In this document: in pieces, positions 1 to 64,000 of the stretch
Layout: each line of letters starts with the position of its first letter
Numbering within the stretch: position 1 is the stretch's first letter
From: Microbacterium sp. BR1
Lineage (GTDB): Bacteria > Actinomycetota > Actinomycetes > Actinomycetales > Microbacteriaceae
Direction: 5' to 3'
Assembly (NCBI RefSeq): GCF_002812725.1
Contig: NZ_NMUN01000009.1
Location: 62,001-126,000 of the forward strand
DNA: 64,000 nucleotides
Program-made: the position numbers and the translations under genes
The notes under the pieces: generated by a model
Databases searched by the model: none
Told to the model about the DNA's origin: nothing
The model's input: only the letters and a program-made list of their open reading frames with translations

Positions 1-2
1 GC

Positions 3-866
3 TACAGCGATGTGCGGTCGTGGGTCACCACGCTCGCCGGCAAGCGGGGCGCGACCACCGTCATCAGGGCGTACGGCATCCTCTCCTCGATCCTCGACAT
101 CGCCGTGCGCGATCGGCGCATTCCCGAGAACCCCGCGCGCGGCATCCGGTTACCGAAGAAGCGCGCGAAGCGGCGGGTTTACCTGACTCACACGCAGGTG
201 GACCTTCTCGCCCGCCAGTCGTTGTACCCGGAGGTCATCTACTTCCTCGCCTATACCGGCCTGCGGTGGGGAGAAGCGACGGGTCTGCGGGTAAGAGATG
301 TCGACATCAGCCGTGGCCGCGTGCAGGTGCAAGAGAATGCCGTGATGGTCAATGGCACGATCCATACAGGTACTCCCAAATCACACGTCACCCGATCAGT
401 GCCCTACCCCGAGTTCATCGAGCCAATGCTTCACGCCAAGATGATCGGCAAGTCTCAAAGCGATCTCCTGCTCGGCGATGGCGCATCCCACATGCTGTTG
501 CCGAACTCGCAGGACGGATGGTTCGCTGGGGCGGTCCGCCGCGCTGGTGCGATCGACCCCACCTTCCCTCATGTCACACCGCACGACCTGCGCCACACCG
601 CAGCCAGCCTTGCTATCAGCGCCGGAGCGAACGTGAAAGCCGTCCAGCGCATGCTCGGACACGCCTCCGCCGCGATGACCCTCGACACCTACGCCGACCT
701 CTTCGACGACGACCTCGACCTCGTCGCACACGCACTCAGCCGCGCACGCGACGCACGCACTGTCACTCTTCATGAGTCGCCGAGAACCTCGCCGAGCGAC
801 CCGCACGCAACAGGCCCGTACATCCCGCCCGGAATCGCTCCAGGCAGCTACAACCCTGCCCGCTAA
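3..866 (+). CDS. tyrosine recombinase (integrase), 5' end outside window
   Basis: Site-specific recombinase that would integrate and excise a mobile element. The frame is open to the left edge, so the N-terminal arm-binding part is missing; the first possible start inside the window is GTG at 12, but codons before it are also open. Counting from that GTG, the catalytic set is visible: Arg85 (TGLRWGEA), His191 and Arg194 (HDLRH), His217 (LGHAS) and the nucleophile Tyr227 (DTYADL). The C-terminal tail after the Tyr is rich in Pro and Thr. The gene ends 165 bp from the 3' end of a tRNA-Ser gene, the usual target of such enzymes, so the element lies to the left of the window. Family call is firm; the element type (prophage or ICE) cannot be told. 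Confidence 0.9.
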   Translation, partial: YSDVRSWVTTLAGKRGATTVIRAYGILSSILDIAVRDRRIPENPARGIRLPKKRAKRRVYLTHTQVDLLARQSLYPEVIYFLAYTGLRWGEATGLRVRDVDISRGRVQVQENAVMVNGTIHTGTPKSHVTRSVPYPEFIEPMLHAKMIGKSQSDLLLGDGASHMLLPNSQDGWFAGAVRRAGAIDPTFPHVTPHDLRHTAASLAISAGANVKAVQRMLGHASAAMTLDTYADLFDDDLDLVAHALSRARDARTVTLHESPRTSPSDPHATGPYIPPGIAPGSYNPAR

Positions 867-982
867 ACGACACCTCGAGCTGTTCTCGCGCGTCGTTCCG
901 GGCGCCCGGAACGCTCCGAATAGGCCGCTGGGAAGCACGTTCTTTCCCAAATCTTTCCCACAAGCCGAATTCGTGAAAGACA

Positions 983-1025
983 GAAGCCCCGCGATCCCAG
1001 TGTTTCCAAGGGTTCGCGGGGCTTC
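983..1025 (-). terminator. terminator of tRNA-Ser
   Basis: Inverted repeat GAAGCCCCGCGA / TCGCGGGGCTTC with an 18-19 nt loop, immediately downstream of the minus-strand tRNA-Ser. It probably ends the tRNA transcript and, with the tRNA 3' end, sits at the attachment junction. Confidence 0.6.
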
Positions 1026-1030
1026 GACGA

Positions 1031-1121
1031 TGGCGGTGACGGTGGGATTTGAACCCACGGTAGGGGGTTACCCTACACAACTTTTCGAGAGTTGCACCTT
1101 CGGCCGCTCGGACACGTCACC
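1031..1121 (-). tRNA. tRNA-Ser (CGA)
   Basis: Read on the minus strand the gene starts GGTGACG and ends CGTCACC, discriminator G, then an encoded CCA. The anticodon loop is CTCGAAA, giving anticodon CGA (reads UCG). It has the long variable arm typical of serine tRNAs (91 nt with CCA). Its 3' end faces the integrase gene, which fits a role as the attachment site. Confidence 0.93.
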
Positions 1122-1200
1122 GCGGAATAGCTTACGTGCCCACGTGTCGCGCCGCCAATCGCAAACGACGAGGACCGTCGTTCCCGGCTACGTGCGCGTG

Positions 1201-1953
1201 TCACACCGCCGCCCAACCGCCGTCGACCGCGAGGATGGCGCCGGAGACGTTGGAAGCGTCGTCGCTGAGCAGCCAGGTGATCGCCGCGGCCAACTGCTCG
1301 GGCTGCGCGACTGCGGGTATGTTCGTCTGCAGCAACGGCCCGATTCGCTGTGCTGCCCACTCGGAGCGGAACGGGGCCTCGATGCTCGTCGCGACGGGTC
1401 CGGGGGCGACGACGTTGCAGCGGATTCCCTTCGGGGAGTAGTAGAACGCGGTGCTCTGGGAGAAGCCGTTCACCGCATGCTTCGACGTCGTATAGGGCGT
1501 TCCCGCGGCCGAACCCCGCTGGCCAGCCTCGGATCCGACGTTGACGATACTGCCCGCACTTGCCTCGAGCATCCTCGGCAGCACCGCACGGGTCAGGCGC
1601 ATCATCGCGGTCACGTTTACGGCCATGACCCGCTCCCAGGTCTCGTCCGCGATCTCCGCGGTCGGCTCGAATCCGTCCATGATCCCCGCGACGTTCGCGA
1701 GCCCGTCGATGCGGTCGCCCGCCACCTCCACCACTCGGCGCACCGTCTCTTCGTCCGTCAGGTCGCCCGCGACGGTGACGACGTCTCCGCCGACCTCGGC
1801 GGTCAGCAATTCCAGGCGGTCGGGCGAGATGTCCACCGCGACGACCCGCCCGCCCTCGCGTGCGAGCCTCTCGACCGTAGCGCGGCCGATTCCGGCTCCT
1901 CCCCCCGTGACGATGACGGTGCGACCCTCGAAGCGTGCCGTGCTGTTGGTCAT
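1201..1953 (-). CDS. SDR family NAD(P)-dependent oxidoreductase
   Basis: Classical short-chain dehydrogenase of 250 aa. The cofactor glycine motif TGGGAGIG is at residues 16-23, and the catalytic residues are Ser141, Tyr154 and Lys158 (YTTSK). The start at 1953 is preceded by a GAGGAG ribosome binding site; longer in-frame starts lack one. The substrate cannot be read from sequence. It is not of the mycofactocin-coupled type seen at 12-16 kb, because it lacks the insertion after beta strand 2. It stands alone between tRNA-Ser and a divergent exporter gene. Confidence 0.85.
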   Translation of the reverse strand: MTNSTARFEGRTVIVTGGGAGIGRATVERLAREGGRVVAVDISPDRLELLTAEVGGDVVTVAGDLTDEETVRRVVEVAGDRIDGLANVAGIMDGFEPTAEIADETWERVMAVNVTAMMRLTRAVLPRMLEASAGSIVNVGSEAGQRGSAAGTPYTTSKHAVNGFSQSTAFYYSPKGIRCNVVAPGPVATSIEAPFRSEWAAQRIGPLLQTNIPAVAQPEQLAAAITWLLSDDASNVSGAILAVDGGWAAV

Positions 1954-2065
1954 GATGTCTCCTCTTCTCGAGGTCAGTCCAGCGGCAATCCGCGCGGCCA
2001 CACAGGGTCGTTGGTCCCGTCACGCATCGCGGCTCAATGCGGACCCGCACCCCCTGGTCGCGGGC

Positions 2066-2071
2066 TAGGTT
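2066..2071 (+). promoter_or_regulatory. -10 element of leaderless exporter gene
   Basis: TAGGTT ends 6 nt before the ATG at 2078 and there is no ribosome binding site, so the transcript is expected to start at or next to the start codon. Confidence 0.55.
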
Positions 2072-2077
2072 GGCCCC

Positions 2078-3484
2078 ATGGCCCCCACGATGACGACACA
2101 GCAGCGCCTGGTCCTGGCGGTCGCGGTGCTCGCGTCGTTCGTGGCGTTCCTCGACGGAACCGTCGTCACGGTCGCACTACCCGCGATCGACCGCGAACTG
2201 GGGGGTGGCCTCACCACACAGCAGTGGGTCGTCGACGCGTACCTCATCACACTCGGCGCGCTCATCCTGCTCGCGGGGTCGGTGAGCGACGCGTTCGGGC
2301 GCATCCTCGTGCTGCGGATCGGGCTGATCGGCTTCGGCGTCGCCTCGGTCGCGATCGCCCTCGCACCCGACCCGGTCGTACTGATCGTCGCCCGCGCGAT
2401 CCAGGGCGCGGCCGGGGCGTTCCTCGTGCCCAGCTCTCTGGCCCTGATCACCTCGACCTTCCGCGACGCCGCACAGGGCCGGGCGATCGGTATCTGGACC
2501 GCCCTCACCACTTGCGCGATGCTCGCCGGACCCGTCATCGGCGGCCTCTTCGTCGACCTGCTTTCCTGGCGCCTGGTGTTCCTGATCAACGTCCTGCCGA
2601 TCGCGGTCACGCTGTGGCTGCTGACACGCCTGACGCACCGCGACGTGCGACGACCGGATGCCTCGATCGATTGGCTCGGCGCGGCGCTCTGCACGCTCGG
2701 GCTCGGCGGTTTCGTCTTCGCACTCATCGAACAACCGAACCTGGGCTGGGGCTCGCCCATCATCCTCATCCCCGGCATCGCCGGGCTCGCCATGTTCGTC
2801 GCGTTCCTGTTCCGTCAGCGCACGGCGACCACGCCGATCCTCCCCCTCGGCCTCTTCCGCGTCCGCAACTTCTGGACGGGCAACGTCGCGACCGCCTTCG
2901 TCTACGGCGCACTGAGCCTCAACGGCTTCGTCGTCGGGGTGTACCTGCAGCAGGGCGCCGGCCTGAGCGCGACGCTCGCGGGGCTCGCGAGTCTGCCCGG
3001 CACGGTCCTGCTCATCCTGCTCAGCTCGCGCGTCGGCGCTCTCTCGGGACGTTTCGGCCCGCGGTTGTTCATGACCGCCGGGCCGCTCGTGATGGCGGCG
3101 GGGGCGCTCCTGCTGCTGACCGTCCGCGACGACTTCTCGTACTGGACGCAGGTTCTGCCGGGCATCCTGGTATTCGGCCTCGGCATCTCGCTCACCGTGG
3201 CGCCTCTGACATCCGCGATCCTCGGGTCGATCGACACGGAACGCTCGGGCATCGCCTCCGCCGTCAACAACGCCGTCTCGCGCGTCGCCGGGTTGATCGT
3301 GATCGCTCTGCTCGCGACGATCGTCGGCGGATCGCTCGACCTCGACGGCTTCCACCGCGCCGCGATCGTCACGGCGGCCCTCATGGCGGTCGGCGGGCTC
3401 GTCTCTTTCGCCGGCATCCGCAATCCGCCGCGCGCCGCGATGGCGAAGGCCGAACCGCGGTCGGCGAGCGAGAACGATCGTTAG
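2078..3484 (+). CDS. MFS transporter, DHA2 (EmrB/QacA-like) drug exporter
   Basis: Integral membrane proton-driven exporter of 468 aa, the usual length for the 14-helix DHA2 group. The N-terminus has helix 1 with FLDGTVVTVALPAI and the following QWVVDAYLI, both hallmarks of this group. Motif A-like GSVSDAFGR follows helix 2, and the helix-5 region carries GPVIGGL (motif C). The start is fixed by the -10 element 6 nt upstream. It is divergent from the SDR at 1201-1953; no regulator gene sits beside it. Substrate unknown; drug or metabolite export is a family-level guess. Confidence 0.88.
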   Translation: MAPTMTTQQRLVLAVAVLASFVAFLDGTVVTVALPAIDRELGGGLTTQQWVVDAYLITLGALILLAGSVSDAFGRILVLRIGLIGFGVASVAIALAPDPVVLIVARAIQGAAGAFLVPSSLALITSTFRDAAQGRAIGIWTALTTCAMLAGPVIGGLFVDLLSWRLVFLINVLPIAVTLWLLTRLTHRDVRRPDASIDWLGAALCTLGLGGFVFALIEQPNLGWGSPIILIPGIAGLAMFVAFLFRQRTATTPILPLGLFRVRNFWTGNVATAFVYGALSLNGFVVGVYLQQGAGLSATLAGLASLPGTVLLILLSSRVGALSGRFGPRLFMTAGPLVMAAGALLLLTVRDDFSYWTQVLPGILVFGLGISLTVAPLTSAILGSIDTERSGIASAVNNAVSRVAGLIVIALLATIVGGSLDLDGFHRAAIVTAALMAVGGLVSFAGIRNPPRAAMAKAEPRSASENDR

Positions 3485-3523
3485 TTCTGGCGCCGCTCTC
3501 TGCCCTTCCGGTCGGCCCCCTGC

Positions 3524-3529
3524 GAGACT
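3524..3529 (+). promoter_or_regulatory. -10 element of leaderless ldh
   Basis: GAGACT lies 6 nt before the ATG at 3536. It fits the xAxxxT -10 pattern seen before other leaderless genes in this window. Confidence 0.4.
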
Positions 3530-3535
3530 GGCCGC

Positions 3536-4489
3536 ATGAGCGCAATCGAGAACGCGAAACTCACCGTGGTGGGCGCCGGAAGTGTCGGTGCCAGCGTCGC
3601 CTACGCGGCACTGATCCGGGGATCCGCACGGCACGTCGCCCTGTACGACATCGCCGCCACGAAAGTCGAGGCCGAGGTGCTCGATCTCGCCCACGGCACG
3701 CAATTCACGGGCGCGAGCGACATCACGGGCGGCAGTGACATCTCGGTCGCCGCGGGATCGCACGTCGTGGTGATCACAGCCGGCGCCAAACAGAAGCCCG
3801 GGCAGTCGCGCATCGAGCTTGCCGAGGTCAATGCGGGCATCCTCCGCTCGATGATGCCGGACCTGCTCGCGGTTGCTCCCGATGCCATCTACGTGATCGT
3901 GACCAACCCGTGCGACGTCCTGACGGTCCTCGCACAAGAGGCTACGGCGCTGCCGCCCGAGCGCATCTTCGCCTCGGGAACCGTGCTCGACACGTCGCGT
4001 CTGCGCTGGAAGCTCGCCGAGCGCGCCGGGGTCTCGACGTCGAGCGTGCACGCGTACATCGTCGGCGAGCACGGTGACACGGAGTTCCCCCTCTGGTCCA
4101 AGGCCACGATCGGTGCGGTGCCGATCCTCGACTGGGTCGCGCCCGGACACCCGCGGATGTCTCAGGACGAGCTCGACGCGATCGCCGTGGATGTGCGGGA
4201 TGCCGCATACAAGGTCATCCTCGGAAAGGGCGCGACCAACTACGCGATCGGGCTCTCCAGCGCGCGGATCGTCGAGGCGATCCTCCGGGATGAGCATGCC
4301 GTCATGCCGGTCAGCACGGTGCTCCATGACTTCCACGGCATCGACGGGGTCGCCCTCTCCGTGCCCTCGATCGTGAGCTCCCACGGCGCGGTTCCGATCC
4401 GCGAGACGGTCTTCTCGGACAGCGAGCTCGGTCTGCTCCGCAGCTCGGCGAGCGCCCTGCGCACGGTCGCGGATTCGCTTCGGACCTGA
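3536..4489 (+). CDS. ldh: L-lactate dehydrogenase
   Basis: Cytosolic enzyme interconverting pyruvate and L-lactate with NAD. At 317 aa it has the normal length. The Rossmann motif GAGSVGAS is at 13-20, the substrate loop reads KQKPGQSR (Gln rather than the Arg of malate dehydrogenase, with Arg92), and the catalytic pair is Asp152 with His179 in VGEHGDTEF. Arg155 lies in the DTSRLR motif. The gene is downstream of the exporter with a 51-nt gap that holds a -10-like hexamer, so it may have its own leaderless transcript. Confidence 0.93.
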   Translation: MSAIENAKLTVVGAGSVGASVAYAALIRGSARHVALYDIAATKVEAEVLDLAHGTQFTGASDITGGSDISVAAGSHVVVITAGAKQKPGQSRIELAEVNAGILRSMMPDLLAVAPDAIYVIVTNPCDVLTVLAQEATALPPERIFASGTVLDTSRLRWKLAERAGVSTSSVHAYIVGEHGDTEFPLWSKATIGAVPILDWVAPGHPRMSQDELDAIAVDVRDAAYKVILGKGATNYAIGLSSARIVEAILRDEHAVMPVSTVLHDFHGIDGVALSVPSIVSSHGAVPIRETVFSDSELGLLRSSASALRTVADSLRT

Positions 4490-4630
4490 AACGAACAGAG
4501 CACGCCCTGCACGATTCGCCTTCGATATCGCACAGATGCACATCGGGCTTCTTCCCCGGCAGGGGAGCCAGTACGTCGCGCCGCCCCGAATGCCAGGATG
4601 GGACGCAACTCACGGCGGGAGGGATCAGGC

Positions 4631-5596
4631 ATGGTCGATGGAGATCGTGACGACGAACGCGCTCGCGCGGCTCTGCGCGCCGCTCAGATGTACTACGTGC
4701 AGGACCTCACGATGGAGGCGATCGCCAGCGACCTGCACACCTCGCGCTCGACCGTGTCGCGGTTGCTCAGCCATGCGCGCTCCAGCGGACTCGTCGACAT
4801 CCAGATCCGCTCGCCCTTCGACGCCGCGACCGAGCTCGAGCGCGATCTCGAGGCGCGCTACGGGATCGCCGTCCACGTCGTCCCCTGTCCCCAGAACATC
4901 AGCGACGTCGACCGACTCGACCGCGTCGCTCTCACCGCGGCACGCCTACTGGCCCGATTCGTCGACTCGAACATGACGTTGGGGGTCGCGTGGGGCTCCA
5001 CCGTCAGCGCGATCAGCAGGCACCTGGTCCCCAAGGACACGCACAATGTCACCGTCGTCCAGATGAACGGTGCCGGAAGCTACCTCACGACCGGGATCGA
5101 CTACACGAGCGAGATCCTGCGCCGTTTCGGTGATGCTTATGGCGCGAAGGTTCAGCAGTTCCCCGTTCCCGCGTTCTTCGACGACCCCGAGACCCGGTCG
5201 GCGCTCTGGCGCGAGCGCAGCACCCGTCGCGTCCTCGACATCCAGTCCCGAATGGACCTGGCGTTGTTCGGTCTCGGCTCACCCTTCGCGGGAGTTCCGA
5301 GCCAGGTATACATCGGCGGGTACCTGGACGAGGCCGACTTCGCGAGCCTGACCGAAGACGAGATCGTCGGCGATGTCGCGACCGTCTTCTACCGCGCCGA
5401 CGGGAGCTGGACGGATGTCGCGCTCAACCGCCGAGCTACGGGCCCGGCCTTCGACGAGCTGCGGCGCGTCGCCCGCCGCATGTGCGTCGTCGCGGGTGAG
5501 CAGAAGGTGCCGAGCCTGCGGGGCGCGCTGGCCGCCCGCCTCATCACCGATCTCGTGATCGACGAGGCTGCCGCCCGCAAGCTCGCGGCATCGTGA
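4631..5596 (+). CDS. SorC/DeoR-type sugar-binding transcriptional regulator
   Basis: 321 aa, with an N-terminal helix-turn-helix (MEAIASDLHTSRSTVSRLLS) and a C-terminal SorC-type sugar-phosphate sensing domain with the typical GVAWGSTV and GAGSYLTTG segments. The start at 4631 is preferred over the upstream in-frame ATG 4598 because GGGAGG lies 9-10 nt before it and a -10-like CAGGAT lies about where the longer form would begin. It is directly upstream of glpK on the same strand, and glpK and glpD share an operator-like motif (see the sites at 5609 and 8985), so it is the natural candidate for the glycerol regulator; that link is inferred. Confidence 0.85.
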   Translation: MVDGDRDDERARAALRAAQMYYVQDLTMEAIASDLHTSRSTVSRLLSHARSSGLVDIQIRSPFDAATELERDLEARYGIAVHVVPCPQNISDVDRLDRVALTAARLLARFVDSNMTLGVAWGSTVSAISRHLVPKDTHNVTVVQMNGAGSYLTTGIDYTSEILRRFGDAYGAKVQQFPVPAFFDDPETRSALWRERSTRRVLDIQSRMDLALFGLGSPFAGVPSQVYIGGYLDEADFASLTEDEIVGDVATVFYRADGSWTDVALNRRATGPAFDELRRVARRMCVVAGEQKVPSLRGALAARLITDLVIDEAAARKLAAS

Positions 5597-5608
5597 TCGC
5601 ACCTCGGC

Positions 5609-5621
5609 GCACGTTCGTGCA
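5609..5621 (+). promoter_or_regulatory. operator-like motif upstream of glpK (shared with glpD)
   Basis: GCACGTTCGTGCA, near-perfect dyad. The same 13-mer with one change (GCACGTTAGTGCA) occurs on the other strand upstream of glpD at 8985-8997. It lies about 40 nt upstream of the glpK -10. Confidence 0.5.
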
Positions 5622-5626
5622 TCGGC

Positions 5627-5656
5627 TGGCAGAAGGCGTGCACGCCTCCGTAATCT
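5627..5656 (+). promoter_or_regulatory. glpK promoter with embedded palindrome
   Basis: A -35-like TGGCAG (5627-5632) and -10 TAATCT (5651-5656) are 18 nt apart. Between them is a perfect 14-bp palindrome AGGCGTGCACGCCT (5634-5647), a position where a repressor would block RNA polymerase. Confidence 0.5.
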
Positions 5657-5702
5657 GGTCCCGGCCCACTGACGGGTTCCGACGACGAAGGAGTACACGT
5701 CG

Positions 5703-7205
5703 ATGACATACATCCTCGCCCTGGACCAGGGCACGACGAGCACCCGCGCGATCGTCTTCGACCACGCGGGCGGCCGTGTGTCGGTCGGCCAGCTGGAACA
5801 CCGGCAGATCTTCCCCCGGGCCGGATGGGTCGAACACGACGCCCTGGAGATCTGGCACAACACCCAAGAGGTGATCGGCGTCGCGCTCGCCCGCGCCGAC
5901 ATCACCCGCCACGACATCGCCGCCGTCGGCATCACCAACCAGCGCGAGACCGCCATCCTCTGGGATCGGCGCACCGGCACACCCGTCCACAACGCCATCG
6001 TCTGGCAGGACACCCGCACGCAGGAGATCGTCGATCGGCTGGCCGCGGACGGGGGCGTCGACCGATTCCGGGCTCGGACGGGCTTGCCCCTCGCCGCGTA
6101 CTTCTCCGCGACGAAGATCGCCTGGGTGCTCGAGAACGTCCCCGACGCGCGTGAGCTCGCGCACGAGGGGCACCTCGCGTTCGGCACCCCCGACACCTGG
6201 CTGCTGTGGAACCTCACGGGTGGTCCCGAGGGCGGCGTGCACGCCACCGATGTCACGAATGCGAGCCGTACCCTGCTGCTCGACCTGGAGACGCTCGACT
6301 GGCACCCCGAGCTGCTCAGCGCCTTCGACATCCCCGCGTCGATCCTGCCCGAGGTGCGCTCGTCGTCGGAGATCTACGGCACCGTCGAATCGTCCAGCCT
6401 GCTGCGCGAGGTACCCATCGCCGGAATCATGGGCGACCAGCAGGCGGCGACGTTCGGGCAGGCCGCCTTCGCTCGCGGCGACAGCAAGAACACCTACGGC
6501 ACGGGCAACTTCCTGGTGATCAACACGGGAGACACCCCCGTCATCTCCCGCAACGGGCTTCTCACGACCGTGGCCTACCGGCTCGGATCCGGCGAGACCG
6601 CCTACGCGCTCGAGGGCTCCATCGCGGTGACCGGGTCCCTCGTGCAGTGGCTACGCGACAACCTGGGCATCATCTCGTCGGCGAGCGAGGTGGAAGACCT
6701 CGCACTGGCCGTCGACGACGCGGGCGGCGTCATCATCGTCCCGGCGTTCTCGGGCCTCTTCGCGCCCCACTGGCGCCCGGATGCCCGCGGCGCGATCATG
6801 GGCCTCACCCGCTTCTCCGACCGCCGTCACATCGCTCGTGCCGCGCTCGAGTCCGTTGCCATGCAGACGCGCGAGGTCGTCGATGCGGCCGCCACGGACA
6901 CCGACGCTCCGATCACCGAGCTGCGCGTCGACGGCGGCATGGTCGCGAACGACACCCTCATGCAGATGCAGTCCGATGCGCTCGGCATCCCCGTCGTTCG
7001 CCCCGCGATCTCCGAGACGACGGCGCTCGGAGCCGCGTTCGCTGCCGGGCTGGCGGTCGGCTTCTGGTCGGGCCTGCCCGAGCTGTCCGAACTGTGGCAG
7101 GAGGATCGCCGTTGGGAGCCGCGGTCGTCGGAGGCGGAGCGGACCCGGATGCTGGAGCGCTGGCAGAACGCGGTCGCACGAACGCTCGACTGGCCCCAGG
7201 AATAG
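5703..7205 (+). CDS. glpK: glycerol kinase
   Basis: Cytosolic ATP-dependent phosphorylation of glycerol to sn-glycerol-3-phosphate. 500 aa, full length. The N-terminal ATPase-fold motif [13 protein letters not shown] is intact, followed by ITNQRET and the conserved VWQDTRT segment; the second FGGY half contains the LRVDGGM stretch. A GAAGGAG site precedes the start. The gene follows the SorC-type regulator and converges on glpD with 10 bp between the stops. With glpD it forms the pathway from glycerol to dihydroxyacetone phosphate. No glycerol facilitator gene is seen here. Confidence 0.96.
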
Positions 7206-7215
7206 TCCTCGCCGC

Positions 7216-8928
7216 TCAGCGCGAGGCGCGCCGTCGCTGCCCGGCTCGCTCCGCCACCGCGCGCGGCGCGACGCCGTGAGCGACCCGGAGCTCGGCGAGC
7301 GAGCGGGAGCGCTCTTCCTCGATGCGCGCGGCATCCCATCCGGCAGCGTCCGCGAACGCGGCGAGCGTGTGTTCGAAGACGTCGTCGGTGAGGTCGCCTG
7401 TGTAGGTCACGTCGGTGCGCCGCAGAAGGACGTCGTTCAAGCGCGTGGCCTTCTCCTGGTCAACGAAATAGGCCACTTCGCGCGAGGACAGGCGGTCGCC
7501 GAGGATCGGCTCGTCGTGTGCCAGGGCGAGGAAGTTCACGACATCCCGGGCCTTGGTCCCGTAACGCTCCAACAGAACGCGCCCTCGCTCGCGCGACACG
7601 CCACCCAGCTCGGAACGGATCCAGGCATCCTTCGCATCCGGCCGCGGATAATCACGACCCCCGCCGATGGGGAGGTCCTCGGTCGACACGCGGCGCTCGC
7701 TCTGCAGCAGCGCGAGCACGCGGTCGGTCAGCTGCTCGCCGAGCGCCCGGAACGTGGTCCACTTGCCACCGACCAGGTTGAGCATCGGCGCCCCGGGACC
7801 CTGCGTGTCGACGACGCGGTAGTCACGCGAGACGAAGCCCGGCACCATGTCGTCGTGACGGGGCAGGGGACGGATGCCCGAGAACCGGTACACGATCTGC
7901 GAGCGGTCGACGGTCACGTCGGGGAACACCTGAGCGACGAGTTCGAAGAAGTAGTCCACCTCTTCCTCGGTGCAGACAGCGGGTTCGCCCGGGTCCGCGT
8001 CGAGGTCGGTCGTTCCGACGAGCACGCGTCCCTTGAGCGGGTACACCAGCACGATTCGGCCGTCCTGGTGCTCGAAGAAGATCTCGCGCCCGCCCGTCGC
8101 GGCGAGCAGCTCGGGGTTGTCGAGAACGATGTGTGATCCCTTGGTGCCACCCATCAACGTGCTCGGCTGCCCGAGGGCACGGGCCGTGAGGTCGGTCCAC
8201 GGCCCGGACGCGTTCACGATCACGCGTGCCGTGATGATCTGCTCCCTGCCGGTCAGGACGTCGCGCACCATGACGCCGTTCTGGTCGCCCCCGACGGCCT
8301 CGACGTAGTTGAGTGCCGTGGCATCGCCCGCGGCTTCACCATCGAGCGCGACGTCGAGGGCCAGGCGCTCGGGGTCACGCAGCGATGCGTCGTAGTAGGT
8401 CGCGGTGAAGCGGAAGTCCGGGGCGAGTTCGGGTAGCTCGCGACGCGACGCGCGACGCCCACGGAAGCGGTGGCGCGGAACGGAGCCGCCGTCGCGCGAG
8501 AAGAGATCGTATATCGTCAGGCCGATCTTGATGAGCACAGCGCCACGGGCCTTCGGCGTGCGTTGCTTGTGCGTCAGGAAGCGCAGCGGTGCCGCGAGGA
8601 TCCCCGACAACACGCCCTGGATCGGGATCGTGGTCGCCAGGGGAACGACGTGATGCGGGGCGATGCGCAGCAGACCGTTGCGCTCGCGGACCGACTCGCG
8701 CACGAGACGGAACTCACCGTTCTCGAGATAGCGGATGCCCCCGTGGATCATGTGACTCGACGCCGCGCTCGCGCCCGAGGCGAAGTCGTTGCGCTCGACG
8801 AGCAGCACCCGGACGCCCTGCAGGGCGAGGTCGCGGAAGGTGGCGAGACCGTTGATTCCTCCGCCGATGATCACCACGTCATAGTCGGGACGTTCGAAAA
8901 CCTCTCGCACTTCCGGGCGCACGGTCAT
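7216..8928 (-). CDS. glpD: FAD-dependent glycerol-3-phosphate dehydrogenase
   Basis: Membrane-associated oxidation of sn-glycerol-3-phosphate to dihydroxyacetone phosphate. 570 aa from the ATG at 8928, which has AAGGAA upstream; the in-frame ATG/GTG-type start at 8970 would overlap the promoter. The FAD-binding GGGINGL is at about residues 22-28, followed by ERNDFASGASAASS and HGGIRYLE, both typical of aerobic GlpD. The C-terminal DAO_C domain is complete. Divergent from radA, convergent with glpK. An operator-like motif at 8985-8997 is shared with glpK. Confidence 0.94.
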   Translation of the reverse strand: MTVRPEVREVFERPDYDVVIIGGGINGLATFRDLALQGVRVLLVERNDFASGASAASSHMIHGGIRYLENGEFRLVRESVRERNGLLRIAPHHVVPLATTIPIQGVLSGILAAPLRFLTHKQRTPKARGAVLIKIGLTIYDLFSRDGGSVPRHRFRGRRASRRELPELAPDFRFTATYYDASLRDPERLALDVALDGEAAGDATALNYVEAVGGDQNGVMVRDVLTGREQIITARVIVNASGPWTDLTARALGQPSTLMGGTKGSHIVLDNPELLAATGGREIFFEHQDGRIVLVYPLKGRVLVGTTDLDADPGEPAVCTEEEVDYFFELVAQVFPDVTVDRSQIVYRFSGIRPLPRHDDMVPGFVSRDYRVVDTQGPGAPMLNLVGGKWTTFRALGEQLTDRVLALLQSERRVSTEDLPIGGGRDYPRPDAKDAWIRSELGGVSRERGRVLLERYGTKARDVVNFLALAHDEPILGDRLSSREVAYFVDQEKATRLNDVLLRRTDVTYTGDLTDDVFEHTLAAFADAAGWDAARIEEERSRSLAELRVAHGVAPRAVAERAGQRRRASR

Positions 8929-8984
8929 GGGCTTCCTTTCTCCTCGTCCAGGCTGGCCGGTGCGGAACAAATGCGCAAGCTCTC

Positions 8985-8997
8985 TGCACTAACGTGC
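8985..8997 (-). promoter_or_regulatory. operator-like motif upstream of glpD (shared with glpK)
   Basis: On the minus strand GCACGTTAGTGCA, one base different from the glpK copy at 5609. It lies just upstream of a possible glpD promoter (-35 TTGCGC, 17 nt, -10 CAGCCT near 8951). Confidence 0.5.
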
Positions 8998-9092
8998 ACC
9001 GTGCTTCCGTCGACGCACACTCGCCCACATCGGCCTCCGCGTCGAACCCACGACGCACGCGTCCTTCGACGGCGGATGTCCGGGCCCGCACG

Positions 9093-9098
9093 TACGCT
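9093..9098 (+). promoter_or_regulatory. -10 element of leaderless radA
   Basis: TACGCT ends 6 nt before the ATG at 9105; no ribosome binding site is present. Confidence 0.55.
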
Positions 9099-9104
9099 GA
9101 GGCC

Positions 9105-10505
9105 ATGGCAACCCGCAAACCCAGCACGGCCTACCGCTGCACGGAATGCGGGTGGACGAGCGTCAAGTGGGTGGGGCGCTGCGGCGAATGCCAGCAGTGG
9201 GGCACGGTCACCGAGGTCGCGGAACAGACCGGCATCCTGCGCGGATTCACCCCGCACGCGCCGACCGCCGATCGCGTCGCGCGTCCGATCACGGATGTCG
9301 CGACGATCGAGGCACCGCGTCGCCCGACGGGCGTGGGGGAATTCGACCGCGTGCTCGGCGGCGGGCTCGTCGCGGGCGCGACCATCCTGATCTCGGGCGA
9401 GCCGGGCGTCGGCAAGTCGACCCTGCTGCTCGAGGTCGCCGCGCGCGCCGCCCGTTCCGGCCGACGCGTGCTGTACGTGAGCGCCGAGGAGTCGACGGCG
9501 CAGGTGCGGTTGCGTGCCGAGCGCACGGGCGCCCTGCACGACGAACTCTTCATCGCGAGCGAGACCGACCTGGCGACCCTCGTCGGGCAGATCGACCAGG
9601 TCGTCCCGACGCTGCTGATCGTCGACTCGGTGCAGACCGTGTCATCCTCGCTCAGCGAGGGCCTTGCGGGGCATCCGAGCCAGGTCCGCGAGGTCGCGGC
9701 AACGCTCGTGCGCATCGCCAAAGAGCGCGACCTGCCGGTGTTGATCGTCGGGCACGTCACGAAGGACGGCTCGATCGCGGGCCCGCGCCTGCTCGAGCAC
9801 CTCGTCGATGTCGTCTGCCACTTCGAGGGTGACCGCCAGACCGCCCTGAGGTTCGTGCGCGCCCTCAAGAATCGGTTCGGACCGACGGACGAGGTCGGAT
9901 GCTTCGAGATGACGGGCGACGGCATCGCCGAGGTTCCCGACCCGAGCGGTCTGTTCCTCGGGCACGGCACCCCGGTCAGCGGCTCGTGCGTGACGGTCGC
10001 ACTCGAGGGTCGTCGCGCCCTGCCCGTCGAGGTTCAGGCCCTGGTCAATCCGAGCTCGACCCCCAACCCGCGACGGGTCGTCAACGGCGTCGATTCCTCC
10101 CGCGTCGCGATGATCCTCGCCGTCCTCGAGCGGCGCGCGGGGCTCAAGCTGAGCGCCCTCGATGTCTATGTCTCGACGGTCGGGGGCGTGCGCCTCACCG
10201 AACCCGCGGCCGACCTCGCCATCGCACTGTCGATCGCGAGCGCCCTGGGCGAGTTCGCGATCCCGCACGAGGTCGCGGCGGTCGGCGAGCTGAGCCTCTC
10301 GGGCGAGATCCGAGCCGTCGCTCAGCTGTCGCAGCGCCGCGGCGAGGCATCCCGTCTCGGGTTCGTCCACTTCGTGGATGCCGCGTCGAAGCACCTGCCG
10401 GCGGCGCTCGAGACGGTGCGTGCGCATGCCGACCGCGCGGCGCGTGGCGGGCGCGGGCCGCTCGACCGTCAGGGCCGCGGACCTCGCGACGTTCCGGAGT
10501 TCTGA
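9105..10505 (+). CDS. radA: DNA repair protein RadA (Sms)
   Basis: DNA-dependent ATPase that helps process recombination intermediates. 466 aa. Order: N-terminal zinc ribbon with Cys12, Cys15, Cys26 and Cys29; RecA-like core with Walker A GEPGVGKST at 98-106; the RadA-specific KNRFG motif at 255-259; C-terminal Lon-protease-like domain without the protease dyad. The ATG at 9105 is fixed by the leaderless -10 and because it starts right at the zinc ribbon; the open frame up to 8994 overlaps the glpD control region and reads as non-coding. Confidence 0.95.
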   Translation: MATRKPSTAYRCTECGWTSVKWVGRCGECQQWGTVTEVAEQTGILRGFTPHAPTADRVARPITDVATIEAPRRPTGVGEFDRVLGGGLVAGATILISGEPGVGKSTLLLEVAARAARSGRRVLYVSAEESTAQVRLRAERTGALHDELFIASETDLATLVGQIDQVVPTLLIVDSVQTVSSSLSEGLAGHPSQVREVAATLVRIAKERDLPVLIVGHVTKDGSIAGPRLLEHLVDVVCHFEGDRQTALRFVRALKNRFGPTDEVGCFEMTGDGIAEVPDPSGLFLGHGTPVSGSCVTVALEGRRALPVEVQALVNPSSTPNPRRVVNGVDSSRVAMILAVLERRAGLKLSALDVYVSTVGGVRLTEPAADLAIALSIASALGEFAIPHEVAAVGELSLSGEIRAVAQLSQRRGEASRLGFVHFVDAASKHLPAALETVRAHADRAARGGRGPLDRQGRGPRDVPEF

Positions 10506-10518
10506 GCCGGCTCCGGAG

Positions 10519-10541
10519 ACGCAGCCCGCACCCCGCTGCGT
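10519..10541. terminator. possible bidirectional terminator between radA and the sseB-like gene
   Basis: Inverted repeat ACGCAG / CTGCGT in the 39-bp gap between two convergent genes. No clear T tract, so weak. Confidence 0.3.
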
Positions 10542-10544
10542 GCT

Positions 10545-10985
10545 TCAGTCGGCGAGCGCGTCGATCAGATCAGCGGGCGAGGCCTGCATCGGGTGCGGTC
10601 CGGCGATATCGAGGAACACCGTCGTGATCGCATCGCGATGCGTACGGAGGAAGGCGAGCAGCCAGCCGGGCGACTGCAGACCGATCGCGGGAGGCAGGTT
10701 CTCGGGTTTGTTGGCCGCATCGCTGAAGAGCAAGAGCGCGATCTCACCCGTGTCCGGGTCGCGGTACGTCCAGACCTCGCCGACGTCCAACGGATTGTCA
10801 CGGTTCGTCGGCGCCATCAGCGGCACGACCGTGTTGCCGTTGCGGAGTGCCAGCGCGACCGCGGCCATATCCTGCTTCTCCAGCGCCTGCGCGAGCGCCT
10901 CGGATCGGAACATCGCGGCACCCGCCTTCTTCACGCGTCCGTCGGACGTGCGCCGCTTGCCGCTCTCACCGCTCTGCCGTGCCAC
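10545..10985 (-). CDS. SseB family protein
   Basis: 146 aa, soluble, matching the SseB N-terminal domain fold: the MAAVALALRNGNTVVPL stretch, then the beta-rich WTYRDPDTGEIALLLFSD and the FLRTHRD helix. Family role is poorly defined (SseB is named for an enhancer of serine sensitivity in E. coli). The start is GTG, decided by TACCCT ending 6 nt before it. Convergent with radA. Confidence 0.8.
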   Translation of the reverse strand: MARQSGESGKRRTSDGRVKKAGAAMFRSEALAQALEKQDMAAVALALRNGNTVVPLMAPTNRDNPLDVGEVWTYRDPDTGEIALLLFSDAANKPENLPPAIGLQSPGWLLAFLRTHRDAITTVFLDIAGPHPMQASPADLIDALAD

Positions 10986-10991
10986 CCTTCC

Positions 10992-10997
10992 AGGGTA
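10992..10997 (-). promoter_or_regulatory. -10 element of leaderless sseB-like gene
   Basis: TACCCT on the minus strand, 6 nt before GTG 10985. The GGAAGG between them directly abuts the start codon, so it cannot act as a normal ribosome binding site. Confidence 0.55.
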
Positions 10998-11005
10998 GCC
11001 GGGCG

Positions 11006-11707
11006 TCAGTAGAGCAGGATCTGCCGCGAGGTCAGCGAGGGGATGCCACCGATCGAGACGTCCAGGTGGTAGGACGCTCCCCCGCCCGTCGCTCGCGGAC
11101 GGTCACCCTCGCAGGTATCGACGGACGAACGTGTGCGGTCCCAGGCGATCGGTGCCGAACTCTCCACGACCTGTCCCGCCGCGAGCGTCACGACCATGTC
11201 GCTCGGTGCCGCCTGGCAATCCGTCGAGCGCCACCAGACATCGCTGCCGCTCGTGATGGTGAAGCTCTGCTGGGTGGTTCCCACGTTGATGGTGCACGGC
11301 GTGGCGCTGGTGTTGGTCAGTCGCATGCTGAGCTGCGGCTGCTCGCCGGACGCATAGGACTCTTTGTCGGTGAGCGCCTCGACCAGCACGCTGTCGGCCG
11401 TGCAGGCCTCGGGGGTGAGCCCGGCCGCCGTATCCGTCGTCGCGGCTTCTTCGGGCAATGCGTCCGCGGGATTGGAGCCGCCCGTCGCAGCCGGGTCCGG
11501 CAGAGTCGGCGTCGTACTGCTCGGCGAAGCGGACGACGACGCCTGCGCCGGCGGATTCGCTGCGTCGCCCGACCCGCGCCACGGCTGTGCGATCAACAAC
11601 CAGACGATCAGCGCCACGACGAGGAGCAGACCCACAAGCACGACAGCGCGTCGCCGTCGGTACACCGCGGGCGACGGGCGACGTCGACGCGGGCCTTCGC
11701 TGCTCAT
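11006..11707 (-). CDS. membrane-anchored protein of unknown function
   Basis: 233 aa. An Arg-rich cytoplasmic N-terminus (residues 1-20) precedes one transmembrane helix (about 21-40), then a Ser/Pro/Thr/Ala-rich linker and an extracytoplasmic beta-rich domain from about residue 95 with four Cys (in PEACTADS, TPCTINV, TDCQAAP, DTCEGDR) that could make two disulfides. The domain resembles the immunoglobulin-like DUF4232 type of secreted actinobacterial proteins, but I cannot assign it firmly. Leaderless start at ATG 11707. Its stop is 20 bp from the sseB-like start on the same strand, so the two may share a transcript in addition to their own promoters. Confidence 0.75.
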   Translation of the reverse strand: MSSEGPRRRRPSPAVYRRRRAVVLVGLLLVVALIVWLLIAQPWRGSGDAANPPAQASSSASPSSTTPTLPDPAATGGSNPADALPEEAATTDTAAGLTPEACTADSVLVEALTDKESYASGEQPQLSMRLTNTSATPCTINVGTTQQSFTITSGSDVWWRSTDCQAAPSDMVVTLAAGQVVESSAPIAWDRTRSSVDTCEGDRPRATGGGASYHLDVSIGGIPSLTSRQILLY

Positions 11708-11713
11708 ATGTCC

Positions 11714-11719
11714 AGGCTA
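11714..11719 (-). promoter_or_regulatory. -10 element of leaderless membrane protein gene
   Basis: TAGCCT on the minus strand ends 6 nt before ATG 11707. Confidence 0.55.
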
Positions 11720-11794
11720 AGCGCGTCTCGGCGCGTCCCCACCGCGGCGCGCCCGGCACGACTGTAGGAGGATTCCGCGCCCACCCCTTCCATT

Positions 11795-11838
11795 CGGCAC
11801 CGAGTGTCATTAGCATCTTTTACACCCGCAGGGTGCCG
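11795..11838 (+). promoter_or_regulatory. inverted repeat upstream of peptide ORF
   Basis: CGGCACC (11795-11801) and GGTGCCG (11832-11838) flank an AT-richer stretch containing TTAGCATC and TTTTACACC, the likely promoter zone of the peptide/SDR operon. Operator role is a guess. Confidence 0.3.
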
Positions 11839-11868
11839 ACACAGATGTCCGCCCATAAGGAGCATCCG

Positions 11869-11976
11869 ATGGATATGCAGACGACATCGTCAGAGATTCC
11901 CGATCGTCTCTTCGCTCCGCTCGGCGCACGCAACGAGTGCCCGGTCCACGGATCCGGAGGCGCCCGCACCGTCTGA
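11869..11976 (+). CDS. 35-aa peptide, candidate precursor or leader peptide of the SDR operon
   Basis: Short ORF with a textbook ribosome binding site, AAGGAG six nt before ATG 11869. The product begins MDMQTTSSEIPDRLFAPLG and ends ARNECPVHGSGGARTV, with a single Cys in a short CPVHG-Gly-rich tail. It is followed 106 nt later by the first of three mycofactocin-coupled SDR genes on the same strand. It is not MftA: the C-terminal IDGMCGVY core of that peptide is absent. It could be a ribosomal peptide precursor, a cis-acting leader peptide (a strong stem-loop follows), or a small functional protein. No relative was recognised. Confidence 0.5.
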   Translation: MDMQTTSSEIPDRLFAPLGARNECPVHGSGGARTV

Positions 11977-11995
11977 TCCGTCCCCGACTCCCTCC

Positions 11996-12015
11996 GCGGC
12001 GCGCTGACGCGCCGC
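11996..12015 (+). promoter_or_regulatory. stem-loop between peptide ORF and first SDR gene
   Basis: Perfect 8-bp stem GCGGCGCG / CGCGCCGC closed by the tetraloop CTGA, 19 nt after the peptide stop codon, with no T tract. It could be an attenuator, an mRNA processing site, or simply a strong G+C hairpin. Confidence 0.4.
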
Positions 12016-12082
12016 CCTCGGTCTCGTGAACCCACAACCGAAGAGAGACCCGCCGACGCGCGGGAAGAGAGAGGAGTACGCC

Positions 12083-12913
12083 ATGGGAAGGGTCGAAGGC
12101 AAGGTTGCCTTCATCACAGGAGCCGCACGCGGGCAGGGACGCTCGCACGCGGTTCGTCTCGCACAGGAGGGCGCCGACATCATCGCGGTCGACGTCCTCG
12201 AGGAGATCCCCGGAGCGCCGTACGGACCGGCGACCGAGGAAGACCTCGCCGAAACCGTCGCACAAGTCGAGGCTCTGGACCGTCGCATCGTCGCCCGTAA
12301 AGCGGACGTGCGCGACCAATCGGCACTGACGGCCGCGCTCGACGCGGGCGTCGCCGAACTGGGCCGACTCGACATCGTCTGCGCGAACGCGGGGATCTCG
12401 ACCTCGATGGCCCCGGCGCAAGACCTGCCCGAGGAGATCTGGCTCGACATGATCGACGTCAACCTCAGCGGCGTCTGGCGCACGTGCAAGGCCGCGATCC
12501 CGCACCTGAAGGCCGCGGGAGGCGGGTCCATGATCCTGACGAGTTCGGACGCGGGGCTGTTCGCGTTTCCGAACATCGCGCACTACGTCTCGGCGAAGCA
12601 CGGGGTCGTCGGTCTGATGCGCACCCTCGCCCTCGAGTTGGCGCCGGACATGATCCGCGTCAACAGCGTCCACCCGACGGTTGTGGACACCCCCATGGTG
12701 AACAACGAGGCGACGTTCCGGCTGTTCCGGCCCGACCTCGACAACCCGGGGGTGGAGGACTTCAAAGAGGCCGCCACGATGATCAACGCCCTGCCGATCC
12801 CCTGGGTCGAGGCGGTCGACATCTCCAACGCCGTGCTGTGGCTCGCCTCCGACGAGGCCCGTTACGTCACGGGTGTCGCGCTGCCGGTCGACGCCGGCGC
12901 GTACGCGAAGTAA
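12083..12913 (+). CDS. mycofactocin-coupled SDR family oxidoreductase, copy 1
   Basis: 276 aa. TGAARGQG cofactor motif at 13-20; catalytic Ser154, Tyr168, Lys172 (HYVSAKHG). After the acidic end of beta strand 2 (AVDV) there is an insertion (about 40-58, [16 protein letters not shown]) that marks the TIGR03971-type group; related mycobacterial enzymes hold NAD so tightly that it does not exchange, and need an external redox carrier. Start ATG 12083 with GAGAGGAG upstream. Followed after 19 nt by a close paralogue. The alcohol substrate is unknown; carveol-type dehydrogenases belong to this group. Confidence 0.88.
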
Positions 12914-12932
12914 CGACAGAAAGGGAAACATC

Positions 12933-13766
12933 ATGGGAAGACTGGACGGCAAGGTCGCCTTCATCACGGGAGCTGCGCGGGGCCAGGGTCGCTCGCACGC
13001 GATCCGGATGGCTCAGGAGGGCGCCGACATCATCGCGGTCGATATCTCGCGCCAGATCGAAACGGTGCCGTACGGCATGGCGACGGCCGACGATCTCGCC
13101 GAGACGGTGCGCCAGGTCGAAGCTCTCGACCGACGGATCGTGGCGAGCGAGGCCGACGTGCGCGATTACAACGCGCTGAGCTCCGCCGTGGACGAGGGCG
13201 TCGCGCAACTCGGGCGACTCGACATCGTCAGCGCGAATGCCGGGATCTTCTCCAGCGCGACCGCGGACGAGCTGACCGACACCGCGTGGGACGACATGAT
13301 CGGCGTCAACCTCACCGGCGTCTGGCACACGGCCAAGGCGGCGATCCCCCACCTGAGGGCAGCCGGCGGAGGGTCGATGATCCTCACGAGCTCGACGGCG
13401 GGGATCAAGGGGTTCCCGAACTTCGTGCACTACGTCGCGGCGAAGCACGGGGTCGTGGGAATCATGCGCACGCTCGCACTCGAGCTGGCGCCCGACTTCA
13501 TCCGGGTCAACTCCGTCCACCCCACGAGCGTCGACACCGACATGATCCAGAACGACTCGCTCTACGCGCTCTTCGCGCCCGACCTTCCGGTTGAGGAGCG
13601 CACGCGCGAGACGCTGGGCGGGCGGTTCCAATCACTCAACGCGCTGCCCATCCCGTGGGTCGAGCCGGTCGACATCTCGAACGCGGTGCTCTGGCTCGCC
13701 TCGGACGAGTCGCGCTACGTGACGGGCATCATGCTGCCCGTCGACGCCGGGTCTACGCAGAAGTGA
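12933..13766 (+). CDS. mycofactocin-coupled SDR family oxidoreductase, copy 2
   Basis: 277 aa, close paralogue of the preceding gene along its whole length: same MGR(V/L)(E/D)[16 protein letters not shown] start, the same family insertion (about 40-58, QIETVPYGMATADDL), and catalytic Tyr167/Lys171 (HYVAAKHG). The region around residues 200-240 differs most, with an extra LPVEERTRETLGG segment, suggesting different substrate pockets. AAAGGG lies upstream of ATG 12933. Its TGA stop overlaps the GTG start of the MoxR gene (GTGA), so the two are translationally coupled. Confidence 0.88.
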   Translation: MGRLDGKVAFITGAARGQGRSHAIRMAQEGADIIAVDISRQIETVPYGMATADDLAETVRQVEALDRRIVASEADVRDYNALSSAVDEGVAQLGRLDIVSANAGIFSSATADELTDTAWDDMIGVNLTGVWHTAKAAIPHLRAAGGGSMILTSSTAGIKGFPNFVHYVAAKHGVVGIMRTLALELAPDFIRVNSVHPTSVDTDMIQNDSLYALFAPDLPVEERTRETLGGRFQSLNALPIPWVEPVDISNAVLWLASDESRYVTGIMLPVDAGSTQK

Positions 13767-14704
13767 CGACGAACGAGGTCGCGACGGCGCCCACGGACCC
13801 CGCTGGACTGCAGCGCAGCCGCGAGCGCATCGCTCGCCACCTCGTCGGCCGCGAGCGTGAGTTGGAGCTCACGCTCGCGGCCGTCGCCGCGGGGCGCGAC
13901 ATCGTGCTGGAAGGACCGCCGGGCACGAGCAAGACGACGATCCTCGGTGCGATCACCGAGGAGTGGGGCATCCCGCTGCTCTTCGTCGAGGGCAACGCGG
14001 ATCTAACGCCCGCAAAACTCGTCGGGCACCACAACCCGGCGAGGGTACTGCGCGAGGACTACTCGGCGGACAACTTCGTCCCGGGCCCCCTGGTCGAGGC
14101 GATGCAGCGCGGCGGTTTCCTCTACATCGAGGAGTTCAACCGCGCCCCGGAGGACACCCTCAATACGCTCCTGACCGCCATGGCCGATCGTTCCCTCGCG
14201 ATCCCGCGGGTCGGCCGGATCCGGGCCGCACCGACATTCCGTGTCATCGCGTCGATGAATCCGTACGACAACGTCGGCACGACGCGGCTCTCGACCAGCG
14301 TGCACGACCGCCTCAACCGCCTCGCGGTGGACTACCAGGACGCGGATGCCGAGGAGCGAATCGTCATCCTGCGCACCGAGGCCGACGGCGAACTCGGTGC
14401 GCGCCTCGTCCGTGATGCGGTCGCCGTGACGCGGGCGACGCGCGATCACCCGGACATCCGGCAGGGTTCCAGTGTTCGCGGCGCGATCGACACCGTGCTC
14501 GTGGCCCTCCGTCTCGCCGCGTTGCGTGACCTCGATGACCCGGACTCACCCGGCTACCCCGAGCTCGTCTACGACGCGATGATCGTCGCCCTCTCCGGCC
14601 GTATCCACCTCGACGAGGCGGTGGACGCCACCCCCGAACGCGTGCTGCGCGAGATCTGGGAGGACCACTTCGTCCTCGCGCCGCACCGCGCCGATCCCGG
14701 CTGA
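13763..14704 (+). CDS. MoxR-type AAA+ ATPase
   Basis: 313 aa, starting at GTG 13763 inside the stop of the previous SDR. Walker A GPPGTSKT at 51-58, Walker B FLYIEE at 119-124, sensor-1 region IASMNPYD, arginine finger region STSVHDRLNR. MoxR ATPases act as chaperones that, with a VWA-domain partner, remodel or load cofactors into enzymes. Here the partner follows immediately, and the pair sits among three SDRs, so SDR maturation or activation is the reasonable inference. The stop TGA (14702-14704) is in the same frame as the VWA gene, which continues open from 14705. Confidence 0.88.
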   Translation: MTTNEVATAPTDPAGLQRSRERIARHLVGRERELELTLAAVAAGRDIVLEGPPGTSKTTILGAITEEWGIPLLFVEGNADLTPAKLVGHHNPARVLREDYSADNFVPGPLVEAMQRGGFLYIEEFNRAPEDTLNTLLTAMADRSLAIPRVGRIRAAPTFRVIASMNPYDNVGTTRLSTSVHDRLNRLAVDYQDADAEERIVILRTEADGELGARLVRDAVAVTRATRDHPDIRQGSSVRGAIDTVLVALRLAALRDLDDPDSPGYPELVYDAMIVALSGRIHLDEAVDATPERVLREIWEDHFVLAPHRADPG

Positions 14705-14839
14705 AGAGAGGTCGCGGCCGACACACCCATCCGGGGTGGACGACGCGAGACGTCGACGCGCGGGGCTCCCCTGCGCCGGAAACCGAAGCTCCTGGACGAG
14801 CCGCCCACGCTCTTCGACGCGTCGACGGGCGCGGGCGGA

Positions 14840-15685
14840 ATGGTCCTGCGCGGGGCCGGGCCACCCCGCAGCGCCGGCGCGTCGCGTCCGGGTGGCACCG
14901 CCCGAGGGGAGACGGACGAGGTCGGCGCACTGGTCCCGCTTCCCGACGAGCCGAGCGAGGTCGATCCGTCGGTGCGTGCGCGTGCACGCGAGATCGCGGC
15001 GCGGCTCGCCGTGCCGCGCGCGCGCCGTGACGCGACCGCGCACCGCGGGGTCGGCGACCTGGCGAGCCTGCCCTACCGCGGCGCCTCCGACGACATCGAT
15101 CTGGACCGAACCATCGAGGTGCTCGCCGAACGCCCCGTGCCGGAAGACGAGGACATCGTCGTCCGCGAACGGGTGCGCGCACGCCGCTCGGTCGTACTCC
15201 TCGTCGACGTCTCGGGGTCCATGCGCGGGGAGAGGATCAAGACGGCCGCGGCGACCGTGGGTGCGTTGTCGGCGGAACTGTCCCATGACGACCTCGGTGT
15301 CATCGCGTTCTGGTCCGACGCGGCCGTTCTGCTGAGGCTGGGCGCGCCGGTCCGACCGGGCGAACTCGTCGACGCCATCCTCCGCCTGCCTGCCCGCGGG
15401 CTGACGAACATCGGCTTCCCCCTCGAGCTCGCGGCTCGCGACCTCGCGCGCGTTCCGGCACGGGATGCGCGGGTCATCCTGCTCTCGGACTGCGTGCACA
15501 ACGCGGGTCCGGATCCGCGTCCCCTCGCGGCGCGGCTCCCCCGGCTCGACGTGCTGCTCGACGCGACCGGTGAGAAGGACGTCGAACTCGGCCGAGAGCT
15601 CGCCAAACGGGGGCACGGCCTCTGTCGCGTCATCCACGATCATCGCGATGTGGCGCCCGCGATCGGGCGGATCTTTCGCTCGTAG
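14840..15685 (+). CDS. VWA-domain protein, MoxR partner
   Basis: 281 aa from the first ATG. The MIDAS metal site DVSGSM is at residues 123-128, then a VWA fold through the FWSDAAV, LPARGLTNIG and ILLSDCVHN segments. The reading frame is open with coding-like codon use back to 14705, encoding for example PKLLDEPPTLFDAS, but contains no ATG, GTG or TTG between the MoxR stop and 14840. The real protein may therefore start at a rare codon (CTG 14771 is one option) or be a read-through product. Function inferred from the family: substrate adaptor for the MoxR ATPase. Confidence 0.8.
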   Translation: MVLRGAGPPRSAGASRPGGTARGETDEVGALVPLPDEPSEVDPSVRARAREIAARLAVPRARRDATAHRGVGDLASLPYRGASDDIDLDRTIEVLAERPVPEDEDIVVRERVRARRSVVLLVDVSGSMRGERIKTAAATVGALSAELSHDDLGVIAFWSDAAVLLRLGAPVRPGELVDAILRLPARGLTNIGFPLELAARDLARVPARDARVILLSDCVHNAGPDPRPLAARLPRLDVLLDATGEKDVELGRELAKRGHGLCRVIHDHRDVAPAIGRIFRS

Positions 15686-15705
15686 CTTCTTTCTGCACCT
15701 GGTGC

Positions 15706-15711
15706 CATAAT
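15706..15711 (+). promoter_or_regulatory. possible -10 element before third SDR gene
   Basis: CATAAT about 55 nt upstream of the SDR start, in the 79-bp gap after the VWA gene. It would allow separate expression of the third SDR. Confidence 0.35.
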
Positions 15712-15764
15712 CCGAGGGACGGCCCGATGACGAGCCTTCGAAATCTGACAGGGAGGTCACAACC

Positions 15765-16583
15765 ATGACTGGTCGACTGCAGGGAAAAGTGGCATTCATC
15801 ACCGGCGCGGCTCGAGGGCAGGGCCGGGCGCACGCCGTCAAGCTGGCGCGCGAGGGCGCGGACATCATCGCCGTCGACCTCGCCGGTCACATCGACTACG
15901 TGCCCTACGACTCCCCCACTCCCGAGGACCTCGCCGAAACCGTGCGACTGGTCGAGGCGGAAGACCGACGGATCGTCGCCACCATTGCCGACGTGCGTGA
16001 CGGCGCCGCGCTACGGACGGCCGTGGACGAAGGTGTCGCCGCCCTGGGCGGCCTCGACATCGTCGTCGCCAATGCCGGCATCTGCATCCCGGAAGCCTGG
16101 GACGCCATCACACCCGAGACGTTCCGCTTCACGATGGAGACCAACGTCGACGGAGTGTTCAACAGCGTCGTCGCGGGAGCTCCGCACATCATCGCGGGCG
16201 GCCGCGGCGGCGCGATCGTCCTGACCAGCTCGTACGCGGGCAAGAAGATGCAGCCGTTCATGGTGCACTACACCGCCAGCAAGCACGCCGTCACGGGAAT
16301 GGCCCGCGCCTTCGCCGCAGAACTCGGGCGCCATAACATCCGTGTCAACAGCATCCACCCGGGTGGTGTGAACACGCCCATGGGTTCGGGGACCATGGTC
16401 GAGGCACTGACGGCGGCGGGCGAGACGTCGCCGTCGCTCAACGGCATGGGAACCCCCTTCCTCCCCGTGTGGGCCGCCGAGCCCGAGGACATCGCCAACG
16501 CCGTGGCTTTCCTGGTGTCCGATGACGCTCGCCTGATCACGTCCGAGCACCTCAGCATCGATCAGGGCATGCATACCTTCTGA
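15765..16583 (+). CDS. mycofactocin-coupled SDR family oxidoreductase, copy 3
   Basis: 272 aa with a strong GGGAGG site before ATG 15765. TGAARGQG at 13-20, family insertion about 40-57 (GHIDYVPYDSPTPEDL), catalytic Tyr169 and Lys173 (HYTASKHA). More distant from the first two copies, with a different C-terminal half (PMGSGTMVEAL, LPVWAAEPED). Same operon direction; 79 bp after the VWA gene. Convergent with pntB. Confidence 0.87.
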   Translation: MTGRLQGKVAFITGAARGQGRAHAVKLAREGADIIAVDLAGHIDYVPYDSPTPEDLAETVRLVEAEDRRIVATIADVRDGAALRTAVDEGVAALGGLDIVVANAGICIPEAWDAITPETFRFTMETNVDGVFNSVVAGAPHIIAGGRGGAIVLTSSYAGKKMQPFMVHYTASKHAVTGMARAFAAELGRHNIRVNSIHPGGVNTPMGSGTMVEALTAAGETSPSLNGMGTPFLPVWAAEPEDIANAVAFLVSDDARLITSEHLSIDQGMHTF

Positions 16584-16647
16584 TCACTGAGTTCGGTGGC
16601 GCCTTGATCTCGGTGCGGTCATGCTTCGGCCTCCGCGAGTTCCTCGA

Positions 16648-18060
16648 TCAGAGGTACCGGAGAATGTCGTCGACTCTTTCCTTGGCGTCGCCGAAGAGCA
16701 TCTGGGCGTTTTCGCGATAGAACAGCGGGTTCGGCACGCCGGCGTAGCCGGATGCCATCGACCGCTTGAAGACGATCACGTTGTGCGCCTCCCAAACCCG
16801 CAGCACCGGCATGCCGGCGATCGGGCTACTCGGGTCCTCCGCCGCAGCGGGATTGACGGTGTCGTTCGCCCCGATCACGAGCACGACGTCAGTCGTCGCC
16901 AGGTCGTCGTTGATCTCGTCCATCTCGAGCACGATGTCGTATGGCACCTTCGCTTCGGCCAGCAGCACGTTCATGTGACCGGGAAGGCGGCCCGCGACCG
17001 GATGGATGCCGAACCGCACATCCACGCCGCGTTCGCGGAGCTTCTGAACGAGATCGGCGACGCCGTGCTGGGCCTGCGCGACAGCCATGCCGTATCCGGG
17101 GGTGATCACGACGCTGGACGCCGAGACGAGCATGTCTGCCGCGGACTCCGCATCGATTTCACGGTTGTCGCCATAGTCCTCGTCGCCGGTGGTCGGCGCC
17201 TCGATGCCGAACCCGCCCGCGATCACCGACAGGAACGAGCGGTTCATCGCCTTGCACATGATGTAGCTGAGGTAGGCGCCGGACGAGCCCACGAGCGCAC
17301 CGGTGACGATCAGCAGGTCGTTGTTCAGCAGGAAGCCGGCCGCGGCCGCAGCCCAGCCCGAGTAGCTGTTGAGCATTGAGACGACCACCGGCATGTCGCC
17401 GCCCCCGATCGAGGCGACCAGGTGCCAGCCGAGCGCGAACGCGAGCACCGTCACCAGCACGAGCAGCCACAGCTCGGGCGTGATCACGTACCAGACGGTG
17501 AGAGCGACGAACAAGACCAGGGCGCCGAGATTGAGGACATTCTTCCCGAAGAGGACGAGCGGCTTGGATGAGATACGTCCGGAGAGCTTGAGGAATGCCA
17601 CGATCGAGCCGGTGAAGGTCACGCCGCCGATGAACACGCCGATGAATACTTCGGCGTGGTGGATGTCGGCCAGAGTTCCCTCGAGCCCGATGTCGTAGAG
17701 CGCTCCGTTCCAGCCGACGATCACGGCGGCGAGGCCGACGAATGAGTGCAGCAGGGCGATGAGCTCCGGCATGCCCGTCATCTCCACCACGCGCGCCCGC
17801 CACAAGCCGATCGCTCCGCCGACGAGTACCGCGACGACGAGGAGGGTCAGGCCGAACGCGGCCTGCGGTTGGGTCCACGCGCCCGCGACCGTGACCCACA
17901 CCGTCGCGGCGAGCGCGATCGCCATGCCCACGATCCCGAATGCCACCCCGCGTCGGCTGGTCTCGTGCTTACGGAGCCCGGCGAGGCTCAGGATGAACAG
18001 CAGCGCCGCGACGATATAGGCCGCGCTCGCGACCGCGGTGGCCGTCTCGGGGGCGATCAT
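16648..18060 (-). CDS. pntB: NAD(P) transhydrogenase beta subunit
   Basis: Inner-membrane subunit of the proton-driven hydride transfer between NADH and NADP+. 470 aa. About eight or nine membrane helices fill the first 280 residues, then the NADP(H)-binding domain III with [17 protein letters not shown] and the [18 protein letters not shown] stretch. Its ATG overlaps the pntA stop (ATGA), so the subunits are co-translated in the usual alpha-beta order. Confidence 0.95.
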
Positions 18061-19604
18061 CGATTCTGGCCCTTCTGGAACATCGCGAGCATTCTCCGCG
18101 TGACCGCGAACCCGCCGAAGATGTTGATGCTCGCCAGCAGCACGCCTACCGCGGCCAGGATCTGCACGGTGAGATCGGGCGCCATGATCTGCACCATGGC
18201 ACCGACGATGATGATGCCCGAGATCGCGTTCGTCACGCTCATGAGCGGTGTGTGCAGTGCGTGGGCGACATGGCCGATGACGTAGAAGCCGACGACGACC
18301 GACAGCGTCAGCACGAGGAAGTGCTGCGGCAACGGCGGCGGAGCGAACGCGCAAACGGCGAACAGAACCGCGATGCCCGCCGCGACCAGCCACCCGCGCG
18401 CACGCGACGACATGGGCTTCTTCAGTTCCGCGGCAACGGACGGCGCGGCCACAGTCTTCTGCGGCGCGGCCGAAACCTGCACGGGCGGCGGCGGCCACGT
18501 GACCTCGCCCCTGCGGACGACCGTGACGGTACGCTGCACGACATCGTCGAAGTCCAGGTGCAGCTGCCCGTCTTTGCCGGGGGTGAGGAGCTTGATCAGA
18601 TTCACGAGGTTCGTTGCGAACAGCTGCGAGGCCTGCTGCGGCAGCCGACCGGGCAGATCGGTGAAGCCGAGGATCACCACGCCGTTGTCGGTCACGACCC
18701 GCTCGCCCTCGACCGACCCCTCCACATTTCCGCCCTGCGCAGCGGCCATGTCGACGATGACACTGCCGGGCTTCATCCTCGCGACGTCGGCCGCCGTGAT
18801 CAAGCGCGGCGCCGCGCGACCCGGGATCAGCGCGGTCGTGATGATGATGTCGACATCCGCCGCCTGCTCGGAGTAGATCTCCGCCGCCCGCCGGTCATAC
18901 GCCGCAGTGGTCGCCTTGGCATACCCGTCGGTCGAGACCTCCTTGGCCTCATCGGGCACGACGACCTCGAGGTACTCCCCGCCGATCGACGCGACCTGAT
19001 CAGCGACCTCCGGACGGGGATCGGTCGCCCGCACGATCGCCCCGAGGCTCGATGCGGCGCCGATCGCGGCCAGACCCGCCACACCCGCGCCGGCGACGAG
19101 GACCTTGGCAGGCGGAACCTTCCCGGCCGCGGTCACCTGACCCGTGAAGAAACGCCCGAACTCGTTCGCCGCCTCGATCACCGCGCGATACCCGGAGATG
19201 TTCGCCATCGAGCTGAGCACATCCATCGACTGCGCCCGAGAGATCCGGGGCACCGCATCCAACGCGATCGCCGTGATCTCCCGCGTAGCCAGCGACTCCA
19301 CGAGGTCGGACCGCAGTGCCGGGCTCAGCAGGGCGATCAACGTCGCACCGTCCGCCAGCCGGGCGACCTCCTCGGGCGTCGGCGCGTCGACCTTCAGCAC
19401 GATCATGGACGCCCACGCCTCCGAGGCCGAGACGACGGTGGCGCCGGATGCCGCATACGCGGCGTCCGGGAACGATGACGCCGCTCCTGCTCCTGCTTCG
19501 ACGACGACGTCGTAGCCGAGAGCGATCAGCTTCGTGATGGTTGCAGGGGTCGCAGCCACCCGCTTCTCGCGGGGGCCTTCGGCAACGATGCCAATCTGTG
19601 ACAC
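18057..19604 (-). CDS. pntA: NAD(P) transhydrogenase alpha subunit, fused form
   Basis: 515 aa. The N-terminal NAD(H)-binding domain I starts at [16 protein letters not shown]; the nucleotide-binding core contains [17 protein letters not shown]. After a Pro/Ala-rich linker near residue 390 there are about four membrane helices, so the alpha1 and alpha2 parts are fused as in E. coli. Start is GTG 19604 with GAGAGG upstream. It forms an operon with pntB. The SDR cluster next door handles NAD-linked redox; a functional link is possible but only positional. Confidence 0.94.
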
Positions 19605-19730
19605 GGGGGCCTCTCAATAAGTCGGTTCAATACGAGCATGCCGACTGGCCTTCGACGCGCGGGCATTGTGACGTTCAGCAAAGGAGTAAGTTCTTCGAAA
19701 CTTGCGGATACGGAAATCTGATCCCTAGCC

Positions 19731-20249
19731 TCACGGCCCATGGCCTGACGAGAGCGTCTTGAGCATCCGGGTGTTGCCCAGGGTGTTGGGCTTGACATGA
19801 GCCAGGTCGAGGAACTCGGCCACGCCCTCATCGGGGCTGCGCAACAGCTGCGAGTACACATCCGGCGGCACGACCTGCTCGCCGATCGGCGTGAAGCCGC
19901 GGCCCGTGAAGAATTCGACCTCGAAGGTCAGGCAGAACAGGCGCGTCAGTCCCAGTTCCTGGGCGTTGCGCTCGAGCGCGTCGACGATCGCTCGTCCGAC
20001 GCCGCGGTGCAGCCACTCATCCGTCACGATGAGGGTGCGTACCTCGCCGAGGTCCTCCCACATGACGTGCAGGGCGCCACATCCGACGAGGTGCCCATCG
20101 ACCTCGGCGACGACGAACTGCTGCACCGACTCATACAACACGACCAGGTCTTTGCCGAGCAGGATGCGGCGCTGCACGAAGGGCTCGAGCATGTCGCGGA
20201 TGCCGACGACATCGCTCGTCCGCGCCGCCCGCACCGTGAATTCGCCCAT
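19731..20249 (-). CDS. argA: amino-acid N-acetyltransferase (N-acetylglutamate synthase type)
   Basis: 172-aa single-domain GNAT enzyme like the short actinobacterial N-acetylglutamate synthases that start arginine synthesis. The acetyl-CoA binding motif is RGVGRAI (in WLHRGVGRAIVDALE), preceded by the VRTLIVTDEW strand and followed by FFTGRGF. Leaderless start at ATG 20249. It stands alone between pntA and clpC on the same strand. The symbol is by family; other small GNAT roles are not excluded. Confidence 0.8.
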   Translation of the reverse strand: MGEFTVRAARTSDVVGIRDMLEPFVQRRILLGKDLVVLYESVQQFVVAEVDGHLVGCGALHVMWEDLGEVRTLIVTDEWLHRGVGRAIVDALERNAQELGLTRLFCLTFEVEFFTGRGFTPIGEQVVPPDVYSQLLRSPDEGVAEFLDLAHVKPNTLGNTRMLKTLSSGHGP

Positions 20250-20255
20250 CCGTTC

Positions 20256-20261
20256 AGCCTA
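20256..20261 (-). promoter_or_regulatory. -10 element of leaderless argA
   Basis: TAGGCT on the minus strand ends 6 nt before ATG 20249. Confidence 0.55.
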
Positions 20262-20296
20262 TCCCCGCACCTCCTGTCGCCGACGGAGCGCGGTCT

Positions 20297-20384
20297 CGGA
20301 CAATACTCCGGAACAATCCCGCTTCGCGGGGCGCCAGCGGTGTCCTCGGCCCAGAATCGGCCTGCTTCTCCGGAGTATTGTCCG
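20297..20384. repeat. long intergenic inverted repeat between clpC and argA
   Basis: CGGACAATACTCCGGA (20297-20312) and its exact reverse complement (20369-20384), 56 nt apart, with a small inner hairpin CCCGCTTCGCGGG. The layout resembles REP- or MITE-like intergenic elements, or a large RNA stem-loop. The ~215-bp gap holds no gene. Confidence 0.65.
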
Positions 20385-20406
20385 CTCGCGCCTCCGCCCC
20401 GAAACG

Positions 20407-20441
20407 ACGAAGAGCGGATGCCTGAGGCATCCGCTCTTCGT
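20407..20441 (-). terminator. clpC terminator
   Basis: Perfect 16-bp stem ACGAAGAGCGGATGCC with a 3-nt loop, 26 bp past the clpC stop, followed on the minus strand by CGTTTC. Confidence 0.75.
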
Positions 20442-20466
20442 GTGTCCGAGTCGAAACCCGGCAGAT

Positions 20467-22992
<2,526 letters not shown>

Positions 22993-23109
22993 TGCAGGCT
23001 CCTCGGCATCGGCCGCACGCGTCCCTACGGCTCGCGTGTTACATCGAGGGTAACCAGCGGACGGATGCCTCACGCCTGTGTTCGCCGTGGGCGTGACGCC
23101 CGGCGGGGG

Positions 23110-23163
23110 TTGACTCCGCCGGGGATCGGACTTATCGTTTTTCGTTAATAACGTTTATCGATA
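23110..23163 (+). promoter_or_regulatory. promoter and 31-bp operator of the DUF2975/Xre pair
   Basis: -35 TTGACT (23110-23115) and -10 TATCGT (23133-23138) are 17 nt apart. Overlapping the -10 is an interrupted palindrome symmetric about A23148: TATCG (23133-23137) and CGTTA (23143-23147) mirrored by TAACG (23149-23153) and CGATA (23159-23163). This is where the co-encoded Xre regulator would be expected to bind. Confidence 0.6.
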
Positions 23164-23187
23164 TGTGCGAGCGAGAGGAATGCTTCG

Positions 23188-23796
23188 ATGACACGCACCC
23201 CCGAACTCCAGGCGCGGCGTGACCGCGGCGATCTGTGGACGGCGATCATCGTCGGAGCCGTGGTCGCGATCGGGATCGCCGCGGTCGCCGTCCGCGCCAT
23301 CGTCGAGATGTTCAGCGTGCCCGGTTCTCTGACCGCGACCATCCCCGTCGACCCGCAGACGTTTCCGCTCTCGGTCGGCGCGGGCATCGCGGGCACCGTG
23401 ACGTCCGCTCAGGTGTCGGTGCCCGGCGTATCGCCCGTCGCCACCGCCTGCTTCGTAATCGCCGTGGTCCTCTCGTCCGGAGGATTGATCGTTGCGACGG
23501 CGCTCGGCTCGCTGGTCTGCCTCCGGATGCTCCGAGGAGCCGTTTTCAGCAGGCAGAACACGCGGGCCCTCTTTGCGATCTCGATGCTTCTGCTGTTCGC
23601 TCCTCTCGCGGGCTCCTTCTTCCGCAACATGGGACTGAACGGCCTCTTCGCGACCCTCGGCGGCGAGTACGACGGGCAATGGGGTGCGTTGTCCGTCCTT
23701 TTCCCCTGGTTCCTGGCCGCCATCGCCGTGGGGGTGCTCGTGATCGTGTTCCGCCGTGGCGAGCATCTGCAGCGCGAGACCGAGGGGTTGGTGTGA
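23188..23796 (+). CDS. DUF2975 family membrane protein
   Basis: 202 aa with four predicted membrane helices (near 17-40, 80-105, 123-145 and 170-195) and short loops, the DUF2975 pattern. GAGAGGAA lies upstream of ATG 23188. Its stop overlaps the start of a small Xre-type regulator (GTGA), the standard partner for this family in many Gram-positive bacteria. Function unknown; the pair is often described as a small autoregulated unit. Confidence 0.82.
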   Translation: MTRTPELQARRDRGDLWTAIIVGAVVAIGIAAVAVRAIVEMFSVPGSLTATIPVDPQTFPLSVGAGIAGTVTSAQVSVPGVSPVATACFVIAVVLSSGGLIVATALGSLVCLRMLRGAVFSRQNTRALFAISMLLLFAPLAGSFFRNMGLNGLFATLGGEYDGQWGALSVLFPWFLAAIAVGVLVIVFRRGEHLQRETEGLV

Positions 23797-24023
23797 GTCC
23801 CGCCGACGACGAGGGGCCGAGCGGGATCCACTGCCGACTCGACGAACTCCTCGCGGAGCGCGGCATGACGCTGACCCGGCTATCGGAGCTGGTCGGCGTC
23901 TCGATCGTCAACCTCTCGGTGCTGAAGAACGACCGGGCCCGCGCCATCCGCTACTCGACGCTCGCGGCGATCTGCCGCGCGCTCGAGTGCGAGGTCGGCG
24001 ACCTGCTCGTCATCGCCGACTGA
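23793..24023 (+). CDS. small Xre/YozG-type helix-turn-helix regulator
   Basis: 76 aa, almost entirely one HTH domain: LDELLAERGMTLTRLSELVG, recognition helix around VSIVNLSVLKND, then the YozG-type tail TLAAICRALECEVGDLLV. Starts at GTG 23793 inside the DUF2975 stop codon. It likely represses its own operon through the palindrome at 23133-23163. Confidence 0.85.
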   Translation: MSPADDEGPSGIHCRLDELLAERGMTLTRLSELVGVSIVNLSVLKNDRARAIRYSTLAAICRALECEVGDLLVIAD

Positions 24024-24106
24024 CCCGCCCATGGTGCAAGCCGCGGCCGGATCAACCGGGCAAGACGCGCGGGGACGGCGCCGTTGCCGCTTCCCCCGCG
24101 CGCGGT

Positions 24107-24847
24107 CTAGTTCGAGCCGTAGATCGGCACGCGAACGTTGTCGAAATCGTCGCCGACCAGAACGGCCGTGATGCCGCTGTCACCGTCGCTGTCATCGCCG
24201 AGGCCCGAGACCGACGTGATCAGCGCGCGCGGCACCATGTCCATCGTGCAGACCTGGTCGGCGGGCGGATCGACGAACGTGACGGTCACCTCGGCGGCGC
24301 CGGACACGGCGGTCGATTCGACGACGGGAACACACGTCGAGCTGCCCCAGGTCACGATCACGAACGAGTCGTCCGTGTCGATCCATCCGGCGCTCGGCGC
24401 GTACTCCGAGGCCGTGTTCGAGGGGTCGAGACCCTGCACGGCATCGAGTTCGGTGTCGCCCGTGTATCCGTCGCCCGCGACCGTGATCTCGAGGTCGACC
24501 GCGGGGTCCATGTCGGGCAGCGCCTCGACGAGCGCCACGCGCGGAACCATGTCCGCCGTACACACGGTGTCTTCGTCGGGGTCGGCGAGAATCACGGCGA
24601 ACGTCCCGTTGTCTTGCAACGCGGCGTCCTCGACCACCGGGATGCACGTCGACGAGCCGTACGTGATGATGCCGATCATCCGGCCGTCGTCGAGCCAGGT
24701 CGCGTCGACCTCGACCTCGGACACCTCGCCGCCGGTCGGCACCGAGCTGCTGCTCCCGGGTGATGCGGGCGCGGTCGTGCAACCCGCGAGCGCGAGGAGC
24801 ATCACGGCTCCGGCGCCGAGTGCGGTGAGCGCGTTGCGTACTGCCAC
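24107..24847 (-). CDS. lipoprotein with two tandem Cys-containing repeats
   Basis: 246 aa. Signal peptide with lipobox LAGC (Cys23), then a Ser/Pro-rich linker. The mature part is an internal duplication: WLDDGRMIGIITYGSSTCIP with VCTADMVPR (about 47-110), and WIDTDDSFVIVTWGSSTCVP with VCTMDMVPR (about 155-225). Each repeat has a GSSTC(I/V)PVVE signature and a second Cys, suggesting one disulfide per repeat. No known domain recognised; surface-anchored binding role is only a guess. GTG start with GGAGGGG upstream. Confidence 0.8.
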   Translation of the reverse strand: MAVRNALTALGAGAVMLLALAGCTTAPASPGSSSSVPTGGEVSEVEVDATWLDDGRMIGIITYGSSTCIPVVEDAALQDNGTFAVILADPDEDTVCTADMVPRVALVEALPDMDPAVDLEITVAGDGYTGDTELDAVQGLDPSNTASEYAPSAGWIDTDDSFVIVTWGSSTCVPVVESTAVSGAAEVTVTFVDPPADQVCTMDMVPRALITSVSGLGDDSDGDSGITAVLVGDDFDNVRVPIYGSN

Positions 24848-25035
24848 GATGAAACCCCTCCGGGCGGGATGCCTCGTCCCGTACCCTGCGGACGTGCTGC
24901 CGACCGCTCATCCATCCTGACCGATGGCGCTGAGCGCATCATCCGTGGACGGTGACAGCGTGATAACGATCGACGCTCAACTCGATAACGCTGAGCCCAC
25001 CGCGCAACCGCGGCATCACGGAAAGCGCCGCGCCG

Positions 25036-26502
25036 CTACTGCAGGGCCGAGGTCAAGCGGGCGAGGTTGTCGAGAACGGTCGAGCGGAGCGGCTGCTTGT
25101 TCCACTCCTCCAGCGTCAGTTCGCGGCTGAGCGAGCGGTACCGGTCTTCGACGGCGCGCATCTGATCGGCGAACTCGCTCCCCCGCACCAGTAGCGAGAT
25201 CTCCATGTTCAGACCGAACGATCGCATGTCCATGTTGCTCGACCCGATCACGGCGGTCTCGTCGTCGATCGTCAGGCTCTTCGAGTGCAGGATGTAGGGC
25301 CTCCGGTACATCCAGATCTTCACGCCCGCGCGCAACAGCGCCTCGTAGTAGCTGCGCTGTGCGTGATACACGATCGCCTGGTCGCCCTCTTCGCTGACGA
25401 AGAGTTCGACGTGAACACCCCGATGGCACGCGGTGGTCACGGCCAGCAGCAACGACTCGTCCGGCACGAAGTACGGGCTCACGATGATGACCTTGCGCTC
25501 GGCCGCATAGAGCAGTCCGAGGAACAGGCGCAGGTTGTTCTCGGAGTCGAACCCGGGACCGGATGGCACGACCTGCGCATCGAGATCGCCCGGTCCGGTG
25601 TCGAGGTTCTCGACGTCGAACTCGGCGGAGAGCTCTTCGTCAGTCTCGCTGTACCAGTCGGAAAGGAACACGGCGTTGACGCTCGCGACGATCGGTCCCT
25701 GCAGTCGGACCATCAGGTCGACCCAGTGCAGACCCCGACGGATGTTCTTCGGCAGGTTGTAGGTCGAGTCGGTCACGTTCTGGGAGCCCATGAAGGCCAC
25801 TTCGCCGTCGACGACCAGCAGCTTGCGGTGGTTGCGCAGGTCGGGGCGCTGGTACTTGCCCTTGAGCGGCTGCACGGGCAGCATCAGGTGCCACTGCGCA
25901 CCCATCGCGTCGAGACGGCGGAGCGTCGCCTTGTAGAACGGCTTGCCTCGGTTGGCCCAGTGATCCAGGAGCACGCGGACGGTCACCCCCCGGGCGCACG
26001 CCTCTTCCATGGCTCGGAACAGATTGTCGGTCGCGGCATCGGACTGCAGGATGTAGAACTCGATGTGCGCGTAGTGCTGCGCCCCGCGCACGGCCCCGGC
26101 CATCGCGTCCAGGCTCTCCTGGTATTCGGCGATCAGGGTCACGGTGTTGTCGCCCGCGAGGGGCATGGCGCCGAGGTTGCGGTTCATCGTGACGAGCGAT
26201 GTGAACCACGCCGGAGCATCCGGCCGCAGCGACCCGAACTCGAGGTTCTCGGTCGCGTCGTGGATGTACTGGTTGATCCGGCGCTGCTTACGACGGCGAA
26301 CGCGCGGCAGCCGCGGGTTGCCGATCAGGAAGAACAGCAGCAGTCCGATGAACGGGATGAAGTAGATGGCCAGCAACCAGGCGGTCGCGGCCGTGGGGCG
26401 GCGGTTTCGCGGGATGACGATGATCGCCCACACGCGGATGCTGAGGTCGAAAATGAGGACGGCGACCAGCCACCACGTGATGTCGAAATTGAGGACGAGC
26501 AC
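25036..26502 (-). CDS. cls: cardiolipin synthase
   Basis: 488-aa membrane enzyme of the phospholipase D superfamily that condenses phosphatidylglycerol to cardiolipin. Two N-terminal helices (about 8-27 and 40-60), then two HKD motifs: HRKLLVVDGEVAFMGSQN and HSKSLTIDDETAVIGSSN. Length is normal. GTG start at 26502 with GGAGGG. It lies just downstream of a small membrane protein gene on the same strand. Confidence 0.93.
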   Translation of the reverse strand: MLVLNFDITWWLVAVLIFDLSIRVWAIIVIPRNRRPTAATAWLLAIYFIPFIGLLLFFLIGNPRLPRVRRRKQRRINQYIHDATENLEFGSLRPDAPAWFTSLVTMNRNLGAMPLAGDNTVTLIAEYQESLDAMAGAVRGAQHYAHIEFYILQSDAATDNLFRAMEEACARGVTVRVLLDHWANRGKPFYKATLRRLDAMGAQWHLMLPVQPLKGKYQRPDLRNHRKLLVVDGEVAFMGSQNVTDSTYNLPKNIRRGLHWVDLMVRLQGPIVASVNAVFLSDWYSETDEELSAEFDVENLDTGPGDLDAQVVPSGPGFDSENNLRLFLGLLYAAERKVIIVSPYFVPDESLLLAVTTACHRGVHVELFVSEEGDQAIVYHAQRSYYEALLRAGVKIWMYRRPYILHSKSLTIDDETAVIGSSNMDMRSFGLNMEISLLVRGSEFADQMRAVEDRYRSLSRELTLEEWNKQPLRSTVLDNLARLTSALQ

Positions 26503-26544
26503 CCGTTTCCCTCCGCTGGCTCGTGCTCAGCGTAGCGGGATGGG

Positions 26545-26742
26545 TCAGCGTGCGGCGGGACGCGGCTCTTCCGGCGCGGGAGCCATGCCGCGCTTGGCGC
26601 GCTCTTCGGCCTCGATCCGCGCGTAGACACGGCGTTCGGTGCGGTCCATGCGGATGATGCCGCGGAGCACGAAGAAGAAGACCGCCGAGACGACGAGGGT
26701 CGGCAGAATCGACCAGATCAGTGCCGCCCAGTAGCCTTCCAC
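26545..26742 (-). CDS. small single-helix membrane protein
   Basis: 65 aa: one membrane helix (about 5-27, AALIWSILPTLVVSAVFFFV) followed by a charged cytoplasmic helix (RMDRTERRVYARIEAEERAKR) and a Pro-rich end. Hypothetical. The GTG start at 26742 is set by the -10 TATCCT 6 nt upstream. 42 nt before cls on the same strand, so possibly co-transcribed. Confidence 0.7.
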   Translation of the reverse strand: MEGYWAALIWSILPTLVVSAVFFFVLRGIIRMDRTERRVYARIEAEERAKRGMAPAPEEPRPAAR

Positions 26743-26748
26743 CCCTCC

Positions 26749-26754
26749 AGGATA
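26749..26754 (-). promoter_or_regulatory. -10 element of leaderless small membrane protein gene
   Basis: TATCCT on the minus strand ends 6 nt before GTG 26742; GGAGGG between them abuts the start codon. Confidence 0.55.
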
Positions 26755-26862
26755 CGTCGGCTGGAGCGTCAGGGACGATCGGATGTCTCCTCCCCACCGC
26801 AGCCCGCGGACCGGTCGTCCCCGAATCGACGGCATCGGGCACCACGCGGGCCGCCCGAACAC

Positions 26863-26868
26863 CACGCT
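26863..26868 (+). promoter_or_regulatory. possible -10 element of leaderless DUF4192 gene
   Basis: CACGCT ends 6 nt before ATG 26875; matches the pattern but departs from TANNNT at the first base. Confidence 0.4.
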
Positions 26869-26874
26869 GGCCAC

Positions 26875-27999
26875 ATGCCCACCATCATCAAGGCCTCCGA
26901 TGCCGCAGACTTCCTCGCCCTCGTTCCCGCCCTGGCCGGGTATCGCCCCCGCCAGAGCCTCGCGCTCGTGCTGTTCCGCGGTAACCGGACGGCTGGTGTC
27001 ATGCGCTACGACCTGCCCGAACCCGATGCTGTCGAGGCGATGGCCTCGACCACGATCGGGCTCGCCTGCAAGGTGGACCGGATCGACGGCGTCGCCATCG
27101 TGGTCTACACGGATGCTCCTCTCCGCGACGATTCGTCGGCACCGATCGTGTGGCACGAGCTGGTCGCCGCTCTCGAGAAGCGAGCGCACCTCTGCGGCCT
27201 GCGGGTCGTGGAGGCGCTGTGCGTCGCCGACGATGCCTGGGGTTCGTACGAGGAGGGCGAGGCCCGCCCGATCGCGGAGGTGCACGAGCGCGAGGTCGGC
27301 CTGCCGCTACCCGTGCCGTCGGGAGATCAGGGCGCGGGCGCATTCCTGCCCGAGGTCGATCTGGCCGAGAAGGAGCGCATCGCGCGTGCACTCCTGACGA
27401 TCGACGATGTCGCCGAGGCTCTGTTGGCCGCACCGCCGAACGTCGAGGTGGCGGATGTACCCTCGCTGGCGCGGTTGGACCCGCGGGCGCTCGCGGCGAC
27501 CCAGGCGCTCGATGATCTTCCCGAGCTGCTGGAAGATGCGCTGCTCTGGGACCCCGACGATCTGGAAGCGTTCTCGGGCGCCGCGCTGCTCTGGTGCCTG
27601 CGTCGCCCGGCGCTGCGCGATGTCGCTCTACAGCAGTGGGCCGGTGACATCCACGCGGGCGAGCTCGCCCTCTTCGCGCAGCTGCGTTGGGAGGCCGGGC
27701 AGGACTATCCGGAAGAGCTCGGCGCGCGATTCTGCGGCGCGGGGCCGCGGCCCGATCCTGCCCGCTTGCACCGCGCCCGCGATCTGGTCCGTCGCATCGC
27801 GGCCGCGTCCCCGCGGGCGGCACGGCCGGGTCCCCTGGCGGCGGCGGCCTGGCTCAGCTGGGCCCTCGGCGGATCGACGCACGCGGGTTGGTACGCCGAG
27901 CAGGCCCTCGAGATCGACCCGGCGCACGGCCTGTCGCAGATCGTTCTGAGCATGTGCGCGGCCTCGCACTTGCCAGAGTGGGCGTTCGCCCGCGAGTGA
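26875..27999 (+). CDS. DUF4192 domain-containing protein
   Basis: 374 aa. N-terminal DUF4192 block: ASDAADFLALVPALAGYRP then SLALVLFRGNRTAGVMRYD. The C-terminal half is helical and repeats alanine-rich segments resembling TPR packing (ALLWCLRRPALRDVALQQW, AGWYAEQALEIDPAHGLS). Soluble; function unknown across Actinobacteria. Converges on lysS. Confidence 0.82.
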   Translation: MPTIIKASDAADFLALVPALAGYRPRQSLALVLFRGNRTAGVMRYDLPEPDAVEAMASTTIGLACKVDRIDGVAIVVYTDAPLRDDSSAPIVWHELVAALEKRAHLCGLRVVEALCVADDAWGSYEEGEARPIAEVHEREVGLPLPVPSGDQGAGAFLPEVDLAEKERIARALLTIDDVAEALLAAPPNVEVADVPSLARLDPRALAATQALDDLPELLEDALLWDPDDLEAFSGAALLWCLRRPALRDVALQQWAGDIHAGELALFAQLRWEAGQDYPEELGARFCGAGPRPDPARLHRARDLVRRIAAASPRAARPGPLAAAAWLSWALGGSTHAGWYAEQALEIDPAHGLSQIVLSMCAASHLPEWAFARE

Positions 28000-28022
28000 G
28001 CACAGGGGCGTTCGCCCGCGAG
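27980..28022. repeat. tandem 17-bp repeat, possible bidirectional terminator
   Basis: GGGCGTTCGCCCGCGAG occurs at 27980-27996 (ending the DUF4192 coding sequence) and again at 28006-28022. Each copy forms a GGGCG-TT-CGCCC hairpin, in the gap between convergent DUF4192 and lysS. Confidence 0.5.
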
Positions 28023-28028
28023 GGGGCG

Positions 28029-29579
28029 TTACTTGACGAGCGGGAAGAGGATGGTTTCGCGGATGCCGAGCCCGGTGATCGCCATCAACAGGCGGTCGAT
28101 GCCCATGCCCATGCCCCCCGAAGGCGGCATACCGTGCTCGAGCGCACGCAGGAAGTCCTCGTCGATGCGCATGGCCTCGACGTCGCCGCGCGCCGCGAGC
28201 ACGGCCTGCTCGACGAAACGCTCGCGCTGGATCACGGGGTCGACGAGCTCGGAGTATCCCGTGGCCAGCTCGAACCCACGGACATACAGGTCCCACTTCT
28301 CCACGACGCCCTCGACCGAGCGGTGGGCCCGCACGAGCGGGCTCGTGTCCACCGGGAAGTCCATGACGAAGGTCGGGCGCTCGAGGCCGCCCTTGACGAA
28401 GTGCTCCCACAACTCCTCGACGAGCTTGCCGTGCGTGACGTGCGCGGGCTCGACGACACCGGATGCCGCGGCGAGCGCCAACAGCTCGTCGACGGATGTC
28501 TCGGGGGTGATCTCGTGGCCGCTCGCCGCCGACAGCGAGTCGTACATCGAGATGCGGTCCCACTCGCCGCCCAGGTCGTACTCGGTGCCATCGGCCCAGG
28601 TCACGGTCGTCGAGCCCGAGACGGCGCGCGCGGCGTTCTGGATGAGCTCCTGCGTCAGGTCGGCGATCCCGACGTAGTCGGTGTACGACTGATACGCCTC
28701 GAGCATCGCGAACTCGGGGCTGTGCGTCGAGTCGGCGCCCTCGTTGCGGAAGTTGCGGTTGATCTCGAACACCCGGTCGAGGCCACCCACGACGGCGCGC
28801 TTGAGGAACAGCTCGGGGGCGATGCGCAGGAACAGCTCGGTGTCGAACGCGTTCGAGTGCGTGACGAACGGCCGGGCCGCGGCGCCGCCGTGCTGCACCT
28901 GCAGCATGGGAGTCTCGACCTCGAGGAAGCCGTGCCCCGAGAACGTCTCGCGCAGGCTCGCGTTGACAGCGGCACGGGCACGCACGGTCTGGCGGGCCTG
29001 ATCGCGCACGATCAGATCGAGGTAGCGAGCGCGCACGCGGCTCTCCTCGTTGAGTTCGGAGTACATGTTCGGCAGCGGCAGGATCGCCTTGGCCGCGATC
29101 TGCCACTCGTCGACCATGATCGACAGCTCGCCGCGGCGGCTCGAGATGACCTCGCCCGCGACGAAGACGTGGTCGCCGAGGTCGACGAGCTCCTTCCAGC
29201 GCTGCAGGGATTCCTCGCCCACCCCGGCGAGCGAGACCATCGCCTGAATACGGCTGCCGTCGCCGGACTGCAGGGTCGCGAAGCACAGCTTGCCGGTGTT
29301 GCGACTGAAAACGATGCGACCGGCGATCGCCGCGCGCACGCCCGTCGCGGTGTCGGCTTCGAGGTCGCCGTAGTTCTCGCGCAGCGCGGGGATCGTGTCG
29401 GTCACCGGAACGCTCACCGGATAGGCGCCACCCGAGGCATCCGTCCGCTCGTCCTGCAGGCGCTCGCGCTTGGCGAGCCGCACCGCCTTCTGCTCGAAGA
29501 CGTCTTCCTGGTCGGCCAGGCCTTCCGGAACAGAAGCGTCGGATGCTGCCACGGCAGGCGGAACGGAAGAATCGGTCAT
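28029..29579 (-). CDS. lysS: lysyl-tRNA synthetase, class II
   Basis: Charges tRNA-Lys. 516 aa. N-terminal OB-fold anticodon-binding domain, class II motif 1 region RYLDLIV, motif 2 [15 protein letters not shown], motif 3 [14 protein letters not shown] 29579 has GAGGAG about 9 nt upstream; an in-frame GTG at 29606 is too close to the -10 hexamer at 29608-29613. Last gene of the folate/pantothenate gene run, separated from panC by 87 bp. Confidence 0.96.
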
Positions 29580-29607
29580 CTGCGGGGGCTCCTCGAAAGT
29601 CGACACA

Positions 29608-29613
29608 AGTCTA
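29608..29613 (-). promoter_or_regulatory. -10 element of lysS
   Basis: TAGACT on the minus strand, leaving about a 20-nt leader that carries GAGGAG before ATG 29579. Confidence 0.45.
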
Positions 29614-29666
29614 TCCGCGCAGATTGGCGCGTCTCGGCTGCGTGTGTGCGCAGACGAACGAGCGGA

Positions 29667-30545
29667 TCAGCGGATGTACACCTCGGCGTTGTCGATGAAC
29701 CGGTGCCCCGCGACCGTCGCCGCGATCAGAACCAGGGCCGCACCCTCGTGCCCCTCGTCGGCGGGCAGGAAGCTCTCGGGGTCGACGACGCTCAGGTACT
29801 CGAGCCGGATGCGCTCCTCGCCCATGAGGGACGACTGTGCCGCGGCGATGCAGGCGTCGACGCCGCGGTCGGCGTTGGACGCCGCCGCCTCGAGCGCGGC
29901 CACGAGCTTGCCTGCCGCTTTGAGGTCGCGCTCTTCGAGCATCCCGATACGTGTCGAGATCGGCAGGCCGTCGTCATCACGAACCGTGTCGGTCTCGAGT
30001 ACCTCGACGTCGAGGTACAGATCGCGCACCATGCGACGCACAAGGAAGATGCGCTGGGCGTCGCGTCGTCCATAGACCGTGAAGTCGGGCTGGACGAGGT
30101 TGATCAGCTTTGCCTCGACCGTCAGCAGCCCGTCGAAGTACCCCGGACGCGCCCGACCCTCGAAGCGCAGACCGAGGTCGCCCGCCGTGACCTTGGTCGT
30201 CTGCGCGCCGCCGGGCAGCAGCTCCTCGGCGCTCGGCGCGAAGACGACGTCGACCCCGAGCGATTCGAGCAGCGCGGCATCCGCGTCGGGCGTGCGCGGA
30301 TAGGCCTCGAAGGCCGCCGTGGTGGCGAAGCGCAGCGGGTTGACGAAGACCGATACCACCACGATGTCGGCGCGTTCCCGGGCCAACCGGATGAGATCGA
30401 TGTGCCCGTCGTGGAGCGCGCCGATGGTGGAGATGAGTGCGACGGTGGGCTCGGCGGAATCATCTCGCGCCGTGTCCCCCGCCGTCCGTGCTGCGCTTCT
30501 GGCGTCGGCCAGTCGGGTGCGCAGCTCGGCGATGGAGCTGATCAT
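29667..30545 (-). CDS. panC: divergent pantothenate synthetase (PanC-like)
   Basis: 292 aa, PanC fold: nucleotidyltransferase HxGH-like signature IGALHDGHIDL (His45, His48). Ordinary PanC joins pantoate and beta-alanine with ATP. Here several conserved active-site positions are changed: NPxQF reads NPLRF (Arg72), KDxQQ reads RDAQR (second Gln now Arg165), PTMGALH reads STIGALH, and SSRN reads STRI. In characterised PanC the two Gln contact pantoate. Either this lineage has an unusual PanC or the substrate differs. It follows the DUF2520 gene by 9 bp, a typical actinobacterial pairing. Confidence 0.8.
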   Translation of the reverse strand: MISSIAELRTRLADARSAARTAGDTARDDSAEPTVALISTIGALHDGHIDLIRLARERADIVVVSVFVNPLRFATTAAFEAYPRTPDADAALLESLGVDVVFAPSAEELLPGGAQTTKVTAGDLGLRFEGRARPGYFDGLLTVEAKLINLVQPDFTVYGRRDAQRIFLVRRMVRDLYLDVEVLETDTVRDDDGLPISTRIGMLEERDLKAAGKLVAALEAAASNADRGVDACIAAAQSSLMGEERIRLEYLSVVDPESFLPADEGHEGAALVLIAATVAGHRFIDNAEVYIR

Positions 30546-30554
30546 CTTTGGATG

Positions 30555-31322
30555 CTACCCCGGCGGCTCGCCCAGATCGTCGAGGCCGTCCCGGCTGACC
30601 CATCCGGCATCGCCCATGCCGGCCCGCGCGATGCCGTCCCAGTCCAGCGTCGTCTCGAGGGTGAGTGCGTGGTCCACCGTCGACCGGACGAGCGCCGAGA
30701 GGTAGCCGCCGGGGTTGTCGATGCCGATGCCGCGCAGCAGCGAGGTCGACTGCTGCACGACCGCGCGGGAGAACTCGGTCGCGGTTGCGATCGCCTCGGC
30801 GTACGCGGCGCGGTCCGCCTCCGCGACGACGACGGGCTCGCAGCCGAGCTCGACCGCGAGAGCCTGGGCGATCGGCAGCACGGCCGCGGGAGCCGTGACG
30901 GCGGCGTACCCCGCTTGCAGCTGACGCAGGTCGATGCTCGTACCCGTGAAGGTGATCGCCGGATGGACGGCGAGCGGGATGGCCCCCTGCAGAACGGCGG
31001 GACGCAGGATGTCCGTGCCGAACCGCGCGTCGGTGTGCAGAACGAGTTGGCCCGGCTGCCACGCCGATACCGCGGCGAGTCCGGCGACGAGCTCGGCGAG
31101 CTGATCGCTCGGTACCGCGAGCACGACGAGTTCGCTACGTCGCACGATCTCGGGCGGGTCCAGGTGCGGCACACCCGGCAGGATCGCCTCGACGCGGTCG
31201 GGATCGGACCCCGCGGTGATCCCCGTCAGCGCGTGCCCCGCGCCGCCGAGCGCCGCACCGATGATCGGGCCCACGCGGCCGGCGCCGATGATCCCGACAC
31301 CGAGGCGCCCCGCGCGGCTCAC
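30555..31322 (-). CDS. Rossmann-fold DUF2520 protein
   Basis: 255 aa. N-terminal NAD(P)-binding motif GIIGAGRVGPIIG, a ketopantoate-reductase/ProC-like Rossmann domain, then a helical DUF2520 C-terminus with AVHPAITFTGT and the LLRGIGIDNPG segment. Start GTG 31322 overlaps the stop of the PH-domain gene (GTGA) with GGGAGG upstream. Directly before panC; a role in coenzyme A synthesis is suggested by position only. Confidence 0.82.
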   Translation of the reverse strand: MSRAGRLGVGIIGAGRVGPIIGAALGGAGHALTGITAGSDPDRVEAILPGVPHLDPPEIVRRSELVVLAVPSDQLAELVAGLAAVSAWQPGQLVLHTDARFGTDILRPAVLQGAIPLAVHPAITFTGTSIDLRQLQAGYAAVTAPAAVLPIAQALAVELGCEPVVVAEADRAAYAEAIATATEFSRAVVQQSTSLLRGIGIDNPGGYLSALVRSTVDHALTLETTLDWDGIARAGMGDAGWVSRDGLDDLGEPPG

Positions 31323-32971
31323 GATGTCGCCTCCCGCGTCGGCTCCGGCACCTGGTCCGGCTCCGCCCACCGGTGGCTCCGGTCCGCCGTGGAGGCGGCC
31401 GAGGCCCGGGCCGTGACATCCGCGAACGCCGCGAGCGCGTCGTCACGATCGAGTGCGGCGACCGAGCCGTAGACGGGTCCGGCGACCGTGTGCGGACGCA
31501 GGGACGCGACGCGCAGGGATCGGTCGAGCGGACCCTGGTGCAGGCCCACGCTCTGCATGCGGGCGAAGGGGAAGATCGCGAGCGACCGCCAGATCTGCCC
31601 GCGTCGCAGCAGGAGCGCGTGCGGCGAGACGAGGAATCCGTTGCGTCGCCACGACAGCGGCCGGATGAACCAGGCACGGCGCGGGGTCTGCGAGAACGGG
31701 TCTTCGTCGCGGGGGCCGAGGATGCCGTGGTCGAAGAGCAGCGACCACTCCTCGTCACGGGTGCCCGGCAGAATCAGGCGCAGGACGCGTTCGACGTCCG
31801 CGCGCGTACCCACGGGCAGGACCGTCGTGAACTGGTCGGTCGCGGTGTCACCCGCGCTTCGTCCCGTCAGGCGGTTGATCTTGATCAGCCACCATCCGAA
31901 CGGGCGCCAGAAGATCGACTGCCGCACCTCGATCGCGTGCACGCGCCCCGGCGGAATGATCTCGGTCACCGTCGTGAAGAGCCCGAAGGTCACCCGCAGG
32001 CCGTGGCGTGTGGGCGCGATCGAGTACCGCAGCGACTTCAGGATCTGCGAGACCCAGTAGGCCCCGAAACCGAGCAGTGCGGGGATCAGGCCCAACAGCA
32101 CCCACGGCGAACCCCAGATGCCGCCGGCGATCGCGACGCCCGTCATGACGAGCAGAGCGACCGTGCCGCCACCGAGCACCTGCGAGGCGATCAGCCGACC
32201 GGGAGGGATGTGCACCACGCTCTCGGGCTCGCTCGCCGGCCCCTCGGCCCCCGCGATGAGTCCCGTGATGCCCTCGCTGACGGCGACGGACACGCCCCGT
32301 GCGCGGGATCCGGATGCGGCGGCCCCGGATGGAGCGACCCCGGCCGCTTCGGCGAGCTGTCGCCCTGACGCGAGACGCAGGATGTCCGCGCGCACACGCT
32401 CCGCGCTGCTGGTCGACAGGTATTCGAGCTTGACGTTCGCATCCGCACCCGCACCGACGACCTCGAGCTTCACGAGACCGACGAGGCGCGCAACCAGCGG
32501 GCGCGTGAGGTTGACGCCCTGCACACGGTCGAGTGGCGCGCGCCGCTGCGAGCGGAACAGGATGCCCTGTCTGACCTCGACGTCGTCGTCCGTGATCCGG
32601 AAGGTGTGGAAGCGCCACGACAGGTAGAACCCGCCGACGACCAGCACGAGCACGCCGAGAGCGGCGAGGGACGCCGCGAGCAGCAGTCCGTGGTCGAGGA
32701 CCCAGTCGACGGGATCACCCGAGTTCCACTCGCCGCCGTCTGGCAGCTCCGGCAGCAGCGACGGCAGGAAGATCGCCACCAGCCGGTCGCGCAGGTTTGC
32801 GATGACGATGCCGACGAGCACGACCAGGAAGATGCCGCCGCGGAAGATCGGCGACAGCGGATGCATCCGGTGCCACTCGCCGTCACTCAGGTCGCTGCGC
32901 GCCTCGAACGGTTCGTCTGGGGCCTGTGTGGGTACCCCGGGTGGCGTGGCGGTCGGCTCGGACTCGGTCAC
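31319..32971 (-). CDS. YdbT-like membrane protein with bacterial PH domains
   Basis: 550 aa. Starts at GTG 32971 overlapping the stop of the YdbS-like gene. After an acidic N-terminus there are paired membrane helices (about 45-70 and 95-120), a bPH domain (FRITDDDVEVRQGILFRSQR, PLDRVQGVNLTRPL), a second helix pair (near 245-290), and further bPH-like segments (FLVSPHALLLRRGQIWRS, ARMQSVGLHQGPLDR). The YdbS/YdbT pair is a conserved membrane unit of unknown role. Confidence 0.85.
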   Translation of the reverse strand: MTESEPTATPPGVPTQAPDEPFEARSDLSDGEWHRMHPLSPIFRGGIFLVVLVGIVIANLRDRLVAIFLPSLLPELPDGGEWNSGDPVDWVLDHGLLLAASLAALGVLVLVVGGFYLSWRFHTFRITDDDVEVRQGILFRSQRRAPLDRVQGVNLTRPLVARLVGLVKLEVVGAGADANVKLEYLSTSSAERVRADILRLASGRQLAEAAGVAPSGAAASGSRARGVSVAVSEGITGLIAGAEGPASEPESVVHIPPGRLIASQVLGGGTVALLVMTGVAIAGGIWGSPWVLLGLIPALLGFGAYWVSQILKSLRYSIAPTRHGLRVTFGLFTTVTEIIPPGRVHAIEVRQSIFWRPFGWWLIKINRLTGRSAGDTATDQFTTVLPVGTRADVERVLRLILPGTRDEEWSLLFDHGILGPRDEDPFSQTPRRAWFIRPLSWRRNGFLVSPHALLLRRGQIWRSLAIFPFARMQSVGLHQGPLDRSLRVASLRPHTVAGPVYGSVAALDRDDALAAFADVTARASAASTADRSHRWAEPDQVPEPTREATS

Positions 32972-33609
32972 AGTCCCGTCCGTCGCGACTCGGCGACCTC
33001 GACGAGCAGGTCGCGCAGGTGTTCGGCGGTCTCTTGCTCCAGTCCGGGGATCGTGACCCCCGTCGATGCGGCGGCCGTGACGAACTTCAGCTGCGCGATG
33101 CCGAACCCGCGGTCGAGGGGGCCGTGGGTGATGTCGATCAGCTGCATCCGTCCGTATGGCACGGCCACGAGCCGCTGCCACAGGATGCCGCGGCGGAAGA
33201 CGAGGTCGTCTCGGCGCAGACGGTAGCCGATCGAACGCGCCTGTCGCGGCACGACGGCGGTCGTCGCGATCAGGATCGCCAGGATGATCCCGCCCGGGAT
33301 GTAGGCCCACGTCTGGCGGAAGAACAGGGCGACGAACAGCATGACCGCCGCGACGAGCACGATCATCACCCCGCTCGAGATCAGCTGAACCCACACGTAC
33401 TGGGGCGAGATCTGATGCCAGTCGCCCGCGTCGAGTTCGAGACGGGACGGCGAACGCGGCTCGACCAGCGCGGTGAAGGTGCCACGATCGAGCGAGTCGT
33501 CGAGCGGGTCGGTGGGCGAGTCGTCGATCGGGCGCCCGGGAGTCGACACGTCCACGACCTCACCAGGGGTGGGCGTCGCCTCCGGCGGCGGGCTCGGGGG
33601 GTTCGTCAT
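32968..33609 (-). CDS. YdbS-like PH-domain membrane protein
   Basis: 213 aa. Pro-rich cytoplasmic N-terminus, two membrane helices (about 78-100 and 103-122), then one bPH domain (YRLRRDDLVFRRGILWQR, YGRMQLIDITHGPLDR). ATG 33609 has GGAAGGA upstream and lies inside the DUF3180 gene (50-nt overlap). The later GTG codons at the N-terminus would avoid the overlap but lack a site. Confidence 0.83.
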   Translation of the reverse strand: MTNPPSPPPEATPTPGEVVDVSTPGRPIDDSPTDPLDDSLDRGTFTALVEPRSPSRLELDAGDWHQISPQYVWVQLISSGVMIVLVAAVMLFVALFFRQTWAYIPGGIILAILIATTAVVPRQARSIGYRLRRDDLVFRRGILWQRLVAVPYGRMQLIDITHGPLDRGFGIAQLKFVTAAASTGVTIPGLEQETAEHLRDLLVEVAESRRTGL

Positions 33610-34102
33610 CGTCGTCCTTCCGGATGATGCACATGTTCTCGGCGACGAGTGCCGCGACGACGAGGATCGCCCCCGCGACGGCGGTAGCGATGACCGCCGT
33701 GATCGAGCCTAACGGCGGCGGCACGGGACGGGACAGCAGGTACGCGGCCAAGCCCACGCCGACCCCACCGATCGCCGCCCCCACGATGCTCGACGCCTTC
33801 GCCAGAATCGCGATGCGCAAAGCCCGGAACGGGTTGACGGGCATTCCCGATGCCGACCGTGATGCCGATGGCGATCCCGTCGGCATCACGCCGCGCTGCC
33901 GACGAGGGCCCCGGATCGCTCGGCGAATCGGCAGCGCCAGGACGACCACGATCGCGCCGAGCAGCAACAGCATGATCGGCAACGAGATGAACGGCGTGAA
34001 GGTCGGTCGCCCGGAGACGGTCAGCAGGTGATCGAGCAGGAAGCCCGCGAGGGCGCCGAGTACGGCGGCCGAGAGCAGAACGAGCGGACTCGTGCGCTTC
34101 AC
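33560..34102 (-). CDS. DUF3180 membrane protein
   Basis: 180 aa with four helices in two pairs (about 7-25, 38-60 and 105-125, 135-158) and a basic loop between the pairs. Matches the DUF3180 pattern that follows folK across Microbacteriaceae. GTG start at 34102 overlaps the folK stop (GTGA). Confidence 0.82.
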   Translation of the reverse strand: MKRTSPLVLLSAAVLGALAGFLLDHLLTVSGRPTFTPFISLPIMLLLLGAIVVVLALPIRRAIRGPRRQRGVMPTGSPSASRSASGMPVNPFRALRIAILAKASSIVGAAIGGVGVGLAAYLLSRPVPPPLGSITAVIATAVAGAILVVAALVAENMCIIRKDDDDEPPEPAAGGDAHPW

Positions 34103-34671
34103 GCGCGCTCCCCGTCCGAGGCATCCGGCTGATCCTGCGCCGCCCGTGGGCGCAGCCGATCGACGAGATCCCGCACCGCGCCGTGACCGACGAGCACGGC
34201 ATCGGGGTCGGCCTCGAGCCAGGGCTCGAGCACGAAGTCGCGCTCGGCGGCGCGCGGGTGCGGCAGCGTGAGGTTCGGATCGTCCGACCGCACGTCCCCG
34301 TACGCGATCAGATCGAGGTCGAGCGTGCGGTCGCCCCAGCGCTCGTGACGCTGACGCCCGTGCTCGGTCTCGATGCGATGCAGCATCGCCAGCAGAACGC
34401 TCGGGGCCAGCCGCGTCGAGACGAGGGCCACGGCGTTCAGGTACGCGGGTGCCGAGGCATCCGGACCATCCGGTCGCAGCGCGATCGTCTCGCGCGTCGG
34501 CGAGATCCGCACGTGATCGACCAGGGGCAGGCGGGCGATCTCGCGCACCGCGTCCTCGAGCGTCGCCCCGCGGTCGCCGAGGTTGCTGCCGAGAGCGACG
34601 ACCGCGACGGTCGTCTCGTGGTCGGGCTTCGCCTCGCGGGGCGGCAGTTCTTCGGCCAGTCGACGGCTCAT
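34099..34671 (-). CDS. folK: 2-amino-4-hydroxy-6-hydroxymethyldihydropteridine diphosphokinase
   Basis: Adds pyrophosphate to the pterin before DHPS. 190 aa. VALGSNLGDR at the start of the fold, RWGDRTLDLDLIAYGD (metal and ATP site) and LPHPRAAERDFVLEP are all intact. Start ATG 34671 overlaps the folB stop. An N-terminal extension of about 22 residues precedes the fold. Confidence 0.94.
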   Translation of the reverse strand: MSRRLAEELPPREAKPDHETTVAVVALGSNLGDRGATLEDAVREIARLPLVDHVRISPTRETIALRPDGPDASAPAYLNAVALVSTRLAPSVLLAMLHRIETEHGRQRHERWGDRTLDLDLIAYGDVRSDDPNLTLPHPRAAERDFVLEPWLEADPDAVLVGHGAVRDLVDRLRPRAAQDQPDASDGERA

Positions 34672-35057
34672 GGGGTGCTCCGGGGGAAGTCGATCGCGGC
34701 TCGTTCGATGGTCACCGAGACGTCCGAGAACTCGGCTTCGATCGGCGCACTCGGCTTGTGGACGGTCACGCGAACCGACGCGAGACGGCGGTCGGCGAGT
34801 ACCGCGACGGCGATGCGCTCGGCGAGCGTCTCGATCAGGTTGACCGGCTCGCCCGCGACGATCGCGACGATCGTGTCGGCGACCTCGCCGTAGTGCACGG
34901 TGTCGCGCACATCGTCCGTGCGGGCCGCTTCTGTCGTGCGCAGCTTCAGCACCACGTCGATCACGAAGTGCTGGCCCCGCTCGCGCTCGAAGTCGAACAC
35001 CCCGTGCCGACCGAACACGCGCAGGCCGGTCAGCGTGATCTCGTCTAGGCCGTCCAC
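34668..35057 (-). CDS. folB: dihydroneopterin aldolase
   Basis: 129 aa. ITLTGLRVFGRHGVFDFER start, then HYGEVADTI and NLIETLAERIA, with the catalytic Lys in VTVHKPSAPI. Start GTG 35057 overlaps the folP 3' end by 13 nt with GGGGGC upstream. Its stop overlaps the folK start. Confidence 0.93.
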   Translation of the reverse strand: MDGLDEITLTGLRVFGRHGVFDFERERGQHFVIDVVLKLRTTEAARTDDVRDTVHYGEVADTIVAIVAGEPVNLIETLAERIAVAVLADRRLASVRVTVHKPSAPIEAEFSDVSVTIERAAIDFPRSTP

Positions 35058-35899
35058 GATGCCCCCGTTCGCCAGGCCGCCGAGATCGCCAGGGCATCGC
35101 GCGTCGCCGCGACGTCGTGTACACGCACACCCCACGCACCCGCCCGCTCGGCCAGCACGCTCGTCACGGCCGTCGCGGCGTCGCGGCGGGCGACGGACGG
35201 AACCTCTGCGGATGCGGATGCGGATGCGTCGCTCAGCGCCGCTGTCAGGAACCGCTTGCGCGAGGTTCCGACGAGGACGCGCGGCCCGAGCGCGACGAGA
35301 TGCTCCAGGCCGGCGAGCATCGCCCAGTTCTGTTCCGCGGTCTTCCCGAAGCCGATGCCCGGGTCGAGCACCACCCGGGATGGATCCATTCCCGCTCGCG
35401 CAGCCTCGCGCAGACGCTCCGCCAACTCGACCGTGACGTCGCGCGCGACATCGGCGTACGCGGCGCGGGCGTACATGTCGGACGACGGACCGCGCCAATG
35501 ACCCAGCACGAAATCCGCGGATGTCGCGGCCACGGCGGCGAGCATGTCGGCGTCGGCGAGGCCCCCCGAAACGTCGTTCACGATCCGCGCGCCCGCGTCG
35601 ACCGCGGCGACGGCCGTCTCGGCGTTCATCGTGTCGATGCTGACGACGATGCCGCGCTCGGCGAGCGCCGCGACGACCGGCAGAACCCGCCGAGTCTCTT
35701 CCGCGGTCGGCACGCGCTCGGCACCGGGCCGGGTGGACTCGCCCCCGACATCGATCACACCCGCACCGTCGCCGACGAGCTCGAGGGCGTGCGAGATCGC
35801 GCGCTCGGGGTTCAGGTACCGGCCGCCATCGCTGAACGAGTCGGGCGTCGTGTTCACGATCCCCATGATCACGGTTCCCACGGTGTTCGCGGGGCTCAC
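35045..35899 (-). CDS. folP: dihydropteroate synthase
   Basis: Condenses the pterin diphosphate with p-aminobenzoate. 284 aa. GIVNTTPDSFSDGG, DVGGESTRPGA and DPGIGFGKTAEQN motifs intact; the sulfonamide-site region VGTSRKRFL is normal. GTG 35899 overlaps the folE stop. A Ser/Ala repeat (SDASASASAE) is an insertion in the loop after RKRFL. Confidence 0.95.
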   Translation of the reverse strand: MSPANTVGTVIMGIVNTTPDSFSDGGRYLNPERAISHALELVGDGAGVIDVGGESTRPGAERVPTAEETRRVLPVVAALAERGIVVSIDTMNAETAVAAVDAGARIVNDVSGGLADADMLAAVAATSADFVLGHWRGPSSDMYARAAYADVARDVTVELAERLREAARAGMDPSRVVLDPGIGFGKTAEQNWAMLAGLEHLVALGPRVLVGTSRKRFLTAALSDASASASAEVPSVARRDAATAVTSVLAERAGAWGVRVHDVAATRDALAISAAWRTGASWTA

Positions 35900-36486
35900 G
35901 AGCGAACGCCGCCGATCAGGGCGATCAGCTCGGCGCGAGCCGCGGGCTCGGCGAGCTCGCCGCGGGCCGCGACGGTGACGGTCGAGGCATCCGGCTGGCG
36001 ACCGCCACGCATGTTGACGCATCCGTGACGTGCGTCGAGCACCACGAGCACGCCGCGGGCGTCGAGTTCGTGCTGGATCGTGTCCGCGATCTGCTCACCG
36101 AGTCGCTCCTGCACCTGGGGGCGCGACGCGAGGATGTCGACGACGCGCGGCAGGGCGCCGAGCCCCACGACTGTGTCGCCCGGCAGATAGGCGACGTGTG
36201 CCACACCACGGAACAGAAGCAGGTGGTGCTCACACACCGACCGGAAGGCGATGTCGCGCAGCAGCACCGCTCCCGACGCGACCGTCTCGGGCTCGGGTCC
36301 GCGCGCGACGGAAATGGGCTTGCCCAGCGGCTCCGCCGGGTCCTGATCGAGGCCCGCGAAGAACTCGGCGTACGCCTCGGCGACCCGCTGCGGGGTGCGC
36401 TTCAGGCCCGGACGGTCGGGGTCCTCGCCGATGGCGACCAAGATCTCACGAACAAGCGCCTCGACGCGCTGTGTGTCGACGGCCAT
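35896..36486 (-). CDS. folE: GTP cyclohydrolase I
   Basis: First step of folate synthesis. 196 aa. Zinc ligands lie in RSVCEHHLL and in HGCVNMRG; the GTP-site Glu-Gln region IADTIQHEL is present. It begins 3 nt after the ftsH stop, so it is in the ftsH operon. Confidence 0.96.
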   Translation of the reverse strand: MAVDTQRVEALVREILVAIGEDPDRPGLKRTPQRVAEAYAEFFAGLDQDPAEPLGKPISVARGPEPETVASGAVLLRDIAFRSVCEHHLLLFRGVAHVAYLPGDTVVGLGALPRVVDILASRPQVQERLGEQIADTIQHELDARGVLVVLDARHGCVNMRGGRQPDASTVTVAARGELAEPAARAELIALIGGVRS

Positions 36487-36489
36487 GGG

Positions 36490-38496
<2,007 letters not shown>

Positions 38497-38624
38497 GGTG
38501 GCGGGGCGAGCCCGGAGCCTTTCGTCGACGTGCCGCACCAGGGCGGTTCAGACAGGGTATCGCTCCCGCGCTTTGCACCGGCTGTGCATTCGCCCACGGC
38601 GTACATCCCCCGCCCGGCCCTTGA

Positions 38625-38696
38625 TGTCCCACTTTCTGCCGGTTTGGCGACCCCTTACCGGTCGAAAGTGGGACACACGCGCCCAAGAGTGGGACA
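38625..38696. repeat. intergenic inverted repeat TGTCCCACTTTC with extra half copy
   Basis: TGTCCCACTTTC (38625-38636) and GAAAGTGGGACA (38664-38675) pair; inner CCGGT/ACCGG extends the structure. A third GAGTGGGACA copy follows at 38687-38696. The 214-bp gap between hpt and ftsH contains nothing else. It looks like a REP-type element. Confidence 0.6.
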
Positions 38697-38710
38697 TGGC
38701 GATCAGGAGA

Positions 38711-39262
38711 TCAGGAGTAGACGTGCGGCGCGAGCACCGCGACGTCGCGGAGGTTCCGGTACCGCTCGGCGTAGTCGAGGCCATAACCGACGACGAACTC
38801 GCTCGGGATGTCGAACCCGACGTACTTCACGTCGACGTGCACCTTGACCGACTTGGGCTTGCGCAGCAGCGCGAGAACCTCGACCGATGCGGCACCGCGG
38901 ACGAGGAAGTTCTCGAGCAGCCAGCTCAGGGTCAGGCCCGAGTCGATGATGTCCTCGACGATCAACACGTGCTTGTCGTGCAGGTCGGTGTCGAGGTCCT
39001 TGCGGATCTGCACCACGCCGCTCGACTTGGTTCCGGCGCCATAGGACGAGACGGCCATCCAGTCCATCGGCACGAGCATCGGCAGCGCGCGGGCGAAGTC
39101 GGCCATGACCATGACCGCGCCTTTCAGCACTCCGACCAGCACCAGGTCCTTGCCCTCGTAGTCGCGGGCGACCCGGGTGGCGAGCTCCTGGAGCTTGGCG
39201 AGGATCTGCTCCTCGGTCACCAGGACTTCGGACAGGTCGTCGGCAAGATCGGCAGCGCGCAT
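38711..39262 (-). CDS. hpt: hypoxanthine phosphoribosyltransferase
   Basis: Purine salvage enzyme of 183 aa. PRPP-binding loop VLIVEDIIDSGLTL is intact, with VGVLKGAVMVMADFAR and SSYGAGTKSSG upstream. Leaderless ATG 39262. Same strand and close to tilS (61 bp), a widely conserved pair. Confidence 0.95.
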   Translation of the reverse strand: MRAADLADDLSEVLVTEEQILAKLQELATRVARDYEGKDLVLVGVLKGAVMVMADFARALPMLVPMDWMAVSSYGAGTKSSGVVQIRKDLDTDLHDKHVLIVEDIIDSGLTLSWLLENFLVRGAASVEVLALLRKPKSVKVHVDVKYVGFDIPSEFVVGYGLDYAERYRNLRDVAVLAPHVYS

Positions 39263-39269
39263 GCGGTCG

Positions 39270-39275
39270 AGTCTA
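39270..39275 (-). promoter_or_regulatory. -10 element of leaderless hpt
   Basis: TAGACT on the minus strand, 7 nt before ATG 39262. Confidence 0.5.
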
Positions 39276-39323
39276 GGCTCTGGGGCCGGTCGGCCCGAGG
39301 GCCCACCGCATCCGTCGGTCGCC

Positions 39324-40361
39324 TCAGGTGCGGGCCGTGAAGACGAGCCGGGTACCGCGCCGGGTCGCCGTGCAACCGGGAAGGTCGATCGGCGCCTGGC
39401 CGTGCCAGTCGGTCACGAGCCGCGCCACCTCGAGCGTCTGCGCGCGAGTCAGGCTCACGCCGAACTCGCTGTTCACGACGTGCCGGATGACCCGATGGCG
39501 CAGCGCCGCGGGGTTGGCGGCGAGCGCCGGGACCGACACCGAGATGCCCGCCTCGGCGTGCTCGACGATGTCTTCGATCGTCTCGTCGATCATGTCGCGG
39601 AACGCCTCGGCGTCTTCGCGAAGCTGCTCCGCGGTGCGGGCGAGGGCCTCGGCGACGCCCGGGCCGAGCTCGTCCTCCAGCACCGGCAGCGCCCTGGTCC
39701 GGACCCGCACGCGGGTGAAGCGCGGGTCGAGGTTGTGCGGGTCGTCCCAGACCGCGAGCCCTTCCGCGGCGCAGGCCGAGCGAGTCGTCTCGCGACGCAC
39801 GGCGAGCAGCGGGCGCAGCCAGAGCACACCGGATGCCTCGTCCCGGCGCGCGGGTGCCATACCCATCAGGCTCGAGCTCCCCGAGCCCCGCGACAGGCCG
39901 AGGAGTACCGTCTCGGCCTGGTCGTCCAGGGTGTGCCCGAGCAGCACCGCAGCGGCGCCGCTGCGCTGGGCCTCGGCGCGCAGCCCGTCGTAGCGCGCGT
40001 CCCGTGCCGCGGCCTCGGGCCCGCCGTCGGACGCGACCTCGACCGCGATCACCGTCGCCGCGAGCCCGAGGGCCCGCGCGGCGTCGGCGGCAGCGGATGC
40101 CTGAGCGCTCGAGGCATCCTGCAGCCCGTGGTCGATCACGACGGCGGATGCCTCGATGCCGAGCCGCGGCGCCTCGAACGCGACCGCTGCGGTGAGCGCG
40201 AGCGAGTCGGCGCCGCCCGAGAGCGCCACGATCACGCGGGGCTCCGGGGCGCCGGGCTCACTACTCAGGGGCGTGAGCGCGGCGCGGACCGCGGACCGCA
40301 CGGCCGCTACGGCGGGGTCGAGACGCCCGCGGAGGGCGCTGGAATCGGGAGTCTCGGGCAC
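39324..40361 (-). CDS. tilS: tRNA(Ile)-lysidine synthetase
   Basis: Modifies the CAU anticodon of tRNA-Ile. 345 aa. The PP-loop VALSGGADSLALT is intact, with VIDHGLQ and GHTLDDQAETVL further on; the C-terminal substrate domain is short as in other Actinobacteria. Start GTG 40361 is set by the leaderless -10. Confidence 0.94.
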   Translation of the reverse strand: MPETPDSSALRGRLDPAVAAVRSAVRAALTPLSSEPGAPEPRVIVALSGGADSLALTAAVAFEAPRLGIEASAVVIDHGLQDASSAQASAAADAARALGLAATVIAVEVASDGGPEAAARDARYDGLRAEAQRSGAAAVLLGHTLDDQAETVLLGLSRGSGSSSLMGMAPARRDEASGVLWLRPLLAVRRETTRSACAAEGLAVWDDPHNLDPRFTRVRVRTRALPVLEDELGPGVAEALARTAEQLREDAEAFRDMIDETIEDIVEHAEAGISVSVPALAANPAALRHRVIRHVVNSEFGVSLTRAQTLEVARLVTDWHGQAPIDLPGCTATRRGTRLVFTART

Positions 40362-40367
40362 GCCCCC

Positions 40368-40373
40368 ACCGTA
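40368..40373 (-). promoter_or_regulatory. -10 element of leaderless tilS
   Basis: TACGGT on the minus strand ends 6 nt before GTG 40361. Confidence 0.55.
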
Positions 40374-40500
40374 CCCGGGCCTGTTGCTCCGGCCTCGGCG
40401 AAATCTCGAAGGATCCGTGTGACGCAAGCAGCCAGATGAGGCCCCACAGCGCCTCATGCGGGCGATCGCACCTCTGAGATGTTCGCCCCGGCCGGTTGAC

Positions 40501-40506
40501 TAGGCT
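40501..40506 (+). promoter_or_regulatory. -10 element of ppa
   Basis: TAGGCT about 64 nt upstream of ppa, so this gene has a real leader carrying GAGGAG, unlike its neighbours tilS and hpt. Confidence 0.5.
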
Positions 40507-40569
40507 GGAACGCGGCGATCAGCAGTTCCGCCACTCACTTTTCGCACCATCTCTATCGAGGAGCCACGC

Positions 40570-41103
40570 ATGGGCGCTTACGACGCAGTCATCGAGATCC
40601 CCCGCGGCAGCCGCGTCAAGTACGAGGTCGACCACGGCACCGGCCGCGTCTTCCTCGACCGCGTGCTGTTCACGCCGATGGGCTACCCCGCCGACTACGG
40701 ATTCTTCGAGAACACGCTCGGCGAGGACGGCGACCCGCTCGATGTGCTCGTGCTGCTCGATGTCACCCTCTTCCCGGGCGTCATGGTCACCGTGCGCCCC
40801 GTCGGCGTGCTCAAGATGAGCGACGAGGCCGGTGGCGACGACAAGCTCGTCGCCGTGCTGGCGAAGGACCCCCGCTGGGCCCACATCCAGAACGTCGACG
40901 ACATCCCCGATTTCACGAAGAAGGAGATCGCGCACTTCTTCGAGCACTACAAGGACCTCGAGCCGAACAAGTGGGTCAAGGTCGATGCGTGGGGCGACGT
41001 CGACGAGGCCGAGCGCCTGGTCGAAGAGTCCATCGTGCGCTTCGAAGAGCACGAGGGTCGGACCAAGACGCAGGGTGAGGGCGAAGCGCCCCGCTCGGTC
41101 TGA
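40570..41103 (+). CDS. ppa: inorganic pyrophosphatase
   Basis: Soluble family I pyrophosphatase, 177 aa. The metal-binding signature [13 protein letters not shown] is intact, as are the KYEVDHGTG and PRWAHI segments. Strong GAGGAG site. Divergent from tilS, convergent with mscS. Confidence 0.96.
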
Positions 41104-41149
41104 TCCGGCCCCGACTCCGGCGCGTACATCAGTCGTCGCGCGCCGGATC
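41102..41149. terminator. inverted repeat between ppa and mscS-like gene
   Basis: GATCCGGC / GCCGGATC and the nested CCGGCGCG / CGCGCCGG cover the ppa stop and the end of the convergent channel gene; likely bidirectional terminator, without a clear T tract. Confidence 0.4.
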
Positions 41150-42352
41150 CGCCAGCGGATGCTCGCGGCTGTCGCGGTCTTCGGACTGAACCACCGGAAT
41201 CGCGGCGGTGAACTCCGAGGCCCTTGCCTCGCCGTCCGCCGTACCTGAGAACAGCCCCGCGCGATCCCGTGCGTCCGACGATCCCTCGGCAGCCGGTACG
41301 TGGCGCCGCCCTTCGCCGGGGTCGCCGACGAGCACGCGCTGCACAGGCAACGACGAGACATCCTGGTCGCGCACCCACTCGACGAGTGATTCGCGCACGA
41401 CGCACCGCAGGTCCCAGAGGGCGGCGGAGTCGGCCGAGCTCACCAACACCCGCACGCGCACCATGCCGCCCGTCGCATCCGTGACCTGCAGCACCTCGGT
41501 GCGGCCGTCCCACAGGGGCGTCTCGGCCAGCACCTGCGAGAGTCGGTTGCGCATGCCGTCGGTCGACACCCGCCAGTCGACGTCGAACTCGACCGCGCCG
41601 ACCAGTTCGCTGCCGTACTTGGTCCAGTTCTGGAACGGGGTCGAGGTGAAGTAGCTGCAAGGCAGCACGACGGTGCGCTGGTCCCACGTCATCACGACGA
41701 CGTAGGTCAGGGTGATCTCGTGGATGCGTCCCCACTCGCCGTCCACGACCACGACGTCGTCGACGCGGATCGCTTCCGAGAACGCCAGCTGCACGCCCGC
41801 GAACACGTTGGCGAGCACCGACTGGGCGGCAAGACCGGCGACGATCGACACGATTCCCGCGGATGCGAGGACGCTCGCGCCGACGGCGCGCACGCCGTCG
41901 AAGGTCAGCAGGATGGCGCCGATCGCCACGATGACGACGATCACGACGACCAGCCGGCGAACGATCTGGAGCTGCGTGTGCAGGCGCCGCGCGACGCGGT
42001 TGTCGGGCACGTCGATGCGGTAGCGGCTGAGACTGACGTCGGCGGCGAAGAGCAGCACCTGGCAGACGAGCCAGGCCCCGGCCGAGATCAGGGCGATCAG
42101 CAGGGCGTGATCGGCAACGGCTCGCCACGAGACATCCGCAAAGCTCAGCGCGACCGCGATCCACACGCCGACGATGAGCAGCGCGACCCGGAACGGCCAG
42201 CGTGCCCGGCGGATCAGAATCGCGGCCCAGTCGCGGCCTCGGGCTGCGACGCGGACGATGAGCGATGCCAACGCCGAGACGACGAAGACGAGGACGAGCG
42301 CGCCGACGAGGGCGAGAGAGAAGGTCAGAAGTGTTGACCAGGGTTCGGGCAT
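41129..42352 (-). CDS. MscS family mechanosensitive channel
   Basis: 407 aa. Four or five membrane helices in the first 190 residues; the pore-helix region VLASAGIVSIVAGLAAQSVLAN is the MscS signature, followed by the beta domain (IRVDDVVVVDGEWGRIHEI) and the vestibule domain. The last ~70 residues are an acidic, Arg/Glu-rich tail unlike E. coli MscS. Gates ion flow on hypo-osmotic shock. Confidence 0.9.
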   Translation of the reverse strand: MPEPWSTLLTFSLALVGALVLVFVVSALASLIVRVAARGRDWAAILIRRARWPFRVALLIVGVWIAVALSFADVSWRAVADHALLIALISAGAWLVCQVLLFAADVSLSRYRIDVPDNRVARRLHTQLQIVRRLVVVIVVIVAIGAILLTFDGVRAVGASVLASAGIVSIVAGLAAQSVLANVFAGVQLAFSEAIRVDDVVVVDGEWGRIHEITLTYVVVMTWDQRTVVLPCSYFTSTPFQNWTKYGSELVGAVEFDVDWRVSTDGMRNRLSQVLAETPLWDGRTEVLQVTDATGGMVRVRVLVSSADSAALWDLRCVVRESLVEWVRDQDVSSLPVQRVLVGDPGEGRRHVPAAEGSSDARDRAGLFSGTADGEARASEFTAAIPVVQSEDRDSREHPLADPARDD

Positions 42353-42431
42353 GGGATCTCCGATCGGGTCACCACCAGGCTAGGCGCGACCCCCCTGCCG
42401 CACGCAAGCCGACCCGGCGGAGTCTCAGGCG

Positions 42432-43844
42432 TCAGATCGAGATGCCCCGCGCGCGCATGAAGACCTCGGGGTTGGTGCGCCCGCCGTTGATCCACACTTC
42501 GAAGTGCAGGTGGCATCCGTAAGAGAGACCGGTCATGCCCTCGCGGCCGATGAGCTGGCCGGCGCTCACGTTCGCGCCGTAGCCGACCATGAAGCCGCCG
42601 TCTTGGATGTGCGAGTACCGCGTCACGACGCCGCCGCCGTGATCGATGTGGATCTGGTTGCCGCTCTGGCCGTTGCGCGCGGCATAGGTCACGCGGCCGC
42701 TGTACGCGGCGAAGACTCCGGCGCCGCAACCGGTCGACATGTCGGTGCCGTTGTGGAAGCCGGTGCATCCGTAGTTCGGGGTACACAGAGTCGCGCGGGA
42801 GCCGTATCGGTCGCTCGGGCGGCCGCTCGAGGGACGCGCCCAGCCCGTCGTGCCGACCTGTCCGCCGCCGCCTCCGCCACCGCCGCCTCCGCCTCCGTTG
42901 TTGGCGTTCGCTGCGGCCTCGGCGGCCAGACGCCGCGCTTCTTCTTCGGCACGCCGACGGGCCTCTTCTTCGGCCTTGCGCTTGGCTTCGACACCGGCCT
43001 GATACCCGGCGATCGTCTGCGCGGTGGTGTCCTTCAGCGCCGCGAGCTGCGCCTCGAGCTCGACGAGGTGCTGGGACTGCGCCTCCAGCGCGGCCTGGGC
43101 GGCGTCCGCGGCGGCCTGAGATTCGGCCATCTTCTGTTCGGCGACCTGCTTCAGGCGGTCGCGTTCGTCGCGGGCGACGGATGCCTGGTCGCTCAGCGAC
43201 TGCGCCGAGTTCTGGGCCGTGACAGCGGTGGCGAAGGTGTCTTTGTTGCGCTCGAGCACCTTGTCCATGCGGCCGAGGCGTCCGAGTAGGTCGTCTGCTC
43301 CCGTCGCCGAGCCCGCGAAGAACAGCTCGAGCGAGGTGTCGTCGCCGCCGGTGCGGTAGAGCTGCGAGGCGACGCGGCCCGCGCGCTCCGAGGCCGCGGT
43401 CGCGGCGGCGCCCTGCGCATCGGCCTGCGCCTGCAGGTCATCGGCGATCATGACCGAGTTGAGGTACTCCTCTTCGGCCTGGAAGTACTCCATCGAACGC
43501 TGCTCGGCGATCGCCTGGGTGGCCACGACGTTGGCCTGGAGCTGGTTGATGAGGCCCTCGATGCGAGTGACCTCGCTCGCCTTCGAAGCCTCATTGCCCT
43601 TGGCGCGCTGGACGTCATCCCACGACGGGTACGTCGCGGCAAAGGCTGCGGGGAGCATCGGTCCGCCGATCGCACCGGCCGCGACCAGACCGAGAGCACC
43701 GGCGCCGAGGAGCCAGCGGCGCGACACGGACCGCTTGGCCATCGCGGCGTTCGCCTGGCGTTCAGCCGGCGTCGGGGCGCATCCGCAGTCCGGTTCCGTC
43801 TCGGAAGCGCCGCGCAAAAAGGCATCGCCGTGCAGATCTGACAC
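42432..43844 (-). CDS. M23 family peptidoglycan endopeptidase with coiled coil
   Basis: 470 aa. N-terminal 35 residues contain DCGC, then an Arg-Arg secretion signal (SVSRRWLLGAG, hydrophobic to about residue 69, cleavage after AFAA). A long coiled coil (about 75-300) is followed by a polyglycine linker of about 12 Gly and the LytM domain with zinc ligands HNGTD and HLHFE. This is the EnvC/RipA-like layout of cell-division hydrolases. GTG start with GGGAGGG. Upstream (43870-43915) is a run of AACATC/GTCAC half-sites that may bind a regulator. Confidence 0.88.
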   Translation of the reverse strand: MSDLHGDAFLRGASETEPDCGCAPTPAERQANAAMAKRSVSRRWLLGAGALGLVAAGAIGGPMLPAAFAATYPSWDDVQRAKGNEASKASEVTRIEGLINQLQANVVATQAIAEQRSMEYFQAEEEYLNSVMIADDLQAQADAQGAAATAASERAGRVASQLYRTGGDDTSLELFFAGSATGADDLLGRLGRMDKVLERNKDTFATAVTAQNSAQSLSDQASVARDERDRLKQVAEQKMAESQAAADAAQAALEAQSQHLVELEAQLAALKDTTAQTIAGYQAGVEAKRKAEEEARRRAEEEARRLAAEAAANANNGGGGGGGGGGGGQVGTTGWARPSSGRPSDRYGSRATLCTPNYGCTGFHNGTDMSTGCGAGVFAAYSGRVTYAARNGQSGNQIHIDHGGGVVTRYSHIQDGGFMVGYGANVSAGQLIGREGMTGLSYGCHLHFEVWINGGRTNPEVFMRARGISI

Positions 43845-44111
43845 GTCGCCCTCCCGCTCAGTACGTCAGTAACATCATTCACACTAACAACATCCGTCAC
43901 ATCCGCAACGGATTGGAGGGATGTTGTGCCGCAATCAGCCGCCTGGACCCCGCGAGCCCTCGGCCACTGCGCCAGGGCCACCCGCGCATGCTCCGACGCC
44001 CAGCATCCCCCGCTCGCGGGCTGACGCACGGCGGACGCGCCCGCGATTGGCGGTTTGGGCGTGAAATGCGTATGCTTGAGCGTCGGTAAGCCTGAGCCCT
44101 TGGGTTCTTTC

Positions 44112-44184
44112 GGCCCCATCGTTTAGCGGCCTAGGACGCCGCCCTTTCACGGCGGTAGCACGGGTTCGAATCCCGTTGGGGTCA
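44112..44184 (+). tRNA. tRNA-Glu (TTC)
   Basis: GGCCCCA/TGGGGTC acceptor stem, anticodon loop CTTTCAC, T-arm GGGTTCGAATCCC. CCA not encoded. Confidence 0.95.
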
Positions 44185-44204
44185 CTCGTACAACTAAATA
44201 GCAT

Positions 44205-44278
44205 GGCCCTGTAGCGCAGTTGGTTAGCGTGCCGCCCTGTCACGGCGGAGGTCGCGGGTTCAAGTCCCGTCAGGGTCG
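44205..44278 (+). tRNA. tRNA-Asp (GTC)
   Basis: GGCCCTG/CAGGGTC acceptor stem, anticodon loop CTGTCAC, T-arm GGGTTCAAGTCCC. CCA not encoded. 20 nt after tRNA-Glu, so likely one transcript. Confidence 0.95.
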
Positions 44279-44290
44279 CTCTAAGCGACG

Positions 44291-44315
44291 GGCCCTTTCT
44301 TTGAGAGGGCCTTTC
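44291..44315 (+). terminator. terminator after tRNA-Asp
   Basis: GGCCCT / AGGGCC hairpin followed by TTTCGT. Confidence 0.6.
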
Positions 44316-44359
44316 GTCTAGATCGCGGCAGATTCTGCTTTTCGAAGCGGATGCCGCGA

Positions 44360-44432
44360 GGCTCTGTAGCTCAGTTGGTAGAGCGCACGACTGAAAATCG
44401 TGAGGTCACGGGATCGACGCCCGTCGGAGCCA
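44360..44432 (+). tRNA. tRNA-Phe (GAA)
   Basis: GGCTCTG/CGGAGCC acceptor stem, anticodon loop CTGAAAA, D-arm AGCTCAGTTGGTAGAGC. The T-loop reads GATCGAC. CCA not encoded. Last conserved gene before the accessory region, so a possible integration site. Confidence 0.93.
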
Positions 44433-44434
44433 CT

Positions 44435-44475
44435 GAAACCCTCGTGAGGCTTCTACTCGCGGGGGTTTCTCTAAT
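44435..44475 (+). terminator. terminator after tRNA-Phe
   Basis: GAAACCC (44435-44441) pairs with GGGTTTC (44463-44469), followed by TCTCTAATT. Confidence 0.6.
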
Positions 44476-45068
44476 TCCCTGACTAGCTGGCATTTATCGC
44501 TGACCGTCCGCACCGGACACTAAGCCCTCCAGTCAATTCAGCATCCTTTTGTACCCGCACGTCTGGGCGTCATGTGCCGGGAATGTGCCGGGAAGACGAC
44601 GAGAACGCATGCCGGCTCGCCCGAGGCGACGAAGGGGCCCGAAGGCGCGAATTGACCGGAGTGACTCGAGAGTGCATCCAAATATTTTTTGGGTTCGATC
44701 GTTGTCGTCGCGAAGGCACAAGCCGAGCTAGACGGGCAGCATACGGACTGGGCGTATCGGCGCTCCCCATCCGGGTAGATATCCTTGAGCACGGCGAGTC
44801 CAAAAATCCGAGGCTGGTTCTCGCCGGCCCCGTCCGGTCACAGCACCTGGCGGGGCATTTCTGTTTGAGCGGCAGTCGAACACCACCGCCCATGTCGTGA
44901 GTCCTCCCCCACCTGGTGCGGCTATCCACTGCGGAGCGCTCCGACGTAGCGCGCGCACGGGGATGACGGCTTCGCTGCGGGGCCCCCTTGCCTGGTCGTA
45001 TCGCCAGGGTTATTCTCGGGGTGTCACGGAGGCTCGTGCGCAGGTCAGATTTGACTTTGGGAGTGAGC
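44476..45068. other. gene-poor stretch after the tRNA cluster
   Basis: About 590 bp without a supported gene. Open frames on both strands have mixed codon use and no ribosome binding sites. It contains a short tandem GTGCCGGGAA (44575-44596) and is less G+C-biased than its surroundings. This looks like the decayed edge of an inserted region. Confidence 0.5.
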
Positions 45069-45383
45069 ATGTCAGTGTGTGATAGCCCCCGATTCGAGTT
45101 GCGTCGTCTCACGGCGACGGAGTCGATCATCCAGGATCACTGGTTTCCGCACAACGATCCGCGATGCGCAGTGGCGTGCGTCGCGGAACTTACCGAGGTC
45201 GTGTGGTTGCGTGACCTAGTGCTTTCCTCTCGGTACACGTCGGTGGGCGAAGTACTCGACGAGGTCATGCGGACCCTCACGACGGCGGACACAATCCCGC
45301 ACAGGCATCCACATCTGGGTCACGCGACGAAGTCAGATAGCTTGGCGTCCGATCCGTCTAAGTCGGCGGTCCATCCGTCGTGA
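45069..45383 (+). CDS. hypothetical protein, 104 aa
   Basis: Soluble small protein with a plausible GGGAG site 6 nt before ATG 45069. Recognisable segments: SIIQDHWFPHNDPRCAVAC, ELTEVVWLRDLVLSSRYTSV, GEVLDEVMRTL. Codon third positions are less GC-rich than in core genes, in line with transfer. No family recognised. The C-terminal 20 residues are low complexity. Confidence 0.55.
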   Translation: MSVCDSPRFELRRLTATESIIQDHWFPHNDPRCAVACVAELTEVVWLRDLVLSSRYTSVGEVLDEVMRTLTTADTIPHRHPHLGHATKSDSLASDPSKSAVHPS

Positions 45384-45585
45384 GCATCGTCGGATGAAGG
45401 TTGGAGATCACTGACGCACCTGTGAAAACGCACGTACCCCCAGTGTCTTCGAGCCCAGCCAGCATGCTGCTCTCCATATTCGCCAGTTCGCGAACGATTC
45501 GAGGGATGCGCTTGAGCCGATGCGAGACAATGGACGCAGATTCGAGGGGCGTCCTAATGAAGGTCCGGAGGCCCATCAACGTCAT
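45358..45585 (-). CDS. doubtful small ORF
   Basis: 75 aa with a basic helical stretch (RLKRIPRIVRELANMESSML). It overlaps the 3' end of the previous ORF by 26 bp, lacks a ribosome binding site and has weak codon bias. Listed only because nothing else explains this stretch. Confidence 0.2.
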   Translation of the reverse strand: MTLMGLRTFIRTPLESASIVSHRLKRIPRIVRELANMESSMLAGLEDTGGTCVFTGASVISNLHPTMLTTDGPPT

Positions 45586-46187
45586 GCCGAGTGGTCGGGG
45601 GGGGGTTTCGGTTCGATCGGGCGGAGTCGTGAAATTCTGAGCACCCGGCCACAACTGCAAGAGGAACTTGCCCCAGCAGCTCGCCAATGCAATTCAGGAA
45701 GGCGCTGACGCCGAAGGATCGCTCGTAGTCATCAAGGCCCGGCCTTCATATATTGCTGACCGCGGCCCACGCGAAGCGGCATCGAAACTCATCGTGGTGG
45801 CCGCTTCAGGGTCTCTACGCGATACCAACTGCCGCGCATCCGCCCTCATGTGCCTTCGCGATAGCAGCACACTTTCCTCTGATCGACACGAGACCTTCCC
45901 TCGATGGTGCGGATGCGACGCGCCGCTTCGTCGGTCTGGCCGGCCGTGGATTCGCAGAGTGCTCGCCCGAGGGGACACTTGGCGGACCAATCCATCTGAG
46001 CCCCAACTCTGTCACCGCCGCGCGGCTTGCGATGATAGTGGCGCGTACGCTCAACCGACGTTTGCCGACGGAGGAACCGTGGGTCGTGGTATCGCCGATC
46101 GTGGAGCAGCCGAGCTGCTGCGAAGGACACCCTCGCATTTCGATTTCGTCGGAGAGTCACGGACGTAGCGCGCGAGACCGTTGCTCG
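45586..46187. other. gene-poor stretch before the SDR gene
   Basis: About 600 bp where open frames exist on both strands but none shows a start site, codon bias or a recognisable domain. Probably degraded sequence. No insertion sequence ends seen. Confidence 0.5.
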
Positions 46188-47006
46188 TCAGCCTTGCGCG
46201 AGTTCAGCCACGTCCTGCCATTCCTCCCACGTCTTGAGCCGCGCTGCGTAGTCCGCTTCCGCGATTGGTCGGGGAGCTGTCCCGAAAAATACTCGCAGCG
46301 GCGGCTTCTCGGCGTCGACGATTCGCATCATCGCCGCCGCGGATGCTTCGGGACTTCCAGGGACCTGCGATTGGCGTTGCTGCTGACGCCGCTGGCGAGC
46401 TCCGTCGTATGCAGCAATCGGCGTCGAGCGGCTGGCGCTTGCCCCACTCCAGTCAGTCGCGAATCCACCTGGCTCAATCAAGGTCACGTGAATGCCGAAC
46501 TCGGCGACTTCCTGCGCGAGCGATTGCGAGAAGCCCTCGAGCGCCCATTTCGACGCGTGATAAATTCCGAGGTTGACGAACGCTGTGATTCCTCCGATCG
46601 AGGACACTTGGATGATGTGGCCGTACCCCTGCGCCCGCATGATCGGCACGGCCGCCTGGGTGATCCAGAGCGCGCCGAAGACATTCGTCTCGAACTGGTC
46701 TCGCGCTTCGCTCTCGGTCACCTCTTCGACCATCCCAAATTGGCCATAGCCAGCGTTGTTCACGACGACATCGAGCCCGCCGAAGTGCGACGCGGCGGAG
46801 GAGACCGCCGACAGGTCAGACTGCCGATCAGTCACATCCAGTGCAATGGGCAGGATGGTATCGCCGAACCGCTCGACGAGATCATCGAGGGTCGAGATAT
46901 CTCGCACCGTGGCGGCCACCCGGTCACCTCTCTCGAGCGCTGCGATAGCCCACTGGCGGCCGAAGCCGCGAGACGCGCCAGTAATGAACCAAGTCTTCTG
47001 AGGCAT
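46188..47006 (-). CDS. SDR family oxidoreductase
   Basis: 272 aa. TGASRGFG cofactor motif at 10-17, NNAGYGQFG, catalytic Ser and YHASK (Tyr and Lys) intact. The C-terminal extension (about 195-272, with PPLRVFFGTAPRP) is typical of the SDR group annotated as oxidoreductases with retinol-dehydrogenase-like folds. Divergent from the IclR regulator across 86 bp, so probably controlled by it. Substrate unknown. Confidence 0.86.
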   Translation of the reverse strand: MPQKTWFITGASRGFGRQWAIAALERGDRVAATVRDISTLDDLVERFGDTILPIALDVTDRQSDLSAVSSAASHFGGLDVVVNNAGYGQFGMVEEVTESEARDQFETNVFGALWITQAAVPIMRAQGYGHIIQVSSIGGITAFVNLGIYHASKWALEGFSQSLAQEVAEFGIHVTLIEPGGFATDWSGASASRSTPIAAYDGARQRRQQQRQSQVPGSPEASAAAMMRIVDAEKPPLRVFFGTAPRPIAEADYAARLKTWEEWQDVAELAQG

Positions 47007-47092
47007 ACATTCAGCCTACGGCCGAGAAGGGCACGAAAACCGACGGATAGGCTGATACTGTTCCGGGCACCGCGCGGGAACCAGGGGAAAGA

Positions 47093-47932
47093 GTGAGTAC
47101 GATGCCTCGTGAAGGCCGGTCCAAGCCTGGCGGCGAAAAGCTCCTTGACGATGACCGCTCGCTGACCGCCCCACAGAAGGTCTTCGCCGTCCTCGATGCC
47201 CTTTACCGGACACGACGACCGATGTCGCTGTCTGCGATCGGCCGATCGACCAGTCTTCCTCTTACGACCGTGCACCGCATTCTCGGGGAGCTGGTCGACT
47301 GGGGGGGCCTCGAACGCGACGAGAACGGGGTGTACCGCATCGGCCTGCACCTCTGGGAACTCGGATCGCTTGCTCCGCGCAGCACCGGGCTGGTTGATGC
47401 GGCCCTGCCGTTCCTCGAAGACCTATATGAGGCCACTCATGGAAACGTGCGACTCGGCGTAAGAGAAGGCACCGAAGCGATCTTCGTATCGCATCTCTCC
47501 GGTCATGGCTCAGTACCGCTCCGTACAAGGGCCGCAACCCGACTGCCGATGCGCACAACGGGTGCGGGGCTGGTGCTGCTCGCCCACGCCCCCGCAGATG
47601 TGTTCAACGATGTGGTCGAGAAGTCGCTGCCGCGTTTCACACCGTTCACTATCGTCGACGTCGGCTCGCTTCGTCGGATCCTTGCGGACGTGCGTCGCGA
47701 CGGATACGCCATCTGCGATCGACAGATGACAAGCGAAGCGGTCTCCGTTGCGGCTCCGATCAGATCGACATCCGGAGACGTCATCGCCGCCGTCTCGGTC
47801 GCGGTCCGCGGTGAAGGTACACCGGCGGTGCGAGAACACATACCCGCCGTGTTGATGGCTGCGCGAGGCATATCGCGCGCACTTGCCGATCAACCTCCCG
47901 CATGGCTGCAAGCATCTGCGGCATCGGCCTGA
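47093..47932 (+). CDS. IclR family transcriptional regulator
   Basis: 279 aa. Winged helix with SLSAIGRSTSLPLTTVHRIL, then the IclR effector domain: TGAGLVLLAHAP, DGYAICDRQMTSEAVSVAAPI. Start may be GTG 47093 or ATG 47102; AGGGGA sits 4 or 13 nt upstream respectively. It lies between the divergent SDR and the 3' end of the catabolic operon, so either could be its target. IclR proteins commonly sense aromatic or organic acids. Confidence 0.88.
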   Translation: MSTMPREGRSKPGGEKLLDDDRSLTAPQKVFAVLDALYRTRRPMSLSAIGRSTSLPLTTVHRILGELVDWGGLERDENGVYRIGLHLWELGSLAPRSTGLVDAALPFLEDLYEATHGNVRLGVREGTEAIFVSHLSGHGSVPLRTRAATRLPMRTTGAGLVLLAHAPADVFNDVVEKSLPRFTPFTIVDVGSLRRILADVRRDGYAICDRQMTSEAVSVAAPIRSTSGDVIAAVSVAVRGEGTPAVREHIPAVLMAARGISRALADQPPAWLQASAASA

Positions 47933-47961
47933 TTAAGCCCGAAGGCGGTCGAGTCTTACAG

Positions 47962-48666
47962 TCACGAATACTGTGCAACGAAGGTATGTTCGCGGATGGT
48001 CTCGGCGAAGGCGCCTGGGGCCTCGAGGTGCAGCATGTGTGCGCCAGGGAGCTCCACATAGCGTGCGCCCGGAATGCCTCTAGCGAGTGCTTGCGCGGCG
48101 GGCCGAGGAACCGAGAGGTCGGCTCGACCCGCGACGATCGTCGTGAACACGCGAATTTCGCTTAATCGTGTCCGCACATCATGCTGCGAAATTAGACGCC
48201 AGAAGTGTGCAACAACACGCGGGTCGTTGGCGAGCAGCATCCTCGCTGCCGTGTCGACAAAATCCGGGGTGTGCTCGAGAACGTCGGCGCTGAACCAGCG
48301 CTGCAGTGTTGAGGGCATCATCCCGCGCATGCCTAGTCGCTCCGTGTCGGCCGCCCGCTGGAGCATCGCGTCTGCCGGCGACAACGCAGGGGCACATGCC
48401 ACCACCAGAGACCGTATTCGCTGAGGGTGCCGGAGCACGGCGTGCAGCGCCACCATCCCGCCAAGTGACAGCCCGACGACATCCAGGGGTCCGAGCTCGA
48501 GCGGAACCGCCTCGAGTACGGCATCGGCGACATCGTCGAGGCTCGGTAGCTCAGCACCGGGAGCCCCACCGTGACCGGGCAGATCGACAGCCAGCGCGTT
48601 GTCGATCGCTACACCGTCCCACGTATGCCGGTCCAGTCCGATCGGGTGGAGCAGAAGCGTCGTCAC
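47962..48666 (-). CDS. alpha/beta-hydrolase A
   Basis: 234 aa. Nucleophile elbow GLSLGG, oxyanion region LLLHPIGLD, late His in PGAHMLHLE, and the acid Asp in AGRADLSVP: the full hydrolase triad. Similar to 3-oxoadipate enol-lactonase-type enzymes. Last gene of the operon; GTG start overlaps the stop of EthD-like gene A. Paralogous in position to hydrolase B (49004-49738). Confidence 0.83.
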   Translation of the reverse strand: MTTLLLHPIGLDRHTWDGVAIDNALAVDLPGHGGAPGAELPSLDDVADAVLEAVPLELGPLDVVGLSLGGMVALHAVLRHPQRIRSLVVACAPALSPADAMLQRAADTERLGMRGMMPSTLQRWFSADVLEHTPDFVDTAARMLLANDPRVVAHFWRLISQHDVRTRLSEIRVFTTIVAGRADLSVPRPAAQALARGIPGARYVELPGAHMLHLEAPGAFAETIREHTFVAQYS

Positions 48667-49007
48667 GGGCCGGCCGGCTCGCCTTGCGGAGCCGGATCGT
48701 GTAGCTCGATGTATTCGACGCGTGTGATCGTCGCCATCCGACCCACTGCCTTCGTGCGCGCGGTGCTGTTCTCGATCACGTACCGGTATTCAGAGGTCTC
48801 GAGCGCCCCGATGCCGTCGAGCTCGTAGAGAGCGACGAACTTCGGAGAGCCATCGGCCATCTGGAAGCGCCGCGCAGACAGGAACCCCGGACAGGCGAGG
48901 CGCTCAGGGATGTGCTCCTCCCAGTACCAGGCATCCAGTTCTGCGACATCCTCCGGTGCGACCTCCATCTGCACCATCAGCAGTCCCTTGACCTGAGTGT
49001 CGGTCAT
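48663..49007 (-). CDS. EthD-like ferredoxin-fold protein A
   Basis: 114 aa. The pattern LLMVQMEVAPEDVAELDAWY, then EEHIPERLACPGFLSARRF, is the dimeric alpha-beta-barrel fold of EthD/DUF4286-like proteins. ATGA overlap with hydrolase B upstream. Paralogue of the 109-aa protein at 49744-50073. Function unknown; such proteins can be small isomerases or cyclases. Confidence 0.78.
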   Translation of the reverse strand: MTDTQVKGLLMVQMEVAPEDVAELDAWYWEEHIPERLACPGFLSARRFQMADGSPKFVALYELDGIGALETSEYRYVIENSTARTKAVGRMATITRVEYIELHDPAPQGEPAGP

Positions 49008-49738
49008 GCGCTCCTTCTCTCTGATTCACGTGCGCCGTTGGCCGCGCGTTGGAGGTCATCGACCCAGTCGAGATGCTCCAGTACCGTCTCGCGGAATCCC
49101 CGGGGGTTGTCGAGGTGTACCATGTGTCCGCCGGGAATGCGGCGCACGCGATGGTTGACGAACAGGGCGGCGAGGCGCTCGGCTGCACCGATCCCGACAT
49201 GATCGTCCTCTCCGATGATGACCGTCACCGGATGAGTATTACCCTCCAGCGCCGCCACGAGATCGTGATCGGCCATCGCTCGCTGGACGTTCGCGAGACC
49301 GTTCCACGAGATCGTTTCGAGCACGTCACGGAGGTATCGCACGGCGTCGCCGTCATCTGCGATCGTGGACGGCCGCAGCCAACGTGCGATCAGCTCGTCG
49401 ACCTGCGGGCCGGTCGCGGCGGTCGCCTCGGCTCGTTCGATCAGCGGAGACCGGTCCGACACGCCGGCCGGAGTGTTTGCGAGGACTGCCGAGCGGACTC
49501 TGTGCGGATGTCGGACCATCACATGCTGCGCGATAATACCGCCCAGCGCCACGCCGACGAGGTCGAGCCGGTCGACTCGTCCGCGGAGGGCCTCATCGGC
49601 CAGCCCGTCCAGAGTGACGACCTGCGACTCGCGGTCGCCATGCCCGGGATACACGTATGCCTGCTCCTGCGGGAAGCCAGTCAGATCGTAAGCGCGTGCA
49701 TCCTGGGCCATCCCGGGGAAGAGCAGCAGCTGTTTCAT
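49004..49738 (-). CDS. alpha/beta-hydrolase B
   Basis: 244 aa. Start ATG 49738. Oxyanion region LLLFPGMAQD, and the nucleophile elbow reads GVALGG: the expected nucleophile Ser of GxSxG is replaced by Ala. The acid (GEDDHVG) and His (GGHMVHLD) positions remain. It is therefore either a non-hydrolytic member or a lyase/isomerase of this fold. The gene overlaps EthD-like A by ATGA and follows EthD-like B by 5 nt. Confidence 0.8.
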   Translation of the reverse strand: MKQLLLFPGMAQDARAYDLTGFPQEQAYVYPGHGDRESQVVTLDGLADEALRGRVDRLDLVGVALGGIIAQHVMVRHPHRVRSAVLANTPAGVSDRSPLIERAEATAATGPQVDELIARWLRPSTIADDGDAVRYLRDVLETISWNGLANVQRAMADHDLVAALEGNTHPVTVIIGEDDHVGIGAAERLAALFVNHRVRRIPGGHMVHLDNPRGFRETVLEHLDWVDDLQRAANGARESERRSA

Positions 49739-49743
49739 CCGGA

Positions 49744-50073
49744 CTATGCCTCCAGCCGCGGGATTTCGACGTAGACCCGACGGATGTTCGTGTTGAGCAT
49801 CCGTCCGATCTCTTTCGTCCGCGGATCGGGGGGATTGATGAGCCGCTGATACTCCGGGCTGTCCAGCACCGACACATCCTCGAGGTCGTATATCGCGAGG
49901 TACTTCGGCGGGCCGCCGTCGACGATCTCGAACCGGCGCCCGCTCAGGAAACCCGGAACAGCGAGTCGCTCGGGAAGATGCTCCCGCCAGTACCACGTGT
50001 TCAACTCGTCTTCGTGCTCGGGCGCGATGTCCATTTGCACGTGCAGCAGGCCCCGACGCTTCTCTTCTGTCAC
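49744..50073 (-). CDS. EthD-like ferredoxin-fold protein B
   Basis: 109 aa paralogue of gene A: LLHVQMDIAPEHEDELNTWY and REHLPERLAVPGFLSGRRF align directly with it. GTG start with AGGAG. With hydrolase B it repeats the hydrolase/EthD two-gene module. Confidence 0.78.
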   Translation of the reverse strand: MTEEKRRGLLHVQMDIAPEHEDELNTWYWREHLPERLAVPGFLSGRRFEIVDGGPPKYLAIYDLEDVSVLDSPEYQRLINPPDPRTKEIGRMLNTNIRRVYVEIPRLEA

Positions 50074-50082
50074 GGTCTTCTC

Positions 50083-51093
50083 CTATTCCTGTGTTGCGGA
50101 TCCCGGTGTCGTCGGAAGAATCGCACCGGCCTTCTCGTAGATTCGATCTAGCAGACGCATCGCACGTGCCGCGTCGCTGAGGTCGAACGCAGGCTTGTCT
50201 CCCCGCAAAACCCGCTCGATGGCATCGTTCACGAAGAACGGGTAGGTCTTCATGTTCATGGTGCTGACCGCCCACGTCTCGATGCCCCCCTCTGGCGTGG
50301 TCACCTGCACTTCGGTGGGGGTACGAGCGACGTAATACGAGGCGGCCGTCCGCACCGAGAAGTGCATATCCATGTACTCGTCCGGCGAGGTGTAGCGGTA
50401 GCCGGTCTGGATCGTCGCAAGACTCGTGCCGACCTTGAGGATCACCGACGCGAAATCCTCGATGGAGAGGTCCCAGGCCGTGTTCGAGATCGCGGCGCCC
50501 ACTACCTCGACCGGCTCGTCCGGCACCAGGTAGGGGATGAGGTCGAGAAAGTGGATGCCCAGATTGATAAGCGCTCCGCCTCCGGAACGGGCGCGGTCTA
50601 GCACCCAGCTCGACGCTATCCGTTCGTACTGCTGCGGCGGCCGCCCGATCATGGTGAACGAGAGATGGTCGAAGCGCTCGCCGGCCGAGTGTTCCCGCAT
50701 CCGGGTGACCCATCCGTTCTGACGGAAAACGAACGGTACGGCCGCGAACGCGTCGCGCTCGGCGGCGAGTTCCGCGATGTGTGAGACCTGCGCGCCGTTC
50801 AGTCCCGCCGGCTTCTCGATGATGAATGGGATGCCGCGTTCGATGAGAAACTCGGCCGTCGCCGCCATCTCGGCATGGATACCGAGCACGAGCGCGAAGT
50901 CCGGCTTGGTCTGCTCAACGAGTTCGCGGTAGTCCGCGAGGGCGATCGTCCCGAGTCGTTCGGCGACCTTCTGCGCACCGGCGAGATCGGGGTCGGAGAC
51001 GCCTACATAAGAGAGGTCATCGCGTTTCTGCATCGGCTCCAGGAAGAGCGGCAGATGCCAGTGGGTTACGCCGATCAGGACTGTGCGAAGCAT
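50083..51093 (-). CDS. Gfo/Idh/MocA family oxidoreductase
   Basis: 336 aa. The family EKPAG motif (IIEKPAGLNG) with catalytic Lys is present, and the C-terminal sheet contains GGGALINLGIHFLD, where His is the usual catalytic residue. The N-terminal nucleotide motif is degenerate (VLIGVTHWHLPLF, not GxGxxG), as in some divergent members. NAD(P)-linked oxidation or reduction of a sugar-like or cyclic alcohol is expected. 9 nt before EthD-like B. Confidence 0.82.
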   Translation of the reverse strand: MLRTVLIGVTHWHLPLFLEPMQKRDDLSYVGVSDPDLAGAQKVAERLGTIALADYRELVEQTKPDFALVLGIHAEMAATAEFLIERGIPFIIEKPAGLNGAQVSHIAELAAERDAFAAVPFVFRQNGWVTRMREHSAGERFDHLSFTMIGRPPQQYERIASSWVLDRARSGGGALINLGIHFLDLIPYLVPDEPVEVVGAAISNTAWDLSIEDFASVILKVGTSLATIQTGYRYTSPDEYMDMHFSVRTAASYYVARTPTEVQVTTPEGGIETWAVSTMNMKTYPFFVNDAIERVLRGDKPAFDLSDAARAMRLLDRIYEKAGAILPTTPGSATQE

Positions 51094-51140
51094 GTCGAGT
51101 TCTTTCCCTTGTGAACTGTTATCGGATGTCCGCCGATGGA

Positions 51141-52400
51141 TCAGGCATAGGCCGCGGCTGACCCTTCGTGGGGTGCAGCGAGGGTGATCGCGCCGCCGGA
51201 CGAGAGCTTCCGGAGCTGATCATCCGTCAGGCCCGCTACGTCTCGCAGCACCGACTCGGTGTCTTCGCCGAGTCGGGGCGGGGCGATATGACGGGTGCGG
51301 CCTCCGTGGGTCTTGATCGGGTTGCCGACGGCACGGATGCTGTCCCCGCGGCCTTCGAGTTGCAACACCATGTCGCTCTGGACCACCTGGGGGTCGGCGA
51401 GGGCGGCATCGACGGTGTTCACCGGCGCCGACGGTACACCGTTTGCCGCAAGCCTCGCCAGAGCCTCGGCGGCATCCAGCTCGCCAACGGCCGCCTCGAG
51501 CGCCGCATCGAGTTCGTCGCGATGCTCCCTGCGAAGGTCATTGTCGAGGAACCGTTCATCGGCGACTAGGTCTTCGCGCTCGAAAGCACGCGCGAGACCC
51601 TGCCAGAACGGCTGCGTGTTCGCGGCCACGACGATGTCTTTGCCGTCTCGGCAAGTGAACGCCCGGTAGGTGGGGATGCTCATGTGCCCGCGACCCTGAC
51701 GACCAGCGACGTCGCCTGAGGCGAGGTAGTAGCTCGCGACGTACGAGAGCATTGACACCTGTGCGTCGAGCATCGAGACGTCGATGCGCATGCCAATGCC
51801 CGTCCTGCCCACCTCGAGCAGGCCGGCGAGCGTGCCGACTGCACCGTACATGCCGGCGCAGATGTCTCCGATCGGCAGCCCGGAGCGCACCGACTTGCCG
51901 CTTTCCTCACCCGTGAGCGACATGCCGCCGGCGAGCGCCTGGACGACGATGTCGAACGCGGGCAATGCCCGGTAGGGGCCATCCGGTCCGAAGCCGGTGA
52001 TCGAGCACAGCACCATCCGCGGATTGACCCGCAGAAGCGCGTCGAAGTCGATTCCGAGCTTGGCCAGCGTACCCGGGCGGAAGTTCTCGATGACGACGTC
52101 AGCACGCATGGCCAACGCAAGAAGCGCGTCGGCGCCGCCTGGCGCCTTTAGATCGAGGACGACGCTCTCCTTGTTGCGATTCGCGCTGAGGTAGTACGCG
52201 CTGTCACCGTCTTCGAAGTACGGACCGATGCGCCGTGTCGGGTCGCCTGTGGGCGGCTCGACCTTGATGACACGTGCGCCGAGATCGCTAAGGATCTGAC
52301 TCCCGAATGGACCTGAGAGGTGCTGGGTGAGGTCAAGGATGGTGACGTGTTCCAGCGGCCCCTTGCGTGTCGAGCTCACCTGCCTCGCGTGGTCGGTCAT
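51141..52400 (-). CDS. family III CoA-transferase (CaiB/BaiF type)
   Basis: 419 aa. LDLTQHLSGPFGSQILSDLGA start, then VIENFRPGTLAKLG, and ALPAFDIVVQALAGG with the catalytic Asp. Moves CoA from an acyl-CoA donor to an organic acid, so it probably activates the imported substrate. Start ATG 52400 overlaps the DUF35 stop (ATGA). Confidence 0.92.
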   Translation of the reverse strand: MTDHARQVSSTRKGPLEHVTILDLTQHLSGPFGSQILSDLGARVIKVEPPTGDPTRRIGPYFEDGDSAYYLSANRNKESVVLDLKAPGGADALLALAMRADVVIENFRPGTLAKLGIDFDALLRVNPRMVLCSITGFGPDGPYRALPAFDIVVQALAGGMSLTGEESGKSVRSGLPIGDICAGMYGAVGTLAGLLEVGRTGIGMRIDVSMLDAQVSMLSYVASYYLASGDVAGRQGRGHMSIPTYRAFTCRDGKDIVVAANTQPFWQGLARAFEREDLVADERFLDNDLRREHRDELDAALEAAVGELDAAEALARLAANGVPSAPVNTVDAALADPQVVQSDMVLQLEGRGDSIRAVGNPIKTHGGRTRHIAPPRLGEDTESVLRDVAGLTDDQLRKLSSGGAITLAAPHEGSAAAYA

Positions 52401-52861
52401 GGCTGCTCCTCCAGCTGTACGGCAGCGAGGGCCGATTCTTCCTCGCTTGGAATCCATCGGACGAGAACGACGTCGTCTTCGGTGCGTTCAAACGCTGCTC
52501 GCACCTGGTCGCCGATCTTCACCTCGCCATCGGCATCGGCGTCACCGGTCGAGGTCACCACGGCTCCGTACATGCGGATGCCTTCGGGAAGTTCGAGGAG
52601 CGCGACCGTATAGGGCACAGCCGTGAATGCCGGGTGCATCGAGCGGTGATAGACGGCATAGCTCCACACCTCGGCGGTGCCCGCGAGCTGCGTCCACGTG
52701 GCGGCGGTACTGACGCACTCTGGGCACAACTCACTGGGCGGCCAGCGGAACACACTGCAGGAGCTGCATCGTTGCGCCGTCAGCCGTCTCTCGTGGGTCG
52801 CGGCCCAGAACGGGGCGGTGAGCACGTTGTGCGTGTCAGGAAGCAGTCCTTGGTACGTCAT
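52397..52861 (-). CDS. DUF35 OB-fold/zinc-ribbon protein
   Basis: 154 aa. N-terminal zinc ribbon with CSSC and CPEC, then the OB fold (AEVWSYAVYHRSMHP, PYTVALLELPEG). DUF35 proteins pair with thiolase-fold partners to form aldolases, hydratase complexes or acyl-CoA condensing enzymes. It overlaps the thiolase-fold gene at both ends of the pattern expected for such a pair (ATGA). Confidence 0.88.
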   Translation of the reverse strand: MTYQGLLPDTHNVLTAPFWAATHERRLTAQRCSSCSVFRWPPSELCPECVSTAATWTQLAGTAEVWSYAVYHRSMHPAFTAVPYTVALLELPEGIRMYGAVVTSTGDADADGEVKIGDQVRAAFERTEDDVVLVRWIPSEEESALAAVQLEEQP

Positions 52862-53985
52862 GATCTCGTCGTCAGAATTGACGCCGCCCCCTTAAGAAAG
52901 TCGTGAGATGAACAATCGAGGGTGACCTCGATCCCCTCTATCTGGCGCTCCCCTGCTTCACCGCGCAGCTGGCGGACGGCCTCACAAAGGTGGAGCCATC
53001 CCCACATGTAGCTCTCGGAGAGTTGGCCGCCGTTCGTGTTGACCGGCAGGGAACCGCCCGGTCGGGTGTGACCTTCGGCGAGGAAGCGGCCTCCCTCGCC
53101 GACCGGTGCGAAGCCGTACCACTCGAGCATCTGGAGCACCCATACGGATGTCGCATCCTGGATGTAGAGGGCATCGATGTCTTCGGGGCGGTACCCGCTG
53201 CTGGCCCAGAGATCACGAGCGAGTTCGCCGAGCCAGGGGCGCATCAGACTGTCGCGATCGTGGTCAGCCCGGAAGGCGGTGCGCTCGGCCATGCCGTCGA
53301 TCATGACGGGCTGCTTTGGAAGATCCTTCGCGCGCTGCTTCGAGGTCACCACGAGAGCGGCCCCCCCATCCGAGATCATCGTGAGGTCGGCACGGCGCAG
53401 CGGCGCTACGAGCGGATCGCTCGAGAGATAGTCGTCAATCGTGAGCGGAGTACGGAAGATGGCCAACGGATTCTTCTGCGCCCACTCACGCTGGCCGACC
53501 GCCACCCAGCCCAACTGTTCCTCAGTTGTGCCATACAGCTCCTGGTGGCGCCGGAATGCGAGCGCCGCCGGTCCGGCGACATGCACAACTCCGGCGAGCG
53601 CCGCCATTTCGGCACCGCCCCCGACCGAGATGCCGAATCCCGAGCGCATCGAGCGCTGGTTCGTGCCGTATGCAAGCACGATTGTCTCGGCCATACCCGC
53701 CTCGATCGCCATCACCGCGAGATGAAGCGAGAAGTTGCCCGTGCCGTAATCGAGGGTCGCGCCAAACCTCGGGTTCACTCCGAGCAGGTGCCCGATTTGT
53801 TCGTCGATGCCGAAACGGTCATGCAGATTCCGGCAGGTTATGAGCCCATCGACATCTGCCTTCGTGAGTCCGGCGTCCACGAGCGCGAGTTCGATCGCCT
53901 CGATGGCGATTTCGTTCGCTGTCCGACCGGGAAGCTCGCCCTGTTTCGTCGTTCCTACGCCGACGATCGCGACCTGCGCTCGCAT
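52858..53985 (-). CDS. thiolase-fold protein, Ltp2-like (probable aldolase)
   Basis: 375 aa. Thiolase/SCP2 fold: AIVGVGTTKQGELPGRT start and NTNGGQLSESYMWG near the C-terminus, the latter close to Ltp2 (NTxGGxLSEGY). The usual thiolase nucleophile Cys is missing from the helix region LDYGTGNFSLHLA. With DUF35 beside it, a retro-aldol enzyme like the steroid side-chain Ltp2-ChsH2 complex is the best inference. Starts 1 nt after the ATPase stop. Confidence 0.83.
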   Translation of the reverse strand: MRAQVAIVGVGTTKQGELPGRTANEIAIEAIELALVDAGLTKADVDGLITCRNLHDRFGIDEQIGHLLGVNPRFGATLDYGTGNFSLHLAVMAIEAGMAETIVLAYGTNQRSMRSGFGISVGGGAEMAALAGVVHVAGPAALAFRRHQELYGTTEEQLGWVAVGQREWAQKNPLAIFRTPLTIDDYLSSDPLVAPLRRADLTMISDGGAALVVTSKQRAKDLPKQPVMIDGMAERTAFRADHDRDSLMRPWLGELARDLWASSGYRPEDIDALYIQDATSVWVLQMLEWYGFAPVGEGGRFLAEGHTRPGGSLPVNTNGGQLSESYMWGWLHLCEAVRQLRGEAGERQIEGIEVTLDCSSHDFLKGAASILTTRS

Positions 53986-53986
53986 G

Positions 53987-55105
53987 CTAGGCCTCGGTGT
54001 GCGGCACGAAGTGCACGTCGGAAGCGCGGATGCCGATGGTGACCGTGTCGCCGACAACGATCGGCGTCGCCGACGGAAGCTCACCACGGACCTTCGAGTC
54101 GCCGACCGAGTACAGCACGTCGAGGTGACGACCGAGGTATGAGACTCGCTCGACCTTCGCCGGCCATACGTTCTCTGCCGACTCCGCCGCGCTCCCGGCG
54201 AGCAGGCTCTCGGCGCGGAAGACCGCGGAGGCGGACTCGTGAACATCGTTGGCGGCGGTCTCGGCGGCAAGGACGGGCGTGGCGATGCCCGGGACGGTCA
54301 ACCGCTCACGGGCGCCATCGAGTCGGCCGGGAAGGATGTTCGCATGACCAACGAAGTTCGCGGCGAACTCAGTGCGCGGCCGGGAGTAGATCTCGCGCGG
54401 CGCATCGGATTGCTCAACCAGACCGTCGTTGAGCAGCACGACCCGGTCGGACATCGACATAGCTTCGGTCTGGTCGTGCGTGACGTAGACCGCGGTGATC
54501 CCGACGGCACGCTGCAGCGCGAGGATCTCGAACCTCATCTGCTCGCGTAGTCCCGCATCGAGGTTCGACAACGGCTCATCAAAGAGGAGGACCTTCGGAC
54601 GGGTGACGATCGCGCGGGCGAGCGCAACACGCTGCTGCTGACCACCGGAGAGCTCAGTGCCGTACCGTTTCGCGAACTTGCCGAGCCCGATGAGGTCGAG
54701 AACCTCGTCGACGCGGGTCTTGATCTCGTCCTTTTGCAGGCCCTTGAGGCCGTAGCCGACATTCTTCTCGACAGTCATGTGCGGCCACACAGCGTACGAC
54801 TGGAACACCATGTTGATGCCACGTTTCTCGGGCTGCACGTGCTTTCCGGGACCTGCCACAACCGTGTCGTCGATCGTGATCGTGCCTGCGGAGGCGGGTT
54901 CGAGGCCTGCGATACAGCGCAGGGTCGTTGACTTGCCGCATCCGGAAGGGCCGAGGAGCGTGAGGAACTCTCCCGGCAGGATGTCGAATGAGATGCCCTT
55001 CACCGCCTCGACGTTGCCGTAGTGGATGCGCAGATCTCGGACGCTCAGCGACGCACCGACGCGCTCCTGCGTCGCGGTCGTCGTCCTGTCAATCGTCATA
55101 GACAT
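53987..55105 (-). CDS. ABC transporter ATP-binding protein (FbpC/PotA type)
   Basis: 372 aa. Walker A GPSGCGKST, signature LSGGQQQR, Walker B VLLFDEP, switch His in VTHDQTEAMSMSDR; C-terminal TOBE domain. Start ATG 55105 chosen; ATG 55099 is possible. Energises uptake with the fused permease and the three binding proteins upstream. Confidence 0.92.
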   Translation of the reverse strand: MSMTIDRTTTATQERVGASLSVRDLRIHYGNVEAVKGISFDILPGEFLTLLGPSGCGKSTTLRCIAGLEPASAGTITIDDTVVAGPGKHVQPEKRGINMVFQSYAVWPHMTVEKNVGYGLKGLQKDEIKTRVDEVLDLIGLGKFAKRYGTELSGGQQQRVALARAIVTRPKVLLFDEPLSNLDAGLREQMRFEILALQRAVGITAVYVTHDQTEAMSMSDRVVLLNDGLVEQSDAPREIYSRPRTEFAANFVGHANILPGRLDGARERLTVPGIATPVLAAETAANDVHESASAVFRAESLLAGSAAESAENVWPAKVERVSYLGRHLDVLYSVGDSKVRGELPSATPIVVGDTVTIGIRASDVHFVPHTEA

Positions 55106-55142
55106 TGGGTTTCCATCTCTGCGTGGGTACTGATTCGGATGT

Positions 55143-56930
55143 TCACAGTTGGGAGGAGGTGAGTCGGACGCGGAAGACATATCTCGCCAGGATCAATCCG
55201 GCAAGCATCACGAGCGACATCAACAGGCCGACTACTGCGGCCTGATTGAGCGAGCCGTTCTCGACGTAGTTCCAGGCGAGCACGGACAGTGGCTGGGAGC
55301 GGGGACCGGCTACGATCACCGCCTCGTTCACCTCCCGCGACGAGAAGATGAACAGGAGCACCCATGCCGACATCAGTGACGGGGCAACGAGCGGCATGGT
55401 GACCGTGGTAATCGCGCGGAACTTGCTCGCGCCGGACATGCGCGCGGCTTCTTCCAGGGACCCATCGACTTGCATCAAGCCGGTGGCTGCGAATCGAGTC
55501 GCCTGCGGCATATACGTGGCGACCAGGGTAATTATCAGCAGCGCCAGCGTCGCATACAGCGGCGTGCGCACATAGAGCCAAATGATGCCTGTTGCGAACA
55601 CGATTCCCGGAACCGCCATTGGGAAGTTCGAGATGTAGTCGATGATCGTGGCGATGCGTCCGCGTTCGCGCACGGTGATATAGGCGACACCAAGGCCGAT
55701 CAGCACTGCCACAGTGGGTGCGAGCAGTGCGATCCACACGGTATTGAGCAAGGCGCTGGTCACATCCGGGGAGGTGACGACCGTCCAGAGACTGTCGAGC
55801 GAGAACTGCATCTTGCGGAAGTCTGTGATCGTGTAGGGCGACAACGAAATGAGGATGATCGCCGCGTACGGCAGCACCGCCGCCAGGAATCCGTAGAGCG
55901 CGACGAGGATCGTGACTGGCCAGCGTGCCCAGCCCAGCTTCACGACGCGCGGACGCGTGGCCTTTCCACCGACCGTGACGAACCGGGCGCTGTTGCGAAT
56001 AGAGCGGCGATAGAAGTAGATGCCGGCCAGGGTGAACCAGAAGATAAGCGTACCGATCGCGGCTGCCGCGGGCGGATCAGATGGAAAGACCGTCATCTTG
56101 CGGTAGACCTGCACGGCGAGCGGTGAGAAGCCCGTGTCAAGGCCGAGGGCGGCGGGGATCGCGAAGATCCCGGTCGCGAAGACAGCGATCATGAAGAACG
56201 CGGCCGTCAGTGAGGGGCGGACGATCGGGAGTGTGACCTTCATCGCAGTCGCGACGATGCCGCGGCCGTTCATGTAAGACGCCTCTTCGAGACCCGGATC
56301 CATGTTCTTCAGCGACGCCGAGATGAGCATGTAGGTGTAGGGCAGGAAGTACAGCAGCATCACGAAGATCACGCCCGGCACTGTGCCGATGTCGATGAAT
56401 GTCGCGTCGGTGCCGAAGATCCAGCGCAGGTTCACGTTGATGATGCCCGAGCGCGGCGCGCCGAGCATGTTCCAGGCGACTGCGCCGATGAAGGGCGAGA
56501 TGAACAACGGAACGATCACGCCGAGTTCGAGAACTGCTCGAAGCCGCACGTCGGTGCGCGCGAGTATCCAGGCCGCCAACGCACCGAAGACCACCGCCAG
56601 TACTGCGACGCTGAGCGCCATCAGGAGTGTGCCGATGAGAGAGCCGAGGTACGCCGTGGTCCCGTAGACCTCCATGATCGCCCGAAGCGAGAACGTGGTG
56701 CCGGGAAGGCCGGGCGCCGCGCTTTGGAAGGCGCCGAAAAACACCATCGCTACGGGCACGAGGATCAGGCCGCCGAGCAGGATCAGGATGACGACCGCGA
56801 ACGGGCTCGGCCCGCGCTTAGTCGCTTTCCGACGCGTCACCGCCTCCGCTGTAGTCTTCCTCGTCGGCGGGTCGGGATCCCCGTTTCGTCCGCTGCTGGT
56901 GGCCGGGGCGGGGGCATTGATGGTCGTCAT
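55143..56930 (-). CDS. ABC transporter permease, two permease domains fused
   Basis: 595 aa, about 12 helices in two six-helix halves of the FbpB type. EAA loops that dock the ATPase are EEASYMNGRGIVATAMKVTL and EEAARMSGASKFRAITTVT. Cytoplasmic N-terminus of about 40 residues is Pro/Thr-rich. ATGA overlap with the third binding-protein gene. Confidence 0.92.
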   Translation of the reverse strand: MTTINAPAPATSSGRNGDPDPPTRKTTAEAVTRRKATKRGPSPFAVVILILLGGLILVPVAMVFFGAFQSAAPGLPGTTFSLRAIMEVYGTTAYLGSLIGTLLMALSVAVLAVVFGALAAWILARTDVRLRAVLELGVIVPLFISPFIGAVAWNMLGAPRSGIINVNLRWIFGTDATFIDIGTVPGVIFVMLLYFLPYTYMLISASLKNMDPGLEEASYMNGRGIVATAMKVTLPIVRPSLTAAFFMIAVFATGIFAIPAALGLDTGFSPLAVQVYRKMTVFPSDPPAAAAIGTLIFWFTLAGIYFYRRSIRNSARFVTVGGKATRPRVVKLGWARWPVTILVALYGFLAAVLPYAAIILISLSPYTITDFRKMQFSLDSLWTVVTSPDVTSALLNTVWIALLAPTVAVLIGLGVAYITVRERGRIATIIDYISNFPMAVPGIVFATGIIWLYVRTPLYATLALLIITLVATYMPQATRFAATGLMQVDGSLEEAARMSGASKFRAITTVTMPLVAPSLMSAWVLLFIFSSREVNEAVIVAGPRSQPLSVLAWNYVENGSLNQAAVVGLLMSLVMLAGLILARYVFRVRLTSSQL

Positions 56931-58054
56931 CCGGTGTATCCAAACATTTCATTCCAGCGATCGAAGTAGTCGCCATCTGCACTGATCGCCGCGAGGAACT
57001 CGGGATCGGTGCCGAAGTCGAACCAGGTGTCGTCGCCCGCCGGCTGGTACCAGTCCAGGTCGGTGAACTCACGTCCGTCAGTCGCCTCGGCATTGATCGG
57101 GGCGGTTTGCGACAGCTTCGACCAGAGCGAGTTCGCGTCGGGCTCTGCGGCCCACTCGAGGAACAGCCGCGCGGCGTTCGGGTGCGGGGCGTCTGCGACG
57201 ATTCCGGTGAGTGCGCTCGATCCGGTCGCTGGCGTCGCGTAGGCGAACTGCAGCGGAGCGCCGTTCTGGACGATCTGAGCTGCCGGGATCGAGTCGACGA
57301 TCGGGAAGGCGAAGTCGATCTCGCCCTGGATGACGTTCTGCACCAGCGTGAGGTTGTCCGCGATCATCGCTGTGTTGTCGGCGATGTCCTCAAGGCCGTC
57401 CCAACCCACATCGGCGGCGGCGGCGCCGTCGCTGTAGAGGTACCAGAACGCCCCGACACCTTGGGACACCTGCGGCTGAACGACGCCAACCCGACCGGCG
57501 AACCGTGGGTCAGTCATGGCCTTGACGGGGTCCTTCAAGATCAACTCGACCTCGTCCTCAGTCACGTTGTCGGGATTGTAGGTGACGGTTTGCTGGGTAG
57601 AGCTCTGCAGGGCCCAGTAGTAGCCCGGGTCGCCGAGATCTTTCGACAGGAGGTCGCTGTTCTGGGGCGTGTACTGCGCGATCCAACCGTTCTCCCGCGC
57701 ATCCGCCATCGTGGCTGCGTCAACCACGCCGAACACATCGGCGATCGCCTGCCCGGCCGACTGCTCTTGCGCGAACTGCTGATAGAGCGGTGCAGCGGTG
57801 TTACGCAGAATCGTCACCGGGATGCCGTACTCCTTGGTGAAGCCGTCACTCCAACCCCGCAGAACCGACTCGGTCGAGTCCGCGTACAAAGTAAGACTGC
57901 CCTCGGCCTGTGCTGCCGCCGTTAGCGCCTCGAGGTTGAAGGCGCTCCCACTCTCGGTAGGTGCTGTGACCGTTGTGGGCACGGCCGACGAACACGCAGC
58001 CAGGCCTGTCGCTGCGACTATGAGCAGCGTTGCGTACACGCCTTTCGTGCGCAT
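56927..58054 (-). CDS. ABC transporter substrate-binding lipoprotein 1
   Basis: 375 aa, lipobox LAAC then mature domain of the FbpA/AfuA-like type (SLTLYADSTESVLRGWSDGF). Ends WNEMFGYTG like its two neighbours. ATG 58054 with ACGGAG 5 nt upstream; a GTG at 58057 is one codon longer. The most divergent of the three paralogues: it lacks the FPKWNE form and has a different middle (MTDPRFAGRVGVV). Confidence 0.9.
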   Translation of the reverse strand: MRTKGVYATLLIVAATGLAACSSAVPTTVTAPTESGSAFNLEALTAAAQAEGSLTLYADSTESVLRGWSDGFTKEYGIPVTILRNTAAPLYQQFAQEQSAGQAIADVFGVVDAATMADARENGWIAQYTPQNSDLLSKDLGDPGYYWALQSSTQQTVTYNPDNVTEDEVELILKDPVKAMTDPRFAGRVGVVQPQVSQGVGAFWYLYSDGAAAADVGWDGLEDIADNTAMIADNLTLVQNVIQGEIDFAFPIVDSIPAAQIVQNGAPLQFAYATPATGSSALTGIVADAPHPNAARLFLEWAAEPDANSLWSKLSQTAPINAEATDGREFTDLDWYQPAGDDTWFDFGTDPEFLAAISADGDYFDRWNEMFGYTG

Positions 58055-58100
58055 CACAGCTCCGTTCCGATGTTCATCGCGTGTTCGCCGACCGTCACAT

Positions 58101-59228
58101 TCATCCGGAGTATCCGAAGGTCTCGTTCCACTTCGGGAAGTAGGAGCCGTCGGCCTTCATCGCCGTCAGGAACGCTTCGTCGCTGCCGAAGTCGAACCAC
58201 GTGTCATCTCCGGCCGGCGCATACCATGCCTCATTCACGATCTTGCGAGAATCAGTCGCTTTCACGTTGGTCGGAGCGGACTGCGAGATCGTCGAGTAGA
58301 ACGCGTTCGTCTCGGGGAGAGCAGCCCACTCCAAGAACAGACGTGCTGCGTTCGGGTGGGGCGCATTCTGCACGACGGCCACACCATCGGTCTGACCGAT
58401 GGTCGGTGTCGCATAGACGTACTCGAGCGGGGCACCGTTGTTGGCGATCTGCGACGAGATGAAGGAGTCGACCATCGGCACCGCGATATCGATCTCGCCC
58501 TGAATCATGTTCTGGCCCAGGGTCAGGGTGTCGGAGATCATGCCGACGTTCTTGGCGATGCCCTCCATACCATCCCAGCCGAAACCCTTCGCTGCACCGT
58601 CCGTGTACAGGTACCAGAACGCCTGGACGCCCGAGGAGATCTGCGGGTTGACGACACCGACGCGGCCCGCGAAGATCGGGTCGGTCAGCGCGTCAAGTCC
58701 CTTCTCCTGAATGAGTTCGATCTCATCGTCTGAAAGGCTGTCGGCGTTGTACGCGATCGTCTGGGCGTTGCCGTTCTGGACCGGATAGTAGTACCCCGCC
58801 CGGCTCTCGGACTCGGGATACTGATCCGCATACTGAGGTGTGTACTCCGCGATCCAGCCATTCTCGATGCCCTGGTCCAGTGCAACATGGTCGACGATAC
58901 TGATGACGTCGGCCTGTTGCTGCCCAGCCGATGCTTCCTGGGCGAACTGCTGAAACAGCGGGCCTGGAGTGTTGCGCACGATGAACACCTGGATGCCGTA
59001 CTCCTCGGTGAACTTGTCGGCCCACCCTCGGAGGCTGGCCTCGGAGGCATCACCGTAGATCGTGAGGCTGCCCTCGGCCTTGGCCGCTGCCGTCAGGGTC
59101 GCCAAATCGAACGCGTCGCCCGACGATGAGCTCACCGGTGTTGCAGGCCCCGACGAGCATGCCGCGAGGCCGATCGCGGCCGCGGTGAGGATCGCTGCGC
59201 ATAGGACCCTACGTGTTCTGGTACTCAT
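58101..59228 (-). CDS. ABC transporter substrate-binding lipoprotein 2
   Basis: 375 aa, lipobox LAAC. Paralogue of genes 1 and 3 over the whole length: EGSLTIYGDASEASLRGWAD, LFQQFAQEASAGQQQADV, GWIAEYTPQ, PHPNAARLFLEWAA, WNETFGYSG. AAGGAA before ATG 59228; the longer in-frame start at 59324 overlaps the previous gene. Confidence 0.9.
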   Translation of the reverse strand: MSTRTRRVLCAAILTAAAIGLAACSSGPATPVSSSSGDAFDLATLTAAAKAEGSLTIYGDASEASLRGWADKFTEEYGIQVFIVRNTPGPLFQQFAQEASAGQQQADVISIVDHVALDQGIENGWIAEYTPQYADQYPESESRAGYYYPVQNGNAQTIAYNADSLSDDEIELIQEKGLDALTDPIFAGRVGVVNPQISSGVQAFWYLYTDGAAKGFGWDGMEGIAKNVGMISDTLTLGQNMIQGEIDIAVPMVDSFISSQIANNGAPLEYVYATPTIGQTDGVAVVQNAPHPNAARLFLEWAALPETNAFYSTISQSAPTNVKATDSRKIVNEAWYAPAGDDTWFDFGSDEAFLTAMKADGSYFPKWNETFGYSG

Positions 59229-59274
59229 CAATGTTCCTTCGCTTCGGTCGTGGTCATGGTGTGGTCGCGTGTGC

Positions 59275-60405
59275 TCATCCTGAGTAGCCGAACGTCTCGT
59301 TCCACTTCGGGAAGTACCAGCCATCGGCTGTCATGGCCTCGAGGAATTCGGGATCCGAACCGAAGTCGCTCCAGACGTCGTCCGTCTTCGGCGAGAACCA
59401 GGGCTCGTCGAGGTAGGTACGAGGGTCCTCGACGTCGCTGCGCATCGGGGCGTTGTTCGCACCCACCGCCCACGCGCTGACACCGTCGGCGGAGGCGGCC
59501 CATTCAGAGAACAGCCGCGCGGCGTTCGGGTGGGGCGCGTTCTCGACGACCGCAAGAGCGGACATGACCGCGACAGTCGGGTCTGGGTAGACGAAGCCGA
59601 GCGGGGCGCCGCTGCCGGTAATCAGCGAGATCACGTAGCTGTCGGCGAGCGGCAGCCCGAAGTCGACTTCACCTTGGATGACGTTCTGCGCGATCGTCAC
59701 GGTATCCGAGATGGCGCCAGTATTGGCCGCGATGCCGCCCAGACCATCCCAGCCGAAGTCTTCGGCCGCAGGACCATCCGAGTAGAGGTACCAGTACGCC
59801 TGCAGCTGCTGGCCAGCCTGAGGGGCGACCACGCCGACACGATCGGTGAGGCCCTTGCTCTCGAGGAAGCCCATCGGGTCGGCCTGGAGCTTTTCGACCT
59901 CTTCAGGCGTGACCTTGTCTGTGTTGTATGCGATGACCGGCGAGGTGACGCTCTGGACGGCGTAGTAGTAGCCCGCGCGTGCGTATTCCGCCGGAAGGGC
60001 GTCCGCCTCCTGGGGTGTGTACTCGGCGATCCAGCCATTGTCGACCGCCTGGTCGAGAGCCGAGTGATCGAGAATGCTGAGGACGTCAGCCTGGGCTTGC
60101 CCAGCCGATTCCTCCTGCGCGAACTGCTGGAAAAGCGGCCCGGTTGCGTTGCGAACGATCGTCACAGGGATGCCGTACTCCTGTGTGAAGGCATCCGTCC
60201 AGGCCTTCATACTCGCATCCGACGAATCGCCGTAAAGCATGAGCGAACCTTCAGCCTTCGCCGCCGTAACTAGCGCATCTAGATCGAACGCTCCGTTGGT
60301 CGCCGACGGCGTAACCGCTGGCGAGCTCGATGCGCAGCCGGCGAGGCCGAGGGCTGTTACGGCGAGGATCGCTCCGGAGAGGATCCCAAACTGCTTGACT
60401 CTCAT
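59275..60405 (-). CDS. ABC transporter substrate-binding lipoprotein 3
   Basis: 376 aa, lipobox LAGC, first gene of the operon. Paralogue of the other two: EGSLMLYGDSSDASMKAWTD, LFQQFAQEESAGQAQADV, FPKWNETFGYSG. AAAGGAG 5 nt before ATG 60405. The FbpA-like fold often binds iron, but these lack an obvious pair of C-terminal Tyr, and the operon is catabolic, so an organic ligand is likelier. Confidence 0.9.
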   Translation of the reverse strand: MRVKQFGILSGAILAVTALGLAGCASSSPAVTPSATNGAFDLDALVTAAKAEGSLMLYGDSSDASMKAWTDAFTQEYGIPVTIVRNATGPLFQQFAQEESAGQAQADVLSILDHSALDQAVDNGWIAEYTPQEADALPAEYARAGYYYAVQSVTSPVIAYNTDKVTPEEVEKLQADPMGFLESKGLTDRVGVVAPQAGQQLQAYWYLYSDGPAAEDFGWDGLGGIAANTGAISDTVTIAQNVIQGEVDFGLPLADSYVISLITGSGAPLGFVYPDPTVAVMSALAVVENAPHPNAARLFSEWAASADGVSAWAVGANNAPMRSDVEDPRTYLDEPWFSPKTDDVWSDFGSDPEFLEAMTADGWYFPKWNETFGYSG

Positions 60406-60443
60406 CAAAGCTCCTTTGCTTGGGTGGCATGTAGTCGAGTAAC

Positions 60444-60467
60444 GGTCGTGTGCATCGGTGCACGACC
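60444..60467. promoter_or_regulatory. operator candidate 1, next to the catabolic operon
   Basis: Inverted repeat GGTCGTG (60444-60450) / CACGACC (60461-60467) around TGCATCGGTG. It contains TGTGCATCGGTGCAC, 13 of 15 bases shared with the site at 60701. About 40-60 nt upstream of the operon start codon. Confidence 0.5.
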
Positions 60468-60489
60468 AAGCCGCTGCCAGGAATTGCGG

Positions 60490-60530
60490 GCGATTATGCA
60501 GATCCCGCAGCGACCATTATGTGTAATCGC
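60490..60530. promoter_or_regulatory. inverted repeat GCGATTA/TAATCGC
   Basis: Arms at 60490-60496 and 60524-60530, in the 419-bp control region between the operon and the LysR gene. Function unknown; the region contains no gene. Confidence 0.3.
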
Positions 60531-60700
60531 ATTTTGGCCGGGTCGCTGTTTTCCGCCTGACGGTAAACCTCGTGCGAGAATCGCGTTCGGCATGTGCGGC
60601 ACGTTCACGCCACTTGATGTAAAACCGCAGGAATTCAGGGCTCGTAGTGATCGATGCTCCGCTCACGCGGCACAAACTCGACCGCTGCGAGCATGGATCG

Positions 60701-60718
60701 ATGTGCGTTGGTGCACAT
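60701..60718. promoter_or_regulatory. operator candidate 2, LysR gene side
   Basis: ATGTGC (60701-60706) / GCACAT (60713-60718), containing TGTGCGTTGGTGCAC, a near copy of the core of candidate 1. About 107 nt before the LysR start. Confidence 0.5.
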
Positions 60719-60824
60719 AGAGTGGGATGCCATCAGCCACCACCGCTCCTTCGTTCGTCAGACGCTGTGCGAAATTCGATCGGCGACCACGCACGAAGAC
60801 GTGTGACAAGGAGTGTCACCACAC

Positions 60825-61769
60825 ATGACCCGGAGCAATCCCGATCACACCGCGACCGCGCAACGATCCACCGGTGAGGTATCGACCGACGACCTGCGCA
60901 TGCTGCTTGCGCTCGCCCGCACCGGGAAACTCGTCACCGCCGCGACGTTGCTTGGCATCGACCACACGACCGTGCGTCGCCGACTCAACCGCTTGGAGGC
61001 AGCGCTCGGCGCAACCATGGTCGAGCACGGCGCAGACGGATGGGCTTTAACCGACCTCGGCCGCGTCGTCGTGGAACGCTCGGCCTCGCTGGAGCAGATC
61101 GTCCAAAGCGTTCGGGATGCGGTAGCGGGCGAGGAAGGCACCGTCAGAGGGACCGTCCGGGTTTCTGCGCCGGATGGCTTCGGAGTCGTCTTCGCCACTG
61201 AAGCGATCACCGAAGTTGTCGCGCGATATCCCGGCATTTCGATCGAGCTGGTCACTTCCACTCGTCCGCTGACCTCGCGAGCGTCCGGCTTCGACCTCGC
61301 CGTGAGCATCGGGGAACCCCGCCAAGGTTGGCTCACGTCAGAGTTTCTCACCAGCTACGCGCTCGGACTTTACGCGAGCCGTCGATATCTGGCGCAGGCA
61401 TCCGCCATTGAATCGATGGAGGATCTCGCCGATCATCGTCTCGTCTTCTATGTGGATTCGCATCTGAACGTCGCTGAGCTCGATCTCGCCCGCGGCTTCG
61501 CCGGCATGCGAGTGGGGATGGGTTGCACGAGCGTGTCGGCACAAGTGTCAGCCACACAGCACGGGGCAGGGATCGGCCTTCTCCCCTGCTACATGGCGGA
61601 AGGCGAGCCCGACCTCGTCCGCGTCCTGCCCGATCAAGTGCGGTTCCTTCTGGCCTACTCGCTAAGCATGCGCCGAGACAGCCCCGCGCCCGAGGCCGTC
61701 AACCTTATCCGGGCGGCGCTGCGGCGAGTGGTCGTCGCTCGTCAGGACTCTCTCGTCCCGTCGACCTGA
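60825..61769 (+). CDS. LysR family transcriptional regulator
   Basis: 314 aa. Winged helix at residues 20-80 (LLALARTGKLVTAATLLGID, then VRRRLNRLEAALGA). C-terminal effector domain present (FDLAVSIGEP, GIGLLPCYMAEGEP). ATG 60825 has AAGGAG 11 nt upstream; the GTG at 60813 is too close to it. Divergent from the catabolic operon, so its likely regulator, with the paired sites at 60444 and 60701. Confidence 0.88.
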   Translation: MTRSNPDHTATAQRSTGEVSTDDLRMLLALARTGKLVTAATLLGIDHTTVRRRLNRLEAALGATMVEHGADGWALTDLGRVVVERSASLEQIVQSVRDAVAGEEGTVRGTVRVSAPDGFGVVFATEAITEVVARYPGISIELVTSTRPLTSRASGFDLAVSIGEPRQGWLTSEFLTSYALGLYASRRYLAQASAIESMEDLADHRLVFYVDSHLNVAELDLARGFAGMRVGMGCTSVSAQVSATQHGAGIGLLPCYMAEGEPDLVRVLPDQVRFLLAYSLSMRRDSPAPEAVNLIRAALRRVVVARQDSLVPST

Positions 61770-61898
61770 CCCGGTCGCGATACCTTTACGAACGATCGAA
61801 TCTGCAATTTCGCAGATTCACCATGCATGACTAGTGCTTGACCGCACCTACATGTCTGTCGCAGGCTGACAACGGCTGACCGACAGGAGGGTGCTGAC

Positions 61899-63044
61899 GT
61901 GCACATCGACAAGAAAACTGCTCTGCCTGAGACCATGAAGGCCGCGGTTCTGCGAGACGACCACCCGGGGCTCGAGATCATACGGATCGCTGTGCCGACA
62001 CCCCGGGAAGGCGAGGCCCTCGTCAAGGTGCACGCGTGCGGTGTCTGCCACACGGACCTCCATGTCATCAAGGGCGAAGTCACCTTTCCCCGCCCAGCGG
62101 TGCTCGGACATGAGATAAGCGGCACCGTGGTGGCGTTCGGTGATGGAACCGTAGAAACTCACGGCCTACAGGCGGGCGATGACATCGTTGGAGCGTTCAT
62201 CATGCCGTGCACGGAGTGCGATGCCTGCATTCGCGGTCGTGACGATCTCTGCGCGAACTTCTTCGGCCAGAATCGCCTGCGAGGAACGCTCTACGACGGC
62301 ACAAGCCGGCTCACGCTACCCGACGGCTCGTTCCTGGCTATGTACTCGATGGGAGGCCTCGCCGAGTACTCGGTGGTACCGATCTCGGCACTGACGAAGC
62401 TTCCTGCCGGCCTTGACCCGGTGGCGTCCGCGATTCTCGGTTGCGCCGCCTTCACCTCCTACGGCGCCGTGCACCGCGCCGGACACGTCGAACGTGGCGA
62501 GTCCGTCGCTATCACAGCCGTCGGCGGCGTAGGTAGCGCAGTCCTGCAGATCGCCAAGGCCGCCGGCGCCGATCCGATTATCGCCATCGATGTCTCGGAC
62601 GAGAAACTCCAGGCGGCCCTCCGGCTCGGCGCGACCCATACCGTGAACTCAAGCAGTGTCGATGTGAAGACGGAGGTCCGCGCACTGACCGGTGGACATG
62701 GGGTCGACGTCTCATTCGAGGCGCTCGGGCACCCGGCGACCTTCCGTCAGGCCATCGATATCCTCGCCGATGGCGGACGCATGGTCGCGATCGGCATCGC
62801 CGCGGGCACCGCTACGGCCGAAATCGAGATCACGCCGCTCGTGCGGCGCGGCTATACGGTGACCGGTTCGTTCGGCGCACGTACCCGGGTAGATCTGCCC
62901 GCCGTCGTGCAGCTGGCCGCCGATGGGCACTTCGACGCCGAGGGCGTCGTCACCCGGCATTACGCCCTTGACGACGCGGACGCCGCTTACCGGGCCCTCG
63001 CGCTCGGCGAGATCACAGGCCGCGCCGTTGTCGTCATGGACTGA
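61899..63044 (+). CDS. zinc-dependent alcohol dehydrogenase
   Basis: 381 aa, medium-chain dehydrogenase. Catalytic zinc site CGVCHTD and GHE; structural zinc loop PCTECDACIRGRDDLC with four Cys; Rossmann GGVGSAV. GTG start with GGAGGG 8 nt upstream. Upstream TTGACC (about 61839) could be a -35. Oxidises an alcohol to an aldehyde; the next gene encodes an aldehyde dehydrogenase, so the two probably act in sequence. Confidence 0.92.
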   Translation: MHIDKKTALPETMKAAVLRDDHPGLEIIRIAVPTPREGEALVKVHACGVCHTDLHVIKGEVTFPRPAVLGHEISGTVVAFGDGTVETHGLQAGDDIVGAFIMPCTECDACIRGRDDLCANFFGQNRLRGTLYDGTSRLTLPDGSFLAMYSMGGLAEYSVVPISALTKLPAGLDPVASAILGCAAFTSYGAVHRAGHVERGESVAITAVGGVGSAVLQIAKAAGADPIIAIDVSDEKLQAALRLGATHTVNSSSVDVKTEVRALTGGHGVDVSFEALGHPATFRQAIDILADGGRMVAIGIAAGTATAEIEITPLVRRGYTVTGSFGARTRVDLPAVVQLAADGHFDAEGVVTRHYALDDADAAYRALALGEITGRAVVVMD

Positions 63045-63074
63045 TCACAACATCACTCAGAAGAAGAGGTTTCG

Positions 63075-64000
63075 ATGACCAAGCGCATTCCCCACTGGAT
63101 CGACGGTGCACGCGTCGACCTGCCCGACCGCCGCCTGAGCGCGGTATTCGACCCTGCCACCGGCGCGCAGAGCGGATCGGTGACGCTAGCCGAGACAGCC
63201 GACGTCGCCGTCGCCGTCCGCGCCGCAGCATTGGCTTTCCCGGCGTGGCGCGACCTTTCGATCGCGAAGCGGCAGACGATCCTGTTCCGCTTCCGTGAGT
63301 TGCTAGATGCACGTAAGGGCGAGCTCGCCGAGATCATCACCGCCGAGCACGGCAAAGTGGTCTCGGATGCCCTCGGCGAGATCACGCGAGGCCAGGAGGT
63401 GGTGGAGTTCGCGCTGGGGTTCCCTGAGGTACTCAAGGGCGACTACTCGGTGAACGCCTCGACGGGCGTCGACGTCTACTCGTTCCCCCAGCCCATCGGG
63501 GTTGCAGCGATCATCAGCCCCTTCAACTTCCCCGCAATGGTGCCGATGTGGTTCTTCCCCATTGCTCTCGCGGCAGGTAATACCGTCATCCTCAAGCCGA
63601 GCGAGAAGGACCCGTCCGCCGCCCTGTGGCTCGCCGCGCTATTGCACGAGGCGGGCCTGCCGGCGGGCGTCTTCAACGTGGTGCAGGGCGACAAGGTGGC
63701 CGTAGATGCACTGCTCGAGCATCCTGATGTCGCTTCGATCTCATTCGTCGGCTCCACCCCGATCGCGCGCTATATCTATGAGACTGCAGCCCGCCACGGC
63801 AAGCGCGTGCAGGCGCTGGGCGGCGCGAAAAACCATATGCTCGTACTCCCCGACGCCGACCTCGACCTGGTCGCCGACGCGGCGGTCAATGCCGGCTTCG
63901 GTTCGGCGGGCGAGCGGTGCATGGCGATCTCGGTCGCCGTCGTCGTCGAGCCGGTCGCGGATGCCCTCATCGAGAAGGTGACCGCGCGGATGCGTGGCCT
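63075..64000 (+). CDS. mmsA: aldehyde dehydrogenase, methylmalonate-semialdehyde type, 3' end outside window
   Basis: First 308 residues; open to the right edge. ATG 63075 has AGAAGAGG upstream. Shows the CoA-acylating MmsA signatures: SPFNFPAMVPMWFFPIALA, KPSEKDPSAALW, FVGSTPIARYIYE, ALGGAKNHMLVLPDAD, and GERCMAIS with the nucleophile Cys. Usual members convert malonate or methylmalonate semialdehyde to acyl-CoA with NAD. 30 bp after the alcohol dehydrogenase stop. Confidence 0.9.
   Translation, partial: MTKRIPHWIDGARVDLPDRRLSAVFDPATGAQSGSVTLAETADVAVAVRAAALAFPAWRDLSIAKRQTILFRFRELLDARKGELAEIITAEHGKVVSDALGEITRGQEVVEFALGFPEVLKGDYSVNASTGVDVYSFPQPIGVAAIISPFNFPAMVPMWFFPIALAAGNTVILKPSEKDPSAALWLAALLHEAGLPAGVFNVVQGDKVAVDALLEHPDVASISFVGSTPIARYIYETAARHGKRVQALGGAKNHMLVLPDADLDLVADAAVNAGFGSAGERCMAISVAVVVEPVADALIEKVTARMRG

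Follow-up and report, generated by a model that had tools for sequence, protein, structure and literature searches.

Two questions are raised by the 64-kb stretch of DNA analyzed here (the window): what is the 35-aa open reading frame (ORF) that heads a row of dehydrogenase genes, and what does a MoxR/VWA gene pair do among these dehydrogenases? We consider it likely that the locus represents a detached mycofactocin operon piece, with a relic mftA start at its head and a MoxR-VWA pair that acts on the dehydrogenases.

Mycofactocin-coupled dehydrogenases in an operon separated from the mft cluster

An earlier note on this DNA had described the order SDR-SDR-MoxR-VWA-SDR, on one strand, downstream of the ORF, and this arrangement was confirmed. 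SDR1 (positions 12083 to 12913), SDR2 (12933 to 13766) and SDR3 (15765 to 16583), all on the plus strand, scored 405.3, 413.1 and 341.7 bits, respectively, against the mycofactocin-coupled SDR family TIGR03971 (cut-off, 300 bits), and the family assignment proposed in that note is thus correct for all three. The nearest solved chain to SDR1 was the carveol dehydrogenase 5ej2 (E 1.1e-108), and SDR1 is close to the solved mycobacterial TIGR03971 chains. For mycobacterial members of this family, a buried, non-exchangeable NAD is reported in the available text of PMC5264612.

The locus had also been described as being without mycofactocin genes. This turned out to be false for the genome as a whole, since a complete cluster (mftA-G and mftR) is located on another contig. 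There, on contig C4, the genes adjoining mftA encode MftR, B, C, D, E, F and G, all of which scored above their cut-offs. The window operon shares with the mycofactocin system the SDR family TIGR03971 and an MftR-type operator at equal distance, and an mft cluster is present in the genome; unlike in that system, the dehydrogenase operon is detached from mftABC. The MoxR-VWA pair lies outside the mycofactocin system as described in the available text of Haft 2011 (PMC3023750), from which the words "ATPase" and "AAA" are absent.

A CbbQ/NorQ-type ATPase and a MIDAS-containing partner

The gene for the MoxR-type AAA+ ATPase (13763 to 14704, plus strand; CbbQ/NorQ/GvpN-like, AAA_5) begins with a GTG start that overlaps the stop of SDR2. 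Walker A, Walker B and an SSVRG motif were conserved in at least 95% of 103 sequences, including that of the window. A Foldseek search with the predicted model returned CbbQ and NorQ chains at ranks 1 and 2 (E 4e-18 and 6e-18), with about 24% identity. The Walker motifs and the predicted fold place the protein among the AAA+ ATPases of the CbbQ/NorQ type, and ATP-dependent activation of a client is its predicted role. Two other assignments were rejected. The best NCBIfam score, 83.6 bits for GvpN (TIGR02640), was far under the cut-off of 266.8 bits, and the neighbors, unlike those of GvpN, are dehydrogenase and mft genes; the MadB AAA ATPase model (NF047784) gave 42.9 bits versus a cut-off of 475.

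The VWA-domain protein with a MIDAS motif (14840 to 15685, plus strand) showed VWA_2 and CoxE-type matches. Most of the homologs listed begin earlier than position 14840, so that translation may in fact start as much as about 45 codons before this position. The residues D123, S125, S127, T189 and D217 were present in 97% or more of 96 sequences, including that of the window. A sequence search against the PDB gave no match at E 0.01. By fold, the first PDB match was chain G of the NorQD complex (TM 0.51, 20% identity), a modest match with other VWA domains close behind. As expected for a NorD/CbbO-like partner, an intact MIDAS VWA domain adjoins MoxR. The VWA gene directly followed MoxR in 76 of the best 80 of 146 loci, and the other four end within about 300 nt of MoxR. 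Among 22 distant loci, it directly followed the best MoxR in 18, while L163 and L165 had no VWA match. Four of the 96 sequences having both domains were single-ORF fusions. The pair is therefore like NorQ/NorD and CbbQ/CbbO, which are MoxR AAA+/VWA chaperone pairs, in its combination of a CbbQ/NorQ-type AAA+ protein with a MIDAS VWA protein, in its adjacent or fused genes and in its best fold matches. It differs in its proposed clients, which would be NAD-burying dehydrogenases instead of NOR or Rubisco.

The pair accompanies mycofactocin genes and two folds of dehydrogenases

The pair was counted by a MoxR match of E 1e-60 or better (family and phylum) or a VWA match of E 1e-20 or better (genus). 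mftA was present in all 15 genus genomes, in 12 of the 14 family genomes and in 21 of the 23 phylum genomes having the pair (hypergeometric P 2e-19, 2e-15 and 2e-20, respectively, values that overstate the significance because the genomes are related and not independent). The two phylum exceptions were G582, which had the weakest MoxR match (1.2e-66, 46% identity), and G712, the assembly of which is 89% complete and consists of 580 contigs. Phylum loci were read in 20 of the 22 other genomes with MoxR, leaving out G581 and G800, which also have MoxR matches.

Gene neighborhoods showed the same tendency. Of the named loci (the best 80 of 146), 61 had one or more of mftA-F in the same stretch, and 73 had an SDR-like gene (by tblastn similarity) directly before MoxR, these 73 including broken SDR copies in L067 and L072 and L032, which is cut by the contig end; neither mftA-F nor an SDR was nearby in 4. 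In 22 further loci, the gene directly before MoxR was an alcohol dehydrogenase (ADH) in 15 and an SDR in 6, giving 94 of 102 loci with one or the other for the two sets combined (the best 80 of 146 plus the 22). The first SDR followed mftC within about 260 nt in five of six loci inspected. All 19 dehydrogenases scanned (3 of the window plus 7 and 9 from other loci) scored above the cut-off of a mycofactocin-coupled SDR family or of TIGR03989; these mycofactocin-coupled or NDMA-dependent families have two unrelated folds. In a MoxR tree of 44 selected rows, trimmed to 300 residues around the P-loop, the ADH-linked proteins did not form one clade, which corresponds to at least two changes. The suggestion of the earlier note that the SDRs might be matured or reloaded by MoxR/VWA is upheld as an association (co-occurrence and co-localization with mycofactocin-coupled dehydrogenases in Actinomycetota), with the activity itself kept as a proposal. 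No description of a link between MoxR/VWA and mycofactocin-type dehydrogenases was found in the literature searched.

Possible functions of the MoxR-VWA pair

We see an even chance that MoxR-VWA is an unrecognized mycofactocin accessory in many actinobacteria, an ATP-driven activase that loads or repairs buried NAD in dehydrogenases of two folds. The MoxR AAA+ ring and the VWA protein would act jointly on the dehydrogenases, and ATP-driven pulling would open the lid that buries NAD. The opened lid would let NAD load or a dead-end enzyme be repaired, and electrons would then pass from the NADH in place to mycofactocin. If this is true, the MoxR/VWA pair would have a new client class, the nicotinoproteins. 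To our knowledge, how enzymes with permanently buried NAD acquire it and stay working is an open question, and a direct genetic handle is offered by the conserved AAA+/VWA pair that many actinobacteria keep with enzymes of this kind.

Alternatively, the pair could serve mycofactocin biosynthesis, for instance at MftC or MftD, in which case its position next to the dehydrogenases would reflect shared regulation only. The strong co-occurrence with mftA would be explained in this way, as would L062, in which MoxR follows mftB, and L040 and L096, in which the mft cluster itself contains the pair; the stretches of L040 and L096 have no SDR, which counts against an action on dehydrogenases. However, two genomes (G358 and G425) keep dehydrogenase-MoxR-VWA without an mftA match or an over-cut-off mftC, and where an operon is detached, the pair has remained beside the dehydrogenases. 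Moreover, the pair was missing from 9 of 24 mftA-positive genus genomes and is therefore dispensable for biosynthesis in general, and we regard this role as unlikely. The pair was likewise absent from other mftA-positive genomes and was not found in any of eight sampled mftA-positive genomes of one family (f6), presumably mycobacteria, in which the mycofactocin system has mostly been studied. Hence, it is not generally needed for mycofactocin use either.

A role in metal insertion into a client, like that of NorQD toward nitric oxide reductase, appears less probable still. The best structural matches of the models (CbbQ/NorQ and the NorQD chain) and the zinc-type ADHs of TIGR03989 among the clients point in this direction, but no metal requirement is known for the SDR clients, and what the two client folds have in common is tightly held NAD and mycofactocin coupling.

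Putative MftR-type operators upstream of the operon and of SDR3

An MftR-operator-like site (TCCATTCGGCACCGAGTGTCATTAGCA; 11789 to 11815, plus strand) lies 80 nt upstream of the ORF start. It resembles, in sequence and position, Omft of Mycobacterium smegmatis, for which the available text of PMC8728441 gives a footprint on TCCATTCTGGCACTCGATGCCATATAT at -79 to -53 of mftA. The pattern TTCGGCACNNNGTGYCATTA had two perfect matches in the 3.8-Mb genome, one in the mftA promoter and one at the 35-aa ORF, and the distances from the operator core to the ATG were 72 nt and 73 nt, respectively. The site is identical in Microbacterium lacus (27/27). For an MftR regulon, a putative Omft-like operator is thus present near -79 of the first gene, and MftR is encoded at C4:728176-728739 (266.9 bits; cut-off, 224.9). 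Before mftA in 48 related loci, the strict operator core was found in only 28 and a looser core in 40. A second, degenerate site (TTCTGCACCTGGTGCCATAA; 15691 to 15710, plus strand) with two mismatches to the pattern lies 74 nt before SDR3, and SDR3 may for this reason be a separate transcript; of 75 related loci, 7 had a strict core in the 400 nt that follow VWA. On our reading, the operator in front of the SDRs and MoxR-VWA is either a copy of the one at the mftA promoter or was separated from it, and MftR would repress the window operon.

The 35-aa ORF is probably a relic of an mftA start

The ORF (MDMQTTSSEIPDRLFAPLGARNECPVHGSGGARTV; 11869 to 11976, plus strand) has the good ribosome binding site claimed for it, a strong Shine-Dalgarno sequence. 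By itself, this does not make it special, because such combinations are common in the window: 77 ATGs, counted inside and outside genes, have a strong Shine-Dalgarno sequence, 17 of these start ORFs of 25 to 60 aa, and a 35-codon frame stays open by chance with a P of ~0.46 at 67% GC. The ORF start and the genome's own mftA have AAGGAGCATCC-ATGGAT--GCA-AC in common, which comprises the Shine-Dalgarno sequence and the first codons. In these two features and in operator distance, the ORF is like the MftA precursor (TIGR03969). Unlike the precursor, it lacks the IDGMCGVY core and remained below the 25-bit cut-off of the model, for which the genome's own MftA scored 52.5 bits; no match to Pfam or NCBIfam was obtained at E 0.001.

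Its nearest homolog was a 42-aa ORF in M. lacus, from which CPVHG is absent. Codon positions 1 and 2 were 66% identical between the two, compared to 97.6% for the same positions of SDR1 and 63% for the four-fold sites of SDR1. Judged from this alignment, the ORF is diverging at about the neutral rate, without constraint. The operators, the mftA-like start, the lack of constraint on the ORF and a complete mft cluster in another part of the genome are established as sequence features, and the ORF is probably the relic of an mftA start and not a conserved peptide. It would be a remnant translation start running into unrelated sequence, dating from the separation of this operon piece from mftABC, and its product would lack a conserved function.

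It is improbable that the ORF works as a cis-acting leader (uORF), adjusting SDR expression irrespective of its amino acid sequence. Such a leader would account for the strong Shine-Dalgarno sequence, for the frame kept in M. lacus by net in-frame indels (21 nt) and for the start codons retained at the mftA position in M. salsuginis and Homoserinimonas. Downstream of the start, however, these species have unrelated sequences; the 106 nt between the ORF stop and SDR1 argue against direct coupling; L089 and L093 have the operator and then an SDR with no ORF in between; and open frames of such size are common. That the ORF encodes the precursor for a new redox carrier, as the earlier note had proposed, or a metal-binding peptide with a CPVHG motif is hardly credible: the ORF heads the dehydrogenase operon and has Cys and His near the C-terminus, as does its M. 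lacus homolog, but it lacks the MftA core, its CPVHG motif is unconserved, its codon positions 1 and 2 diverge neutrally, no neighboring maturase gene was found, the peptide had no match at E 0.01 in the 294 other genomes among 295 of the genus (an insensitive search that missed the M. lacus ORF), and the genome encodes an ordinary MftA. That note had itself named an unconserved ORF and a complete mft cluster in the genome as grounds for abandoning the carrier, and both were found.

Conservation of a CPVHG-like tail in related loci did not emerge either. When the small ORFs of 99 loci were screened for C[PA]-x-H close to the C-terminus, the matches were scattered and included no recognizable homolog except the 35-aa ORF itself in L004. 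Two further ideas were dropped. An origin of the ORF 3' half from an MftC tail, prompted by L036 (...GGRHSRTA), was abandoned because, apart from matches to the window's own stretches and to M. lacus, blastn of 11760 to 12090 gave nothing better than E 0.03 for this half. A hairpin (GGCGCG..CGCGCC) that the RNA could form downstream of the ORF is, as judged by eye, not preserved in the alignment with M. lacus. Read as a relic, the ORF is an example of an mftA start that persists as a misleading small ORF. Its GGART tail is conserved in M. lacus, and neither this tail nor the kept frame would be demanded of a pure relic.

Genomic context of the MoxR-VWA operon

We confirmed the gene order described in the earlier note: on the forward strand, a 35-aa open reading frame (ORF; 11869 to 11976) is followed by SDR1 (12083 to 12913), SDR2 (12933 to 13766), a MoxR-type AAA+ ATPase (13763 to 14704), a VWA-domain protein (14840 to 15685), and SDR3 (15765 to 16583). 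The assignment of the SDRs to the mycofactocin-coupled group also held, as all three exceeded the TIGR03971 cutoff; genome-wide, four SDRs did so, these three included. SDR1 closely resembles carveol dehydrogenases of solved structure. Going by the nearest named locus, that of Microbacterium lacus (L020), the genome is probably that of a Microbacterium. In mycobacterial members, the TIGR03971 insertion is described as burying NAD (Haft 2017, PMC5264612). However, the statement that the operon occurs without mycofactocin genes failed at the genome level. A search for mft genes located the precursor gene mftA on another stretch of the same genome (G000:C4:728894), and MftR, MftB, MftC, MftD, MftE, MftF, and MftG, each over its curated cutoff, adjoin it on that one contig. 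Immediately beyond the operon, convergent to it on the minus strand, are the NAD(P) transhydrogenase genes pntAB (16648 to 19604; beta and alpha, both over cutoff).

Distribution and arrangement of MoxR-VWA

Among 295 genomes of the genus, VWA was found in 15 and mftA in 24, and all VWA-positive genomes (15/15) had both. MoxR and mftA were present in 14 and 16 of 249 genomes of the family (12 in common) and in 23 and 36 of 296 genomes of the phylum (21 in common), giving hypergeometric P values of 2.2e-19 (genus), 1.8e-15 (family), and 1.7e-20 (phylum) with kinship ignored. Two exceptions, G358 (Homoserinimonas, rated 100% complete) and G425, carry the pair and dehydrogenases but showed no mftA match and no mftC over the cutoff. 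Further exceptions were G582, with a MoxR of 46% identity and no dehydrogenase found beside it, and G712, a genome that is 89% complete. The converse failed, since many mftA-positive genomes lack the pair, including all 8 of one sampled family (f6). Judged by gene content, MoxR-VWA travels with mycofactocin and not vice versa. The G358 locus (L153, 3058 to 13048) retains mftG, mftR, SDRs, MoxR, VWA, mftD, and mftF, and this organism is possibly a user without its own precursor pathway; the G425 locus (L154) has mftG, mftR, SDRs, MoxR, and VWA.

In the literature searched, mycofactocin was not mentioned together with von Willebrand or with MadB; as this literature leaves out most subscription papers, the link may be in print elsewhere. 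The one paper with both mycofactocin and MoxR has each term in its own row of an expression table in the part available. Among the matches listed, mycofactocin and AAA ATPase had no joint mention, and MoxR and carveol dehydrogenase had one, again apart within an expression table in the accessible text.

We examined the best 80 of 146 related loci, all from named genomes: 61 contained at least one of mftA-F within the stretch, 73 an SDR, and 76 VWA. mftA-F were missing from 19 loci, 4 of which also lacked an SDR; some contigs are short. The first SDR lay within ~260 nt after mftC in five of six loci examined, the sixth being Microbacterium lacus, where the operon is detached as in the window. 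MoxR-VWA sits inside the mft cluster with no SDR in the stretch in L040 and L096, and MoxR directly follows mftB in L062. The MftC proteins of L052 and L028, and that of L039 (seen as a fragment), are extended at the C terminus by a segment that includes a PLAGF-like motif and a tail rich in Cys (e.g., SCAGESCGEGTCGCS).

The gene directly before MoxR in the 80 loci was an SDR by tblastn similarity in 73 (L067 and L072 being broken copies and L032 cut by a contig end), mftC in 1, mftB in 1, and none of these in 5. In L067 (~5760 to 5980), the SDR has a large internal deletion that joins gene start and end in frame, either natural or an assembly effect. In 22 further loci, this place was taken by an alcohol dehydrogenase (ADH) in 15, an SDR in 6, and neither in 1. 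All ADHs in two scans (7/7 and 5/5) exceeded the TIGR03989 cutoff, and four SDRs scanned from distant loci belonged to TIGR04504/NF040491 (two) and TIGR03971 (two), all over cutoff. SDRs and zinc-type ADHs have unrelated folds, and the ADH-linked rows on the MoxR tree (44 rows) require at least two changes. TIGR03971 and TIGR03989 are both listed among families correlated with mycofactocin (Haft 2011, PMC3023750). Going by the family assignments of the members scanned, the neighbor of MoxR-VWA is a mycofactocin-type dehydrogenase.

MftR operator-like sites and the 35-aa ORF

In Mycobacterium smegmatis, MftR is reported to protect positions -79 to -53 of mftA, with TCCATTCTGGCACTCGATGCCATATAT as the proposed operator (PMC8728441). 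A similar site, TCCATTCGGCACCGAGTGTCATTAGCA, starts 80 nt upstream of the 35-aa ORF. Across the 3.8-Mb genome, two sites match the pattern TTCGGCACNNNGTGYCATTA perfectly, the mftA promoter and this one, and a third, 74 nt upstream of SDR3, matches with two mismatches. Another six sites differ at three positions; we regard these as background, because the reversed pattern, used as a control, likewise found six sites with three or fewer mismatches (mismatch levels not split). The core-to-ATG distance is 72 nt at mftA and 73 nt at the ORF. Of 48 related loci with mftA, 28 have the strict core ahead of that gene and 40 have a looser palindrome (GGCA-N5-TG[CT]CA); within 400 nt after VWA, the strict core occurred in 7/75 loci. 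On sequence grounds, we place the operon in the MftR regulon.

The ORF had no Pfam or NCBIfam match. Small ORFs with a good Shine-Dalgarno sequence are not rare: the window contains 77 ATGs preceded in this way, and 17 of them open ORFs of 25 to 60 aa. The starts of mftA and the ORF have AAGGAGCATCC-ATGGAT--GCA-AC in common. The suggestion that the ORF encodes a carrier precursor was not supported by comparison with its M. lacus counterpart (MDSQTTPSQPEPSANPLRSLVSPAARCAARPCHAPTGGARTA), as identity at codon positions 1 and 2 was 66%, versus 97.6% in SDR1 and 63% at SDR1 four-fold sites. Identity was 27/27 in the operator, 47/52 in the rest of the 5′ UTR, 27/54 in ORF codons 9 to 26, and 82/105 in the ORF-SDR1 spacer. 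Two features count against a pure relic: the overall length difference between the two species preserves the frame, and the GGART tail is retained. In operons without adjacent mftABC, starts at this position open unrelated peptides in Microbacterium salsuginis (L023, 54 aa) and Homoserinimonas (L046/L153, 45 aa); in L089 and L093, the SDR follows the operator with no ORF between. The G425 ORF at this place (L154, 4425 to 4559), behind an Omft-like operator, reads ...EKASIESLCSVY and is apparently a variant or decayed mftA. Overall, the 35-aa ORF is probably a relic of an mftA start.

Proposed role of MoxR-VWA

Alignment of related sequences showed conservation of Walker A/B and SSVRG of MoxR and of the VWA MIDAS. 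In structure searches, the MoxR model (pLDDT 88.2) matched CbbQ and NorQ best, and the VWA model (pLDDT 80.7) matched chain G of a NorQD complex first (E 4e-10, TM 0.51), with other VWA domains close behind. Chain G is presumably NorD. VWA lies directly 3′ of the best MoxR in 18 of 22 distant loci; a second MoxR intervenes in L169 and L170, and no VWA match was found in L163 and L165.

What we observed is the linkage of the genes, the sites resembling the MftR operator, and the conservation of catalytic motifs. We infer that MftR would repress both the mft cluster and the operon, and that its release would let SDRs and MoxR-VWA be produced jointly. With VWA as its guide, the MoxR ring could then pull on the dehydrogenase and lift the lid from the NAD site, so that NAD could be loaded or the enzyme repaired, after which mycofactocin would oxidize bound NADH in place. 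The pulling step is proposed by analogy with NorQD, for which a VWA finger entering the NorQ pore and a stretched NorD linker are described. G358 and G425 keep dehydrogenase, MoxR, and VWA without an mftA match or an over-cutoff mftC, and this favors the dehydrogenase over biosynthesis as the client.

Several VWA homologs start ~40 codons earlier than the VWA in the window, where the preceding in-frame stretch (14705 to 14839) contains no ATG, GTG, or TTG and is open. MoxR and VWA form one ORF in L160, L161, L166, and L168 (4/96 sequences with both); these fusions of 620 to 653 aa adjoin a TIGR03989 alcohol dehydrogenase.
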